From Planctomycetia bacterium (GTDB taxonomy: Bacteria; Planctomycetota; UBA8108; SXIK01), in contig SXIK01000152.1 in NCBI GenBank assembly GCA_005772855.1, forward strand, positions 1 through 43,794: a DNA stretch of 43,794 nt. Reading direction: 5' to 3'. The notes beneath the pieces were generated by a model. That model was not told the DNA's origin and searched no databases. It worked only from the letters and a program-made list of their open reading frames with translations. How positions within the stretch are numbered: the stretch's first letter is position 1; every line of letters begins with the position of its first letter. Of this stretch, positions 1-43,794 are shown piece after piece. Both the position numbers and the translations under genes were made by a program.

Positions 1-175
1 CTCGCGCGCCCACACGTGAGACATTCCGAATGGGCAGAGGAGGACCATCTCAAGTCTGCTGCTCGTTTCTGCTGGTGGCGGAGGCGGACCCTCCCCCACG
101 ACGTCTCGCCTCCGAGCGGAGCGAGGGTGGAGCGAGGGTGGCGGCAACAACGACACGCGGCCCCTCCTCGGCGCC
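1..175. repeat. Dispersed GC-rich palindromic repeat, copy 1 (window edge)
   Basis: Bases 1-100 match 43659-43758 with three differences (positions 16, 42 and 79). After a divergent stretch (101-150), bases 151-175 match 43766-43794 with a 4-base indel. The shared part contains an inverted repeat at 74-98 with one mismatch in this copy. The divergent stretch holds an 11-bp tandem duplication (118-128 and 129-139). A further hairpin, GGCGCC-TGATG-GGCGCC, lies at 170-186. The copy is in the noncoding stretch after the stop of the pyruvate carboxylase gene, and I see no gene in 1-266. It may extend beyond the left edge. Confidence 0.85.
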
Positions 176-266
176 TGATGGGCGCCGGGCGCCTCTGGCG
201 CGAGCAGCCGCAACCTTTCGCAGGCTGCAAAAGGTCTCATCACTGCCCGCGTGCGGTATAACACCA

Positions 267-3200
267 CTACTCGAAGGTCAGCAGGAGGTCGCCGGCTTCA
301 ACCTTGCCACCTTTTTCGACGAACAGCTCCTTGATGCGGCGCGTGAGCGGCGCGGTAACGTTCACCTGCATCTTCATGGCCTCGAGGACAAGCAGCACCT
401 CGCCCTGCTCAACTGCCTGACCAGCCTTCACTCGAATCTCGGCGACCGCGCCCTGCATGGCAGCGGCAAGCTGGTGTAGATCGGCTGGATCAGCCTTCTT
501 GCGCGAGACCACCTTCTTCGTGAAATTGCGGTCCTCGATCTCCACCTCGCGGGCGACACCGTTTACCTCGAAGACCAACTTGCGAACGCCATCGGGGCCT
601 GGCAGGCCCACGCTCAGGAGGCGGAGGATGATCGTTTTTCCTTTCTCGATCTCGACCGCAATCTCTTCGCCAATCTCCATGCCGAAGAAGAAGTTCTTCG
701 TCGGGATCGACTGCACGTCGCCATGCGCCCTCTTTTCCTTGTCAAACTCGAGGAAGACCTGTGGATACATGAGGTAGGAGAGAAGCTCCCGGTGGGTGGG
801 CTCGCGCGAAATCTTGTGCGCCAACTCCCTCGCCACCTGTTCGAGCTTGATCGGCTTCTTCGCCGCGGCTTTCCCCGTCTTGCGGCCCTGGAGGACGATT
901 TCCTGCAGCTTTCTGGGAAAGCCAAAGGGCGGACGGCCAATCTTGCCCTCGAAGAAGCCAGCCACGGACTCGGGGAAGGATCTACCAGAGCCACTCTGCA
1001 GGATGGCCTCGGGGGTCAGATTGTTCGAGACCATGAAAAGGGCGAAGTCGCCGACGATCTTGGAAGACGGTGTCACCTTGACGATGTCGCCCAGGAGCAG
1101 GTTTGCCTCCGTATAGGCCCGCTTCACATCTGTCCACCGGCTCGCGAGCCCCAGCGAGGCGGCCTGCTGCTTCAAGTTCGAGTACTGTCCACCGGGCATC
1201 TCGTGCTCGTACACTTCAGCGGTTCCTGCCCGCAACTCGCTTTCAAATGGGTAGTACCACTTGCGAACCTCCTCGAAGTAGTCGGAGATCTCGTTCAGGG
1301 CCTGGATGTCAAGACCCGGATCTCGTCTCTGGCCCCCAAGCACCGCAACCATCGAGTTCAAGTTCACCTGGGAGGTGCAGCCGCTCATGGATGAGATCGC
1401 CAAGTCGAGAGCATCGACTCCAGCTTCGCAGGCCTTCAAAATTGAAGCCGCCTGGATCCCGCTCGTGTCGTGGGTGTGGAAGTGGACTGGAATGCCAATC
1501 TCGTCCTTCAGCTTCTTCACGAGGAGCTGCGTCGCATACGGTTTACATAGCCCCGCCATGTCCTTTATGCCGAGGATGTGAGCACCCCGCTTCTCGAGAT
1601 CCCTGGCGAGCTCAACGTAGTACTTCAAATTGTAGCGTTGTCGCTTTGAATCCAGGATGTCTCCCGTGTAACAAATCGCAGCCTCCGCCACCCCACCCGT
1701 GTTGCGCACGGCCTCAATCGCTGCAGTCATGCCCGGCACGTAGTTCAAGGAGTCGAAAATGCGGAAAATATCGATCCCCGTGGAGGCTGCTTCCTTCACA
1801 AACGACCGTACGACATTGGCGGGGTAGTTGGTATAGCCGACGACGTTGGCTCCACGAATGAGCATCTGGAGGAGAATGTTGGGAATCGCCTCCCTGAGGA
1901 TCGCAAGGCGCTCCCAGGGATCCTCGCGAAGAAACCGCATCGAGGTATCGAAGGTCGCCCCCCCCCAGACCTCCATGCTGAAAAGCTCCGGCAGCCGGTG
2001 CGAGTAAGCGCTTGCGACCGCGGCAAGGTCGCGTGTCCGCATACGGGTGGCGAGGAGCGATTGCTGGGCATCGCGGAAGGTGGTGTCGGTGATCAGCAGC
2101 CGCTCCTGCTTGAGCATCCACTGGATGAGGCCCGGGACCCCATGCTCCTCGAGAATCTGCTTTGTGCCTCGGGAGACAGGGTGCGATGGCACGATCGTGG
2201 GCACGACGGGGTGCACGTTCGCCGGCATCTTCAAGTTCGCGCCGATCAGTGAGTTTCCGTGCACGATGATGTCGCCCAGAATGCGTGTCAACTTCGTGGC
2301 TCGATCGCGCCGCTCAGTAAACCGAAAGATCTCCGGGTGCGAATCGATAAATCCCGTCGTGCAGAGACCGGCCTGAAAATCAGCGTGGCCGACAACATTC
2401 GCAAGGAACGGAATGTTGGTGGCGAGCCCTCGCACGCGAAATTCTGCGAGCGTGCGCAGCATTCTTCGGGCTGCTGCGGGGATCGTCTGGCCCCAGGAAG
2501 TCACCTTCACGAGGAGGGAATCATAGTACGGGGTCACGACCGCACCACTGAACGCACTTCCGGCATCAAGGCGAATGCCAAAGCCAACGGCAGAACGATA
2601 AGCCGCGATCTTCCCGTACTGCGGTGTAAAGTTCTGTGTTGGGTCCTCCGTGGTGATGCGACACTGAATGGCGCAACCGCGAATCGTGACTTTGCTCTGG
2701 TCGTCGAGGTTGAGGACGGGGTCGTCGAGGGCGTGCCCTTCGGCGATGCGTATCTGCGACTGGACGATGTCGATACCTGTCACGACTTCGGTGACGGTAT
2801 GCTCGACCTGGATTCGCGGATTCACCTCGATGAAATACGGGGCACCGCTCGAGTCGATGAGAAACTCGAAAGTGCCTGCGTTTCGGTACCCCATTCTTCT
2901 CGCAAGGGCGAGGGACATCTCGAAGAGCCGCTCGCGCAAGGAGCGGTCGAGGTTCAGGGACGGCGCGACCTCGATGACTTTCTGGTGTCGCCGCTGGATC
3001 GAGCAGTCACGCTCGAAGAGGTGAATGAGTTTGCCCTTGTGGTCGCCGAGGATCTGCACCTCGATATGGCGCGGATTCACGACCATCTTCTCGAGGAAGA
3101 CAGCAGCGTTCCCAAAGGCCTGGAGTGCCTCACGCCTGGCAAGCGGAAAGGCCACCTTGAGCTCAGCAGCCGTTTTGCAAGCGCGGATTCCGCGCCCTCC

Positions 3201-3734
3201 GCCTCCGTGCGCTGCCTTGACCATGACGGGATAGCCAAATTTCTTCGCCAGCCGGAGCGCTGCCGACAGGTCCTCCACTGGCTCCTCGGTGCCTGGAATC
3301 ACAGGGACTCCGAGCGACATGGCGAGATTGCGGGCGGTGACCTTGTCTCCGGCGAGTCGCAAGGACTCGGGGTGAGGCCCTATAAAGACAATACCCGCTG
3401 CCTCGCACGCCTCTGCGAACTCCGCACGTTCGGAAAGGAATCCGTAACCGGGATGGATGGCGTCGACACCCAGCGACTTCGCCAGCTCAACGATCTCATC
3501 CTGTGCAAGGTAGGCTGCGACGGGCCCCTTACCCTTGCCGACCTGGTAGCCTTCGTCAGCCTTGTAGCGGTGGAGCGAGAGCTTGTCCTCCTCCGAATAG
3601 ATCGCCACAGTCGAGATTCCAAGCTCACTACAGGCTCGGAAGACCCGGATCGCGATCTCGCCGCGGTTGGCAACCAGGACCTTCTTGAATGACTTGACGC
3701 TGGTGTGAGGAGGTTGGGGATGAGTCGAGGCCAT
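267..3734 (-). CDS. pyc: Pyruvate carboxylase, single-chain (biotin carboxylase + carboxyltransferase + biotinyl domain)
   Basis: A 1155-aa protein of the usual length for alpha-type pyruvate carboxylase, which makes oxaloacetate from pyruvate, bicarbonate and ATP in the cytoplasm. In order: biotin carboxylase domain (about residues 15-465) with KVLVANRGEIAIRVFRA near the start, the glycine-rich ATP loop GGGGRGIR and the EVNPRIQVEHTVTE strand; carboxyltransferase domain (about 555-830) opening with DTTFRDAQQSLLATRMRT; the conserved PYC/OADA domain; and a C-terminal biotinyl domain with AMKM, the biotinylated lysine being about K1121. All three catalytic units are intact, so this is not an acetyl-CoA or oxaloacetate decarboxylase subunit. 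The start at MASTHPQ leaves a short N-terminal extension before the domain. The kelch gene lies 114 bp upstream on the same strand and shows no functional link. Confidence 0.97.
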   Translation of the reverse strand: MASTHPQPPHTSVKSFKKVLVANRGEIAIRVFRACSELGISTVAIYSEEDKLSLHRYKADEGYQVGKGKGPVAAYLAQDEIVELAKSLGVDAIHPGYGFLSERAEFAEACEAAGIVFIGPHPESLRLAGDKVTARNLAMSLGVPVIPGTEEPVEDLSAALRLAKKFGYPVMVKAAHGGGGRGIRACKTAAELKVAFPLARREALQAFGNAAVFLEKMVVNPRHIEVQILGDHKGKLIHLFERDCSIQRRHQKVIEVAPSLNLDRSLRERLFEMSLALARRMGYRNAGTFEFLIDSSGAPYFIEVNPRIQVEHTVTEVVTGIDIVQSQIRIAEGHALDDPVLNLDDQSKVTIRGCAIQCRITTEDPTQNFTPQYGKIAAYRSAVGFGIRLDAGSAFSGAVVTPYYDSLLVKVTSWGQTIPAAARRMLRTLAEFRVRGLATNIPFLANVVGHADFQAGLCTTGFIDSHPEIFRFTERRDRATKLTRILGDIIVHGNSLIGANLKMPANVHPVVPTIVPSHPVSRGTKQILEEHGVPGLIQWMLKQERLLITDTTFRDAQQSLLATRMRTRDLAAVASAYSHRLPELFSMEVWGGATFDTSMRFLREDPWERLAILREAIPNILLQMLIRGANVVGYTNYPANVVRSFVKEAASTGIDIFRIFDSLNYVPGMTAAIEAVRNTGGVAEAAICYTGDILDSKRQRYNLKYYVELARDLEKRGAHILGIKDMAGLCKPYATQLLVKKLKDEIGIPVHFHTHDTSGIQAASILKACEAGVDALDLAISSMSGCTSQVNLNSMVAVLGGQRRDPGLDIQALNEISDYFEEVRKWYYPFESELRAGTAEVYEHEMPGGQYSNLKQQAASLGLASRWTDVKRAYTEANLLLGDIVKVTPSSKIVGDFALFMVSNNLTPEAILQSGSGRSFPESVAGFFEGKIGRPPFGFPRKLQEIVLQGRKTGKAAAKKPIKLEQVARELAHKISREPTHRELLSYLMYPQVFLEFDKEKRAHGDVQSIPTKNFFFGMEIGEEIAVEIEKGKTIILRLLSVGLPGPDGVRKLVFEVNGVAREVEIEDRNFTKKVVSRKKADPADLHQLAAAMQGAVAEIRVKAGQAVEQGEVLLVLEAMKMQVNVTAPLTRRIKELFVEKGGKVEAGDLLLTFE

Positions 3735-3848
3735 GTGTTGAGCGAAGGAGGGTACCGCGGCCAGGGACGAGTATCAACATCAACAGGAGCCTCGCGCGGC
3801 TTCGCCACTGCGGCCAGCTGACAGAACGACGGTTTCCACGGAAGGTAG

Positions 3849-4841
3849 TCAGTGCGAGAGCGGTTGGGCTGCCGACAACAGATCCTTCGATCGAACACGC
3901 CACACCGCATCGGTGCGATGCTTGCCTCGATCCTCACCGCCAAGTACGTAGACCCAGTCGTCTGCCTGCACCAGACCCACCATTGCAAGGTAAGGCAAGG
4001 GCGTTGTCTTCTGATACTTTCCAGCCTCTGTGTCAAAAATGAAGGCATCGTCGGTAAATTTATCCACGCCGGTCTTGTAGCCCCCCGCGATGAGGATGTG
4101 CCGCGAGTCCAGCGCCACGGCTGCCACGCCACGCGTGGCGAAGGGAAACGGGGCAATCGATTCCCAGCTGTCTTTCCTTGCCGAGTATGCAAAAGTTGCA
4201 GTGCCATTGGCGACGGACTTGGACGCGCTGTCCCATTCGGCCCCGCCAAAGACAAACAGACGGTCCTTGCACGCCACTGTCGCTCCGCCGATGAAAGAGG
4301 TGACGGGTAGACTGGAGATGTGTTTTGCCTTGCCGGTGAGGAGGTCAATGGCATAACAAGCCTTGGTCGCGGTCTCCGCCTTCGCCGCGTCTTCGGCACC
4401 GCCAATGACGTGGAGCTTGCCATCGAGAATCGCCCCAGTTCCATAGACGAAGCGCTGCTCAAGGGTCGCCACCGTTGTCACGGAGAACTTGCGATCCAGC
4501 AGCCAAAGCGTCGTATGTGCTTGAGTGCCGCTACTGCCACCCGCGAACCACAACCCTTCCTTGCTCTGGGAACAAACGGCGTAGGCAACCGGCGCAGGAA
4601 GCTTGCCAGCGTCGCGCCAGGCATTCCGGTCTGGCTCAAAGACCCAAATCCGGTCGAGCCAGCGCTTGGTGTCCTCCTTCCAGTTTGTGCCGCCAGCGAC
4701 GACAATATCGTTGTCAACGGCGCCACAAATAAAACCACCGTTTCCGTCTGGCAACGGCGGAAGCTTTTCCCAGGTGCCTGCAGTAACTTGATTTTCTGTG
4801 CAGAACATGGACAGGGCTATCGATGCAAGGAATTTATTCAT
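3849..4841 (-). CDS. Secreted kelch-repeat beta-propeller protein
   Basis: A 330-aa protein with a short N-terminal hydrophobic segment (MNKFLASIALSMFCTENQVTAG) that looks like a signal peptide. It is followed by repeated kelch units: DNDIVVAGGTNWK, GLWFAGGSS, KLHVIGGAED, RLFVFGGAEWD, HILIAGGYKTG and VYVLGGEDRG, each with the Gly-Gly after a hydrophobic strand and a Trp or Tyr later in the blade. Six blades fit a complete propeller. The layout resembles the N-acetylneuraminate epimerase / cyclically permuted mutarotase group, which acts on sugars in the periplasm, but no catalytic residue can be assigned by eye, so only the fold is claimed. A GGAG site five bases before the ATG supports this start. 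It is divergent from the PSD1 gene. Confidence 0.85.
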   Translation of the reverse strand: MNKFLASIALSMFCTENQVTAGTWEKLPPLPDGNGGFICGAVDNDIVVAGGTNWKEDTKRWLDRIWVFEPDRNAWRDAGKLPAPVAYAVCSQSKEGLWFAGGSSGTQAHTTLWLLDRKFSVTTVATLEQRFVYGTGAILDGKLHVIGGAEDAAKAETATKACYAIDLLTGKAKHISSLPVTSFIGGATVACKDRLFVFGGAEWDSASKSVANGTATFAYSARKDSWESIAPFPFATRGVAAVALDSRHILIAGGYKTGVDKFTDDAFIFDTEAGKYQKTTPLPYLAMVGLVQADDWVYVLGGEDRGKHRTDAVWRVRSKDLLSAAQPLSH

Positions 4842-5225
4842 TCGATCTCCAGATCAGGGATAACTTTAACAATTTGCGGCTGTCCGCACCCGAGGCGATG
4901 GGAAGGGGCAAGAACATCCCCGGAACTGTGGCCCGAGAGGATCGCAGCCCTGCTGACAAGAGCAGCTCATGGCACGCCATCACGTCACCACTTCCTTGGG
5001 GAAGCATTGTCAGCCGACCCGCCGAGGACCGCAAGAGCATTGCCGCGGTAGACAGAGGACGGCAAGAGCCGATCCCGGTGACCGGAACTGGCTGTCTGCG
5101 GTAAATCTCCACGTCCACAGAGAGTCTCGGCTTCACAAAACTCTCGTGTACAAGGCTTGCCTCTGGACACTATCATGTACAGGCGACTATTTGCCGTGAT
5201 CAGGTCCACGTGCTGCCTCTGTCGG
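4842..5225. other. Divergent intergenic region, kelch gene / PSD1 gene
   Basis: This 384-bp stretch separates two divergently transcribed genes and should hold both promoters. Short open frames on both strands lack protein-like composition and are rejected. I see no clear -35/-10 pair, riboswitch or tRNA. The only repetition seen is the short word GCAAGAGC at about 5030 and 5060. Confidence 0.4.
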
Positions 5226-8200
5226 ATGAAGAAACTCCCGTCACATCAAGTCAAGTCCTGGGTAACGCTGCTCGTTCTGGTTTTTGCGGTCTTGAACCGT
5301 GCAGCTGCCGACGACACGCCACGAGCTGCACTTTCTCCGAAAGTCGACTTCAATCGCGACGTTCGGCCCATCCTTTCGGACAAGTGCTTCAAGTGTCATG
5401 GGCCGGACGGGGCAAGTAGGCAAGCGGCCTTGCGGCTAGATACAGAAGCCGGCATCAAGGTAGACCTCGGTGGGCGGGCAGCACTGGTTCCTTCCAACCT
5501 CCAGAAGAGCGAATTGTACCTACGGATTGTTTCTGAAGATCCCGCGGAGCGGATGCCTCCGGCGAAATCGGGAAAGAGCCTCACGCCCCAGGAAATCGGC
5601 CTTATCCGCACCTGGATCGAACAGGGAGCTGAATGGCAAAAGCACTGGTCGTTGATTCCACCGGTCCAATCCACACCGCCCGCGGTGACCGCGAAGCATT
5701 GGGTCCGCAATCCCGTCGACGCATTTGTCCTCGCTCGGTTGGAAAGGGAAGGACTTGAACCGTCAAGGGAAGCCGACCGGACAACACTCATTCGCCGCGT
5801 TTCATTCGACCTCACAGGTTTGCCGCCCACCCCCCGCGAGGTGGAGGCTTTTCTTGCCGATGCATCGCCGGATGCCTTCGAAAGAGTTGTCGATCGCCTG
5901 TTGGCTTCTGTCCGCTACGGGGAGCGGATGGCTGTCCGCTGGCTTGACGGGGCACGATATGCCGACACCAGCGGCTACCAGAACGATGGCGAACGCTTCA
6001 TGTGGCGTTGGCGCGACTGGGTGATTGACGCCTACAACCACAACCTGCCGTTCGATCTTTTCACCATCGAGCAGCTTGCCGGTGATCTGCTTCCGGATGC
6101 CACCCTGGAGCAGAAGATCGCCACCGGGTTTAACCGGAATCACCGTGGCAATTCCGAGGGAGGAATCGTCCCGGAGGAATTCGCGGTCGAATACGTCGTC
6201 GATCGCGTTGAGACGACATTCGCGGTCTGGATGGGGCTGACCATGGGTTGCTCTCGCTGCCACGATCACAAGTTTGATTCGCTGACTCAGCGAGAGTTCT
6301 ACCAGACGTACGCCTACTTCAACAGCATTCCCGAATACGGGAGGGCGATCAAGTACGGAAACTCACCCCCCTTCATCGCGGCTCCGAAGCCCGATCAAAT
6401 CAAGCTGCTGGACAACCTCCAGATCCGCCTCGCTGAAGCCAGGGCGAGGGAGGTCGCTCTGGAGCCAGAACTGGAGGCCTCGCAGCAGAGATGGGAACAG
6501 TCCGCCGATCGCCGGCACCTTTCCGAAGGGAGCTTGACCCGCGGACAAGTTTTTCACGCGGCACTCGACGGCGCAGATGCGACCGTGAAAGATACCCTGG
6601 GGGATCGCTTTGAGAATGGCAGTCCTGCGTATGCTCCAGGACGCCTCCGGCAGGCGGCCGAGTTTGACGGTTCACGGTTTATCAATGCAGGCGCCGTTGC
6701 CGCCTTCGAATACCTCGACAGGTTCACCCTCTCGGCGTGGATCTATCCCCGCGGGAACAAGGGAGGCACGATCCTCTCCCGTATGACTGACGCTGAAGAG
6801 GCCACCGGCTATTGCCTGACGTTCGAGGGCGGCAAACTGAAATTCAACCTTGTCAAGCGATGGCTCGACGATGCGTTACGCGTCGAGACGGAACGTACAC
6901 TGTCCCCCGAGAAGTGGCATCACGTACTGGTGACTTACGACGGCTCCCGACTGGCGAGCGGCGTGACCTTCTACGTCGATGGCCGTCCTGAACCGAAACG
7001 CATCCTCCTTGATCTGCTCAATCAAACATTTGCTTCAACAGACCCGCTACGAATCGGCGGGGGTAATGGGCCCAACGGACGCTTTCACGGCCTCATCGAC
7101 GATGTTCGCATCTACTCAAGAACGCTCAGCGGGGACGAGGCGCAAATTGTCGCCGCCCCCGAGACCATTGCCGAAATCCTCTCGATACCGCGGGATCGAC
7201 TCACCAGGGCCCAATCGGTCAAACTGCGCGCCTACTACCTGGAGAACCATGCTCCGCAAGTGCTCCGCGAGGCGCGGGAGCGTGTTCTGAACACCCAGAA
7301 GGAGCTCGATGCTCTTCTCGAGAGTGTGCCCACAACGATGGTCATGCAGGAAATGCCCGTCCCACGGGACGCACACATACTCACTCGCGGCGAATACCAA
7401 AAGCCTGGCGACAAAGTCAGCCGCGACGTTCCAGCCTCTCTGCCTCCATTGCCCCGCGACCTGCCGAACAATCGCCTTGGCTTCGCCCGCTGGCTAGCCA
7501 GCCCGCAGCATCCCTTGACCTCACGCGTCGCCGTCAATCGTTTGTGGCAGATGCTATTTGGGACGGGTCTCGTAAAGACCGTCGACGACTTCGGCGCCCA
7601 GGGAGAATGGCCGAGCCACCCGGAATTGTTGGATTGGCTGGCGGTTGAATTCTCTTCTCCCCTCCTCGGCAAGGGGGAGGCGCGCCGAACATCACTTGAA
7701 GCTCTCGTCCGCCCCTCCTGGGACATCAAGCGCTTGCTCCGTCTCCTCGTCACCTCCGCAACGTATCGCCAATCAGCCCGGGGCACCCCGGAACTACTGC
7801 AACGCGATCCCGAGAACCGCCTTCTGGCTCGAGGTTGTCGAATGCGCCTCTCCGCCGAGATGGTCCGCGACCAGGCACTCCATGCTGCCGGATTACTCGT
7901 CGAGAAGGTCGGCGGACCATCGGTGAAACCCTATCAGCCCACTGATCTGTGGAAAGAGCTCGGGGACATGGAGTACGTGCAGGACCATGGTGAGAAACTC
8001 TATCGCAGGGGAATGTACACGTTCTGGAAGCGTACAGTACCCCCTCCCATGATGATCACGTTCGACAGCGCCGGGCGTGAGACTTGTAATCTTCGTGAAA
8101 CACGCACGAACACTCCGCTCCAGGCTCTGACACTGATGAACGACGTTACATTTGTCGAAGCGTCGCGGGCTCTGGCTCAAAGGGTCCTGGGGCATGAAGG

Positions 8201-8462
8201 CGGGCCAGCCCTCGCCGACCAGCTGACACTCGCGTTCCGCCTCGTGCTCTCCCGTGCGCCGAAGCCAGCGGAATTAAAGGTGCTGATGGCAGGCTGGCAA
8301 GAACATCGCGACCGATTCAGAGCGGATCCGGCTGCTGCCACGAAGCTACTGACTCAGGGCGAGTTCCCTTGCGACCCGAGCCTCGATGCAGCCGAACTGG
8401 CAGCACACACCACTGTGGTGGGGGTCATCCTGAATATGGACGAGACGCTAACCAAGGAGTAA
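5226..8462 (+). CDS. PSD1 / DUF1549-DUF1553 cytochrome c-like protein with LamG domain
   Basis: An exported protein of about 1078 aa of the planctomycete/verrucomicrobial PSCyt1-PSCyt2-PSD1 class. The start at MKKLPSHQ gives a signal peptide (hydrophobic core about residues 12-24, then NRAAADD). PSCyt1 carries a CFKCHG heme-binding motif (CxxCH, C54-H58). DUF1549 follows (PVDAFVLARLEREGL; LIRRVSFDLTGLPPTPREV) with a second CSRCHDHK motif. A LamG/concanavalin-like domain lies about residues 440-600, then DUF1553 (FARWLASPQHPLTSRVAVNRLW; NTPLQALTLMNDVTFVEASR). These proteins are usually encoded with a DUF1501 partner, which follows here after 118 bp, and are associated with polysaccharide degradation in the periplasm, although the reaction is unknown. 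An ATG 69 bp upstream is in frame, but the chosen start places the signal sequence properly. A 21-residue insertion is described separately. Confidence 0.95.
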   Translation: MKKLPSHQVKSWVTLLVLVFAVLNRAAADDTPRAALSPKVDFNRDVRPILSDKCFKCHGPDGASRQAALRLDTEAGIKVDLGGRAALVPSNLQKSELYLRIVSEDPAERMPPAKSGKSLTPQEIGLIRTWIEQGAEWQKHWSLIPPVQSTPPAVTAKHWVRNPVDAFVLARLEREGLEPSREADRTTLIRRVSFDLTGLPPTPREVEAFLADASPDAFERVVDRLLASVRYGERMAVRWLDGARYADTSGYQNDGERFMWRWRDWVIDAYNHNLPFDLFTIEQLAGDLLPDATLEQKIATGFNRNHRGNSEGGIVPEEFAVEYVVDRVETTFAVWMGLTMGCSRCHDHKFDSLTQREFYQTYAYFNSIPEYGRAIKYGNSPPFIAAPKPDQIKLLDNLQIRLAEARAREVALEPELEASQQRWEQSADRRHLSEGSLTRGQVFHAALDGADATVKDTLGDRFENGSPAYAPGRLRQAAEFDGSRFINAGAVAAFEYLDRFTLSAWIYPRGNKGGTILSRMTDAEEATGYCLTFEGGKLKFNLVKRWLDDALRVETERTLSPEKWHHVLVTYDGSRLASGVTFYVDGRPEPKRILLDLLNQTFASTDPLRIGGGNGPNGRFHGLIDDVRIYSRTLSGDEAQIVAAPETIAEILSIPRDRLTRAQSVKLRAYYLENHAPQVLREARERVLNTQKELDALLESVPTTMVMQEMPVPRDAHILTRGEYQKPGDKVSRDVPASLPPLPRDLPNNRLGFARWLASPQHPLTSRVAVNRLWQMLFGTGLVKTVDDFGAQGEWPSHPELLDWLAVEFSSPLLGKGEARRTSLEALVRPSWDIKRLLRLLVTSATYRQSARGTPELLQRDPENRLLARGCRMRLSAEMVRDQALHAAGLLVEKVGGPSVKPYQPTDLWKELGDMEYVQDHGEKLYRRGMYTFWKRTVPPPMMITFDSAGRETCNLRETRTNTPLQALTLMNDVTFVEASRALAQRVLGHEGGPALADQLTLAFRLVLSRAPKPAELKVLMAGWQEHRDRFRADPAAATKLLTQGEFPCDPSLDAAELAAHTTVVGVILNMDETLTKE
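7653..7715 (+). repeat. In-frame 63-bp palindromic insertion inside the PSD1 gene
   Basis: In DUF1553 proteins the segment before the SWDIK/GWDVK motif normally runs straight from HPELLDWLAVEF. Here 21 residues (SSPLLGKGEARRTSLEALVRP) are inserted without breaking the frame. The inserted DNA begins with a near-perfect inverted repeat (CTCCCCT, spacer, AGGGGGAG) and contains CCCCTCCTCGGC, which also occurs at 161-172 in the window-edge repeat. It therefore looks like a small mobile palindrome that landed in a coding sequence. The comparison with relatives is from memory of the family. Confidence 0.5.
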
Positions 8463-8580
8463 CTGAAACCTGTCCGAGGATTTGCCCGTCGGCTCGGGCC
8501 AGAGAATTTTATCTTGAAACAGACGCTGAAGAGTCCAGGGGCGCCGCCGACTCGATCTCTCGCAGTGCAGGGAATACGCC

Positions 8581-10110
8581 ATGAATCCATTGTCTGAACA
8601 ACACCAGCTCTTCTTGACCCGTCGCGCCTTGCTCCGCCGAGCAGGCCTTGCGCTCGGCCCCCTGGCACTTGCTTCGCTGCTCGATCAGCGCCTCCTGGCC
8701 ACTGACAGGCCCCCCGCCGTGCCCCCGGCACGGGGGGAGAAGGCAGGAGGCCACACTGCGCCCCAAGCTGGGCCCAGCCAGGGCAACGGCGGTGGACTCC
8801 CGGGTTTCCCCAACTTCACCCCCAAGGCCAGGCGAGTGATCTACCTGTTTCAGTCCGGAGCCCCCTCGCAGATCGACCTGTTTGACTGGAAGCCACGTCT
8901 CGCCGATCTTCGCGGGTCAGAGCTCCCCGATTCCATTCGCCGCGGTCAGAGGCTAACCGGGATGACCGCCTCACAGTCCAGCTTTCCGGTCGCGCCCAGC
9001 AAGTACAAGTTCGCGCAACACGGGGTAAGCGGCGCGTGGGTCAGTGAGTTGATGCCACACACTGCACGGATCGTTGACCACCTGTGTTTCATCAAGTCAA
9101 TGCACACCGAAGCGATCAACCACGACCCGGCAGTCACGTTTTTCCAGACCGGCGCGCAACTCGCAGGTCGCCCCAGCATCGGTTCGTGGCTTTCCTATGG
9201 CCTGGGCAGCGAAAACGAGGACCTTCCAGCATTTGTTGCATTGATCTCGCAAGGCACCGGCAACCCGATGGATCAGCCGCTTTACGACCGCCTCTGGGGA
9301 AGCGGCTTCCTCCCCACCCGTTATCAGGGAGTAAAATTCCGCTCGGTGGGTGATCCCGTGCTGTACCTTTCCAACCCTCCAGGTCTTGATGGCAAGGCAC
9401 GACGGCGCTTCCTTGATGACCTGGCTCAGCTGAACCGCATGAAGCTTGAGGACGCAGGGGATCCAGAAATCGCCACGCGTATTTCGCAATATGAGATGGC
9501 CTACCGCATGCAAGCATCGGTTCCCGAATTGATCAATCTCTCGAAAGAACCTGATCACATCTTTGAAATGTACGGGCCCGATTCGAAAAAGCCCGGAACG
9601 TTCGCCGCCAATTGCCTCCTCGCCCGCCGGCTTGTCGAGCGAGGCGTCCGTTTTGTGCAACTTTTTCACCGCGGTTGGGACCAGCACACGAAGCTTCCAA
9701 CACAGATCGCTGGCCAGTGTCGCGATACCGATCAGCCATCAGCCGCCTTGATTCAAGACCTGGCACAGCGCGGTCTCCTGGACGACACCCTCGTCGTCTG
9801 GGGAGGAGAATTCGGCCGCACGGTTTACTGCCAGGGCAGGCTGACCGTCGATGACTACGGTCGTGACCACCACCCCCGCTGTTTCACAGTGTGGTTGGCA
9901 GGCGGCGGCATTCGGGGAGGCATCACTCACGGCGCCACCGACGATTATTGTTACAACATCGTCGACAACCCAGTGCACGTCCATGACCTGCACGCCACGA
10001 TCCTGCGCTTGCTCGGTATCGACCACACTCGCCTGACATATAAATTCCAGGGAAGGTATCACCGGCTAACGGATGTGCACGGGGAAGTGGTAAAGGATGT
10101 GCTTGGGTAA
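8581..10110 (+). CDS. DUF1501 domain-containing exported protein
   Basis: A 509-aa protein. The N-terminus ([20 protein letters not shown]) is Tat-like, with a twin-arginine stretch before a hydrophobic segment, so export of a folded protein is likely. The body has the DUF1501 signatures: [66 protein letters not shown] and [13 protein letters not shown]. The family belongs to the alkaline-phosphatase/sulfatase superfamily and is usually paired with PSD1 proteins, as here (same strand, 118 bp apart), so the two probably form one operon and act together outside the cytoplasm. Residues about 41-73 form an unusual Pro/Gly-rich linker encoded partly by a hairpin (separate entry). Substrate unknown. 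Confidence 0.94.
8711..8737 (+). repeat. GC-rich hairpin within the DUF1501 linker
   Basis: CCGTGCC (8717-8723), a CCC loop and GGCACGG (8727-8733) form a perfect 7-bp stem that can extend into flanking C and G runs with one mismatch. It encodes part of a low-complexity linker ([15 protein letters not shown]) between the export signal and the DUF1501 domain. It may be a second palindromic insertion like the one in the neighbouring PSD1 gene, or simply a GC-rich linker. Confidence 0.4.
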
Positions 10111-10178
10111 GCGGAACGCACGGCGCAAGGAATCTCAAGCAGGATCCCGTTCGCCCAGGCGAGCCCAACCACCTCGTT

Positions 10179-10646
10179 TCACTTGCTCTTGAGTTTGAGG
10201 ATCATTTCGACCTCAACACAAACACCCAGGGGCAGTTGCGCCAGACCCAACGCAGTTCGCGCATGGCGACCCGCAGAGCCAAAGACGTTCATGACAAGTT
10301 GAGACGCGCCGTTGATCACAAGATGCGCTTCGGTAAAAGTGGGGTCCGCATTGACATACCCCGTGATGCGCAGGACACGTTCGATTCGATCGAGAGACCC
10401 AACCGCGTGTCGCACCGCTCGCAACACGTTTAGAGCACACAACGCCGCGCACTCGCTGGCCTCCGAGAGACTTACCTGCGACGGCACCTTCCCGACGCCG
10501 CGCAGTGTCTTGCCTTCAAATGGCACTTGCCCCGAGGCGTAAGCTGTCTCACCGTCGATCACGACGGCATCCATCATCGGGCCGGGGGCCTGAGCTTCGC
10601 CAAACGAATATCCAAGCTTGGTAAACTGTTCCTCGTAGCTAATCAT
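10179..10646 (-). CDS. RidA family (YjgF/YER057c/UK114) protein
   Basis: 155 aa when started at MISYEEQFTKLGYSFG. A longer open frame exists, but its extra 31 residues overlap the end of the amidohydrolase gene and do not look like protein. RidA proteins hydrolyse reactive enamine/imine intermediates made by PLP enzymes. Family features are the DAVVIDGETAYASGQVPF strand near the N-terminus and the HARTALGLAQLPLGVCVEVEMI strand with the conserved Arg that binds the substrate carboxylate. It is the last gene of the minus-strand catabolic cluster, 76 bp after the amidohydrolase. A RidA protein makes sense beside the aminotransferase and the D-threonine-aldolase-like enzyme, which can release such intermediates. 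It converges on the DUF1501 gene. Confidence 0.92.
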   Translation of the reverse strand: MISYEEQFTKLGYSFGEAQAPGPMMDAVVIDGETAYASGQVPFEGKTLRGVGKVPSQVSLSEASECAALCALNVLRAVRHAVGSLDRIERVLRITGYVNADPTFTEAHLVINGASQLVMNVFGSAGRHARTALGLAQLPLGVCVEVEMILKLKSK

Positions 10647-10722
10647 TGTCTTGCTTTCCCGGAAATAGTTGTATTGACGCCGGCGGGCAGGCACCCCACC
10701 CAATCCGCATCCACGCTCGGCC

Positions 10723-11586
10723 TCACCGAGGCCCCTCAAGCCCGAGCAGTCCCAGCGCGTCGCAATGTATCATGGCCTCGATTGCTGACTTGTCGAGCCG
10801 CGGCAGGGCCGTACCCTCGAGCATTGCATTCATCGATCGCAGCGCAGCGATCGTCGAGTCCACCGTCGTGAACGGATAGTCCGTCCCAAGGAGCAGCTTG
10901 TCCCACACTCCATACTCCTGCACTAGCATGAGAGATTGATAAAGCTGAAAAGGTCGATAGTACAACGCGCTGATGTCTGCGAAGCAGTTGGGGTGTTTAC
11001 GGATAATTGCGACGCACTCGCCCTCGTAAGGATGTCCCAGGTGCGCCAGCACGATCTTCACGTCCGGAAATCGTATGGCTACCGGGTCCAGATGCCGAGG
11101 CAGGGTGCACTCGATGGGCGCCTGCGAGACAAACGTGGTGCCGCTGTGAAGGAGGACCGGTAGCTTGTTTTGCTGAGCAAAGCGCCAGAGTGGGTCAAGC
11201 CGCGCATCGTCCGGCCTGAACCCGGCGTACATGGGCAGCAGCTTGATTCCGCGCAGCCCTAGCTCGTCCTTGCCCTCCAGCATTTCCCGCTCCCAGCCGT
11301 CCTGTGTCGGGTCAATACTCATGAACCCTATCAACTGTTTCGGATGCGCCGCGACGTACTTGGCAACGTAACGATCGTCGACCCAGACCCCGCTGAGCTT
11401 CGCTTTCCCGCCGAAGACGATCGTACGCACATCGTCACCGGCCTGGGTTGTTCCAGCCGCGTAGTCAGGATATCGCACGTCCAGATCGACCTCGACCCCG
11501 CGACGTGCGCGCGTCGCCTGCCGACGGAAATCCTCACTCAAGTCGTCTGGGTATCGCCAGGCATGGCTATGGACGTCGACGATCAC
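10723..11586 (-). CDS. Amidohydrolase family 2 (TIM-barrel metal-dependent hydrolase)
   Basis: A 287-aa protein of the amidohydrolase_2 type, whose members include decarboxylases such as ACMSD and lactonases. Metal and active-site residues are visible: DVHSHAW (HxH) at the N-terminus, LLHSGTT, VLAHLGHP and LLLGTDYPF (the conserved Asp). It starts with GTG at 11586; GTGA overlaps the stop of the aminotransferase gene by 4 bp, so translation is probably coupled. The exact reaction (hydrolysis or decarboxylation) cannot be read from sequence. Its place in the cluster suggests it acts on an intermediate made by the aminotransferase or aldolases. Confidence 0.92.
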   Translation of the reverse strand: MIVDVHSHAWRYPDDLSEDFRRQATRARRGVEVDLDVRYPDYAAGTTQAGDDVRTIVFGGKAKLSGVWVDDRYVAKYVAAHPKQLIGFMSIDPTQDGWEREMLEGKDELGLRGIKLLPMYAGFRPDDARLDPLWRFAQQNKLPVLLHSGTTFVSQAPIECTLPRHLDPVAIRFPDVKIVLAHLGHPYEGECVAIIRKHPNCFADISALYYRPFQLYQSLMLVQEYGVWDKLLLGTDYPFTTVDSTIAALRSMNAMLEGTALPRLDKSAIEAMIHCDALGLLGLEGPR

Positions 11587-12938
11587 TTGAATCCTTTCAG
11601 GGCTGATTCAGTCGCTTCAAGGGTCAGATCCACGTCCTCCTCGCTGTGCGCATAGCTGATACTGCCCTGCTTGACCGGAACCGGGAAGTTGTAAATGCCA
11701 CGGTCAATCAACGCACGGCGGTAGCGGGCATCGAACTCGAAATCATGCCCGTTCAAGAGCTCCCACCAGTTATTGGGGGCAGAGTTCATGAAGTACACGC
11801 AATGCGCGCTTCCCTGGCGAACGATGGTGGCCTGAATGCCGTGCTTGGCAAAAAGACTGCGTTGCCCGTCTTCAAGCCGCCGTGCGAGCCGCTCCAGCTT
11901 GCCGTGGACATCAAGCTTGGAACTCATCAGTTTTTTCAGACATGCGATCGCTGCTGCGACGGGAACCGGGTGGCAGTTGTAGGTGCCAGCGATGAGGACG
12001 CGCTTCGACGGATCGTCACTGATGGCCAGATCCATGTACTCACGCCTTCCCGCCAGGGCCGCGATCGGAAATCCGTTGGCCAGGGCCTTCCCGAACGTGG
12101 AGAGATCGGGTCTGACGCCGCAGATGCCCTGGTAGCCGCCCAGAGAGGCGCGAAAGCCGGTCTTGACCTCGTCAAAGATCAGCAGAAACCCGTGCTGGTC
12201 GGCCAGCTTGCGCAAGCCCTCGAGGTACCCCGGACGCGGCTTGATCACGCCGATGTTCTGAAGGACGGGCTCCAGGATCACCGCAGCGACAGGATTTCGC
12301 TTCGCCACAGTCTCCACCGCAGAGAGATCGTTGAACTCCACTGCGTGCATTACTTTCCGCTCGCCCTCGGGAATACCGGCGGTCATAGGCACCAGTGGGT
12401 ACTCGTCGCCGACGATCTGTCTGCCTCCGAGCTGCTGCTTCGTCGACATGAGGTTCGCGGCGACAACGTTCTGATTCCCGTTGTACCCACCCTGCATCAA
12501 GATCACGTGGTCCCGTCCGGTCCACGCACGGGCGATTCGGATCGCCTGCGCTGTCGCTTCCGAGCCAGTGTTGAGGAACTGCGCCTTTTCCGCCATCGGA
12601 AGACACTCAAGAACTAGCCGCGTCAGATCGCCCTCGGCCTCGCTCGGCCCGCTGCCAAAGTTGCTCAGTCCCTGCTCCATCGAGGCCACAACCGCACGGT
12701 TCTGTTCCTCGTCATTGTGCCCCAGAATGTACGGTGCGAACCCGGCGTGGTAATCGATGTATTCGTTACCGTCGACGTCCCAGAGCCGCGACCCACGCGC
12801 CCGTGCAAACGCGATGCACGGGTCAGCTTTTCGATTGATGGAGGCGAGGCCTCCGGGAATTACTTCGCTGTTGCGTTGCAGCAGCTCCGCTGAACGGGTC
12901 AGTTTCAGGCGCGGCTGGTTCAAGCGGCTGAGGCTCAT
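11583..12938 (-). CDS. Class III aminotransferase (glutamate-1-semialdehyde aminomutase-like)
   Basis: 451 aa from the ATG at 12938, which overlaps the stop of the upstream gene as ATGA; the longer open frame reading to 13025 would run into that gene. PLP-binding features: GSEATAQAIRIARAWTGRD (phosphate site), LLIFDEVKTGFR with D256, and STFGKALANGFP with the Schiff-base lysine K284. The opening (VIPGG, WDVDGNEYIDY, GHNDEEQNRAV) is typical of the glutamate-1-semialdehyde 2,1-aminomutase-like subgroup. The catabolic context (a transporter, aldolases, RidA and an amidohydrolase, with no tetrapyrrole genes) argues against a heme role and for transamination of an imported amino compound. Confidence 0.93.
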   Translation of the reverse strand: MSLSRLNQPRLKLTRSAELLQRNSEVIPGGLASINRKADPCIAFARARGSRLWDVDGNEYIDYHAGFAPYILGHNDEEQNRAVVASMEQGLSNFGSGPSEAEGDLTRLVLECLPMAEKAQFLNTGSEATAQAIRIARAWTGRDHVILMQGGYNGNQNVVAANLMSTKQQLGGRQIVGDEYPLVPMTAGIPEGERKVMHAVEFNDLSAVETVAKRNPVAAVILEPVLQNIGVIKPRPGYLEGLRKLADQHGFLLIFDEVKTGFRASLGGYQGICGVRPDLSTFGKALANGFPIAALAGRREYMDLAISDDPSKRVLIAGTYNCHPVPVAAAIACLKKLMSSKLDVHGKLERLARRLEDGQRSLFAKHGIQATIVRQGSAHCVYFMNSAPNNWWELLNGHDFEFDARYRRALIDRGIYNFPVPVKQGSISYAHSEEDVDLTLEATESALKGFK

Positions 12939-14038
12939 GACAGCCTCCCTCTCGCGTCGACGCCGAGCGGAACGAGTGGTTCGTTCGCCTCCTGCCACCA
13001 ACATCGGTCCGTCAAGTTCACGCACGGGCAGATGTGGTTGGGGATCACGGTCACACGCTCACCAACGCGTGGGCGTCGATCCGACGCGCTCATATCCACC
13101 TGTCCATGCTCCTCGCTGAGCGCCTTTATCCTTGCGGCCGGATACTCAACAATGTAACCGTGTCCGCTGTCCGGCGCTGGAATGCACCGGTCGCTCGTGA
13201 GCGTCTTGGTGCCCGCGTCGATGACGATCTGGTTCGGGACCGCGTCACTCACGACGGTGCAGACGACCCGCGCAGCACAGTCCTCGAGAGCGCAGAACCC
13301 CCCGCGGACCGTGTTCATGTCATTGAATATGTAAGTGCCGGGCCGGATCTCGGTCAGGTGTTGGTTCTGATGCGACTGGTAAGCCGTCGGCGTCGATCCC
13401 CCGGACACAATCTTGGCCTCGAGCCCGTGCCTTCCCCACAGCTCCAACGTTGTCCCCAGCTTCGCACCTACCAGTTCGAGCGCGGGTCGCTGTTCCTCGG
13501 GCTTGAGCCAGATATGACCCGGGTAACAGAGGATCCCGTCGAGCCGGACGTTCGGAGTCGACTGGATGGTCTGCGCCAGCTCCAGCGCCGCCCTGGGCGA
13601 TTGCACTCCCGTACGCCCCACACCAACGTCGAGGTCCACCAGCAGCCCGATCGTGGACCCCGCCTGCTGTGCTGCCTGTGCCAGGGCCGCGACGGCGATG
13701 GCCGAGTCGATGGCCACGCGGATGGTTGCACTCTTCGCCAGCTCCGCCAGCCTCGAGCAACGCACAGGATCGACGGCCGGGTAGGCCAGCAGAAGGTCAT
13801 CGGAGACGGTCATCATGACCTCGGCCTCACCCACCTTGGCGACGGTGAGCCCGCCGGCACCAGCGTCAAGCTGCATCCGTGCAAGCCAGCGCGACTTGTG
13901 CGTCTTGGTGTGTGGGCGGATGCGCAGGTGATGCTTCGCGGCGTAGTCCGCCAGCCGGCGGACATTGCGATGAACGATCGCGGCGTCGAGTACGAGTGCG
14001 GGTGTCGTTAGCGGAGTAGCCGAGGAATAAGGGGTCAT
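12935..14038 (-). CDS. D-threonine aldolase / D-serine dehydratase-like PLP protein
   Basis: A 367-aa fold-type III PLP enzyme. Near the N-terminus TPALVLDAAIVHRNVRRLADY precedes RPHTKTHKS, where K45 is the PLP lysine. The C-terminal beta domain has PNHICPCVNLTD, in which H335 and C337 are the metal ligands of the D-threonine aldolase / eukaryotic D-serine dehydratase / D-threo-3-hydroxyaspartate dehydratase group. These enzymes cleave or dehydrate D-beta-hydroxy-alpha-amino acids; which activity applies here cannot be decided. The gene is translationally coupled (ATGA) to the aminotransferase and lies 194 bp downstream of the HpcH/HpaI aldolase. No clear ribosome site is visible before its ATG. 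Confidence 0.92.
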   Translation of the reverse strand: MTPYSSATPLTTPALVLDAAIVHRNVRRLADYAAKHHLRIRPHTKTHKSRWLARMQLDAGAGGLTVAKVGEAEVMMTVSDDLLLAYPAVDPVRCSRLAELAKSATIRVAIDSAIAVAALAQAAQQAGSTIGLLVDLDVGVGRTGVQSPRAALELAQTIQSTPNVRLDGILCYPGHIWLKPEEQRPALELVGAKLGTTLELWGRHGLEAKIVSGGSTPTAYQSHQNQHLTEIRPGTYIFNDMNTVRGGFCALEDCAARVVCTVVSDAVPNQIVIDAGTKTLTSDRCIPAPDSGHGYIVEYPAARIKALSEEHGQVDMSASDRRPRVGERVTVIPNHICPCVNLTDRCWWQEANEPLVPLGVDARGRLS

Positions 14039-14232
14039 AATAGCGGGAAATTGTACCGAAATTCATGTCCGGAGCAACGGGCTGATGCCGCACTTCCAGA
14101 GTGTTCGACGGGATGGCACGTGCCGGCGATGATCAGAATCACTCCCGGGCATCCATCCCTGACTCCGGCTGACGCAGGTCCGCCAGGTCAACACGGATGC
14201 GGGTGAGCCACGTCGGGACCACTGTCAATCCT

Positions 14233-15024
14233 TCAATAGGCCGGAACCGTACCGACCCGGGTCCCACCCTTGCGAAGGACGGCAACCTCCTCGGCAGCTT
14301 TCGAGGCCATGAACCGGTTGTCGCTAGCCAGACTGACGAACTGATATCCCTGCTCGATCATCTTCGCTGCATAAGTCGCAGTGTTGTTATGAAGGCCCGC
14401 AGGAATGCCACGATTTCGGCAAGCAGCAACGATCCTCTTCAGCGCCTCTACGACAGGCGGGTCCGTCTGATCGAGCCTCGGTTTACAGCCCAGCGCAAGC
14501 GACAAATCGGCAGGCCCAACGTAGATCGCGTCGACTCCAGGTACACTCAGAATGTCGTCGAGGTTCCTGAGGGCCGCGGCAGTCTCGATCATCGGAATGA
14601 CGAGCATATTGTCATTGGCATGGTCGCCATAGTCCGCACCTGCATAGAACGACGCACGCACCGGTCCCCAGCTCCGGATCCCGCGCGGGGGATACTTGCA
14701 AGCGCGCACCAACGCCTCGGTCTCCTCGCGCGTATTGATCATGGGGCAGATCACACCGTAGGCGCCAGCGTCCAGAATCTTCATGAGCTGCGGCGGATCG
14801 TTCCACGGAACTCGCACCAGCGGAATCGTCGGTGTCGTCGAGATGGCCTGCAACATGCTCACGGCCACCTGGTAGTCGACCACTCCATGCTGCATATCGA
14901 TGGTGATCGAGTCGAATCCCTGATGCGCCATGACCTCTGCGGAGAACGAACTGGGAATGGAACACCAGCCGTTGACCACCGCATTGCCCTTGGCCCAAAT
15001 TTCTTTCAGCGTGTTGGCTCTCAT
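14233..15024 (-). CDS. HpcH/HpaI family class II aldolase
   Basis: A 263-aa protein of the HpcH/HpaI aldolase / citrate lyase beta family, which makes or cleaves 2-keto-3-deoxy or 4-hydroxy-2-oxo acids with a divalent metal. Seen: TIDMQHGVVD with the catalytic His (H46), VRVPWNDPPQLMKILDAGAYGVICPMI, PMIETAAALRNLDDIL with the metal-binding Glu, and VDAIYVGPADLSLALG with the metal-binding Asp. The length is normal. A GGGAGAAG site lies just before the ATG. It lies between the transporter subunits and the PLP enzymes. Products would be pyruvate (or an analogue) and an aldehyde, which would feed central metabolism. Confidence 0.94.
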   Translation of the reverse strand: MRANTLKEIWAKGNAVVNGWCSIPSSFSAEVMAHQGFDSITIDMQHGVVDYQVAVSMLQAISTTPTIPLVRVPWNDPPQLMKILDAGAYGVICPMINTREETEALVRACKYPPRGIRSWGPVRASFYAGADYGDHANDNMLVIPMIETAAALRNLDDILSVPGVDAIYVGPADLSLALGCKPRLDQTDPPVVEALKRIVAACRNRGIPAGLHNNTATYAAKMIEQGYQFVSLASDNRFMASKAAEEVAVLRKGGTRVGTVPAY

Positions 15025-15122
15025 CGCGCTTCTCCCTACTTTAGTGGTTAGTTTGCAGACAGGGTATGCCGCCAGTCCTGCGGAACCCCGGGGGCCGAAT
15101 TATAGCGATGGCCCTGCCGAAG

Positions 15123-16643
15123 TCACGCAGGTCTGCCCCCCGGCAAGCCCATCGAGCGCCTTCGCGACCAACGTCTCAGGGCAAGAAGCGCGGGCGCCAA
15201 CCACAAGAGACTCACGATAATTCCCAGAGTGCCTGCCACCGGTCGTGAGAAGAATTCCATGAAGTTGCCATCGCTCTTGATGACACTGAACATGAAATTT
15301 TTTTCGACTTGGGGGCCAAGAACCAAGCCCAAAACCACGGGCCCCACAGGGAAGCCGTGGCGCTCCAGGAAGAATCCCACGACTCCAAATATTAACATCA
15401 CTCCAATGTCGAAGAGACTAGTGTTAATGGCATACGATCCGACCATGCAAAAAAGCAGGATGGCTGGCAGGAGAATGCCACGCGGAATTCTAATAATTAT
15501 CCGGCCGCAGCGAATCGCCAGGTATCCCATCGGAATGAGTAGAAGATTGGACACGAAAAACACTATATAGACTGAATAAAGAAGGACTGGCTGCTTTATA
15601 AAAATTTGTGGGCTCGGTTGAATCCCCTTCATCATCAACACTCCCAGGACGATGGCAGTGACGGCGTCACCAGGAATTCCAAAGACCAATGCTGGTATCC
15701 ACGCACCCCCCAGTGACGCATTGTTGGCTGCGGAGGCGTCGCTGACCCCCTCGAGTGATCCCTTGCCGTAATCGTTCGGGGTCTTTGAGAATTTTTTTGA
15801 AGTTGCGAAGGAAACCCAGGCAGCGATGTCGGCCCCTGCGCCGGGGAGAATGCCAATCAGGGTTCCTATGGCTGATGACCGCAGAAAGTGGCCAGGGCGC
15901 CTCCGCAATAGCCGGAGGGTTCCTTGAAAAATCTTTCCAGAATCAAGATGCGACGAATCAGCCACCGCTTCCCTTCGCGTGACGTTGCGCAAGACTTCTG
16001 AAAGACCAAACATGCCGATCATGGCAGGAATAAAATTGATTCCACCGGCAAGATCCGTCAGCCCGAAAGTCATGCGCGCCATGCCATGGACTTCGTCGAG
16101 CCCCACGGTCGAAAGAAGAAGACCCAACAGCAAAGAAAAGCACCCCTTGGCGAGCGAGCCCTGGGAAACTATCACTGCTGAGCTCAAGCCAAGGATAGCG
16201 AGCCAGAAGTATTCATAGGTTGTGAAGGCAAAGGCTACCCGGGCCAGCGTCGGGGCACCCAGAATCAGCGCAATTCCTCCAAGGAGCCCGCCCAGGGCTG
16301 AGGAGACGAGGCACACGCCCAGGACGCGAGAACCCTCCCCTCTCTGATTCAGAGCATACGCGTCGGCAACATAGGCCGCCGAAGCGGGAGTTCCAGGGAT
16401 GCGCATCAGGGTCGATGGGATGTCACCTGCAAAAATTGCCATGGCTGAAAGAGTGGAGATGGCTGCCAGGGCAACAGGAGGACTCATGAAGAAGGTGAAC
16501 GGGATGATGAGCGCCACGGCCATGGTGGCCGTCAAACCCGGAATCGCACCCACGAAGAGGCCATAAGTGGCCGAGAGCAGCATAATCCCAATCACAGAAG
16601 GGCTAAAAACAATGCTGAAAGCTTCTCCCAGCGCATCGGGCAT
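15123..16643 (-). CDS. Tripartite tricarboxylate transporter permease, TctA family
   Basis: A 506-aa polytopic membrane protein with the TctA pattern: an N-terminal SATYGLFVGAIPGLTATM loop, FAGDIPSTLMRIPGTPAS, IGILPGAGADIAAWVSFATS and SLGGAWIPALVFGIPGDAV. The paired glycine/proline loops (PGLTATM and PGAGADIA) mark the two halves of the transporter. It forms the large channel subunit of a secondary, ion-coupled carboxylate importer in the inner membrane. It lies 27 bp downstream of the TctC-TctB fusion gene, so all three transporter functions are encoded by two adjacent genes. Substrate unknown; tricarboxylates, dicarboxylates and aromatic acids all occur in the family. Confidence 0.95.
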   Translation of the reverse strand: MPDALGEAFSIVFSPSVIGIMLLSATYGLFVGAIPGLTATMAVALIIPFTFFMSPPVALAAISTLSAMAIFAGDIPSTLMRIPGTPASAAYVADAYALNQRGEGSRVLGVCLVSSALGGLLGGIALILGAPTLARVAFAFTTYEYFWLAILGLSSAVIVSQGSLAKGCFSLLLGLLLSTVGLDEVHGMARMTFGLTDLAGGINFIPAMIGMFGLSEVLRNVTRREAVADSSHLDSGKIFQGTLRLLRRRPGHFLRSSAIGTLIGILPGAGADIAAWVSFATSKKFSKTPNDYGKGSLEGVSDASAANNASLGGAWIPALVFGIPGDAVTAIVLGVLMMKGIQPSPQIFIKQPVLLYSVYIVFFVSNLLLIPMGYLAIRCGRIIIRIPRGILLPAILLFCMVGSYAINTSLFDIGVMLIFGVVGFFLERHGFPVGPVVLGLVLGPQVEKNFMFSVIKSDGNFMEFFSRPVAGTLGIIVSLLWLAPALLALRRWSRRRSMGLPGGRPA

Positions 16644-16670
16644 TTGATTAGAACATTCCTTACGCGTTGA

Positions 16671-18032
16671 TCACCACGGGATGAGTCCTGTTGGAAGCTG
16701 CACGCGCATGAGTTTTGCGAATAGCAGGTAGGTTCCTGGAACCAGCAGAGCAACCGCCAGAGCACTGGCTATCCAACCAACTTTTAGTCTGCGAAAAAGA
16801 TAGAACATCATGGTTCCTGCAGTAATTAGAAATCCGAGAGCTTCAGACAGAGCCAGGTAAAAAATGACGGCGGCCAATATTTCTACAAATTGAAATATGG
16901 CGCCTTGTGGCTTGTCGATTGCAAGGACTTGAGGAGAAGCACCGGCGGTTTTCTGCCCCAGAAACCCCTGTAACAGGATGGCTACGACGACGATCAAGAG
17001 GCCGGAGAACAAAATCCACGGGAAAAACCAGGAGCCAGGCTGGCCGTCATGGCCTCCAGAGAGGATCCTGGATTTCCGGATCAGCTCTCCCAAGTCAAGG
17101 TCATCTTGGAGCATGCTTTTCGCAAAGACTTCAGATGCTTGACGTTCACCAGCGTAGCCCCCATTCAGGAAGAATTCCTTGAACGAGCTGCTCGACATGA
17201 CCCGGTCCATGATCTCTTCCAGCCGGGAAGCAATTTCGGGAGGCGCATTTCTGGGCAGCGCGATGCCTCGCCAGGCTCCAAAAATAACAGGGGTCCCCAG
17301 CTCCTTGAACGTGGGGATGTTGGGAAATCTCTCGTGCCGCTGCTCTGCCATGACGCCCAGCGCACGGAGCTGGCCCGCTTCCAGCTGCGACTTGCCTTCC
17401 GCAAGAGAGCAGAACACCACATCAATGCCGCCACTCAGGAGCTCCTGACGCGCTGGCCCCGAACCTTCCGCTGGGACCCAACGAATCGCATCGGCGGCGA
17501 GACCGAGGGCCAGCAGGCTGCTCGTACAGGCAATGTGCCAACTGCCTCCCAGGGAGGTCCCGGAGGCACGCAGCTTTCCAGGGTTCTCCCTGACGTCCTC
17601 GACGAGCTCGCTCAGGTCTTTCCATGGCGCGTCGCTCCGCACGAAGACAGCCGCTCCGTCGCAACCCAGGCGCATGACGGGTGCAAAGTCTTCAGGCTTC
17701 AGCTGGGTCAAACCACGGTGATGCATCATGGCAAGCTCGATGGTGATCATCGTCACCGTGTAGCCATCCGGGGGGGCCGCGGCACCGGCGGTATGGCCCG
17801 TGATGCCACCGCCACCAGTTCGGTTGATAACCGATACCGGAACCCCCGCCTCCTCCTCCATCAGACTGGCCACAACGCGCGAGAAGGCATCTGTACCGCC
17901 GCCCACCGCCCAGGGGCAAATGATCGTGATGGGGCGGGAGGGATAGCTGCCAATCTTCTGGCAACCCGGGAGGCAAGCCAGGCTGGTCAACCCTGACATG
18001 ACGAGGACCCAGCTCCCCAGGTGGCTACGCAA
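16671..18032 (-). CDS. Fused TctC (substrate-binding lipoprotein) - TctB (small membrane subunit)
   Basis: 453 aa if translation starts at the TTG at 18032, which has AGAAGG six bases upstream. The open frame continues to 18272, but the extension has no signal sequence. Residues 1-24 are a lipoprotein signal (LGSWVLVMSGLTSLACLPGC; lipidated Cys C20 or C24). Residues about 30-315 are a TctC/Bug-type binding protein: YPSRPITIICPWAVGGGTDA, GVPVSVINRTGGGGITG and AAPPDGYTV. From residue 334 come about 120 residues with four hydrophobic helices ending in LMRVQLPTGLIPW, matching TctB (DUF1468). Normally TctC and TctB are separate; the linker passes directly into the first helix with no stop codon. 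The binding protein would be held at the outer face of the membrane at both ends. Confidence 0.9.
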   Translation of the reverse strand: MRSHLGSWVLVMSGLTSLACLPGCQKIGSYPSRPITIICPWAVGGGTDAFSRVVASLMEEEAGVPVSVINRTGGGGITGHTAGAAAPPDGYTVTMITIELAMMHHRGLTQLKPEDFAPVMRLGCDGAAVFVRSDAPWKDLSELVEDVRENPGKLRASGTSLGGSWHIACTSSLLALGLAADAIRWVPAEGSGPARQELLSGGIDVVFCSLAEGKSQLEAGQLRALGVMAEQRHERFPNIPTFKELGTPVIFGAWRGIALPRNAPPEIASRLEEIMDRVMSSSSFKEFFLNGGYAGERQASEVFAKSMLQDDLDLGELIRKSRILSGGHDGQPGSWFFPWILFSGLLIVVVAILLQGFLGQKTAGASPQVLAIDKPQGAIFQFVEILAAVIFYLALSEALGFLITAGTMMFYLFRRLKVGWIASALAVALLVPGTYLLFAKLMRVQLPTGLIPW

Positions 18033-18341
18033 TGTGGGCCTTCTGAATACTGAGCAGTTCCTCGCTTTTTGGCGAAAAGTGATGCTGGAGCCTTCGTCTC
18101 GGCGGGTGATCGTTTCTACTCCTGGACATTGCAAAATCAGTCCGCCAGGGCTCGCTTGAGCCAAAAGCCATCCCTCATGGATAGTTTTCGATCGTGGATG
18201 GTCACTACAAAACTCCGCAAAGTCTTGAGACCGAAGGCCCGCGAGGATGCCCGATCGGGTGGGGTCAGTCAAGGACTAAGCTCGCCACCCCCCGTGGAGC
18301 ACTCTCTTGAATGCCTGGGCGCAAACGTGGACCATTCCTAC
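18033..18341. other. Divergent intergenic region, transporter cluster / PDK-like kinase
   Basis: About 309 bp between two divergent genes. Both flanking frames stay open through it (minus frame to 18272, plus frame to a TTG at 18069), but neither extension resembles its family, and they would overlap each other. Promoters for both directions should lie here. No clear -35/-10 boxes or operator were identified. Confidence 0.45.
18039..18044 (-). promoter_or_regulatory. Shine-Dalgarno site fixing a TTG start
   Basis: On the minus strand AGAAGG (18044-18039) is followed by CCCACA and then TTG at 18032. The site and spacing are nearly ideal, and the resulting N-terminus is a proper lipoprotein signal, so it decides the start of the TctC-TctB fusion. 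Confidence 0.7.
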
Positions 18342-19433
18342 ATGCCCGCTGTCGACAACATTCTCGAGAAAATCCATTACCTCGCCCAATTCACCCAGCG
18401 GCCAGTGTCCTTGAAGAAGTTGTTTGAGTTCGGGCTGGAACCGTCCCCGCAATCGCTCCTCATCGCCGCACAATTCCTGCATCAGGAGCTTCCGGTGCGA
18501 CTCTCTCACCGCGTTCAAGAGCTCGAGAGCCTTCCGTGTGGACTCTCGGAGATGCCCGCCGTGTGCCACGTAAAGGGAATGTATATTGACAGCGTCCGCG
18601 AGCTGATCGCGTTTCAGAGACCCGAGACACAGGAGCTCGAGCTGGCCTTCACGCAGACGCTGGATCGCATCAAGCGACGACACAAGAGCGTCGTGTCAAA
18701 CCTGGCACAGGGCATTATTGAACTCAAGGAAACCCTGGGTGCGGGTGAAGTCGATCCGCGAATTCAGGACTTCCTCGACCGGTTCTACATGTCACGAATC
18801 GGCATTCGAATGCTCATCGGACAGCACATTGCTCTCCATGCGCCCATCCGACCAGGTTATGCGGGTCTGATCTCGGAGCGGTGCGCCGTGAGTACGGTAC
18901 TCCGCCAGGCCGCTGAAAAAGCCCGAATCCTTTGCGTGTCACGCTATGGAATCGCGCCCGAAGTGGGTATTTTTGGCAATGCGGACTTGGCCTTCACTTA
19001 CATTCCGTCGCACCTTGAGCACATGCTCTTTGAGCTTCTGAAGAACTCCATGCGGGCGGTCGTCGAGTTCAGAGGATCTTCAGCCGAGAACTTGCCCATC
19101 ATCCGCGTCGTGATCGCGAAGGGCGAGGAGGACTTGACCATCAAGGTCTCCGACGAAGGTGGGGGCATTCCACGAAGCGGAATTCACCGAATCTGGACCT
19201 ATTTCTACACGACGGCGACTCCCCCACTGAGCGAGCGCAACACCACCTACTCCAGCGATTTCTCGGCGCCACTGGCGGGGCTTGGCTACGGCCTGCCCGT
19301 AAGCCGTCTCTACGCGCGTTACTTTGGCGGTGACCTTCAGGTGCTCTCGATGGAAGGATATGGCACCGACGCCTATTTGCACTTGAAGCAGCTTGCGACG
19401 GCCTCAGAAACCTTGCCTCGCAAACTGCTTTGA
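18342..19433 (+). CDS. Bacterial homologue of mitochondrial PDK/BCKDK protein kinases
   Basis: 363 aa from ATG 18342; the frame is open 91 codons further, but the family N-terminus aligns from here (IHYLAQFTQRPVSLKKLFEFG). Compared from memory with human PDKs, the regulatory helical domain (about 10-165) shows FLHQELPVRL, RIKRRHKSVVSNLAQGIIE (H114) and FLDRFYMSRIGIRMLIGQH. The GHKL ATPase domain (about 185-352) shows SHLEHMLFELLKNSMRA (H227, E231, N235), KVSDEGGGIPRSGIHR (D271), APLAGLGYGLPVSRLYARYF and LQVLSMEGYGTDA. In mitochondria these enzymes phosphorylate serines of the E1-alpha subunit of pyruvate or branched-chain 2-oxoacid dehydrogenase and so switch it off. The protein stops just after the ATPase domain: the eukaryotic tail with the Asp-Trp motif is absent. 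No dehydrogenase genes are in the window. Family membership is clear; the substrate is inference. Confidence 0.93.
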   Translation: MPAVDNILEKIHYLAQFTQRPVSLKKLFEFGLEPSPQSLLIAAQFLHQELPVRLSHRVQELESLPCGLSEMPAVCHVKGMYIDSVRELIAFQRPETQELELAFTQTLDRIKRRHKSVVSNLAQGIIELKETLGAGEVDPRIQDFLDRFYMSRIGIRMLIGQHIALHAPIRPGYAGLISERCAVSTVLRQAAEKARILCVSRYGIAPEVGIFGNADLAFTYIPSHLEHMLFELLKNSMRAVVEFRGSSAENLPIIRVVIAKGEEDLTIKVSDEGGGIPRSGIHRIWTYFYTTATPPLSERNTTYSSDFSAPLAGLGYGLPVSRLYARYFGGDLQVLSMEGYGTDAYLHLKQLATASETLPRKLL

Positions 19434-19468
19434 GGTCAACGGGCGGTCAGGGCGCACCTCGTCTTGCC

Positions 19469-19909
19469 TCACTTCTTCGGTGAGGTCCTCGACTGCATGG
19501 CGGCTTGAATGGCTGGCCCAAGGTGCTTGAGCCAGGCCCCGTCCCTGTCAAAGGTCTCGATGACACCAAGGGGGAACCAGACCCCGCGGCAGTGCAAGCA
19601 ACTCTTTAGTTTCCGGCCCAGGCATTCGACCATCGAAAGCTCGCGACGGCAATCCGGGCAAGCACACGCATGCCTCGGCCGAGTGATGCCGAAAAGGTCG
19701 AGGTCCCTGGCGATCGTCGCCTCGGCGGCAGGAGACAGCACTCGCTGCGGCTGTGGTGCTACCCTTGGAGGCTGACCGGGCCGACTCGCGAGTCCTGGCA
19801 AGGGCTTTGGGCCGCCGTTGCCGGTGTTTTTCCTTGCCGACAGGGGCATTGCTTTCTTCCTGGGCGCTGAACGCTGCGCCTTCTTCGTGACATCAAACTC
19901 GCTGTCCAT
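19469..19909 (-). CDS. Zinc-ribbon (TFIIB-type) protein
   Basis: 146 aa from the ATG at 19909, chosen because GGAGG lies nine bases upstream; the longer open frame to 20146 has no protein-like features. Residues 1-80 are basic and Pro/Gly-rich, probably disordered. The C-terminal part has one zinc ribbon: CPDCRRELSMVECLGRKLKSC, then HCRGVWFPLGVIE. The CxxC...CxxC pattern followed by GVWF is typical of the zf-TFIIB family of bacterial proteins of unknown role. It converges on the kinase gene (36 bp between stops) and lies downstream of the FHA-GAF gene, with 256 bp between in which I see nothing. Confidence 0.8.
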   Translation of the reverse strand: MDSEFDVTKKAQRSAPRKKAMPLSARKNTGNGGPKPLPGLASRPGQPPRVAPQPQRVLSPAAEATIARDLDLFGITRPRHACACPDCRRELSMVECLGRKLKSCLHCRGVWFPLGVIETFDRDGAWLKHLGPAIQAAMQSRTSPKK

Positions 19910-20165
19910 TTCTTCGTACCTCCGTGGCAGCCCGCCCAGCTGGTCCGCGCGCCGGGCGCCAGGCTGAAGTGCGGCGGGCGCGGGCCGTCTCGGGCATTCA
20001 TGGCCCAAGAAAAAGTACGACGCTCCAATAAAATGCGCCTCCTCGACGCTCAATGCCACGGATAGCAGCACCGCACAGGCTCTTTTCTTGAAGGGCACGA
20101 ATCCTGCCCTGAACCTGGCCTTCGCATGCCTGCGAATAGTGCGCAAGGAATGGCTCGGCGCACTG

Positions 20166-21683
20166 CTAGCGCTGCGGCGGAAGGACGATCGTCTCGCCGC
20201 GTGTTACCAGCGGCTGAGGCATGCACAATTCAATCCAGGAGCCGTCCGGGGCCACTTCGACCTGGCCGTTCAACCTTTGCGTCGAGAGCTGCTCGGCCAT
20301 TCGTTCTGCGAGGCGTTCGAGCGATCCTCCCGATAGAGCGGGCTCACGGCCAACTGCCGCCTGGGGACAAGCAATTCGGACGCTCACGATCCCTCTCGCG
20401 CTGTTGGCCGATCCCGTGACAAGCAGGGCTTCGGCTTCCACGTCGAATACCGCTTCCGTCAAGAGGCGAATGACGAGAATGAATTCCTCGCAATCACAAA
20501 TGACGCCAAGATCTACCCCGCTCTCAAGCTTGTAGGCTCGTCGGCCCTTGTCGAGCCCTCTGAGCTCCAGCACGACCGAAGGTAAATGAATTTCTTCCAT
20601 CCGCTCGGGATGCCACTGCGTCAGATGCCGCACAGCCTCGGTGATCAACCTCGCGAGGCGGAGGGACTTGGCTCCGGCTTTTCGCAGCCCATCGGCATCT
20701 AGTATCGCCTGCTCGAATCTAGAAGCGGCCTCCATGAGTGCGCGTTCGAGCTCGTGGAGCCATTCGCTCTCGACCTTCGCAAGCGCACGAGTGGAGGACG
20801 TCTTGAGGTGCAGGCGTGCAATCTCGGACGTGCGCTCGCTCAGGATCGATTCGAGCCTTTCGTTTGAATCCCTCGATTCCCTGAGCCGCGTGAACACCGA
20901 AAGCGGCAGGCTGGTGACCCAAGTAAACGCATTGAAGAAAGCGACGTCTGCCGAATCGAAACCTCTGCGCGCCGAGCTTCGATCGAGGTAAAGGACCCCC
21001 ATCGCCCTCTCCCTTGCAAGAAGAGGCGTAAGCATCGCGCTGGCTGCTCCCAGAGCGGACGGCTGGTTCAGGAGGCGGGGTCTTCGGCTTGCGATCACCG
21101 AGGCTGCAAGCGATCCATTCACGAGGCTGCCAGCCACCTGGAAGAGATCATGCGGCGCAGCTGCCACTGGATGCAAGTGGCCTCGGGTCTCTTCCCACAG
21201 GAGCACCACGCCGCGGTCAGCTTTCAACGACTGCAGAGCATTCTCCAGAAGCTGTTGAAAGATGGTCGTCTTGTCCTGTTCTGCGCCAAGCTCTCGCGCC
21301 ATACGCAGGAGTTGCGCCAGATCCTCCTGCGGCAGACGCCGCAGAGGATCCAGATCCTCGCTCACAACAGGACGTTCCGTGATAGTTAGCGAGATGCGAC
21401 CGAAGGTGACGATGTCACTGGAATGTACTTGCCCGCGCTGAACGCGCTCTGCGTTGATGTAGGTCCCATTCTGGCTGTGCAAGTCCTCGAGCCACAGGTT
21501 CTCGCCATCGAGCTGGAACGTTGCGTGGTGGCGTGAGATTCCCGCGTCGAGGATGCTTAGCTCACAAGTCAGGTCTCGACCAACGGTGGCGGTTTCACCC
21601 GGCTCAAGACGGAGGAAAAAGTCCTGGCCGTTGCGTTGGCGAAGCGTCCACTCTCTCGATGCCTTGTCTGGTTGAACCATCAT
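20166..21683 (-). CDS. FHA-GAF protein with a degenerate histidine-kinase-like C-terminus
   Basis: 505 aa from the ATG at 21683, which has GGGAG nine bases upstream; a TTG at 21818 overlapping the upstream stop (TTGA) is the alternative. The FHA domain (about 12-105) has the phosphothreonine-binding residues: GRD (35-37), SRHHA (50-54) and NGTYIN (72-77). The GAF domain (about 125-285) includes LKADRGVVLLWEE and MGVLYLDRSS. A helical segment follows (SEWLHELERALMEAASRFEQ...ARLITEAVRHLTQ) where a DHp domain would be, but there is no phosphorylatable His motif. The C-terminus (CDCEEFILVIRLLTEAVFDV...VEVAPDGSWIELCMPQP) resembles a HATPase fold without the N-box Asn or the DxGxG and GxGL boxes. 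It is probably a signalling adaptor that binds a phosphoprotein and a small ligand, without kinase activity. Confidence 0.85.
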   Translation of the reverse strand: MMVQPDKASREWTLRQRNGQDFFLRLEPGETATVGRDLTCELSILDAGISRHHATFQLDGENLWLEDLHSQNGTYINAERVQRGQVHSSDIVTFGRISLTITERPVVSEDLDPLRRLPQEDLAQLLRMARELGAEQDKTTIFQQLLENALQSLKADRGVVLLWEETRGHLHPVAAAPHDLFQVAGSLVNGSLAASVIASRRPRLLNQPSALGAASAMLTPLLARERAMGVLYLDRSSARRGFDSADVAFFNAFTWVTSLPLSVFTRLRESRDSNERLESILSERTSEIARLHLKTSSTRALAKVESEWLHELERALMEAASRFEQAILDADGLRKAGAKSLRLARLITEAVRHLTQWHPERMEEIHLPSVVLELRGLDKGRRAYKLESGVDLGVICDCEEFILVIRLLTEAVFDVEAEALLVTGSANSARGIVSVRIACPQAAVGREPALSGGSLERLAERMAEQLSTQRLNGQVEVAPDGSWIELCMPQPLVTRGETIVLPPQR

Positions 21684-21814
21684 CTGCATACGCTCCCACT
21701 TGAACTCCCCAGGAGCGTCCCTGGGCGAAACCCGCTCCTGGCCGCGCGAGGTAGATGAGCCGAACAACAGTCTAACCCATGTTATCGGCCCGGCAACAAG
21801 GAAAGGCCATCGGC

Positions 21815-22675
21815 TCAATCTGCCAGCTGGATCGTGACGCCAAGCTTCTGCGAAAGCTCAAAGATCACGTCTCTCAGGTCAATGTCTGCCAATCGTGCGG
21901 CACAGGTAAAGGACCCGGCAGCCTCGCGCCGACGACAGAACCGCGTATTGCGCAGCCCTTCGAGGAAGTGCAAGTCGGCACACGCGGGGTTCTCCTCGAG
22001 GGCGCTCGAGAGAATCCGCTGGGCTTTCTCGTCCTGGCCCAGCGCAATCAAGGCGAACGCCCTGTAGTCCACGCACTTCGCAGCGACGACGTCCTCTCCG
22101 GAGGCGAGCCGCTCGATTTCTAGATAGTTTGCGTCAACGAAGGCCGCCTCGATTGGATCCCTCGGCCTCGAAGAACTCGGCAAGAAAAGTCCACGATGGA
22201 AATCCATCAGCTCCCCTTCGCCGAGGCCGCATAAGCGCTCCTCCAGGATTGCAAGGAGTCTTCCGGCGACATCTGCCATCCAGCAGGCAACGCGCGGCAA
22301 TTTGAGGTCTTTGCGTGTCCCGTCGGCTCCGAATTCGATCAACTCGACCATTGCCGCTGCAATGGGATTTCTCGATGAGAGCGCGACCAGCTCCGTTCGG
22401 GCCTCGGCTAAATGGCCATGGTCGTACTGAATGAGGCCACGAAACAGTCTGACGACGTGAGGATCGGCCGTGGGCTTTGCCGGAAGCCCGAGCGCCGCCA
22501 ACGCTGCTCTACAATCACCGCGCTCCGAGCGCGACCTGGCGACGATGTAAACCGCTTCGGGCGGGAGCGCGGCCGTGCTCAGCAAGGGCTCAAGGAGGGA
22601 GGCCGCACGGTCAAGGGCTCCAACACACCAATTCCTGTAAGCCGCACGGGCGGCACGCTTCACTTCTCGAGACAT
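21815..22675 (-). CDS. TPR-like helical repeat protein, function unknown
   Basis: A 286-aa, Ala/Leu-rich protein with no signal peptide or membrane segment. Pairs of amphipathic helices with TPR-like spacing are visible near both ends (ALPPEAVYIVARSRSERGDCRAALAALGL and KCVDYRAFALIALGQDEKAQRILSSALEENPACADLHFLEGL). I do not recognise a specific family. It is immediately upstream of the FHA-GAF gene on the same strand, with the stop 131 bp before the preferred start of that gene (or overlapping an alternative TTG start by four bases), so the two are probably co-transcribed and the protein may be a scaffold for the same pathway. Its ATG at 22675 has no strong ribosome site. Confidence 0.75.
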   Translation of the reverse strand: MSREVKRAARAAYRNWCVGALDRAASLLEPLLSTAALPPEAVYIVARSRSERGDCRAALAALGLPAKPTADPHVVRLFRGLIQYDHGHLAEARTELVALSSRNPIAAAMVELIEFGADGTRKDLKLPRVACWMADVAGRLLAILEERLCGLGEGELMDFHRGLFLPSSSRPRDPIEAAFVDANYLEIERLASGEDVVAAKCVDYRAFALIALGQDEKAQRILSSALEENPACADLHFLEGLRNTRFCRRREAAGSFTCAARLADIDLRDVIFELSQKLGVTIQLAD

Positions 22676-22836
22676 TGTCGAAAGTGGATACTTCTCTCAC
22701 GCCTTATTTTCAAGACCGCTTCCCGTTTTTTTTCTTCCTCTTCCTCTCCCCCCAGGCATTTGTTATTGTGCATTTTTTGAATTCTTGTCCCCGGCAGGCG
22801 TGTTCGTCTGCTGCCTGCATTTCTGGAGCTTCCACC

Positions 22837-23631
22837 ATGCGAATTGTCCGCTTTCTCGACCCGACCGGCGCCGAACGATGGGGTCAACGTGTCGACGCCT
22901 CAACCGCCAAGCTCATCGAGGGCGATGTGCTCGGCTCCTATCACGTGACGGGGGTCGCAGCGAAAATCTCGAAGCTTCTGGCGCCTATCGTCCCCCGGGC
23001 AATCCTCTGCATCGGCCTCAACTATCGCCGCCATGCCGAGGAGACGGGTTCCAAGGTGCCGGAATTCCCGATACTTTTCATCAAGCAGCCTGCTGCGACG
23101 CAAAACCCCGGCGATCCGATTGTGCTTCCGAAGATCGAATCGGAGCCGGATTATGAGTGCGAGCTGGCGGTGGTAATCCACAAGGCAGCGAAGAACGTGA
23201 GCCGTGAGAAAGCGCTTTCCCACGTGCTGGGCTACACCTGCGCAAACGATGTGTCCGGTCGCAGCTGGCAGCTAAAAAAGGGGGGCAGTCAGTGGTGCCG
23301 GGGCAAGAGCTTCGACACATTTTGTCCGCTCGGCCCCGACCTCGTCACGTGCGAGGAAATTCCTGACCCCAACGCCCTCAAGATCAAGACTTTACTGAAC
23401 GGCGAAACCGTCCAGGACTGGACAACCAGCGACATGATCTTCGATGTGCCAACGCTCATCAGCTTTCTCTCACAATCAACCACACTCCTTCCCGGAACAG
23501 TGATCTTGACAGGCACACCGCAGGGAGTCGGGATAGCCAGGAAGCCGCCTCGCTTCCTCACCCCGGGGGATCGCATAGTGATCGAGATTGAAAAGATCGG
23601 TCGCCTGGAGAATCCCGTCGTAGGTGAGTGA
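22837..23631 (+). CDS. Fumarylacetoacetate hydrolase (FAH) family protein
   Basis: 264 aa from the ATG at 22837 (GGAG eight bases upstream); the open frame extends 120 codons upstream without family resemblance. The core matches the FAHD1 / 2-hydroxyhepta-2,4-diene-1,7-dioate isomerase type: ILCIGLNYRRHAEE, FPILFIKQPAATQNPGDPI, the metal ligands in DYECELAVVI (E107, E109) and ANDVSGR (D138), and VILTGTPQGVG. Members hydrolyse or decarboxylate beta-diketo or 2-oxo acids such as acylpyruvate and oxaloacetate. It lies 119 bp before the Gfo/Idh gene on the same strand. Its 161-bp upstream region, shared with a divergent gene, is AT-rich with a run of eight T and probably holds promoters. Confidence 0.93.
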   Translation: MRIVRFLDPTGAERWGQRVDASTAKLIEGDVLGSYHVTGVAAKISKLLAPIVPRAILCIGLNYRRHAEETGSKVPEFPILFIKQPAATQNPGDPIVLPKIESEPDYECELAVVIHKAAKNVSREKALSHVLGYTCANDVSGRSWQLKKGGSQWCRGKSFDTFCPLGPDLVTCEEIPDPNALKIKTLLNGETVQDWTTSDMIFDVPTLISFLSQSTTLLPGTVILTGTPQGVGIARKPPRFLTPGDRIVIEIEKIGRLENPVVGE

Positions 23632-23750
23632 GTCCATCCGGTCAAGATTCGGCTTGGTTTAAGCTTCTGGCGTCGATATCGTTCAATGGATCGCTCCAGT
23701 GGCAGCGGTGAGTTGATGGATTCGAAGAAGGCTACATTTCGGAGGAAGCC

Positions 23751-25055
23751 ATGCCAGAGAGATTGCTCAACCGCCGGTCTTTCCTGAAAACCTCAACCGC
23801 CGCAGCCGCAGCGATAGGAATGGCAGGCCACTCCAGAGTGTTCGGCGCCAACGACAGGATCCGGGCCGCAGTGATCGGCCTCCACGGCCGGGGTTTGAGC
23901 CACATCAACGGCTTCCTGGACCAGAAGGGGGTCGACGTTGTCGCACTTTGTGACGTCGACGAAGCGGTCCTCACAGGCCGCGTCACCGAGGTCGAAAAGC
24001 GCACGTCGCACAAGCCGGCGGCCTATACCGATCTTCGCAAGCTCTTCGAGGACAAGTCGATCGACCTCGTCGGCATCGCAACACCCAACCACTGGCACTC
24101 GCTCGCAGCCATCTGGGCCCTGCAAGCTGGCAAGGATGTCTACCTCGAGAAGCCTTGCTCACACAACGTGCTCGAGGGCCGAAAGCTCGTCGAGGCGGCC
24201 CGACACCACAAGAAAATTGTGCAACATGGCACCCAGATCCGTAGCGCCCTGGCCATTCGCGAAGCGATGCAGAAGCTTGAGGAGGGTGTCATCGGCGAGC
24301 TCTACATGGCGAAAGGCCTCTGCTACAAGTGGCGCAATTCCATCGGTAGGGCCAAGGAGGGGCCAGTACCCCCCGGTGTCCACTACGACATTTGGTTGGG
24401 ACCGGCGCCGGTACGACCCTTCACGCGCAACCGCTTTCACTACAACTGGCACTGGCACTGGGACTACGGCAACGGCGACATCGGGAACCAGGGCGCCCAC
24501 CAGATGGACGTCGCCCGTTGGGGCCTTGGAGTTGGGCTACCCAGAAAGATTCAGTCCATGGGAGGCCATTATTTCTTCGAGGACGACCAGGAGACGCCCA
24601 ATACACTGATCTCGACGTTCTCCTACCCCGAGGAGAAGAAGATGATCGTGTTCGAGGTGCGCCACTGGATTACGAACAGCGAGGACCTCGACAAGGGCGC
24701 CGGGGTAGGCAATATCTTCTACGGCTCGGAGGGCATCATGATCCTGCCGAGCTACACGAGCTACAAGGTGTTTCTCGGAAAGCAGCTCGAGCCGGGTCCT
24801 TCCGGAACTGCCGGCGGCGACCACTTCGCGAACTTCATTGAAGCCGTCCGAAGCCGCGACCCCTCCAATCTGAACGCAGAGATCGAGGAGGGCCACAAGT
24901 CGTCGGCAATGTGTCACCTGGCAAACATTTCGTACCGCCTGGGCCGCACGATCGACTTCGATCCAGTCACGGAGCTTTGTCCAGGCGACAAGGAAGCAAA
25001 CGCGCTCCTGACAAGGGAATACCGCGAGCCCTACGTTGTCCGTGGCATCGCCTGA
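23751..25055 (+). CDS. Gfo/Idh/MocA family oxidoreductase, Tat-exported
   Basis: A 434-aa protein with a clear twin-arginine signal (NRRSFLKTSTAAAAAIGMAG). A Rossmann domain follows (IRAAVIGLHGRGLSHINGF) with the family motif EKPCSHNVLEGRKLVEAA, where the EKP lysine helps catalysis. The C-terminal domain has GNGDIGNQGAHQMDVARWG. Exported proteins of this kind are numerous in Planctomycetota and are thought to oxidise or isomerise sugars or related polyols with NAD(P) in the periplasm. The start is supported by GGAGGAA four bases before the ATG. Neighbours (an FAH hydrolase before, an M20 peptidase after) do not fix its substrate. Confidence 0.95.
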   Translation: MPERLLNRRSFLKTSTAAAAAIGMAGHSRVFGANDRIRAAVIGLHGRGLSHINGFLDQKGVDVVALCDVDEAVLTGRVTEVEKRTSHKPAAYTDLRKLFEDKSIDLVGIATPNHWHSLAAIWALQAGKDVYLEKPCSHNVLEGRKLVEAARHHKKIVQHGTQIRSALAIREAMQKLEEGVIGELYMAKGLCYKWRNSIGRAKEGPVPPGVHYDIWLGPAPVRPFTRNRFHYNWHWHWDYGNGDIGNQGAHQMDVARWGLGVGLPRKIQSMGGHYFFEDDQETPNTLISTFSYPEEKKMIVFEVRHWITNSEDLDKGAGVGNIFYGSEGIMILPSYTSYKVFLGKQLEPGPSGTAGGDHFANFIEAVRSRDPSNLNAEIEEGHKSSAMCHLANISYRLGRTIDFDPVTELCPGDKEANALLTREYREPYVVRGIA

Positions 25056-25109
25056 CGCCCAGGGGGGCAGCCCGCGTTGCTTCGCCTTCGGGCCCACAAC
25101 GGCCAGGGC

Positions 25110-25364
25110 TCATGCCGGTTCACTCTCCACCTTCGCTATGGAGGACGTCACACCCGGTACGGGCGGCGAGAGCGACCCGTCAGCATTCACTTGAAAAAGC
25201 GCTGGCTTGAAATTGGCCACAAAGATTCTTGCCACATCCTCCTCCACGGTGTGAAGTTGGCCGCGTTTGTGCCAGTAAAAGGTGCGGCCATCCGTTGTCG
25301 TGATCTTGATCTTGTAGCGGCCCTGCGTGGACCCAAGGCGTTCGCCCTTCGCGAAGATACTCAT
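25110..25364 (-). CDS. Small hypothetical protein
   Basis: An 84-aa open frame starting at MSIFAKGERLGSTQG, antisense to its neighbours in a 469-bp gap between two plus-strand genes. The composition looks protein-like: alternating strands RYKIKITTTDGRTFYWH, a helix HTVEEDVARIFVANF and a Pro/Ser tail. No family recognised and no export signal. The ribosome site is weak. Confidence is limited by length. Confidence 0.55.
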   Translation of the reverse strand: MSIFAKGERLGSTQGRYKIKITTTDGRTFYWHKRGQLHTVEEDVARIFVANFKPALFQVNADGSLSPPVPGVTSSIAKVESEPA

Positions 25365-25524
25365 TGGCACTTCAGCGGCAGGTTGACCCTGCTCGGCTCT
25401 CCAGCCAATGCGCCGCAAAACAGCGTCGATTTCCCGCTTTCTTCTTCCAAACCGACAGTCACGAAGCGCATGGAGTCCTCCAATCGGCGGTCGACAACCC
25501 GGTGAAACCGCAGAGAATTACACC

Positions 25525-26676
25525 ATGACGCCTCAGGCCTGCCTCAACTATTTTCGAGCATCCGAGCGTCACATGCTCGAGGCCCTCGATGCTCTGGTCA
25601 GCATCGACAGCCCCAGCGGCGATATCGATGGGATCACGAGCTTCGTTCGAAAGTATTCTGATCTCCTCCACTCTGCCGGCATTCGCTTGATGGAACTCCC
25701 CGGCCCCGGTGGGCCGCACCTCCTTGGCGAAGGGATCTTTGGAGGCTCCAGTGGCCCACCCATTGTGCTCGTGGGCCACTCGGACACCGTCTGGCCGAGA
25801 GGTGAGGCGGCGCGACGGCCTCCGACGCGGTCGGAGGGGCGGCTCTACGGCCCCGGCGCCTGTGACATGCGCGCGGGGCTCGTGATCGCCGCCTTCGCGC
25901 TCCGCTGCCTTCGCGAATCGCGCGCGACTCTCTGTCGCCCCGTTCAGATTTTCCTCTCGGCCGACGAGGAAGTGGGTAGCTTGACCGCGCATCCGCACAT
26001 GGAGAGGCTCTTTTCGCCCGACACCACGGCACTGGTGCTTGAGCCTCCACTTGAAGATGGCTCGCTAAAGATCGCGCGCAAGGGCGTGGGCATGTACCGG
26101 CTGACGGCCCAGGGAATCGAGGCGCACGCCGGCCTCGAGCCCGAGAAGGGAGCGAGCGCCATTACGGAGATCGTGCACCAGATACTGGAGGTGCTCTCGT
26201 GGGCCGATCCGGCGCGCGGCATCACGCTCAACATCGGCCAGATTCGCGGAGGGTTCGCCACCAACGTTGTGGCTGGTCATGCGGAGGCAGGCCTCGACGT
26301 CCGCTTCGACACGCTGGCGGACGGCAAGGCAATTCACGCTCGGCTCCAGGAGCTTCGCCCGCTCAAGGATCGCACCCGTCTCAGGATCGAAGGCGGGATT
26401 ATCTTTCCACCGCTCGTCCCAGACGATCGCAGCTATCGGCTCGCTGGAACTGCGATGGGGATTGCTCGCGAGCTGGGTTTGGAGATCTCGACGGGCAAGG
26501 CCGGCGGCGGAAGCGACGGCTCGTTCCTTGCTTCACGCGGCGTCTGCGTGCTCGATGGAGTCGGCGTCGATGGGGCCGGAGCGCATACACCGCAAGAGCA
26601 CATCCGGATCGACCGCCTCGCGCTCCGCGCTGCGCTCTTGACCCTGCTCGTCCTGGCAGAGGGGACGGGCGACTGA
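25525..26676 (+). CDS. M20 family metallopeptidase (carboxypeptidase G2-like)
   Basis: 383 aa from the ATG at 25525 (MTPQACLNYF); upstream in-frame sequence overlaps the small minus-strand gene and lacks similarity. Two-zinc catalytic residues are visible: GHSDTVWP (first His and Asp), YGPGACDMRAGL (bridging Asp), SADEEVGSLTAH (general-base Glu and metal Glu) and GVDGAGAHTPQEHI (last His). The dimerisation domain sits in the middle (GVGMYRLTAQGIEAHAG to RFDTLADGK). No signal peptide, so cytoplasmic. Members remove the terminal residue from peptides, acylated or folylated amino acids; the specific substrate is unknown. It converges on the metallopeptidase gene, 61 bp apart. Confidence 0.94.
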   Translation: MTPQACLNYFRASERHMLEALDALVSIDSPSGDIDGITSFVRKYSDLLHSAGIRLMELPGPGGPHLLGEGIFGGSSGPPIVLVGHSDTVWPRGEAARRPPTRSEGRLYGPGACDMRAGLVIAAFALRCLRESRATLCRPVQIFLSADEEVGSLTAHPHMERLFSPDTTALVLEPPLEDGSLKIARKGVGMYRLTAQGIEAHAGLEPEKGASAITEIVHQILEVLSWADPARGITLNIGQIRGGFATNVVAGHAEAGLDVRFDTLADGKAIHARLQELRPLKDRTRLRIEGGIIFPPLVPDDRSYRLAGTAMGIARELGLEISTGKAGGGSDGSFLASRGVCVLDGVGVDGAGAHTPQEHIRIDRLALRAALLTLLVLAEGTGD

Positions 26677-26737
26677 GGCGTACCTTCGTGGCTGAAAAAG
26701 CGTCGACTCGACGCCATGCACCACCGAGGTGAAGTAC

Positions 26738-29569
26738 TCAGTCCAGTCTCTCTTGCAGAATACGCTTCGACTTGGGCAGCTTGATCTGGGCGCTCACAGC
26801 GGCCGATCCAAAGGAGCCAGTGGCAGGTGTCACGACGCCGAAAAAGGTTCCCGTCTCGGCCACAGGAAGTTCCAGGACGGCGGGCTTGCCGACGTCGGGC
26901 GCCTTGGCGACACCGAGCACATTCCCCTCTCCGTCAAAAAAACCCACGAGCGGCTCGAGCTTCGACCCGTCGTCGTTCTTGCCCTTTGCCTTGGCTTTCA
27001 AAATCAGGTGGGAACCAGCGAGGGCATCGGCCTCGAAGAGGCCGAACTCGTCGTCCGATTCGAAGGCGATCGTCTCCTTGAATTTCACTTTGGGCGCCTT
27101 GCCCTTGAGCTTCAGCGTGTAGGGTCCCACTCCTCCGTTCAACCCCCTCAGAAAAAGGGTATAGAGGCCGGTGGCCGGAAGCAAGGCGCTCTGGCGAGCA
27201 CCTCGGGCGTTGACGCCTGAACCAAAGTCGAAGACGGTTTCCTCCTCGCTGGCAAGCGCAGCCTCGACCACGGCGCCGAGCGATCCCTTCTTTCTTGTCT
27301 GCACGCTGACCACCATGCCCTCGAGGCCCTCGAACTGAATGACATCGACATCCCCCGCGCCGGCGTTGGCCTCGAGCGAATCTCCGAGGGCGAGCTCCAC
27401 GACCTCCTGGTTCGTGCTTGGCTCAGAGAGAGCCACCGAGAGAGAGTAGTCGTTGGTGGCCCCATCGAATCCGGCAACAAAGACGAAAAGGTACAAGTCG
27501 CCCTCCTCGTCAGCGAATGCCCGGAGGATGCCTCTTGAGTCGATCGAAAGCCGCTCGATGTTTCCGTCGGTTGCCGAGACGCCCACGTTCAGGAGCTCGC
27601 CGGTGTCTTGATCGAGCACGTCCACGGCCATGTCCAGATCTCCGTTTGCGTTCACAAACTGAATCGCAATATCGATCACTTCGCCGACCTTTGCGCGAAC
27701 TTGGTACCAGTCATCGTCGAGTGCGACAAGGTTGGCATGACTCGCGTTCGACTCGCCGAACAGCACGTCGGCGGCCTCAGCCGGCGTGTCATTCTCCTCG
27801 AAGCCATCGTCCTCGGAGGACGTGCCGTCGGGGTCGAACACGCCGCGGTTTTGAAGGATCGCGGAACTCTCGGCCTGATGCGCGCTGCCGAAGAGGCTGT
27901 TGTTGGCTGCGATGAGAGCCAGCGACCCGTCCTGGAAATTCGCTTCCGGCTGGAGCAGGTAGTGAGATTCGAGCACGAGCTTGTTGGCGTCTTCCCGGCC
28001 GAGCAAGTTACGGATTTGAAAGAGGGCGGCCGACCAGATTTCGCCGTCGAGGTGTGAATCGCGGCCAGGATCTGCATCTCGGGGCCAGATCTTGTCGGAG
28101 TCAACACGCCTGTGGAGTCCCGAGAAGAGCGACTGCCCGAACGGGAAGCCGAGGTCGCCGTAGGAAATCCACTGGGCGATGAAATTCGGCTCGTGGGTCA
28201 TGCGGTCCTGCAGCACCGAGACGGCCCAGTAGTCGCCGAAGCCCTCGCCCATGGCGCTGCCCTCGTAGCTGAGGCCAAAGGGCCTGTTGCCCTGCCCGGC
28301 GGCTGCGTCTTGAAGTGCGTGTCCGAGCTCATGAAGGATCACGGTTCCGTCTTCGCCAAGGTCGACTCCCTTCGTTCCGAAGAGCACGTGGCCCGAGCTG
28401 GGGTCGTAAAACGCGTTCAACTCCTCCTCACCCCGGGGACTGAAGCGTGAGCGGGCAACGAGAACGCGCTCGAGGGGATTCGGGCGACCCAGCTGCGCGC
28501 AATACTCCAGCGCGAACTGCAGGTAGAAGTAACACATGGTCTGCTCGAATCCGGGGTCGCTCCTCTGAAAGTTGAACTCGTGGCTGTTGCTCGAGACACG
28601 GTCGGTGCCGTCGCCAGTGATGGCGTCGACCAGCGCCCCGCGTAGAAGGCCCGCGCCATCGAGGCCGGTCAGATCGACGTCGACGAGCGCCGCATCGAGC
28701 ACGCCGCTGGTTCGGTCAAAGTCATCGCGGAGGTCGATGTTGCCAGTGGTCGCAACTGGATTCGGGTTAAAGATCTTCCCTCGACCCGTGACCGTCTTCA
28801 GCACATCGTGGGACTCGATGACGACTCCGCTGTGAGCGTCGACGTGGCTCTGATAGCTTCCGAACGGCACCTCGGTGGACACGGGAACAACCCACGCGAG
28901 CGTCGCCGAGGGCTCGTCTGAAACCACATAAAGGCTGGGCTCCAGGCTCGCAACGCCCTCCTCGACGTCGAAGTCGAGCTCTGCAGAGGCGCGGGCCTCA
29001 TCCGCGGTGACAGTGGGAATGGGGCTCACGTAAGCGGGCAAGCCAGGTAGCGCTTGTGCGGAGATGTAGGTGGCCCGGCCACGAGAATCCAGAAGCACGA
29101 TGGCTCCGCCGCCCAGGACAGGTACGCCTCTCGAGGCTTGCTCGAATCGCACAACCGTGCCCCCGGCAGCGCTGCGCATGTCGACCTTCGCGAGCGCGCG
29201 AACCCAACCACGGGGCGCCAACTCGGCCTCGTGACGTTCCAGCGCCCGGCGGGCGGCCTCTTCCGGCGCGCAGCCGGGCTCGGGTGGATCCTCGATCAGG
29301 ATCGACTTCAGCGAGCGAGTCCGGGACTTCGAGGGGGCCAGCGTGGCCGCGAGACTGGGCGCCGGAGCCGCAGGTGCCGTCGTCACGGAGGGCGGAGTAG
29401 GTGGGGTCGGGACACCCGGGAAGAGCGCGGAGTCCTTTGAAGCCTTCGTGGCGATCGTTCTGTCGTCCAGAACTATCCCCCTCCGCCTCCTCTCAAGCCC
29501 CAGAAGAACGACAAAAACCGCCACAAGGAACAGGGTCACGATGCCGATTCGAGTTCTGAAATTCAGCAC
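26738..29569 (-). CDS. Secreted M36/M4-type metallopeptidase with C-terminal PPC-like domains
   Basis: A 943-aa protein. The N-terminus has a hydrophobic segment (IGIVTLFLVAVFVVLLGL), then a Pro/Ala/Ser-rich linker (about 45-85). An FTP/PepSY-type propeptide follows (FEQASRGVPVLGGGAIVLLD; AWVVPV). The catalytic domain has the zinc motif HELGHALQ (H413, E414, H417) and the downstream Glu in MGEGFGDYW (E442), as in fungalysin/thermolysin clans. After about residue 585 come two PPC-like beta-sandwich regions: EENDTPAEAADVLFG...DDDWYQVRAKVGEVIDI and LGDSLEANAGAGDVDVIQFEG. PPC domains are usually removed after secretion. It is probably an extracellular protease made as a zymogen. The next gene upstream on the same strand ends 33 bp before it. 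Confidence 0.9.
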   Translation of the reverse strand: MLNFRTRIGIVTLFLVAVFVVLLGLERRRRGIVLDDRTIATKASKDSALFPGVPTPPTPPSVTTAPAAPAPSLAATLAPSKSRTRSLKSILIEDPPEPGCAPEEAARRALERHEAELAPRGWVRALAKVDMRSAAGGTVVRFEQASRGVPVLGGGAIVLLDSRGRATYISAQALPGLPAYVSPIPTVTADEARASAELDFDVEEGVASLEPSLYVVSDEPSATLAWVVPVSTEVPFGSYQSHVDAHSGVVIESHDVLKTVTGRGKIFNPNPVATTGNIDLRDDFDRTSGVLDAALVDVDLTGLDGAGLLRGALVDAITGDGTDRVSSNSHEFNFQRSDPGFEQTMCYFYLQFALEYCAQLGRPNPLERVLVARSRFSPRGEEELNAFYDPSSGHVLFGTKGVDLGEDGTVILHELGHALQDAAAGQGNRPFGLSYEGSAMGEGFGDYWAVSVLQDRMTHEPNFIAQWISYGDLGFPFGQSLFSGLHRRVDSDKIWPRDADPGRDSHLDGEIWSAALFQIRNLLGREDANKLVLESHYLLQPEANFQDGSLALIAANNSLFGSAHQAESSAILQNRGVFDPDGTSSEDDGFEENDTPAEAADVLFGESNASHANLVALDDDWYQVRAKVGEVIDIAIQFVNANGDLDMAVDVLDQDTGELLNVGVSATDGNIERLSIDSRGILRAFADEEGDLYLFVFVAGFDGATNDYSLSVALSEPSTNQEVVELALGDSLEANAGAGDVDVIQFEGLEGMVVSVQTRKKGSLGAVVEAALASEEETVFDFGSGVNARGARQSALLPATGLYTLFLRGLNGGVGPYTLKLKGKAPKVKFKETIAFESDDEFGLFEADALAGSHLILKAKAKGKNDDGSKLEPLVGFFDGEGNVLGVAKAPDVGKPAVLELPVAETGTFFGVVTPATGSFGSAAVSAQIKLPKSKRILQERLD

Positions 29570-29602
29570 AACGATTTCTCCTCTAGCAGCCAGGTGCTCC
29601 GC

Positions 29603-30451
29603 TCAAAGACCAGTGAGGCCAGCACGATAAGTCAGGAATCTGGGTTGAAAGCCAAGCCAGGCACGCGTTGAGCGGTTGTCGCATCGCTTGCCCATACCAG
29701 GAAGCCCGGAAGGCAAATCCGGCGGAGCAAGCCCCGCCTGCTCGGCGGCGAAGCGGTAAAAGTCGCCGCGTCGGACGGGGTGACCGTCAACTCCGAGGTA
29801 AATTGTACCGGGTGCTCCCCTGTCCAGCACCAGAGCACAAAGGTCCGCCGCATCCTCTACCCGGATCCAATTCATCCAGGCCTCCCGGCTCCCCTGAAGG
29901 ATCCTGCCCCGCATCTCGGGCCGACGGAGCCACTCGACGGGCGATCGACCCGGCCCATAGAGCCCACCGAGACGCAGAACCGAAGCTCCCAGCGACAGCA
30001 GCTCATCTTCCGCGGTCCGAATCGTCAAGTATCGGCCCTCGCTGGGCTTGGCGGGGCTCTCCTCCGTCACCCAGGAGCCGTCGTCCTGCTGGTAGACGCC
30101 GGTCGTCGACACCAGCACGAAGCGCTTGGCGCCGGCCTCGAATGCCTTGCGGGCGCACCTCACGGGACCCGAATGGAAGACTGCCTCCACGCTTCCGCCT
30201 CGACCTGGAGCAGTGGCGCAAAGGACAACTTCGTAACCTCTTCGCCACACTGCGCTCTCTTCCAAGTTCTCAAAGTTCTCAAAGTTCAGCAAGGCCGGCT
30301 CGAAGCCGAACGACTCCAGCTCCGCAGTTCGATCCGGGCGCGTGGTCGTGGCGACCACGGAAACACCCCGGGAGCTGAGAATCCTTCCCACGCGGACGCC
30401 GAGATAGCCGCAACCGAGAATAAGCGCTCCTGACTTGGATTCCTGTTTCAT
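29603..30451 (-). CDS. NAD(P)-dependent epimerase/dehydratase-like protein (YeeZ-like SDR)
   Basis: 282 aa from the ATG at 30451, directly preceded by AGAAGG; the open frame to 30730 overlaps the divergent ParB-like gene and is not used. The Rossmann motif ALILGCGYLGVRVGRIL is at the N-terminus, followed by RFVLVSTTGVYQQDDG, an atypical active-site region (RYLTIRTAEDELL, without the classical YxxxK) and VLRLGGLYGPGRSP. This is the atypical/extended SDR pattern seen in YeeZ-like proteins, whose reaction is unknown. A tandem TTCTCAAAG repeat near 30267 encodes NFENFENLEE. It shares a 26-bp divergent start region with the ParB-like gene. Confidence 0.87.
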   Translation of the reverse strand: MKQESKSGALILGCGYLGVRVGRILSSRGVSVVATTTRPDRTAELESFGFEPALLNFENFENLEESAVWRRGYEVVLCATAPGRGGSVEAVFHSGPVRCARKAFEAGAKRFVLVSTTGVYQQDDGSWVTEESPAKPSEGRYLTIRTAEDELLSLGASVLRLGGLYGPGRSPVEWLRRPEMRGRILQGSREAWMNWIRVEDAADLCALVLDRGAPGTIYLGVDGHPVRRGDFYRFAAEQAGLAPPDLPSGLPGMGKRCDNRSTRAWLGFQPRFLTYRAGLTGL

Positions 30452-30477
30452 GCACCTTCTCGCGGTATTGTACGAGC

Positions 30478-31392
30478 ATGCAGCTTCCATTTCTCTGGCT
30501 CGAAGCGAGTCAAATCGACTTTTCCGACGAAGTCTTTCGCGTGCGTTGGCGCCATCCAAGCTCGCTGCGCCTGTCGATTGAGCGCTCCGGCATTCGCAGT
30601 CCGATCGTCGTTGAGCCCCTGGGCGCCAACCCTTGCAAGCGATTTCGCCTGGTTGCCGGCTGGGGACGGTGGCTCGCAAGGCCAGCCGGAGCACTACTGC
30701 CTTGTTTCGTGCTCCCCTCTGGGGCCTCACGTGAAGCGGCCTGGGATGTGGTCTTGCTGGACAACGACCGCTGGAACGTACTCGAGATTGCGCGCGTCCT
30801 CGATCGCCTCGGCCGAATTGCCGGTATCGACCCGGAGCAGATTGTGCGAGAGAAGCTGCCGCTTCTCGGAGTCCATGCCTCGAGCGATCTATACCGTCGA
30901 CACCTCAGGCTCCTCGAGCTCGGCATGGAAGCGCAGCGTTTCGTCGAGGAGGAGGAGTTGCCACTCCGCAGGGCCGCGACGCTCTTCAAGCTGCCCCCGG
31001 ACGCGATCGAGGTCTTCCTGCAACTTGCGAAAGAACTTGGCCTCACTTTCAACGAGGTCTCGGAGTCCATCGAGCTCATCGAGGAGACGGCAAGTCGAGA
31101 CCGTGTTGCTCCCTCCACCGTGATCCAGGAGGCTCGTGCCCGGGGCCCCTCGAAGGAGGCTTTTCTCAAGGAGCTGCGCTCGCGCAGGTATCCGGAACTT
31201 TCCCGACATCGCGACCGCCTCGTCTCGATCGAGAAAGAACTTCACTTCACGTCGCCCGCGAGAATTGAATGGGACGCTCGGCTCGAGCGCCCCGGCATTC
31301 GCCTCATCGCCGATCTCGCGGACACCGAGGCGCTGGCAGCCTTCGAGCGCGACCTCACCACCAACCGCACTACACTCAAGAAACTGCTGTGA
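30478..31392 (+). CDS. ParB/Srx-fold domain protein, degenerate nucleotide motif
   Basis: A 304-aa protein whose first 85 residues follow the ParB N-terminal domain: a box resembling the usual opening (LEASQIDFSDEVFRVRW), then LRLSIERSGIRSPIVVEPL and FRLVAGWGRWLARPAGALLPCFVL. The last matches the family's RLVAGERRLRAA segment, but the GERR motif that binds CTP is replaced by GWGR (61-64). The remaining 220 residues are helical (RRAATLFKLPPDAIEVFLQLAKE resembles the helix-turn-helix region) and end in LTTNRTTLKKLL. There is no ParA partner, so a chromosome-segregation role is unlikely. A gene of the spore-photoproduct-lyase family follows two genes later. Function unknown. Confidence 0.75.
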   Translation: MQLPFLWLEASQIDFSDEVFRVRWRHPSSLRLSIERSGIRSPIVVEPLGANPCKRFRLVAGWGRWLARPAGALLPCFVLPSGASREAAWDVVLLDNDRWNVLEIARVLDRLGRIAGIDPEQIVREKLPLLGVHASSDLYRRHLRLLELGMEAQRFVEEEELPLRRAATLFKLPPDAIEVFLQLAKELGLTFNEVSESIELIEETASRDRVAPSTVIQEARARGPSKEAFLKELRSRRYPELSRHRDRLVSIEKELHFTSPARIEWDARLERPGIRLIADLADTEALAAFERDLTTNRTTLKKLL

Positions 31393-31443
31393 TGAAGACA
31401 GCCTCACAAGGGGCCCGCAAGAGCATCCTCGGGTGCGACGCGC

Positions 31444-32280
31444 TTACCTTGGCAGTGGCGCGCCAAAGCATTTTTCGATCGTCTCCTGTGCTTGCGGCGA
31501 GCGCAACCAGGCAATGAAATCCTCCACCGCCGGCTTCCCGGGCCGCCAGAGCAAGTAGAGCGGACGCAAGAGAGGGTACCTCCTGTTGTCCGGCAAGGCT
31601 GCCTGGCCACCCACGCGAACGACCCGGACCACACCGCCCGAGCAAAGGAAGCTATAGCTCACAACTCCTATGCCACCCGGCTGAGACTCCACCATCTCCG
31701 TTAACCGCGAATCGGGCCGGACGACCTCACAGCCCACATAGGCCTCTTCACCGAGAGCCAGTGTCTGGAAGACGCGCCGGGTCGCCGACTCCGGTGCCAT
31801 GATGAAGGGACGCACGAGCTCGTCGGCTCCTCCAAGCTCTTTCCAGCTCTTCACTTTCCCCGTGTAGATCGCCTTCAGCTGCGCGAGGCTCAGCTGGGTG
31901 AGGGGATTTGTCGCGTTGACCACAACCAGGAGAGCATCGGTGCCGATGAGCTCGGCGCGGATGCCTTCATCGAGGGTCTCCTCGCTGGGTTCGCACGCCA
32001 TTCCAGCGAGATCAGCGTGACCTTCCTGCATTATACGTTCGCCTCCCAGGCTCTCGGGAACCGTGTCGAGAAGAAGCTTGGCCTTGCCGTAGATGGGCTC
32101 CGCCAACTGCAAGAAGTTTGCGACTGTTGAGGATCCGACATAGAGAAGCTGTGGACGCTCATCAGGGGATTTTTTCACGGTAGCGCCAGAATTTTGAGCG
32201 GTCGCTGCAGGGCCGGACAGAGCGTTGCATCCGGACAGGAACTGCAAGCACACCACGCTGGAGACAAAAGCTCTGAACAT
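31444..32280 (-). CDS. PstS-like phosphate/anion-binding lipoprotein
   Basis: 278 aa from the ATG at 32280, which has GGAGG seven bases upstream. The signal peptide ends in a lipobox (LQFLSGC). The body is a PBP-like domain of the PstS type: YVGSSTVANFLQLAEPIYGK (the SST stretch corresponds to the anion-binding loop), HADLAGMACEPSEET, LLVVVNATNPLTQLSLAQLKAIYTGKVKSWKELGG and VESQPGGIGVVSY. PstS proteins bind phosphate for the Pst ABC importer; no pstC, pstA or pstB is nearby, so this may be a stand-alone binding protein. It diverges from the K+ channel gene with 77 bp between starts. Confidence 0.9.
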   Translation of the reverse strand: MFRAFVSSVVCLQFLSGCNALSGPAATAQNSGATVKKSPDERPQLLYVGSSTVANFLQLAEPIYGKAKLLLDTVPESLGGERIMQEGHADLAGMACEPSEETLDEGIRAELIGTDALLVVVNATNPLTQLSLAQLKAIYTGKVKSWKELGGADELVRPFIMAPESATRRVFQTLALGEEAYVGCEVVRPDSRLTEMVESQPGGIGVVSYSFLCSGGVVRVVRVGGQAALPDNRRYPLLRPLYLLWRPGKPAVEDFIAWLRSPQAQETIEKCFGAPLPR

Positions 32281-32357
32281 GTAACACCTCCATTCTTCTT
32301 GAGTGCAACTGGCATGCCGCTTCCATTCGGCCCCGACCTTGCGTAGCCTTCCAGTGC

Positions 32358-33329
32358 ATGTACCGATTTGCGAAGATCTTCCTCCTGCTGGCGTGCCTGA
32401 CAACCGTCGGGACCATGGGTTATCACCACATTGAGGGTTGGAACTTCCTCGACTCGCTGTACATGAGCGTTATCACGCTTACCACTGTTGGCTACGGCGA
32501 GGTAAACCGCTTGAGCCCTAACGGTAGAGTTTTCACCATGGCTTTTCTTGCGCTTGGGCTCGGAACGTTTCTGTACGGACTCACAGAGCTTGGGGACGCC
32601 ATGGTCCACGCAAGTCTCGGTGACTGGTTTGGGAGGCGAAGAATGGACACCATGGTCAAACAAATCAAGGGTCATTACATCATTTGTGGATTTGGACGAC
32701 TGGGGCGACGCCTTTGCGAGGAGCTGGCGGGGCGAAATCTTCCCTTCGTTGTGATCGAGAAAAATGTCGACACCCTCGAAGCTTGCCGTCAAGCAGGTTG
32801 GCCGTGCATTCACGCCGACGCCACCGAGGATCGCGCACTCTTCGAGGCCGGGATCGAGCGGGCCCGAGGCCTGACCACGGTGCTCTCGAGCGACGCGGAA
32901 AACCTCTATGTTGTCCTTTCAGCAAGAATCCTCTTCAAGAATCTGCTAATTCTATCTCGTGCCTCCACGGAGAAGGACATGGAGAAGCTGAAACGAGCAG
33001 GTGCTAACCGCGTGATCAGCCTTTACGCTACTGGGGCGACGAAAATGGCGCAGCTTCTCTCAAATCCAAGGGTCGAGGACTTCTTTGAAATCGTCTCGTC
33101 GAAAGGCAAGCAGCTCGACCTTACCGAAATCACCGTTGCCTCCGACGCAGAGTACGCCGGGAAGAAGCTCTCCGAGACGACCTTTCGTGAAAAGGGGATC
33201 GTCGGCGTTCGAAGTCCGAATGGTGAACTTCGGCTTCTGCCAACGGGTGGCGACACCGTGGAGTCTGGCGATTGCCTGATCGCGCTGGGCCGGGCTGAGG
33301 CGATCAACGAACTGATCGGCCGGGCGTAA
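32358..33329 (+). CDS. Two-helix potassium channel with TrkA-N/TrkA-C regulatory domains
   Basis: A 323-aa protein. TM1 is about 5-25, then the pore helix and selectivity filter TTVGYGE (42-48), then TM2 (about 58-80). This is the minimal 2TM pore, as in MthK. A RCK/TrkA-N Rossmann domain follows (HYIICGFGRLGRRLCEEL; FVVIEKNVDTLEACRQAGW; HADATEDRALFEAGIERARG) and a TrkA-C domain (about 235-320; YAGKKLSETTFREKGIVGV, GDTVESGDCLIALGR). Four subunits would form a K+ channel in the inner membrane gated by a ligand at the RCK domain. The radical SAM gene follows after 38 bp and may be co-transcribed. Confidence 0.94.
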   Translation: MYRFAKIFLLLACLTTVGTMGYHHIEGWNFLDSLYMSVITLTTVGYGEVNRLSPNGRVFTMAFLALGLGTFLYGLTELGDAMVHASLGDWFGRRRMDTMVKQIKGHYIICGFGRLGRRLCEELAGRNLPFVVIEKNVDTLEACRQAGWPCIHADATEDRALFEAGIERARGLTTVLSSDAENLYVVLSARILFKNLLILSRASTEKDMEKLKRAGANRVISLYATGATKMAQLLSNPRVEDFFEIVSSKGKQLDLTEITVASDAEYAGKKLSETTFREKGIVGVRSPNGELRLLPTGGDTVESGDCLIALGRAEAINELIGRA

Positions 33330-33367
33330 AACCGCGGGGACAGACGCCCTTCGACGAGGTAGAGTCC

Positions 33368-34648
33368 GTGGCGTATTCTCGAAAGGCTCCTGACTCCATG
33401 CTGGAAAAGATCCTCATTGAAGCCGATGTCGCGTCGACGCCCATCGCCGAGGCGGTGCGACGCAATGCGAAGGATATCGAGATCCTCGACGTGCCTACGG
33501 GCACAGCCGAGGAAAGCCTCCGTCGACTCGGCCTCACTGCGGGCAAGCGCGTGCTCCTCTTGAAACGCTTCCAGGGCAGGTTTTTCAAGCAGTGTCAGGG
33601 GCTCAAGAAGGAGTACAGCTGTTGTAACCTCCACACGCTCGCCGAAGCCAACGGATGCACCATGGAGTGCACGTACTGCATCTTGCAGTACTACATGACG
33701 AGTCCGCACTTGAGCGTCTTCGCGAATCTGAGCGATCTGCAGGGAGAGATCGAGCGCGTGATCCACACACAGCCGTCCCGCATTTTTCGTATTGGCACGG
33801 GCGAGCTCTCCGACAGCCTGCTGCTCGATCCGCTCACCGAATCGACCCGTCACATGGTGCCATTCTTCCGCCGGCTGCCGAACGCAGTGCTCGAGCTGAA
33901 GACAAAGACGGACAGCGTTTCGAACCTGCTCGATCTCGACCACGGCCAACGCACGGTGGTCTCGTGGTCCGTCAACCCCGCGGAGGTGGGCGCACGGGAA
34001 GAGCTCAAGACTGCGCCAATCGTGCGCAGGCTTGCCGCAGCAAGGCGTGTGGCCGGAGCGGGATACCCTGTTGGCTTCCACATCGATCCCATGATCCACC
34101 ATGCGAATTGGCGTGACGGGTATGCCGAGCTGCTCGACAAACTCCTCGACGCTGTGGAACCCCGGCAAGTGGCCTGGATCAGTCTCGGCACCCTCCGCTT
34201 TCCGCCCGAGATGAAGGGGACAATGGAGGCTCGGTTTCCCCGCTCCGAGCTGCGGTATGGCGAGCTCGTCCGTGGAGACGATGGCAAGATGCACTATCTG
34301 CGGCCAATGCGGATCGAGATGTACCGGCACGTCGTCGATGGCCTGCTTCGAAGGCTTGAGCACGAGAGCTCGAAGCCGGTGATCTATCTGTGCATGGAAC
34401 CTCCCGACGTCTGGAAGCGTGTCTTCGACCTGCCGGCACCAAGCAACGCAGCGCTCGAGCATCACTTCGCTGAGAACTACTGGCGCAGGTTCGGCGGTGG
34501 CTCCTTGCCCGAACCCAAGCTCTCCGACTACGAAGGGTTCGGGGGATGCGCCACGGAACGGGAGCCAGCTCAGCCATCCTTCGTGCCGATTTCGGCGGTC
34601 AGCGAGGCACGCTTTGCCGCTGGTGCAAGTCCCGGGGTATCCACGTAA
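33368..34648 (+). CDS. Spore-photoproduct-lyase-family radical SAM protein
   Basis: 426 aa from a GTG at 33368 (GAGG eight bases upstream). The radical SAM cluster motif is CTMECTYC (C97, C101, C104). Before it lies the SplB-like region GKRVLLLKRFQGRFFKQCQG and YSCCNLHTLAEANG; after it FRIGTGELSDSLLLDPLT, VVSWSVNP, GYPVGFHIDPMIHH and PRQVAWISLGTLRF. True spore photoproduct lyase uses a hydrogen-donor Cys next to a TSD motif; here the equivalent stretch reads GELSDS with Glu in place of Cys. It therefore belongs to the wider SPL family, whose substrate is not known, rather than being a proven DNA-repair lyase. There is no sign of sporulation genes. Confidence 0.88.
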   Translation: MAYSRKAPDSMLEKILIEADVASTPIAEAVRRNAKDIEILDVPTGTAEESLRRLGLTAGKRVLLLKRFQGRFFKQCQGLKKEYSCCNLHTLAEANGCTMECTYCILQYYMTSPHLSVFANLSDLQGEIERVIHTQPSRIFRIGTGELSDSLLLDPLTESTRHMVPFFRRLPNAVLELKTKTDSVSNLLDLDHGQRTVVSWSVNPAEVGAREELKTAPIVRRLAAARRVAGAGYPVGFHIDPMIHHANWRDGYAELLDKLLDAVEPRQVAWISLGTLRFPPEMKGTMEARFPRSELRYGELVRGDDGKMHYLRPMRIEMYRHVVDGLLRRLEHESSKPVIYLCMEPPDVWKRVFDLPAPSNAALEHHFAENYWRRFGGGSLPEPKLSDYEGFGGCATEREPAQPSFVPISAVSEARFAAGASPGVST

Positions 34649-34782
34649 CAGCCCGTTGAACAAGTCCCCGCGACTTGAGTCCGGCACGCGCCGCTACGGA
34701 CAGCCCGCCTGGGTCTGGCACTCGAGACCGGCCGCTCAAATAGGCTCGCGGAGCGGCAGCCACGCAGCACGTACCCGGTCCG

Positions 34783-35600
34783 GTGCCGACGCGGGCGTTG
34801 ACCGGAGCGGGGTCGGTCCACGAGAATCCCGGCCAGCATGAAGCTCGAGGAGTGCCACCAAAGGGTGCAGGAGCGGAGTCGGCTCCGTTGCCCAGCGACA
34901 CTGCGTTCGCAGCTGTGCGAGCAATGGGAGTGGCCGTGGGGCTGCTCCTGCTCGCCGCGTCGTTCGCACACGGCAGCGTCCCGATGCTGCGGCCCATCAA
35001 GAGTCGGCCTCTGACCACGCTCGTGTGCCTTCTCGTTGCCATCGCCATCGTGCGCCTCAGGGCCTGCGCCTTGCCTCGCCGTTTCGTCACACGCCTCATC
35101 CTCGAGTCGAGATCGCCGCTCTTCCATCTGGCGCTGTTCGCCCTGGGCACCGCTTCATGCTCCGCGGTGAGCTGGCTCTTCCTGGGCGGCCTCCCACGCA
35201 TCGACGACGAGGTCGCTGCCGTCTTCCAGGCAAGAATCTTTTCGCAGGGAGCGTTCGTCCTGCCGTTGCCCGCGGCACCAGAGTTCTTCGAGCTCTTCGG
35301 CGTGCTCGGCGGCCGGGCCGGGCTGGGCCACTGGTGCGGCATGTATCCGCCGGGTTGTCCCTGCTGCTCGCGCCGGGCGTCGCCTGCGGGGTGCCCTGGC
35401 TTGTCAACCCCGTCCTCGGCGGCTTGTTGCTGGTCGCCACCTCCCTCCTGGGAGACGAGCTCTTCGGCCCCAGGATCGGGCGCCTCGCGGGCCTCCTCGG
35501 CCTCTTCGAGCTGATTCCCGCCGCCAGTGGCGGCAGGCTCCGCCGCCTGGTCCACGCGCCGCCGGAGCGAGCAGGTCAGGGCGCGGGTGCGGACGGATAG
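34783..35600 (+). pseudogene. Frameshifted, truncated GT39/ArnT-like membrane glycosyltransferase remnant
   Basis: From about 34920 the plus frame reads as membrane helices (MGVAVGLLLLAASF; LTTLVCLLVAIAIV; LFHLALFALGTASCSAVSWL) followed by a loop typical of GT39-like proteins: GLPRIDDEVAAVFQARIF, then GHWCGMYPPG. At 35356-35358 one base is missing from an expected TGG: the next frame continues as SLLLAPGVACGVPWLVNPVL and LLGDELFGPRIGRLAGLL, exactly what should follow YPPGW. Similarity fades after about 35515, about 200 residues in, whereas intact proteins have 450-700. It is a decayed gene, unless the single-base loss is a sequencing error combined with a real 3' truncation. Confidence 0.7.
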
Positions 35601-35911
35601 GAGATCCAGGGGGACGGTGGCACTTGGCTCGACTTTCGCGTTTTTCCGGCGGCCCGGCCGGCCCTTTCCTTACAGGCGAGCGCAGGCTTCATCTTTTTCT
35701 GCACACCCCTGGCCTGGTAGCACCCTCGTCAAAAAGGGCCAGGCCCTGCGGGCGAGCGTGCGGATCGTCGATCTCTGCGTCGGCCCTCTGGGCCCCTCAA
35801 CGCTCCATCCTTGGTCGCGTCTCGGCCCCGGCGTACGCTCCGCGGTACGCGATCGTCGGCTCGCCTTGATCCCTCCGAAGCGGACGCTGACGCCGTCGGT
35901 ACAATACGCGA
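35601..35911. other. Intergenic stretch upstream of the SNF2 helicase gene
   Basis: No gene is recognised; it may be the eroded 3' part of the glycosyltransferase remnant. It contains an inverted repeat (GGCCTGG at 35711-35717, CCAGGCC at 35739-35745, 21-base loop). The promoter of the helicase operon is expected here, but no boxes were identified with confidence. Confidence 0.4.
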
Positions 35912-38665
35912 ATGCAGGAGCCGGAGGAGATCGTTGTATTCTCACTGGGCCTAACCCCGACCGGCCACGTCGCGGTGGTCCTCGACGATGCGCCGTCGGC
36001 CGATCTTCCACCACGCGCCGCTTCCCGCATCCGAGCCGCCTTCGAGCGCGGACGCGGCCACGGCCTCTTCCACCTCGGAGCCGTCGAGACGCAGGGTGAG
36101 CTCGGGCCAGCAATTTCCTTCTGGCGCGACCTCGCAAAGCTCTACCTGACCAAGCTGTGTGCTCACGTCGACATCGATCAGGCCGTCAAGGAAGGTCTCC
36201 CTGTGAACTTCCCCGATGACGAAGCCTCCGCGATGCTCGCCTCCGCGCCGCCCTTCCGGGGCGCAGAATATCTCTCCCGCGAGGCGCTCGACGGGGCCTG
36301 GAGGGAGATCGGGCAGGCGTTTCTCGACGAGGTGAAGGCCTCCGGCCTCGGCGCGCAGGAGATGCTCAAGCAGAGGAACGAGCTCTGGAACATGGTGGGG
36401 CGCGTTTTCTTCCATCTCGCCGAAAACAAGGCGCGCCCCGATGTGCCCTTTGCGTTTCTCGCGACGTACACGACTCGAATTTCGAGCCAGGGCAAGCTCC
36501 AGCACGTGCCTCTGGGTCGGGCGGTGCAGGAGCAGGCGATCGGGGGAGACAGGAAGCTCCTTCTCTCTCTCCTCCTCCCCGTGCAGAGGGCAGCTTCGCA
36601 GAGCACGTTGCTTCGGGAGCTCGTCGACTCCGGAAAGATTTTTCAGACCCAGGCGTGGAAGCCTTCGGAGGCGTACCGGTTTCTCAAGGAGGTTCCGCTT
36701 CTCGAAGACAAGGGGGTGCACGTGCGGCTGCCGGACTGGTGGAAGCGCGGGCAGCCACCTCGTCTGCAGGTGAGTGTGACGATGGGGAGCGAAAGTGCCG
36801 TGGGGGTCGGCGTGGAGGCCATGCTCGACTTCTCCGTCGGCCTCGCCATGGACGGCGAGCCGGTCTCGAAAGCTGAATGGAAGGAGATCCTGGCCCAGAA
36901 CGACGGGCTTGCGCTCGTCAAGGGGCGCTGGGTCGAGGTCGACCGCAAGAAACTCGAGGGGCTCCTCGAGCACTGGAAGCAGGTCGAGCAGGCGGCGCGC
37001 GAGGACGGCGTGACCTTCTTGAAGGCCGTGCGGCTCCTTGCGGGGGCACCCGGCTCGAGTTCGACCTTCGACCCAACCGGTGCCGAGCCCGCGTCCCGGG
37101 ACGAGTGGCTCTCCGTGAACGCAGGGCCCTGGCTGCGGGAGGCGCTCGAAAGCCTCCGCAAGCCCGAGGCAGCGCTCGAGCTTGCCCCGGGGGCTGAGCT
37201 CACCGCCGACCTACGCCCGTATCAGCGCGACGGCGTCAAGTGGCTCTGGCTGCTCCGAAAGCTGGGGCTCGGCGGCTGTCTCGCCGATGACATGGGCCTC
37301 GGGAAGACGGTGCAGGTCATCGCGATTCTTGTTCTCTTGCGGCGCGAGCGCGCAAGAGCGAGCGCTTCGCGGCCTAGCATCCTCGTCCTGCCGGCTTCAC
37401 TCATCGGAAACTGGAAGAGCGAGCTCGAAAAGTTTGCGCCGGCCGTCAAGTTCTTCGTCGCTCATCCTTCAGAGGTACCGACAGGGGAGATCCCTACGGC
37501 GATCGAGGAGCGATTTCATGACTTCGACGTCGTCCTGACCACCTATGGATTCATCCATCGCCAGGCGTGGGCTCGAGAGAAACAGTGGGACCTCGTCGTC
37601 CTCGATGAAGCGCAGGCGATCAAAAACCCAGGCACCAACCAGGCAAAGGCTGTCAAGGAACTCCGCTGCCGACAGCGCGTCGTGCTCACGGGAACTCCGA
37701 TCGAGAACCGTGTCGGCGACCTCTGGTCCCTCTTCGACTTCTTGAACCCGGGCCTCCTCGGGAGCGCGAAGGAGTTTTCGCGATTCGCGGGTACGGCGGG
37801 AAAGGGCGGCCGCGACGTCTTCGGGACGATCCGAAGCCTTGTGCGGCCCTACATCCTGCGTCGCTTGAAGACGGACAGGCGGATCATTCGTGACTTGCCC
37901 GACAAGACCGAAGTGAAGGTTCACTGCGGTCTCGAGAAGACGCAGGCGGTGCTCTATCAGAAGACCGTGGACGATCTCGCGAAATCGCTCGGGGGGCTCG
38001 ATCGGAAGGACGGGATCCGCCGGCGCGGCATCGTGCTCTCGTTCCTTCTTCGTCTGAAGCAGATCTGCAACCACCCTTCGCAGTGGACGGGCGACGGCGT
38101 CTATGCGCCCGAGCACAGCGGGAAAATGCTCCGGTTGCGCGAGATTTCGGACGAGATCTCCTCTCGGCAGGAGAAAGTCCTCGTCTTCACGCAGTTCCAG
38201 GAGATCACACGCCCGCTCGAGGAGTTTCTGAGAGGTGTTTTCCGCCGGAGCGGGCTTGTCCTTGACGGCACGACTCCCGTCAAGGCGCGCAAGGGGCTCG
38301 TGGACGACTTCCAGGCCGAGCAGGGGCCACCGTTTTTCGTCCTCTCGGTCAAGGCTGGCGGGACCGGGCTCAACTTGACGGCGGCGTCGCACGTCGTTCA
38401 CTTCGACCGCTGGTGGAATCCCGCCGTCGAGAACCAGGCGACGGATCGGGCTTTTCGCATTGGGCAAAAGCGAAACGTGCTCGTGCACAAATTCGTCTGC
38501 CGGGGCACCGTGGAGGAAAAAATCGATGAGATGCTCACGGCCAAACAAGGATTGTCGGATGAGATCCTGAAGGGGGGAGCCGAATCGTCGCTAACAGAAA
38601 TGGGCGATGAGGAGTTGATTCAATTCGTATCGCTCGATTTCAATAGAGCGACGGTGGAGAGTTGA
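35912..38665 (+). CDS. SNF2-family helicase-like ATPase
   Basis: A 917-aa protein. Residues 1-410 form the N-terminal region found in bacterial SNF2 proteins (SNF2_assoc type, e.g. GVHVRLPDWWKRGQPPRLQV; EVDRKKLEGLLEHW). The ATPase core starts with LRPYQRDGVKWLWLLRKLG and has motif I DDMGLGKT (from residue 459), Ia ILVLPASLIGNWKSE, II DEAQ (565-568), III LTGTPIENRVGDLWSLFDFL, and the C-terminal lobe VLVFTQFQEI, VKAGGTGLNLTAASHVVHFDRWWNPAVENQATDRAFRIGQ split over motifs V and VI. These are double-stranded-DNA translocases that remodel nucleoprotein complexes, as RapA does with RNA polymerase. The SWIM gene starts 26 bp after its stop. Confidence 0.95.
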   Translation: MQEPEEIVVFSLGLTPTGHVAVVLDDAPSADLPPRAASRIRAAFERGRGHGLFHLGAVETQGELGPAISFWRDLAKLYLTKLCAHVDIDQAVKEGLPVNFPDDEASAMLASAPPFRGAEYLSREALDGAWREIGQAFLDEVKASGLGAQEMLKQRNELWNMVGRVFFHLAENKARPDVPFAFLATYTTRISSQGKLQHVPLGRAVQEQAIGGDRKLLLSLLLPVQRAASQSTLLRELVDSGKIFQTQAWKPSEAYRFLKEVPLLEDKGVHVRLPDWWKRGQPPRLQVSVTMGSESAVGVGVEAMLDFSVGLAMDGEPVSKAEWKEILAQNDGLALVKGRWVEVDRKKLEGLLEHWKQVEQAAREDGVTFLKAVRLLAGAPGSSSTFDPTGAEPASRDEWLSVNAGPWLREALESLRKPEAALELAPGAELTADLRPYQRDGVKWLWLLRKLGLGGCLADDMGLGKTVQVIAILVLLRRERARASASRPSILVLPASLIGNWKSELEKFAPAVKFFVAHPSEVPTGEIPTAIEERFHDFDVVLTTYGFIHRQAWAREKQWDLVVLDEAQAIKNPGTNQAKAVKELRCRQRVVLTGTPIENRVGDLWSLFDFLNPGLLGSAKEFSRFAGTAGKGGRDVFGTIRSLVRPYILRRLKTDRRIIRDLPDKTEVKVHCGLEKTQAVLYQKTVDDLAKSLGGLDRKDGIRRRGIVLSFLLRLKQICNHPSQWTGDGVYAPEHSGKMLRLREISDEISSRQEKVLVFTQFQEITRPLEEFLRGVFRRSGLVLDGTTPVKARKGLVDDFQAEQGPPFFVLSVKAGGTGLNLTAASHVVHFDRWWNPAVENQATDRAFRIGQKRNVLVHKFVCRGTVEEKIDEMLTAKQGLSDEILKGGAESSLTEMGDEELIQFVSLDFNRATVES

Positions 38666-38691
38666 ACCGAAAAACGCCGAAAGGTGGATTC

Positions 38692-39582
38692 ATGGCGTAC
38701 TGGAGTAGGTCATCAAGAGGCGGCGGCTGGGGCGGAGGATCCGGCATGTGGGCGCCTTACGTGCCTGTCGCCAAGCGAAGAGCGAATGCCGCGAAGCATG
38801 CGGCCAAATTGATGAAGAAGGGCGAAAAGGTCGAGCCGGTCGTCATCGACGGGCGCAAGATCACGAAAACCTTCTGGGGCACAGCCTGGTGCGAAAACCT
38901 CGAAGCCTACAGCGACTTCTCGAATCGACTCCCTCGAGGCCGGACGTACGTCCGAAACGGTTCGGTGATCCACCTCAAGATTTCGGGCGGCAAGCTCGAT
39001 GCCCTCGTGAGCGGATCGTCGATCTACACGATTCAGATCACGATCTCACCGCTCCAGAAGAAGCGGTGGACTGACGTCAAGTCGTCCTGTGGCGGCAAGA
39101 TCGATTCCCTGGTCGAGCTTCTCCAGGGCAAGTTTTCCCGGGGGGTCATGGAGGTGATGACGAGCCAGACAACGGGGCTCTTTCCGGCGCCGAGCGAAAT
39201 CAAGATGGCGTGCTCCTGCCCGGACGGAGCCTACATGTGCAAACACCTGGCCGCGGTGCTCTACGGTGTTGGCGCCCGCCTCGACACGCAGCCGGAGCTG
39301 CTTTTCCTGCTCAGGGAAGTGGACCACTTCGAGCTTGTGAGCGAAATCGCGAAGACGCCGCTTCTGGGCAGCAGCGCAGACAGCGCGAACGCGCCAACCG
39401 CCGATGCAGACGAGCTCTCGAAGGTTTTTGGGATCGAGATCGACGCGAGCGCGTCACCTCCACCTGTTTCTTCGCGCCGGTCGAAGGCGCGGGTAGCTCC
39501 GTCCACCTCCCGCAAGACGAAAAAGACGGCCTCCAAGCCGAAAAAGAAGCATCGCAAGCCGGCGAAAGCTCGTGTCCGGTAG
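38692..39582 (+). CDS. SWIM zinc-finger protein
   Basis: 296 aa from the ATG at 38692, preceded by AAAGGTGGA; a TTG ten codons upstream overlaps the helicase stop and is an alternative. A Gly-rich start (SRGGGWGGGSGMW) is followed by FWGTAWCENLEAYSDFSNRLPRGRTY split over two strands, typical of bacterial SWIM proteins. The SWIM finger is CSCPDGAYMCKH: C174, C176, C183 and H185. A basic Lys/Arg-rich tail (about 265-296) probably contacts nucleic acid. SWIM fingers bind DNA or proteins, and this family is repeatedly found next to SNF2 ATPases, so the two probably act as one complex. Substrate unknown. Confidence 0.93.
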   Translation: MAYWSRSSRGGGWGGGSGMWAPYVPVAKRRANAAKHAAKLMKKGEKVEPVVIDGRKITKTFWGTAWCENLEAYSDFSNRLPRGRTYVRNGSVIHLKISGGKLDALVSGSSIYTIQITISPLQKKRWTDVKSSCGGKIDSLVELLQGKFSRGVMEVMTSQTTGLFPAPSEIKMACSCPDGAYMCKHLAAVLYGVGARLDTQPELLFLLREVDHFELVSEIAKTPLLGSSADSANAPTADADELSKVFGIEIDASASPPPVSSRRSKARVAPSTSRKTKKTASKPKKKHRKPAKARVR

Positions 39583-39759
39583 CCGCAAGCCAGATTTATT
39601 TTGCTGTCGTTTGGAAGTCGCGCGACGGCGCGAAGTGGGTGTCGGTAACCCCGCGTGGTCAAGCTACTGGGTGTGGATGCCTGGGAACACATGTTCTACC
39701 GGCGACGGATCCGCCGCCCGGACGGGCTGATCCAGGACCCGTTCGGGCAGAGGAACGAC

Positions 39760-39846
39760 CGTGAGGATGGTGAGGCGCTTGTTGATCCGTTTGTCGGGCA
39801 GCTCTGCCAAGCCGAACTCACCTTGAGCCCAGTCGTCTTCAATTTT
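39760..39846 (-). mobile_element. IS4-type transposase N-terminal remnant
   Basis: On the minus strand about 29 codons read IEDDWAQGEFGLAELPDKRI and continue NKRLTILT. This matches the DNA-binding N-terminus of IS4/Tn5-type transposases (W-x-x-x-E-F/L-x-x-x-x-L-x-DKR-x-x-KRL). No catalytic DDE domain follows on either side and the frame ends at 39664, so only a fragment is left. I see nothing else in the surrounding gap (39583-40064) between the SWIM gene and the haloperoxidase gene. Confidence 0.6.
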
Positions 39847-40064
39847 TGGCGCTCTTGACTGCCCAGGCACAAAGTTTCTCGCGCGATTACGGATTGCGAA
39901 TCCCGGGGAAGGACGAAGACTTCCTTGATTCCTTGCGTGGCTTTGCACCCGCGGTCCTCCTTCCCGCGTCCGCTGCTGCCATGCTGGCAACTGGCAGCAC
40001 GACAACAGGAGACGTGGGCACTTTCAAATCGGCTCGGATGAATGCACGACTCGAGTACTGTGGG

Positions 40065-42284
40065 CTACGAATTGCAGCTCGCGTAACTCTCGCAGCCCAA
40101 GTCACCCGCCGAGCCAGGGGCGTCGGGATCGGTGCCGCAGGCATCGGTGGTGGGACCGGGGGAGACCGGCGGAGCTGTACCCAGGAACAGGAAGCCGAGG
40201 ATGTGGCTCCCGTCCGAAATGTCCACGCGGCCATCGTTGTTGGAGTCCGCAGCCTCCAGGCAGCCGGGCTTGGCCCCGCCCAGGAAGAGATAGCCGAAGG
40301 TGGATACGGCATCCGAAAGATCGAGCCTGCCACTGTCGTTGACATCGCCGCGGTGGAATCGCTTCCGCTGCGTACCAGCAAAGTAGTTCTGGGCCAGGGC
40401 AAAGGAGCCTTCACCGGCCTTCTTGCCAATGAATCGACCCGGGATGTCGTCCCACGGCGGGTGAAATCCCGTCCAGATTCGAGACAAGCTACACTGATCT
40501 GCGGCATCAAAATACTTCGCCCACTGCAGCTTGACCGTAACACTTGGCCCCTTTTCCACCCTCAGGAAGGAATCCTGAGCGCACACAAACTCGCCGAGGC
40601 CGCCCGGGAAAAACTCCGAACCAGTCAAGAGAGTCAGTGAGGTGGCGCCAGCGCGGCTAAACGTGCTGTGGCCCGAGATATAGCCGGGAAACGGCGGGGT
40701 CACGAAGGTCTTGACCTGATAGGGCCAATAGTTCTCGGCCAAGACCCAGCCGACGCCGGCTGTATTCACCTTCGGGTCGGCTACCAACAGCGGTCCCCGC
40801 CAAACCCTCACAGCGATCTTGTCATCGCTGCCCGCAAGGTGTGCGTGGCGCTGCCCTGGAGCTGTCGTCTCCGGGGTGACCAGTTCGATCAGGCCAGGGC
40901 GAAGGTTGAAGCCCTGCGGATGGTAGGACGGTAAGCCAGGATCAGATCGCTGTCCAAGCCCCGCGAGGTGCCGGATCGCTGAGATCGGCCGGATGCCGTC
41001 GTAGCGTCCCTTGATGCCCCAGGCACAGACCGCAGCATCGTGGACGGCACCTCCCAGGACGAAGTACACCTTGACGTCCCACTCCAGAGGGTCGAGCACC
41101 GGCCCTGTGCCTCCCAGACGTCTGACATGCAGCGGATGGTCCGAAACGTAGTTCGCGACGCTAAACCAGTGACCAGGAGGCGTTTCCGAGTTGGGGCCAT
41201 CAGCCCAGAACTCTGAAAGTGAACGTGTGAAGTCCCCCCGGGGCACCATCTGCGACTCGTAAGGCTGACCCGTAACCGCGTTGACCGCGTAACCGGGTCC
41301 CATGTCTCCGCCATGTTCGAAATCGTAGAATGGCGGAATGTCGCTCGGATCCGGCAGAACCGCATTCCCGATCGAGGCAGGAGAGGCATCGATCATGACG
41401 CCGTCTTCTGTCGTGTGGTGGCTCGCCCAGGACAGATTCATCTCGAAACCCCAACGATAGAGGTCATCTCCAACCCCGCCCAGCGCCGGGGGTGGCCCCG
41501 GATCGTGGTAGGCCCAGTAGTCAAAGCCGCCCCGCGTGGAGCTGGTTCTATCGGCAGAGGTAAGGGCAAACCCCGGCACCTGGCCCCATTCCTGAGTGAA
41601 GGCCGCCGGGTAGCCGCCGAGGACGACATTTCCAGCCTGGTCGATGAAGAACGAAAGGGCCAGGGGCTGCCAGCGATTGGGGTCGATGATGTTGGGATTG
41701 CCCGGCAGCCCCGGAACCAGGGGTGGGTTGATCGGGGCGTAGAAGCGGTTCTTGTAGTTGTCGATCTCGTTGGAGTTGTCCGCGAGGCCAAACGCGATAA
41801 TTGTGGCAGTAATTCGGTTTCCCAGCGCCGCGGGAGTGTTGCCCACAGTGGTGATCACGTTGACGTCGTATCCGAGAGTCGCCATCTTGGCGTTGAGACT
41901 GGGCAGCGTCACAGCGGCACCAGGAGAATTCTTGAACCGATGGCTGAGCAGTCGGTAGCACGCATAGCTCAAAGTCTCGGCGCGGGCGCTCGGGATGTCG
42001 GTAGCCTGTGCGTACTCGTGGTGGATAAACGTGTTGGAGGTAGAGTCGTAGGCAGCCCACGAATCCCACATGGCCAGGGAAGTATGCCAGAGGTTTCGAG
42101 CATGCACCGTTGGCCGCGCAGAGTCCTTGCGGATGGCGGCGAGGAGCTCCTCGTTCCACTGACGGGCTATCGAATGCGCTGGCGCCTCGCCGCGCAATGG
42201 GGCGCCCGGAGCCCAGAGCGCGCCAGCCACGGCGATCGCGAGGGCGCCAACATGCTGATGCAAGAGACAAGCTTTTCGAATCAA
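40065..42284 (-). CDS. Vanadium-haloperoxidase-like (PAP2 superfamily) protein with C-terminal dockerin
   Basis: 739 aa from a TTG at 42284, chosen because AAAGGA lies eight bases upstream and a signal peptide follows (LGALAIAVAGAL type: HVGALAIAVAGALWAPGAPL); an ATG at 42353 is in frame but has no ribosome site. The body matches the vanadium-dependent haloperoxidase/PAP2 group: RQWNEELLAAIRKDSARPTV, NLWHTSLAMWDSWAAYD, PFPGYISGHSTFSRAG with H539, and SRIWTGFHPPWDDIPG with R602 and H608. Such enzymes hold vanadate and oxidise halides with H2O2, or are phosphatases. Residues about 640-690 hold two EF-hand-like dockerin repeats (GDVNDSGRLDLSDAV; ADSNNDGRVDISDGS). It is exported and possibly anchored through the dockerin. 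No cohesin is seen. Confidence 0.88.
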   Translation of the reverse strand: MIRKACLLHQHVGALAIAVAGALWAPGAPLRGEAPAHSIARQWNEELLAAIRKDSARPTVHARNLWHTSLAMWDSWAAYDSTSNTFIHHEYAQATDIPSARAETLSYACYRLLSHRFKNSPGAAVTLPSLNAKMATLGYDVNVITTVGNTPAALGNRITATIIAFGLADNSNEIDNYKNRFYAPINPPLVPGLPGNPNIIDPNRWQPLALSFFIDQAGNVVLGGYPAAFTQEWGQVPGFALTSADRTSSTRGGFDYWAYHDPGPPPALGGVGDDLYRWGFEMNLSWASHHTTEDGVMIDASPASIGNAVLPDPSDIPPFYDFEHGGDMGPGYAVNAVTGQPYESQMVPRGDFTRSLSEFWADGPNSETPPGHWFSVANYVSDHPLHVRRLGGTGPVLDPLEWDVKVYFVLGGAVHDAAVCAWGIKGRYDGIRPISAIRHLAGLGQRSDPGLPSYHPQGFNLRPGLIELVTPETTAPGQRHAHLAGSDDKIAVRVWRGPLLVADPKVNTAGVGWVLAENYWPYQVKTFVTPPFPGYISGHSTFSRAGATSLTLLTGSEFFPGGLGEFVCAQDSFLRVEKGPSVTVKLQWAKYFDAADQCSLSRIWTGFHPPWDDIPGRFIGKKAGEGSFALAQNYFAGTQRKRFHRGDVNDSGRLDLSDAVSTFGYLFLGGAKPGCLEAADSNNDGRVDISDGSHILGFLFLGTAPPVSPGPTTDACGTDPDAPGSAGDLGCESYASCNS

Positions 42285-42603
42285 GTGCAGAGTCCTTTCC
42301 TCGATCCTCGGGTACAAGGCCGTCCGGCGGCCAAAGACTTCCCGTGGAACCATCGGATGTGTTTGACTATTGTTAGCCGTCCTTCAGACCCACGAGAAGG
42401 GCCGGGCAAGGCAATCCTCGTACTTCCGGACCAAGTGGACATTTCAAGGGACCCAGCGCTCCCGTGCAAATTTTGCGCCAAGTTCGCGACTCAAACGATC
42501 TGTCTATACTTGAAGGTTCTTGTGAGATAGTCGCCAATCCCTGCAGATTCTTGCCCGGATTGTGTGCGACTCAGTCATGGATTGTACGACCCCGAGAATC
42601 GCA
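42285..42603. other. Intergenic stretch between haloperoxidase and DM13-like genes
   Basis: No gene supported. It should contain the promoter of the minus-strand haloperoxidase gene, and possibly the terminator of the DM13-like gene. No clear promoter boxes or terminator hairpin were identified. Confidence 0.35.
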
Positions 42604-43323
42604 TCAGGGAACAATTGTTAGCTCCGCGTAGGCGAACGTAAGCGGAAAGGCGTCGCACCAGATCGAGACGAAGTTGAAATCCGCGGAGGAAATGCCGTCC
42701 GGAAGCAAGAGTTCGAGCGTTTCCTTGTCATACGGCTTGTCCCTCCGGATGTCCCCACTAACGATCACGCCCTGGTTCTCGAAGAGCTCCCTGGTCAGAA
42801 GGACTACGACCTGGGGATCGCCGAGGCCCCTCTGTGCCTATGATCGTGAGACATCCAGCCCCCCATCAATTACTGTAGAGGGCGAGGAGATGTCTTTGCA
42901 TGTCGTCAAAGCGAACAGAAGGGTCGACAGCTCCTCAACCCTGCCATCAATTTGATGCCCAGGATCGAGGACATCGATCAGCCGGCCCCGGCGCAGCACC
43001 CTTGCGCACTCGTTGAGCTCGGCACTCGAGAAGGGAGGGAGTTCGCTCTGGCCGCCGAAGAGATGCGTGAGAGTGGCCACAGCGTCGGAGATATCGAGCT
43101 TCCCGTCACCGTTAGCGTCGGCGACCGGCGTGCAGGGAGGTGCCTTGCCTCCCGCGAAGAGGAAGTTGAGTATGTGGATCGGGTCGCTGATATCGATCTT
43201 TTGATCTCCGTTCGAATCGCCGCGGATCGGTGACTGGGCTGGCGCGGCAACAGCCATCAACACGACAATAGCCGGAGCGATCAGCGGCAAGAGGGCCTTG
43301 GCAGAACGGATCGAGTAGCACAT
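42604..43323 (-). pseudogene. Exported dockerin + DM13-like domain protein interrupted by an in-frame TAG
   Basis: From the ATG at 43323: signal peptide (ALLPLIAPAIVVLMAVAAPAQ), then two dockerin repeats (GDSNGDQKIDISDPIHIL; ADANGDGKLDISDAVATL). Next comes the opening of a DM13-like domain (GRLIDVLDPGHQIDGRVEEL). The frame stops at TAG (42840-42838, codon 162), but the same frame continues without another stop to TGA at 42604 and encodes the rest of the domain: GLGDPQVVVLLTRELFENQG, LELLLPDGISSADFNFVSIW and CDAFPLTFAYAEL. The VSIWC...F pattern is the DM13 C-terminal signature. The intact reading on both sides of one stop suggests a recent nonsense mutation, a base-calling error or, less likely, readthrough. 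Confidence 0.65.
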
Positions 43324-43381
43324 GGGTTCGATCACCCTCCAGGGGGAAAGGATTGACGAGCTTGACGGTGGGGTACGGGAC

Positions 43382-43675
43382 TCATGCAGGATCCTGGCCG
43401 GAGGCAACCTCGCACTTCAGTCCGTCTGCAGTCGGATCTGTGCCCGCGGAAGGAAACGGCGATGCGAGCGGCGGCCCATGCAAGTAAAGGGCTTGTCCAA
43501 TGCGCAAGGCATCGGCGGTGTCGACTTTGCCATCGTCGTCGGAGTCGAATTGGTCGAGGCAGTCCGGCGCTGGCTGCGACTGAAACAAGAAGGCGAGAGT
43601 GATGGTCATGTCGGTGATATTCACCCGTCCATCCCCGTTGGCGTCTCCCCGTATATACCTCGCGCGCCCACACAT
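43382..43675 (-). CDS. Dockerin type I repeat fragment (97 aa)
   Basis: From the ATG at 43675: MCGRARYIRGDANGDG, then a second Ca-binding loop DSDDDGKVDTADALRIGQ, a proline-rich tail and the stop at 43382. Two EF-hand-like loops with D-x-N/D-x-D-G spacing make one dockerin module, which in related proteins is the C-terminal end of a large exported protein. Here the upstream sequence is the edge repeat (43659-43794), and the frame stays open through it to about 43771, so the original N-terminal part is missing or has been replaced. There is no signal peptide. It is probably a gene remnant, lying 58 bp upstream of the DM13-like gene. Confidence 0.55.
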   Translation of the reverse strand: MCGRARYIRGDANGDGRVNITDMTITLAFLFQSQPAPDCLDQFDSDDDGKVDTADALRIGQALYLHGPPLASPFPSAGTDPTADGLKCEVASGQDPA

Positions 43676-43794
43676 GAGACATTCCGAATGGGCAGAGGAA
43701 GACCATCTCAAGTCTGCTGCTCGTTTCTGCTGGTGGGGGAGGCGGACCCTCCCCCACGTCGGCCGCGACACGCGGCCTCTCCCTCCTCGGCGCC
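43659..43794. repeat. Dispersed GC-rich palindromic repeat, copy 2 (window edge)
   Basis: The first 100 bases match window positions 1-100 at 97%. The copy then lacks the divergent stretch present in copy 1, and its end (43766-43794) matches 151-175. It holds two perfect hairpins, GGCCGCG-ACA-CGCGGCC at 43761-43777 and the longer one listed separately. It directly adjoins the first codons of the dockerin fragment. The sequence may continue past the window end. Confidence 0.85.
43733..43757. repeat. Perfect 10-bp hairpin in copy 2 of the edge repeat
   Basis: GTGGGGGAGG (43733-43742), loop CGGAC, then CCTCCCCCAC (43748-43757). There is no T run next to it, so it is not a typical intrinsic terminator. 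Copy 1 has the same structure at 74-98 with one mismatch. Confidence 0.8.

Follow-up and report, generated by a model that had tools for sequence, protein, structure and literature searches.

A bacterial branch of the pyruvate dehydrogenase kinase family associated with a mitochondrial-type pyruvate dehydrogenase

The window analyzed here, by which we mean the whole 43.8-kb contig C132 of a 5.0-Mb planctomycete metagenome-assembled genome (96% complete), encodes a member of a known kinase family in an unexpected domain of life. Judged by its sequence, the protein is as good as certain to belong to the pyruvate dehydrogenase kinase/branched-chain 2-oxoacid dehydrogenase kinase (PDK/BCKDK) family, and it is no single oddity: the kinase occurs in at least 16 genomes from three phyla, Planctomycetota, Acidobacteriota, and Sumerlaeota. 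To our knowledge, the reversible phosphorylation of pyruvate dehydrogenase (PDH) on serine by GHKL-type kinases is regarded as peculiar to mitochondria. The literature that we searched held no description of bacterial PDKs; most subscription journals lay outside its scope, and automatic database annotation may exist. We consider it likely that the protein is a genuine bacterial pyruvate dehydrogenase kinase, which would phosphorylate E1-alpha at the serine of its GHSMSDP loop, shut off the complex, and be inhibited by pyruvate. This reading builds on the observed family membership, on the conserved residues, on the finding of the candidate target enzyme, with its loop, in the same genome, and on co-occurrence in other phyla. 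A bacterial branch linked by co-occurrence and gene neighborhood to the mitochondrial-type complex would open this form of control to study in bacteria.

The window protein belongs to the PDK/BCKDK family

The gene runs on the forward strand from an ATG at position 18342 to a TGA ending at 19433 and encodes 363 amino acids. Its frame is open further upstream to an in-frame TTG at 18069, which would give a protein of 454 amino acids; we prefer the ATG because homologues begin near it. The N-terminal helical domain BCDHK_Adom3 (PF10436), the seat of the lipoyl-binding and pyruvate/dichloroacetate sites in PDKs, occupies 18402 to 18872 (+; 172 bits in the genome search), and the C-terminal GHKL ATPase domain (HATPase_c, PF02518) occupies 19005 to 19388 (+; residues 313 to 440 of the 454-amino-acid frame). 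The original prediction had assigned the protein to the PDK/BCKDK family from seven signature strings, all of which are found in the translation of 18342 to 19433, and both profiles that it expected to match do so: PF10436 with 169 bits (cut-off, 24; E = 9e-50) over profile positions 1 to 159 of 160, and HATPase_c with 49.5 bits in the Pfam scan. This is the single PF10436 match of the window genome, and the same search in 14 control genomes gave none.

Among solved structures, the closest relative by phmmer is rat PDK2 (1jm6), matched over nearly the full length with 279 bits (E = 4e-82; 46% identity). Mammalian PDK2, PDK3, PDK4, and PDK1 rank at 265 to 279 bits, BCKDK follows at 212 to 214 bits (E = 2e-62; 37% identity), and a lone histidine kinase comes last with 22 bits. 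Against NCBIfam, the protein gave weak matches only, all confined to the ATPase domain. This pattern of Pfam, PDB-chain, and NCBIfam matches confirms the assignment. An AlphaFold model built with 14 sequences was weak (mean pLDDT, 62; pTM, 0.44), and its top 50 structure matches, although all PDK or BCKDK, reached a global TM of only about 0.41, so that the model hardly strengthens the case made by sequence.

The ATPase domain is also where a different identity could be sought, namely a two-component regulatory histidine kinase that merely resembles PDKs. GHKL sensor histidine kinases share the ATP-binding N, G1, and G2 boxes with the window kinase, and the NCBIfam matches fall in just this common domain. 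However, the Pfam scan reported PF10436 and PF02518 alone, without a HisKA phospho-acceptor domain, and the N-terminal half is taken up by PF10436; neither a sensor domain nor a paired response regulator was found beside it, and sequence distances place the protein within the PDK/BCKDK family. With PF10436 in place of HisKA, we rejected the histidine-kinase reading as highly improbable.

The active site and the pyruvate pocket are of the PDK type

To examine individual residues, we aligned the window kinase with 13 other bacterial proteins that are 43 to 63% identical to it and compared them with PDK2 and BCKDK. Solved structures of the family include PDK2 (1jm6 and 2btz), PDK3 (1y8n), PDK4 (2e0a), and BCKDK (1gjv and 8f5f). 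Ten PDK2 positions—H115, E243, K246, N247, D282, G284, G286, G317, G319, and G321—are kept in all 14 bacterial proteins. They include the catalytic His/Glu pair and the ATP-site asparagine, aspartate, and glycines that the original prediction had pointed out. In the window kinase, these correspond among others to His114 (PDK2 His115; 18681 to 18683, +), to the N-box general-base glutamate Glu231 (PDK2 Glu243; 19032 to 19034, +), to the Mg-ATP ligand Asn235 (PDK2 Asn247; 19044 to 19046, +), and to Asp271 (PDK2 Asp282; 19152 to 19154, +), the adenine-binding aspartate of the DxGGG box, each invariant in the 14 homologues.

The dichloroacetate pocket of PDK2 is formed by Leu53, Tyr80, Ser83, Ile111, Arg112, His115, Ser153, Arg154, Ile157, Arg158, and Ile161 (PMC4914936). 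At the 10 of these 11 positions that were checked (all except Ser153), the window kinase equals PDK2 in nine, the exception being Arg112, which is replaced by lysine here and in all 14 bacterial sequences. BCKDK, by comparison, differs from PDK2 at 5 of the 10. The predicted pyruvate/dichloroacetate pocket of the window kinase is thus of the PDK type and not of the BCKDK type. At the four hydrophobic positions of the PDK2 lipoamide pocket, the window kinase is hydrophobic throughout, with V/L/F/F in place of L/F/F/F.

Overall, the window kinase has the two-domain build of PDK1 to PDK4, every catalytic residue that was checked, and a nearly identical pyruvate/dichloroacetate pocket, but it resides in a bacterial host and lacks their N-terminal extension. 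Moreover, the bacterial kinases end shortly after the GTDA strand, and because the C-terminal tail of animal PDKs is missing, so is the DW motif. The tail is likewise absent from BCKDK, which has the same family and domain order as the window kinase but lower identity to it than PDK2. For structural studies and work on inhibitors, the bacterial proteins might serve as compact natural PDKs that lack the DW tail.

The gene is bacterial and sparsely distributed

Eukaryotic contamination might be suspected, given that the family is familiar from mitochondria and that every genome considered here was assembled from metagenomes. The surroundings of the gene say otherwise: on the 43.8-kb contig it is flanked by bacterial genes for an HpcH/HpaI aldolase, the tripartite tricarboxylate transporter components TctA and TctC/TctB, an FHA-GAF protein, and an FAA hydrolase; it stands alone, divergent from the transporter, its base composition equals that of its neighbors, and the contig is uninterrupted at this point. 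The homologues, too, are surrounded by bacterial genes in three phyla, one of them (in G415) on a contig of 1.26 Mb. Given these flanks, the even base composition, and the 16 or more genomes that carry the kinase, we rejected contamination, whose probability we regard as negligible; the bacterial location on which the original prediction depended is borne out.

Within the phyla concerned, the kinase is patchy. PF10436 exceeds the cut-off in only 2 of about 392 sampled Planctomycetota genomes, in 10 of 40 Sumerlaeota, and, for the phylum of the acidobacterium G392, in about 1 to 2 of 347 and 1 of 247 genomes in two spread samples. The acidobacterial order concerned holds it in 4 of 12 genomes, one copy being cut by a contig end. 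Systematic sampling covered Planctomycetota, Acidobacteriota, and Sumerlaeota, which makes three phyla a lower bound. The nearest genome with the same kinase gene, G001, belongs to the same family as the window genome and carries it on a contig of 6,895 bases. Searches of plasmids and of viral contigs returned no relatives of the kinase, and hence we found no mobile-element carrier.

Two further observations arose from this survey. The locus L003 (VFZK01000042.1) is titled Acidimicrobiia; its genome, G393, has a PDK and an E1-alpha close to those of G392 and falls in the same phylum sample and order, for which reasons the title looks mislabelled and G393 was counted within the acidobacterial order. 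In another planctomycete, G230, a PF10436 match of 20 bits (G230:C143:4144-4719, L010), below the cut-off, lies inside a 967-amino-acid open frame, which is possibly a histidine kinase sharing part of the fold.

A mitochondrial-type pyruvate dehydrogenase is the candidate substrate

The original prediction suggested that a 2-oxoacid dehydrogenase may be controlled by serine phosphorylation and proposed looking in the same genome for an E1-alpha with serines in the phosphorylation loop. Such a protein exists. Among seven E1_dh (PF00676) matches in the window genome, the one at G000:C239:45876-46919 heads an E1-alpha–E1-beta–E2–E3 operon (L041), which lies on a different contig from the kinase. 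This E1-alpha matches the NCBIfam equivalog PDH_E1_alph_y (TIGR03182) and the operon's E2 matches PDHac_trf_mito (TIGR01349), both above the curated cut-offs, and the closest solved relative of the E1-alpha is human PDHA1 (280 bits versus 160 for the Thermus enzyme). Its phosphorylation loop reads FRGHSMSDPVHSHYR, compared with YHGHSMSDPGVSYR in human PDHA1. Phosphorylation of Ser264 and Ser271 (mature numbering) of human E1-alpha is the known route of inactivation (PMC6168537), and both serines fall in the compared loop. By itself the loop serine proves nothing, since GHSMSDP also occurs in E1-alphas of the kinase-less genomes G416, G408, and G030. Among planctomycete relatives, this E1-alpha type is found in the window genome, the next being that of G030 (46% identity, no kinase); in the kinase-bearing G001, which is 80% complete, a mitochondrial-type E1-alpha was looked for and none was found.

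The main finding is the co-occurrence of the two proteins in other phyla. In Sumerlaeota, a mitochondrial-type E1-alpha with the GHSMSDP loop, at 61 to 100% identity to the query, is present in 11 of 40 genomes: all 10 with the kinase and 1 of the 30 others, G416 (Fisher test, 1.3e-8, a value that ignores shared ancestry within the phylum). The kinase-less sumerlaeote G408 has an E1-alpha with the same loop at only 49% identity. Likewise, the acidobacterial order shows the same E1-alpha type in 4/4 kinase genomes (G392, G782, G783, and G393) versus 0/8 others, where the best match reaches 39% (Fisher test, 0.002, again ignoring shared ancestry). The exception G416 (L080, G416:C47:189930-190949) yielded no PDK even in a looser search; because its E1-alpha nests among those of kinase-bearing relatives, this looks like secondary loss or an assembly gap. 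Within Sumerlaeota, the kinase tree and the E1-alpha tree agree on two main groups, which joint inheritance of the pair in that phylum would lead one to expect. This agreement does not extend across phyla, since the E1-alpha of the window genome groups with that of G408. Since the kinase was found only together with the mitochondrial-type PDH in two other phyla, the eukaryotic manner of PDH control probably works in bacteria too, and regulation of this complex by the kinase appears well supported by genomic association. The control of a 2-oxoacid dehydrogenase that had been proposed thus gains support both from the operon with its site-1 serine loop and from this co-occurrence.

Gene neighborhoods bear on the choice of target as well. 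In G396 (L006), genes for E1-alpha, E1-beta, and E2 (pdhA-pdhB-E2) are followed on the same strand, after a gap of about 900 bases, by the kinase. In two Sumerlaeota, the kinase is separated by about 24 bases from a following L-serine ammonia-lyase gene (sda_mono; L155:2155-4632 in G421 and L156:6180-8692 in G420), in what is apparently an operon; L-serine ammonia-lyase makes pyruvate. In two Acidobacteriota, the alpha and beta subunits of a 2-oxoacid:ferredoxin oxidoreductase are encoded directly upstream of the PDK (L152:2015-6412 in G783 and L153:2570-5874 in G782), an arrangement that may reflect alternation of the ferredoxin enzyme with the PDH complex. At L002, the frame upstream of the kinase shares its C-terminal end with the oxidoreductase beta subunit of other acidobacteria, and an alanine-dehydrogenase/transhydrogenase-type gene lies downstream. 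In G396, Acidobacteriota, and Sumerlaeota alike, the neighbors of the kinase have to do with the pyruvate or 2-oxoacid node.

These neighborhoods could also be read as signs of another target, with the kinase acting on a branched-chain E1 or on the 2-oxoacid:ferredoxin oxidoreductase instead of PDH. Besides the position of the acidobacterial kinase behind that oxidoreductase, the seven PF00676 matches of the window genome leave several further E1-type enzymes to choose from, and the kinase of G393 has genes resembling enoyl-CoA hydratase and acyl-CoA carboxylase in its vicinity (named by eye). Against this, the pyruvate pocket is of the PDK and not the BCKDK type, the kinase co-occurs with the E1-alpha of PDH type, other E1 types being common where it is absent, and a ferredoxin oxidoreductase offers neither an E2 nor a lipoyl domain for docking. 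We therefore judge another target to be rather improbable and favor the PDH complex.

For the PDH complex, what the kinase does, which serine it modifies, and in which direction it regulates are predicted by analogy with mitochondrial PDKs. The N-terminal helical domain would dock on the E2 lipoyl domain and the GHKL domain would bind Mg-ATP; Glu231, together with His114, would activate the serine in the GHSMSDP loop of E1-alpha, whose phosphorylation would turn the complex off. By binding in the conserved pocket of the N-terminal domain, pyruvate would inhibit the kinase and so keep the complex on while pyruvate is plentiful.

Origin of the bacterial kinases

In the maximum-likelihood kinase tree, Planctomycetota and Acidobacteriota form a group (support, 93), with PDK2 and BCKDK on long, weakly supported branches. 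An AU test rejected neither of two topologies, one joining the eukaryotic pair (0.71) and one placing PDK2 beside the planctomycete-acidobacterial group (0.29); eukaryotic sampling consisted of PDK2 and BCKDK and, in one tree, a provisional plant sequence. PDHK and BCKDK are counted among the ancient eukaryotic kinases (PMC3218828), and the bacterial branch is therefore either old or derived from a non-animal eukaryote; a recent animal source is unlikely.

We see about an even chance that the bacterial genes descend from an ancient transfer out of a eukaryote, a protist or an alga, followed by spread between phyla. The distribution would fit, being wide in eukaryotes and patchy in bacteria (2 of about 392 Planctomycetota, 2 of 347 in the spread sample of Acidobacteriota, and 10 of 40 Sumerlaeota), as would the ancient standing of both kinases among eukaryotes (PMC3218828). 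However, the bacterial proteins do not fall inside the animal PDKs, the window kinase is closer to PDK2 (46%) and to BCKDK (37%) than these are to each other (34%), the bacterial set is itself deep, with its most distant members sharing 43% identity with the window kinase, and no tested topology was rejected. A provisional plant PDK sequence, which shares about 50% identity with the bacterial proteins, speaks for such a transfer as a lead only. Less probably, PDKs are bacterial in origin: serine control of PDH would then have arisen in bacteria with a mitochondrial-type complex, persisted in scattered lineages, and been passed from a bacterium to eukaryotes. The bacterial sequences provide material that is needed for asking where eukaryotic PDKs came from.

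Other genes of the window

Elsewhere in the window, an SNF2-family helicase of 917 amino acids (35912 to 38665, +) scores below the NCBIfam cut-offs for the SCO1167-type and Zorya ZorD models. A full-length pyruvate carboxylase of 1,155 amino acids (267 to 3734, −), matching TIGR01235 and NF009554 far above cut-off, is encoded about 14.6 kb away from the kinase gene and represents another enzyme of the pyruvate node.
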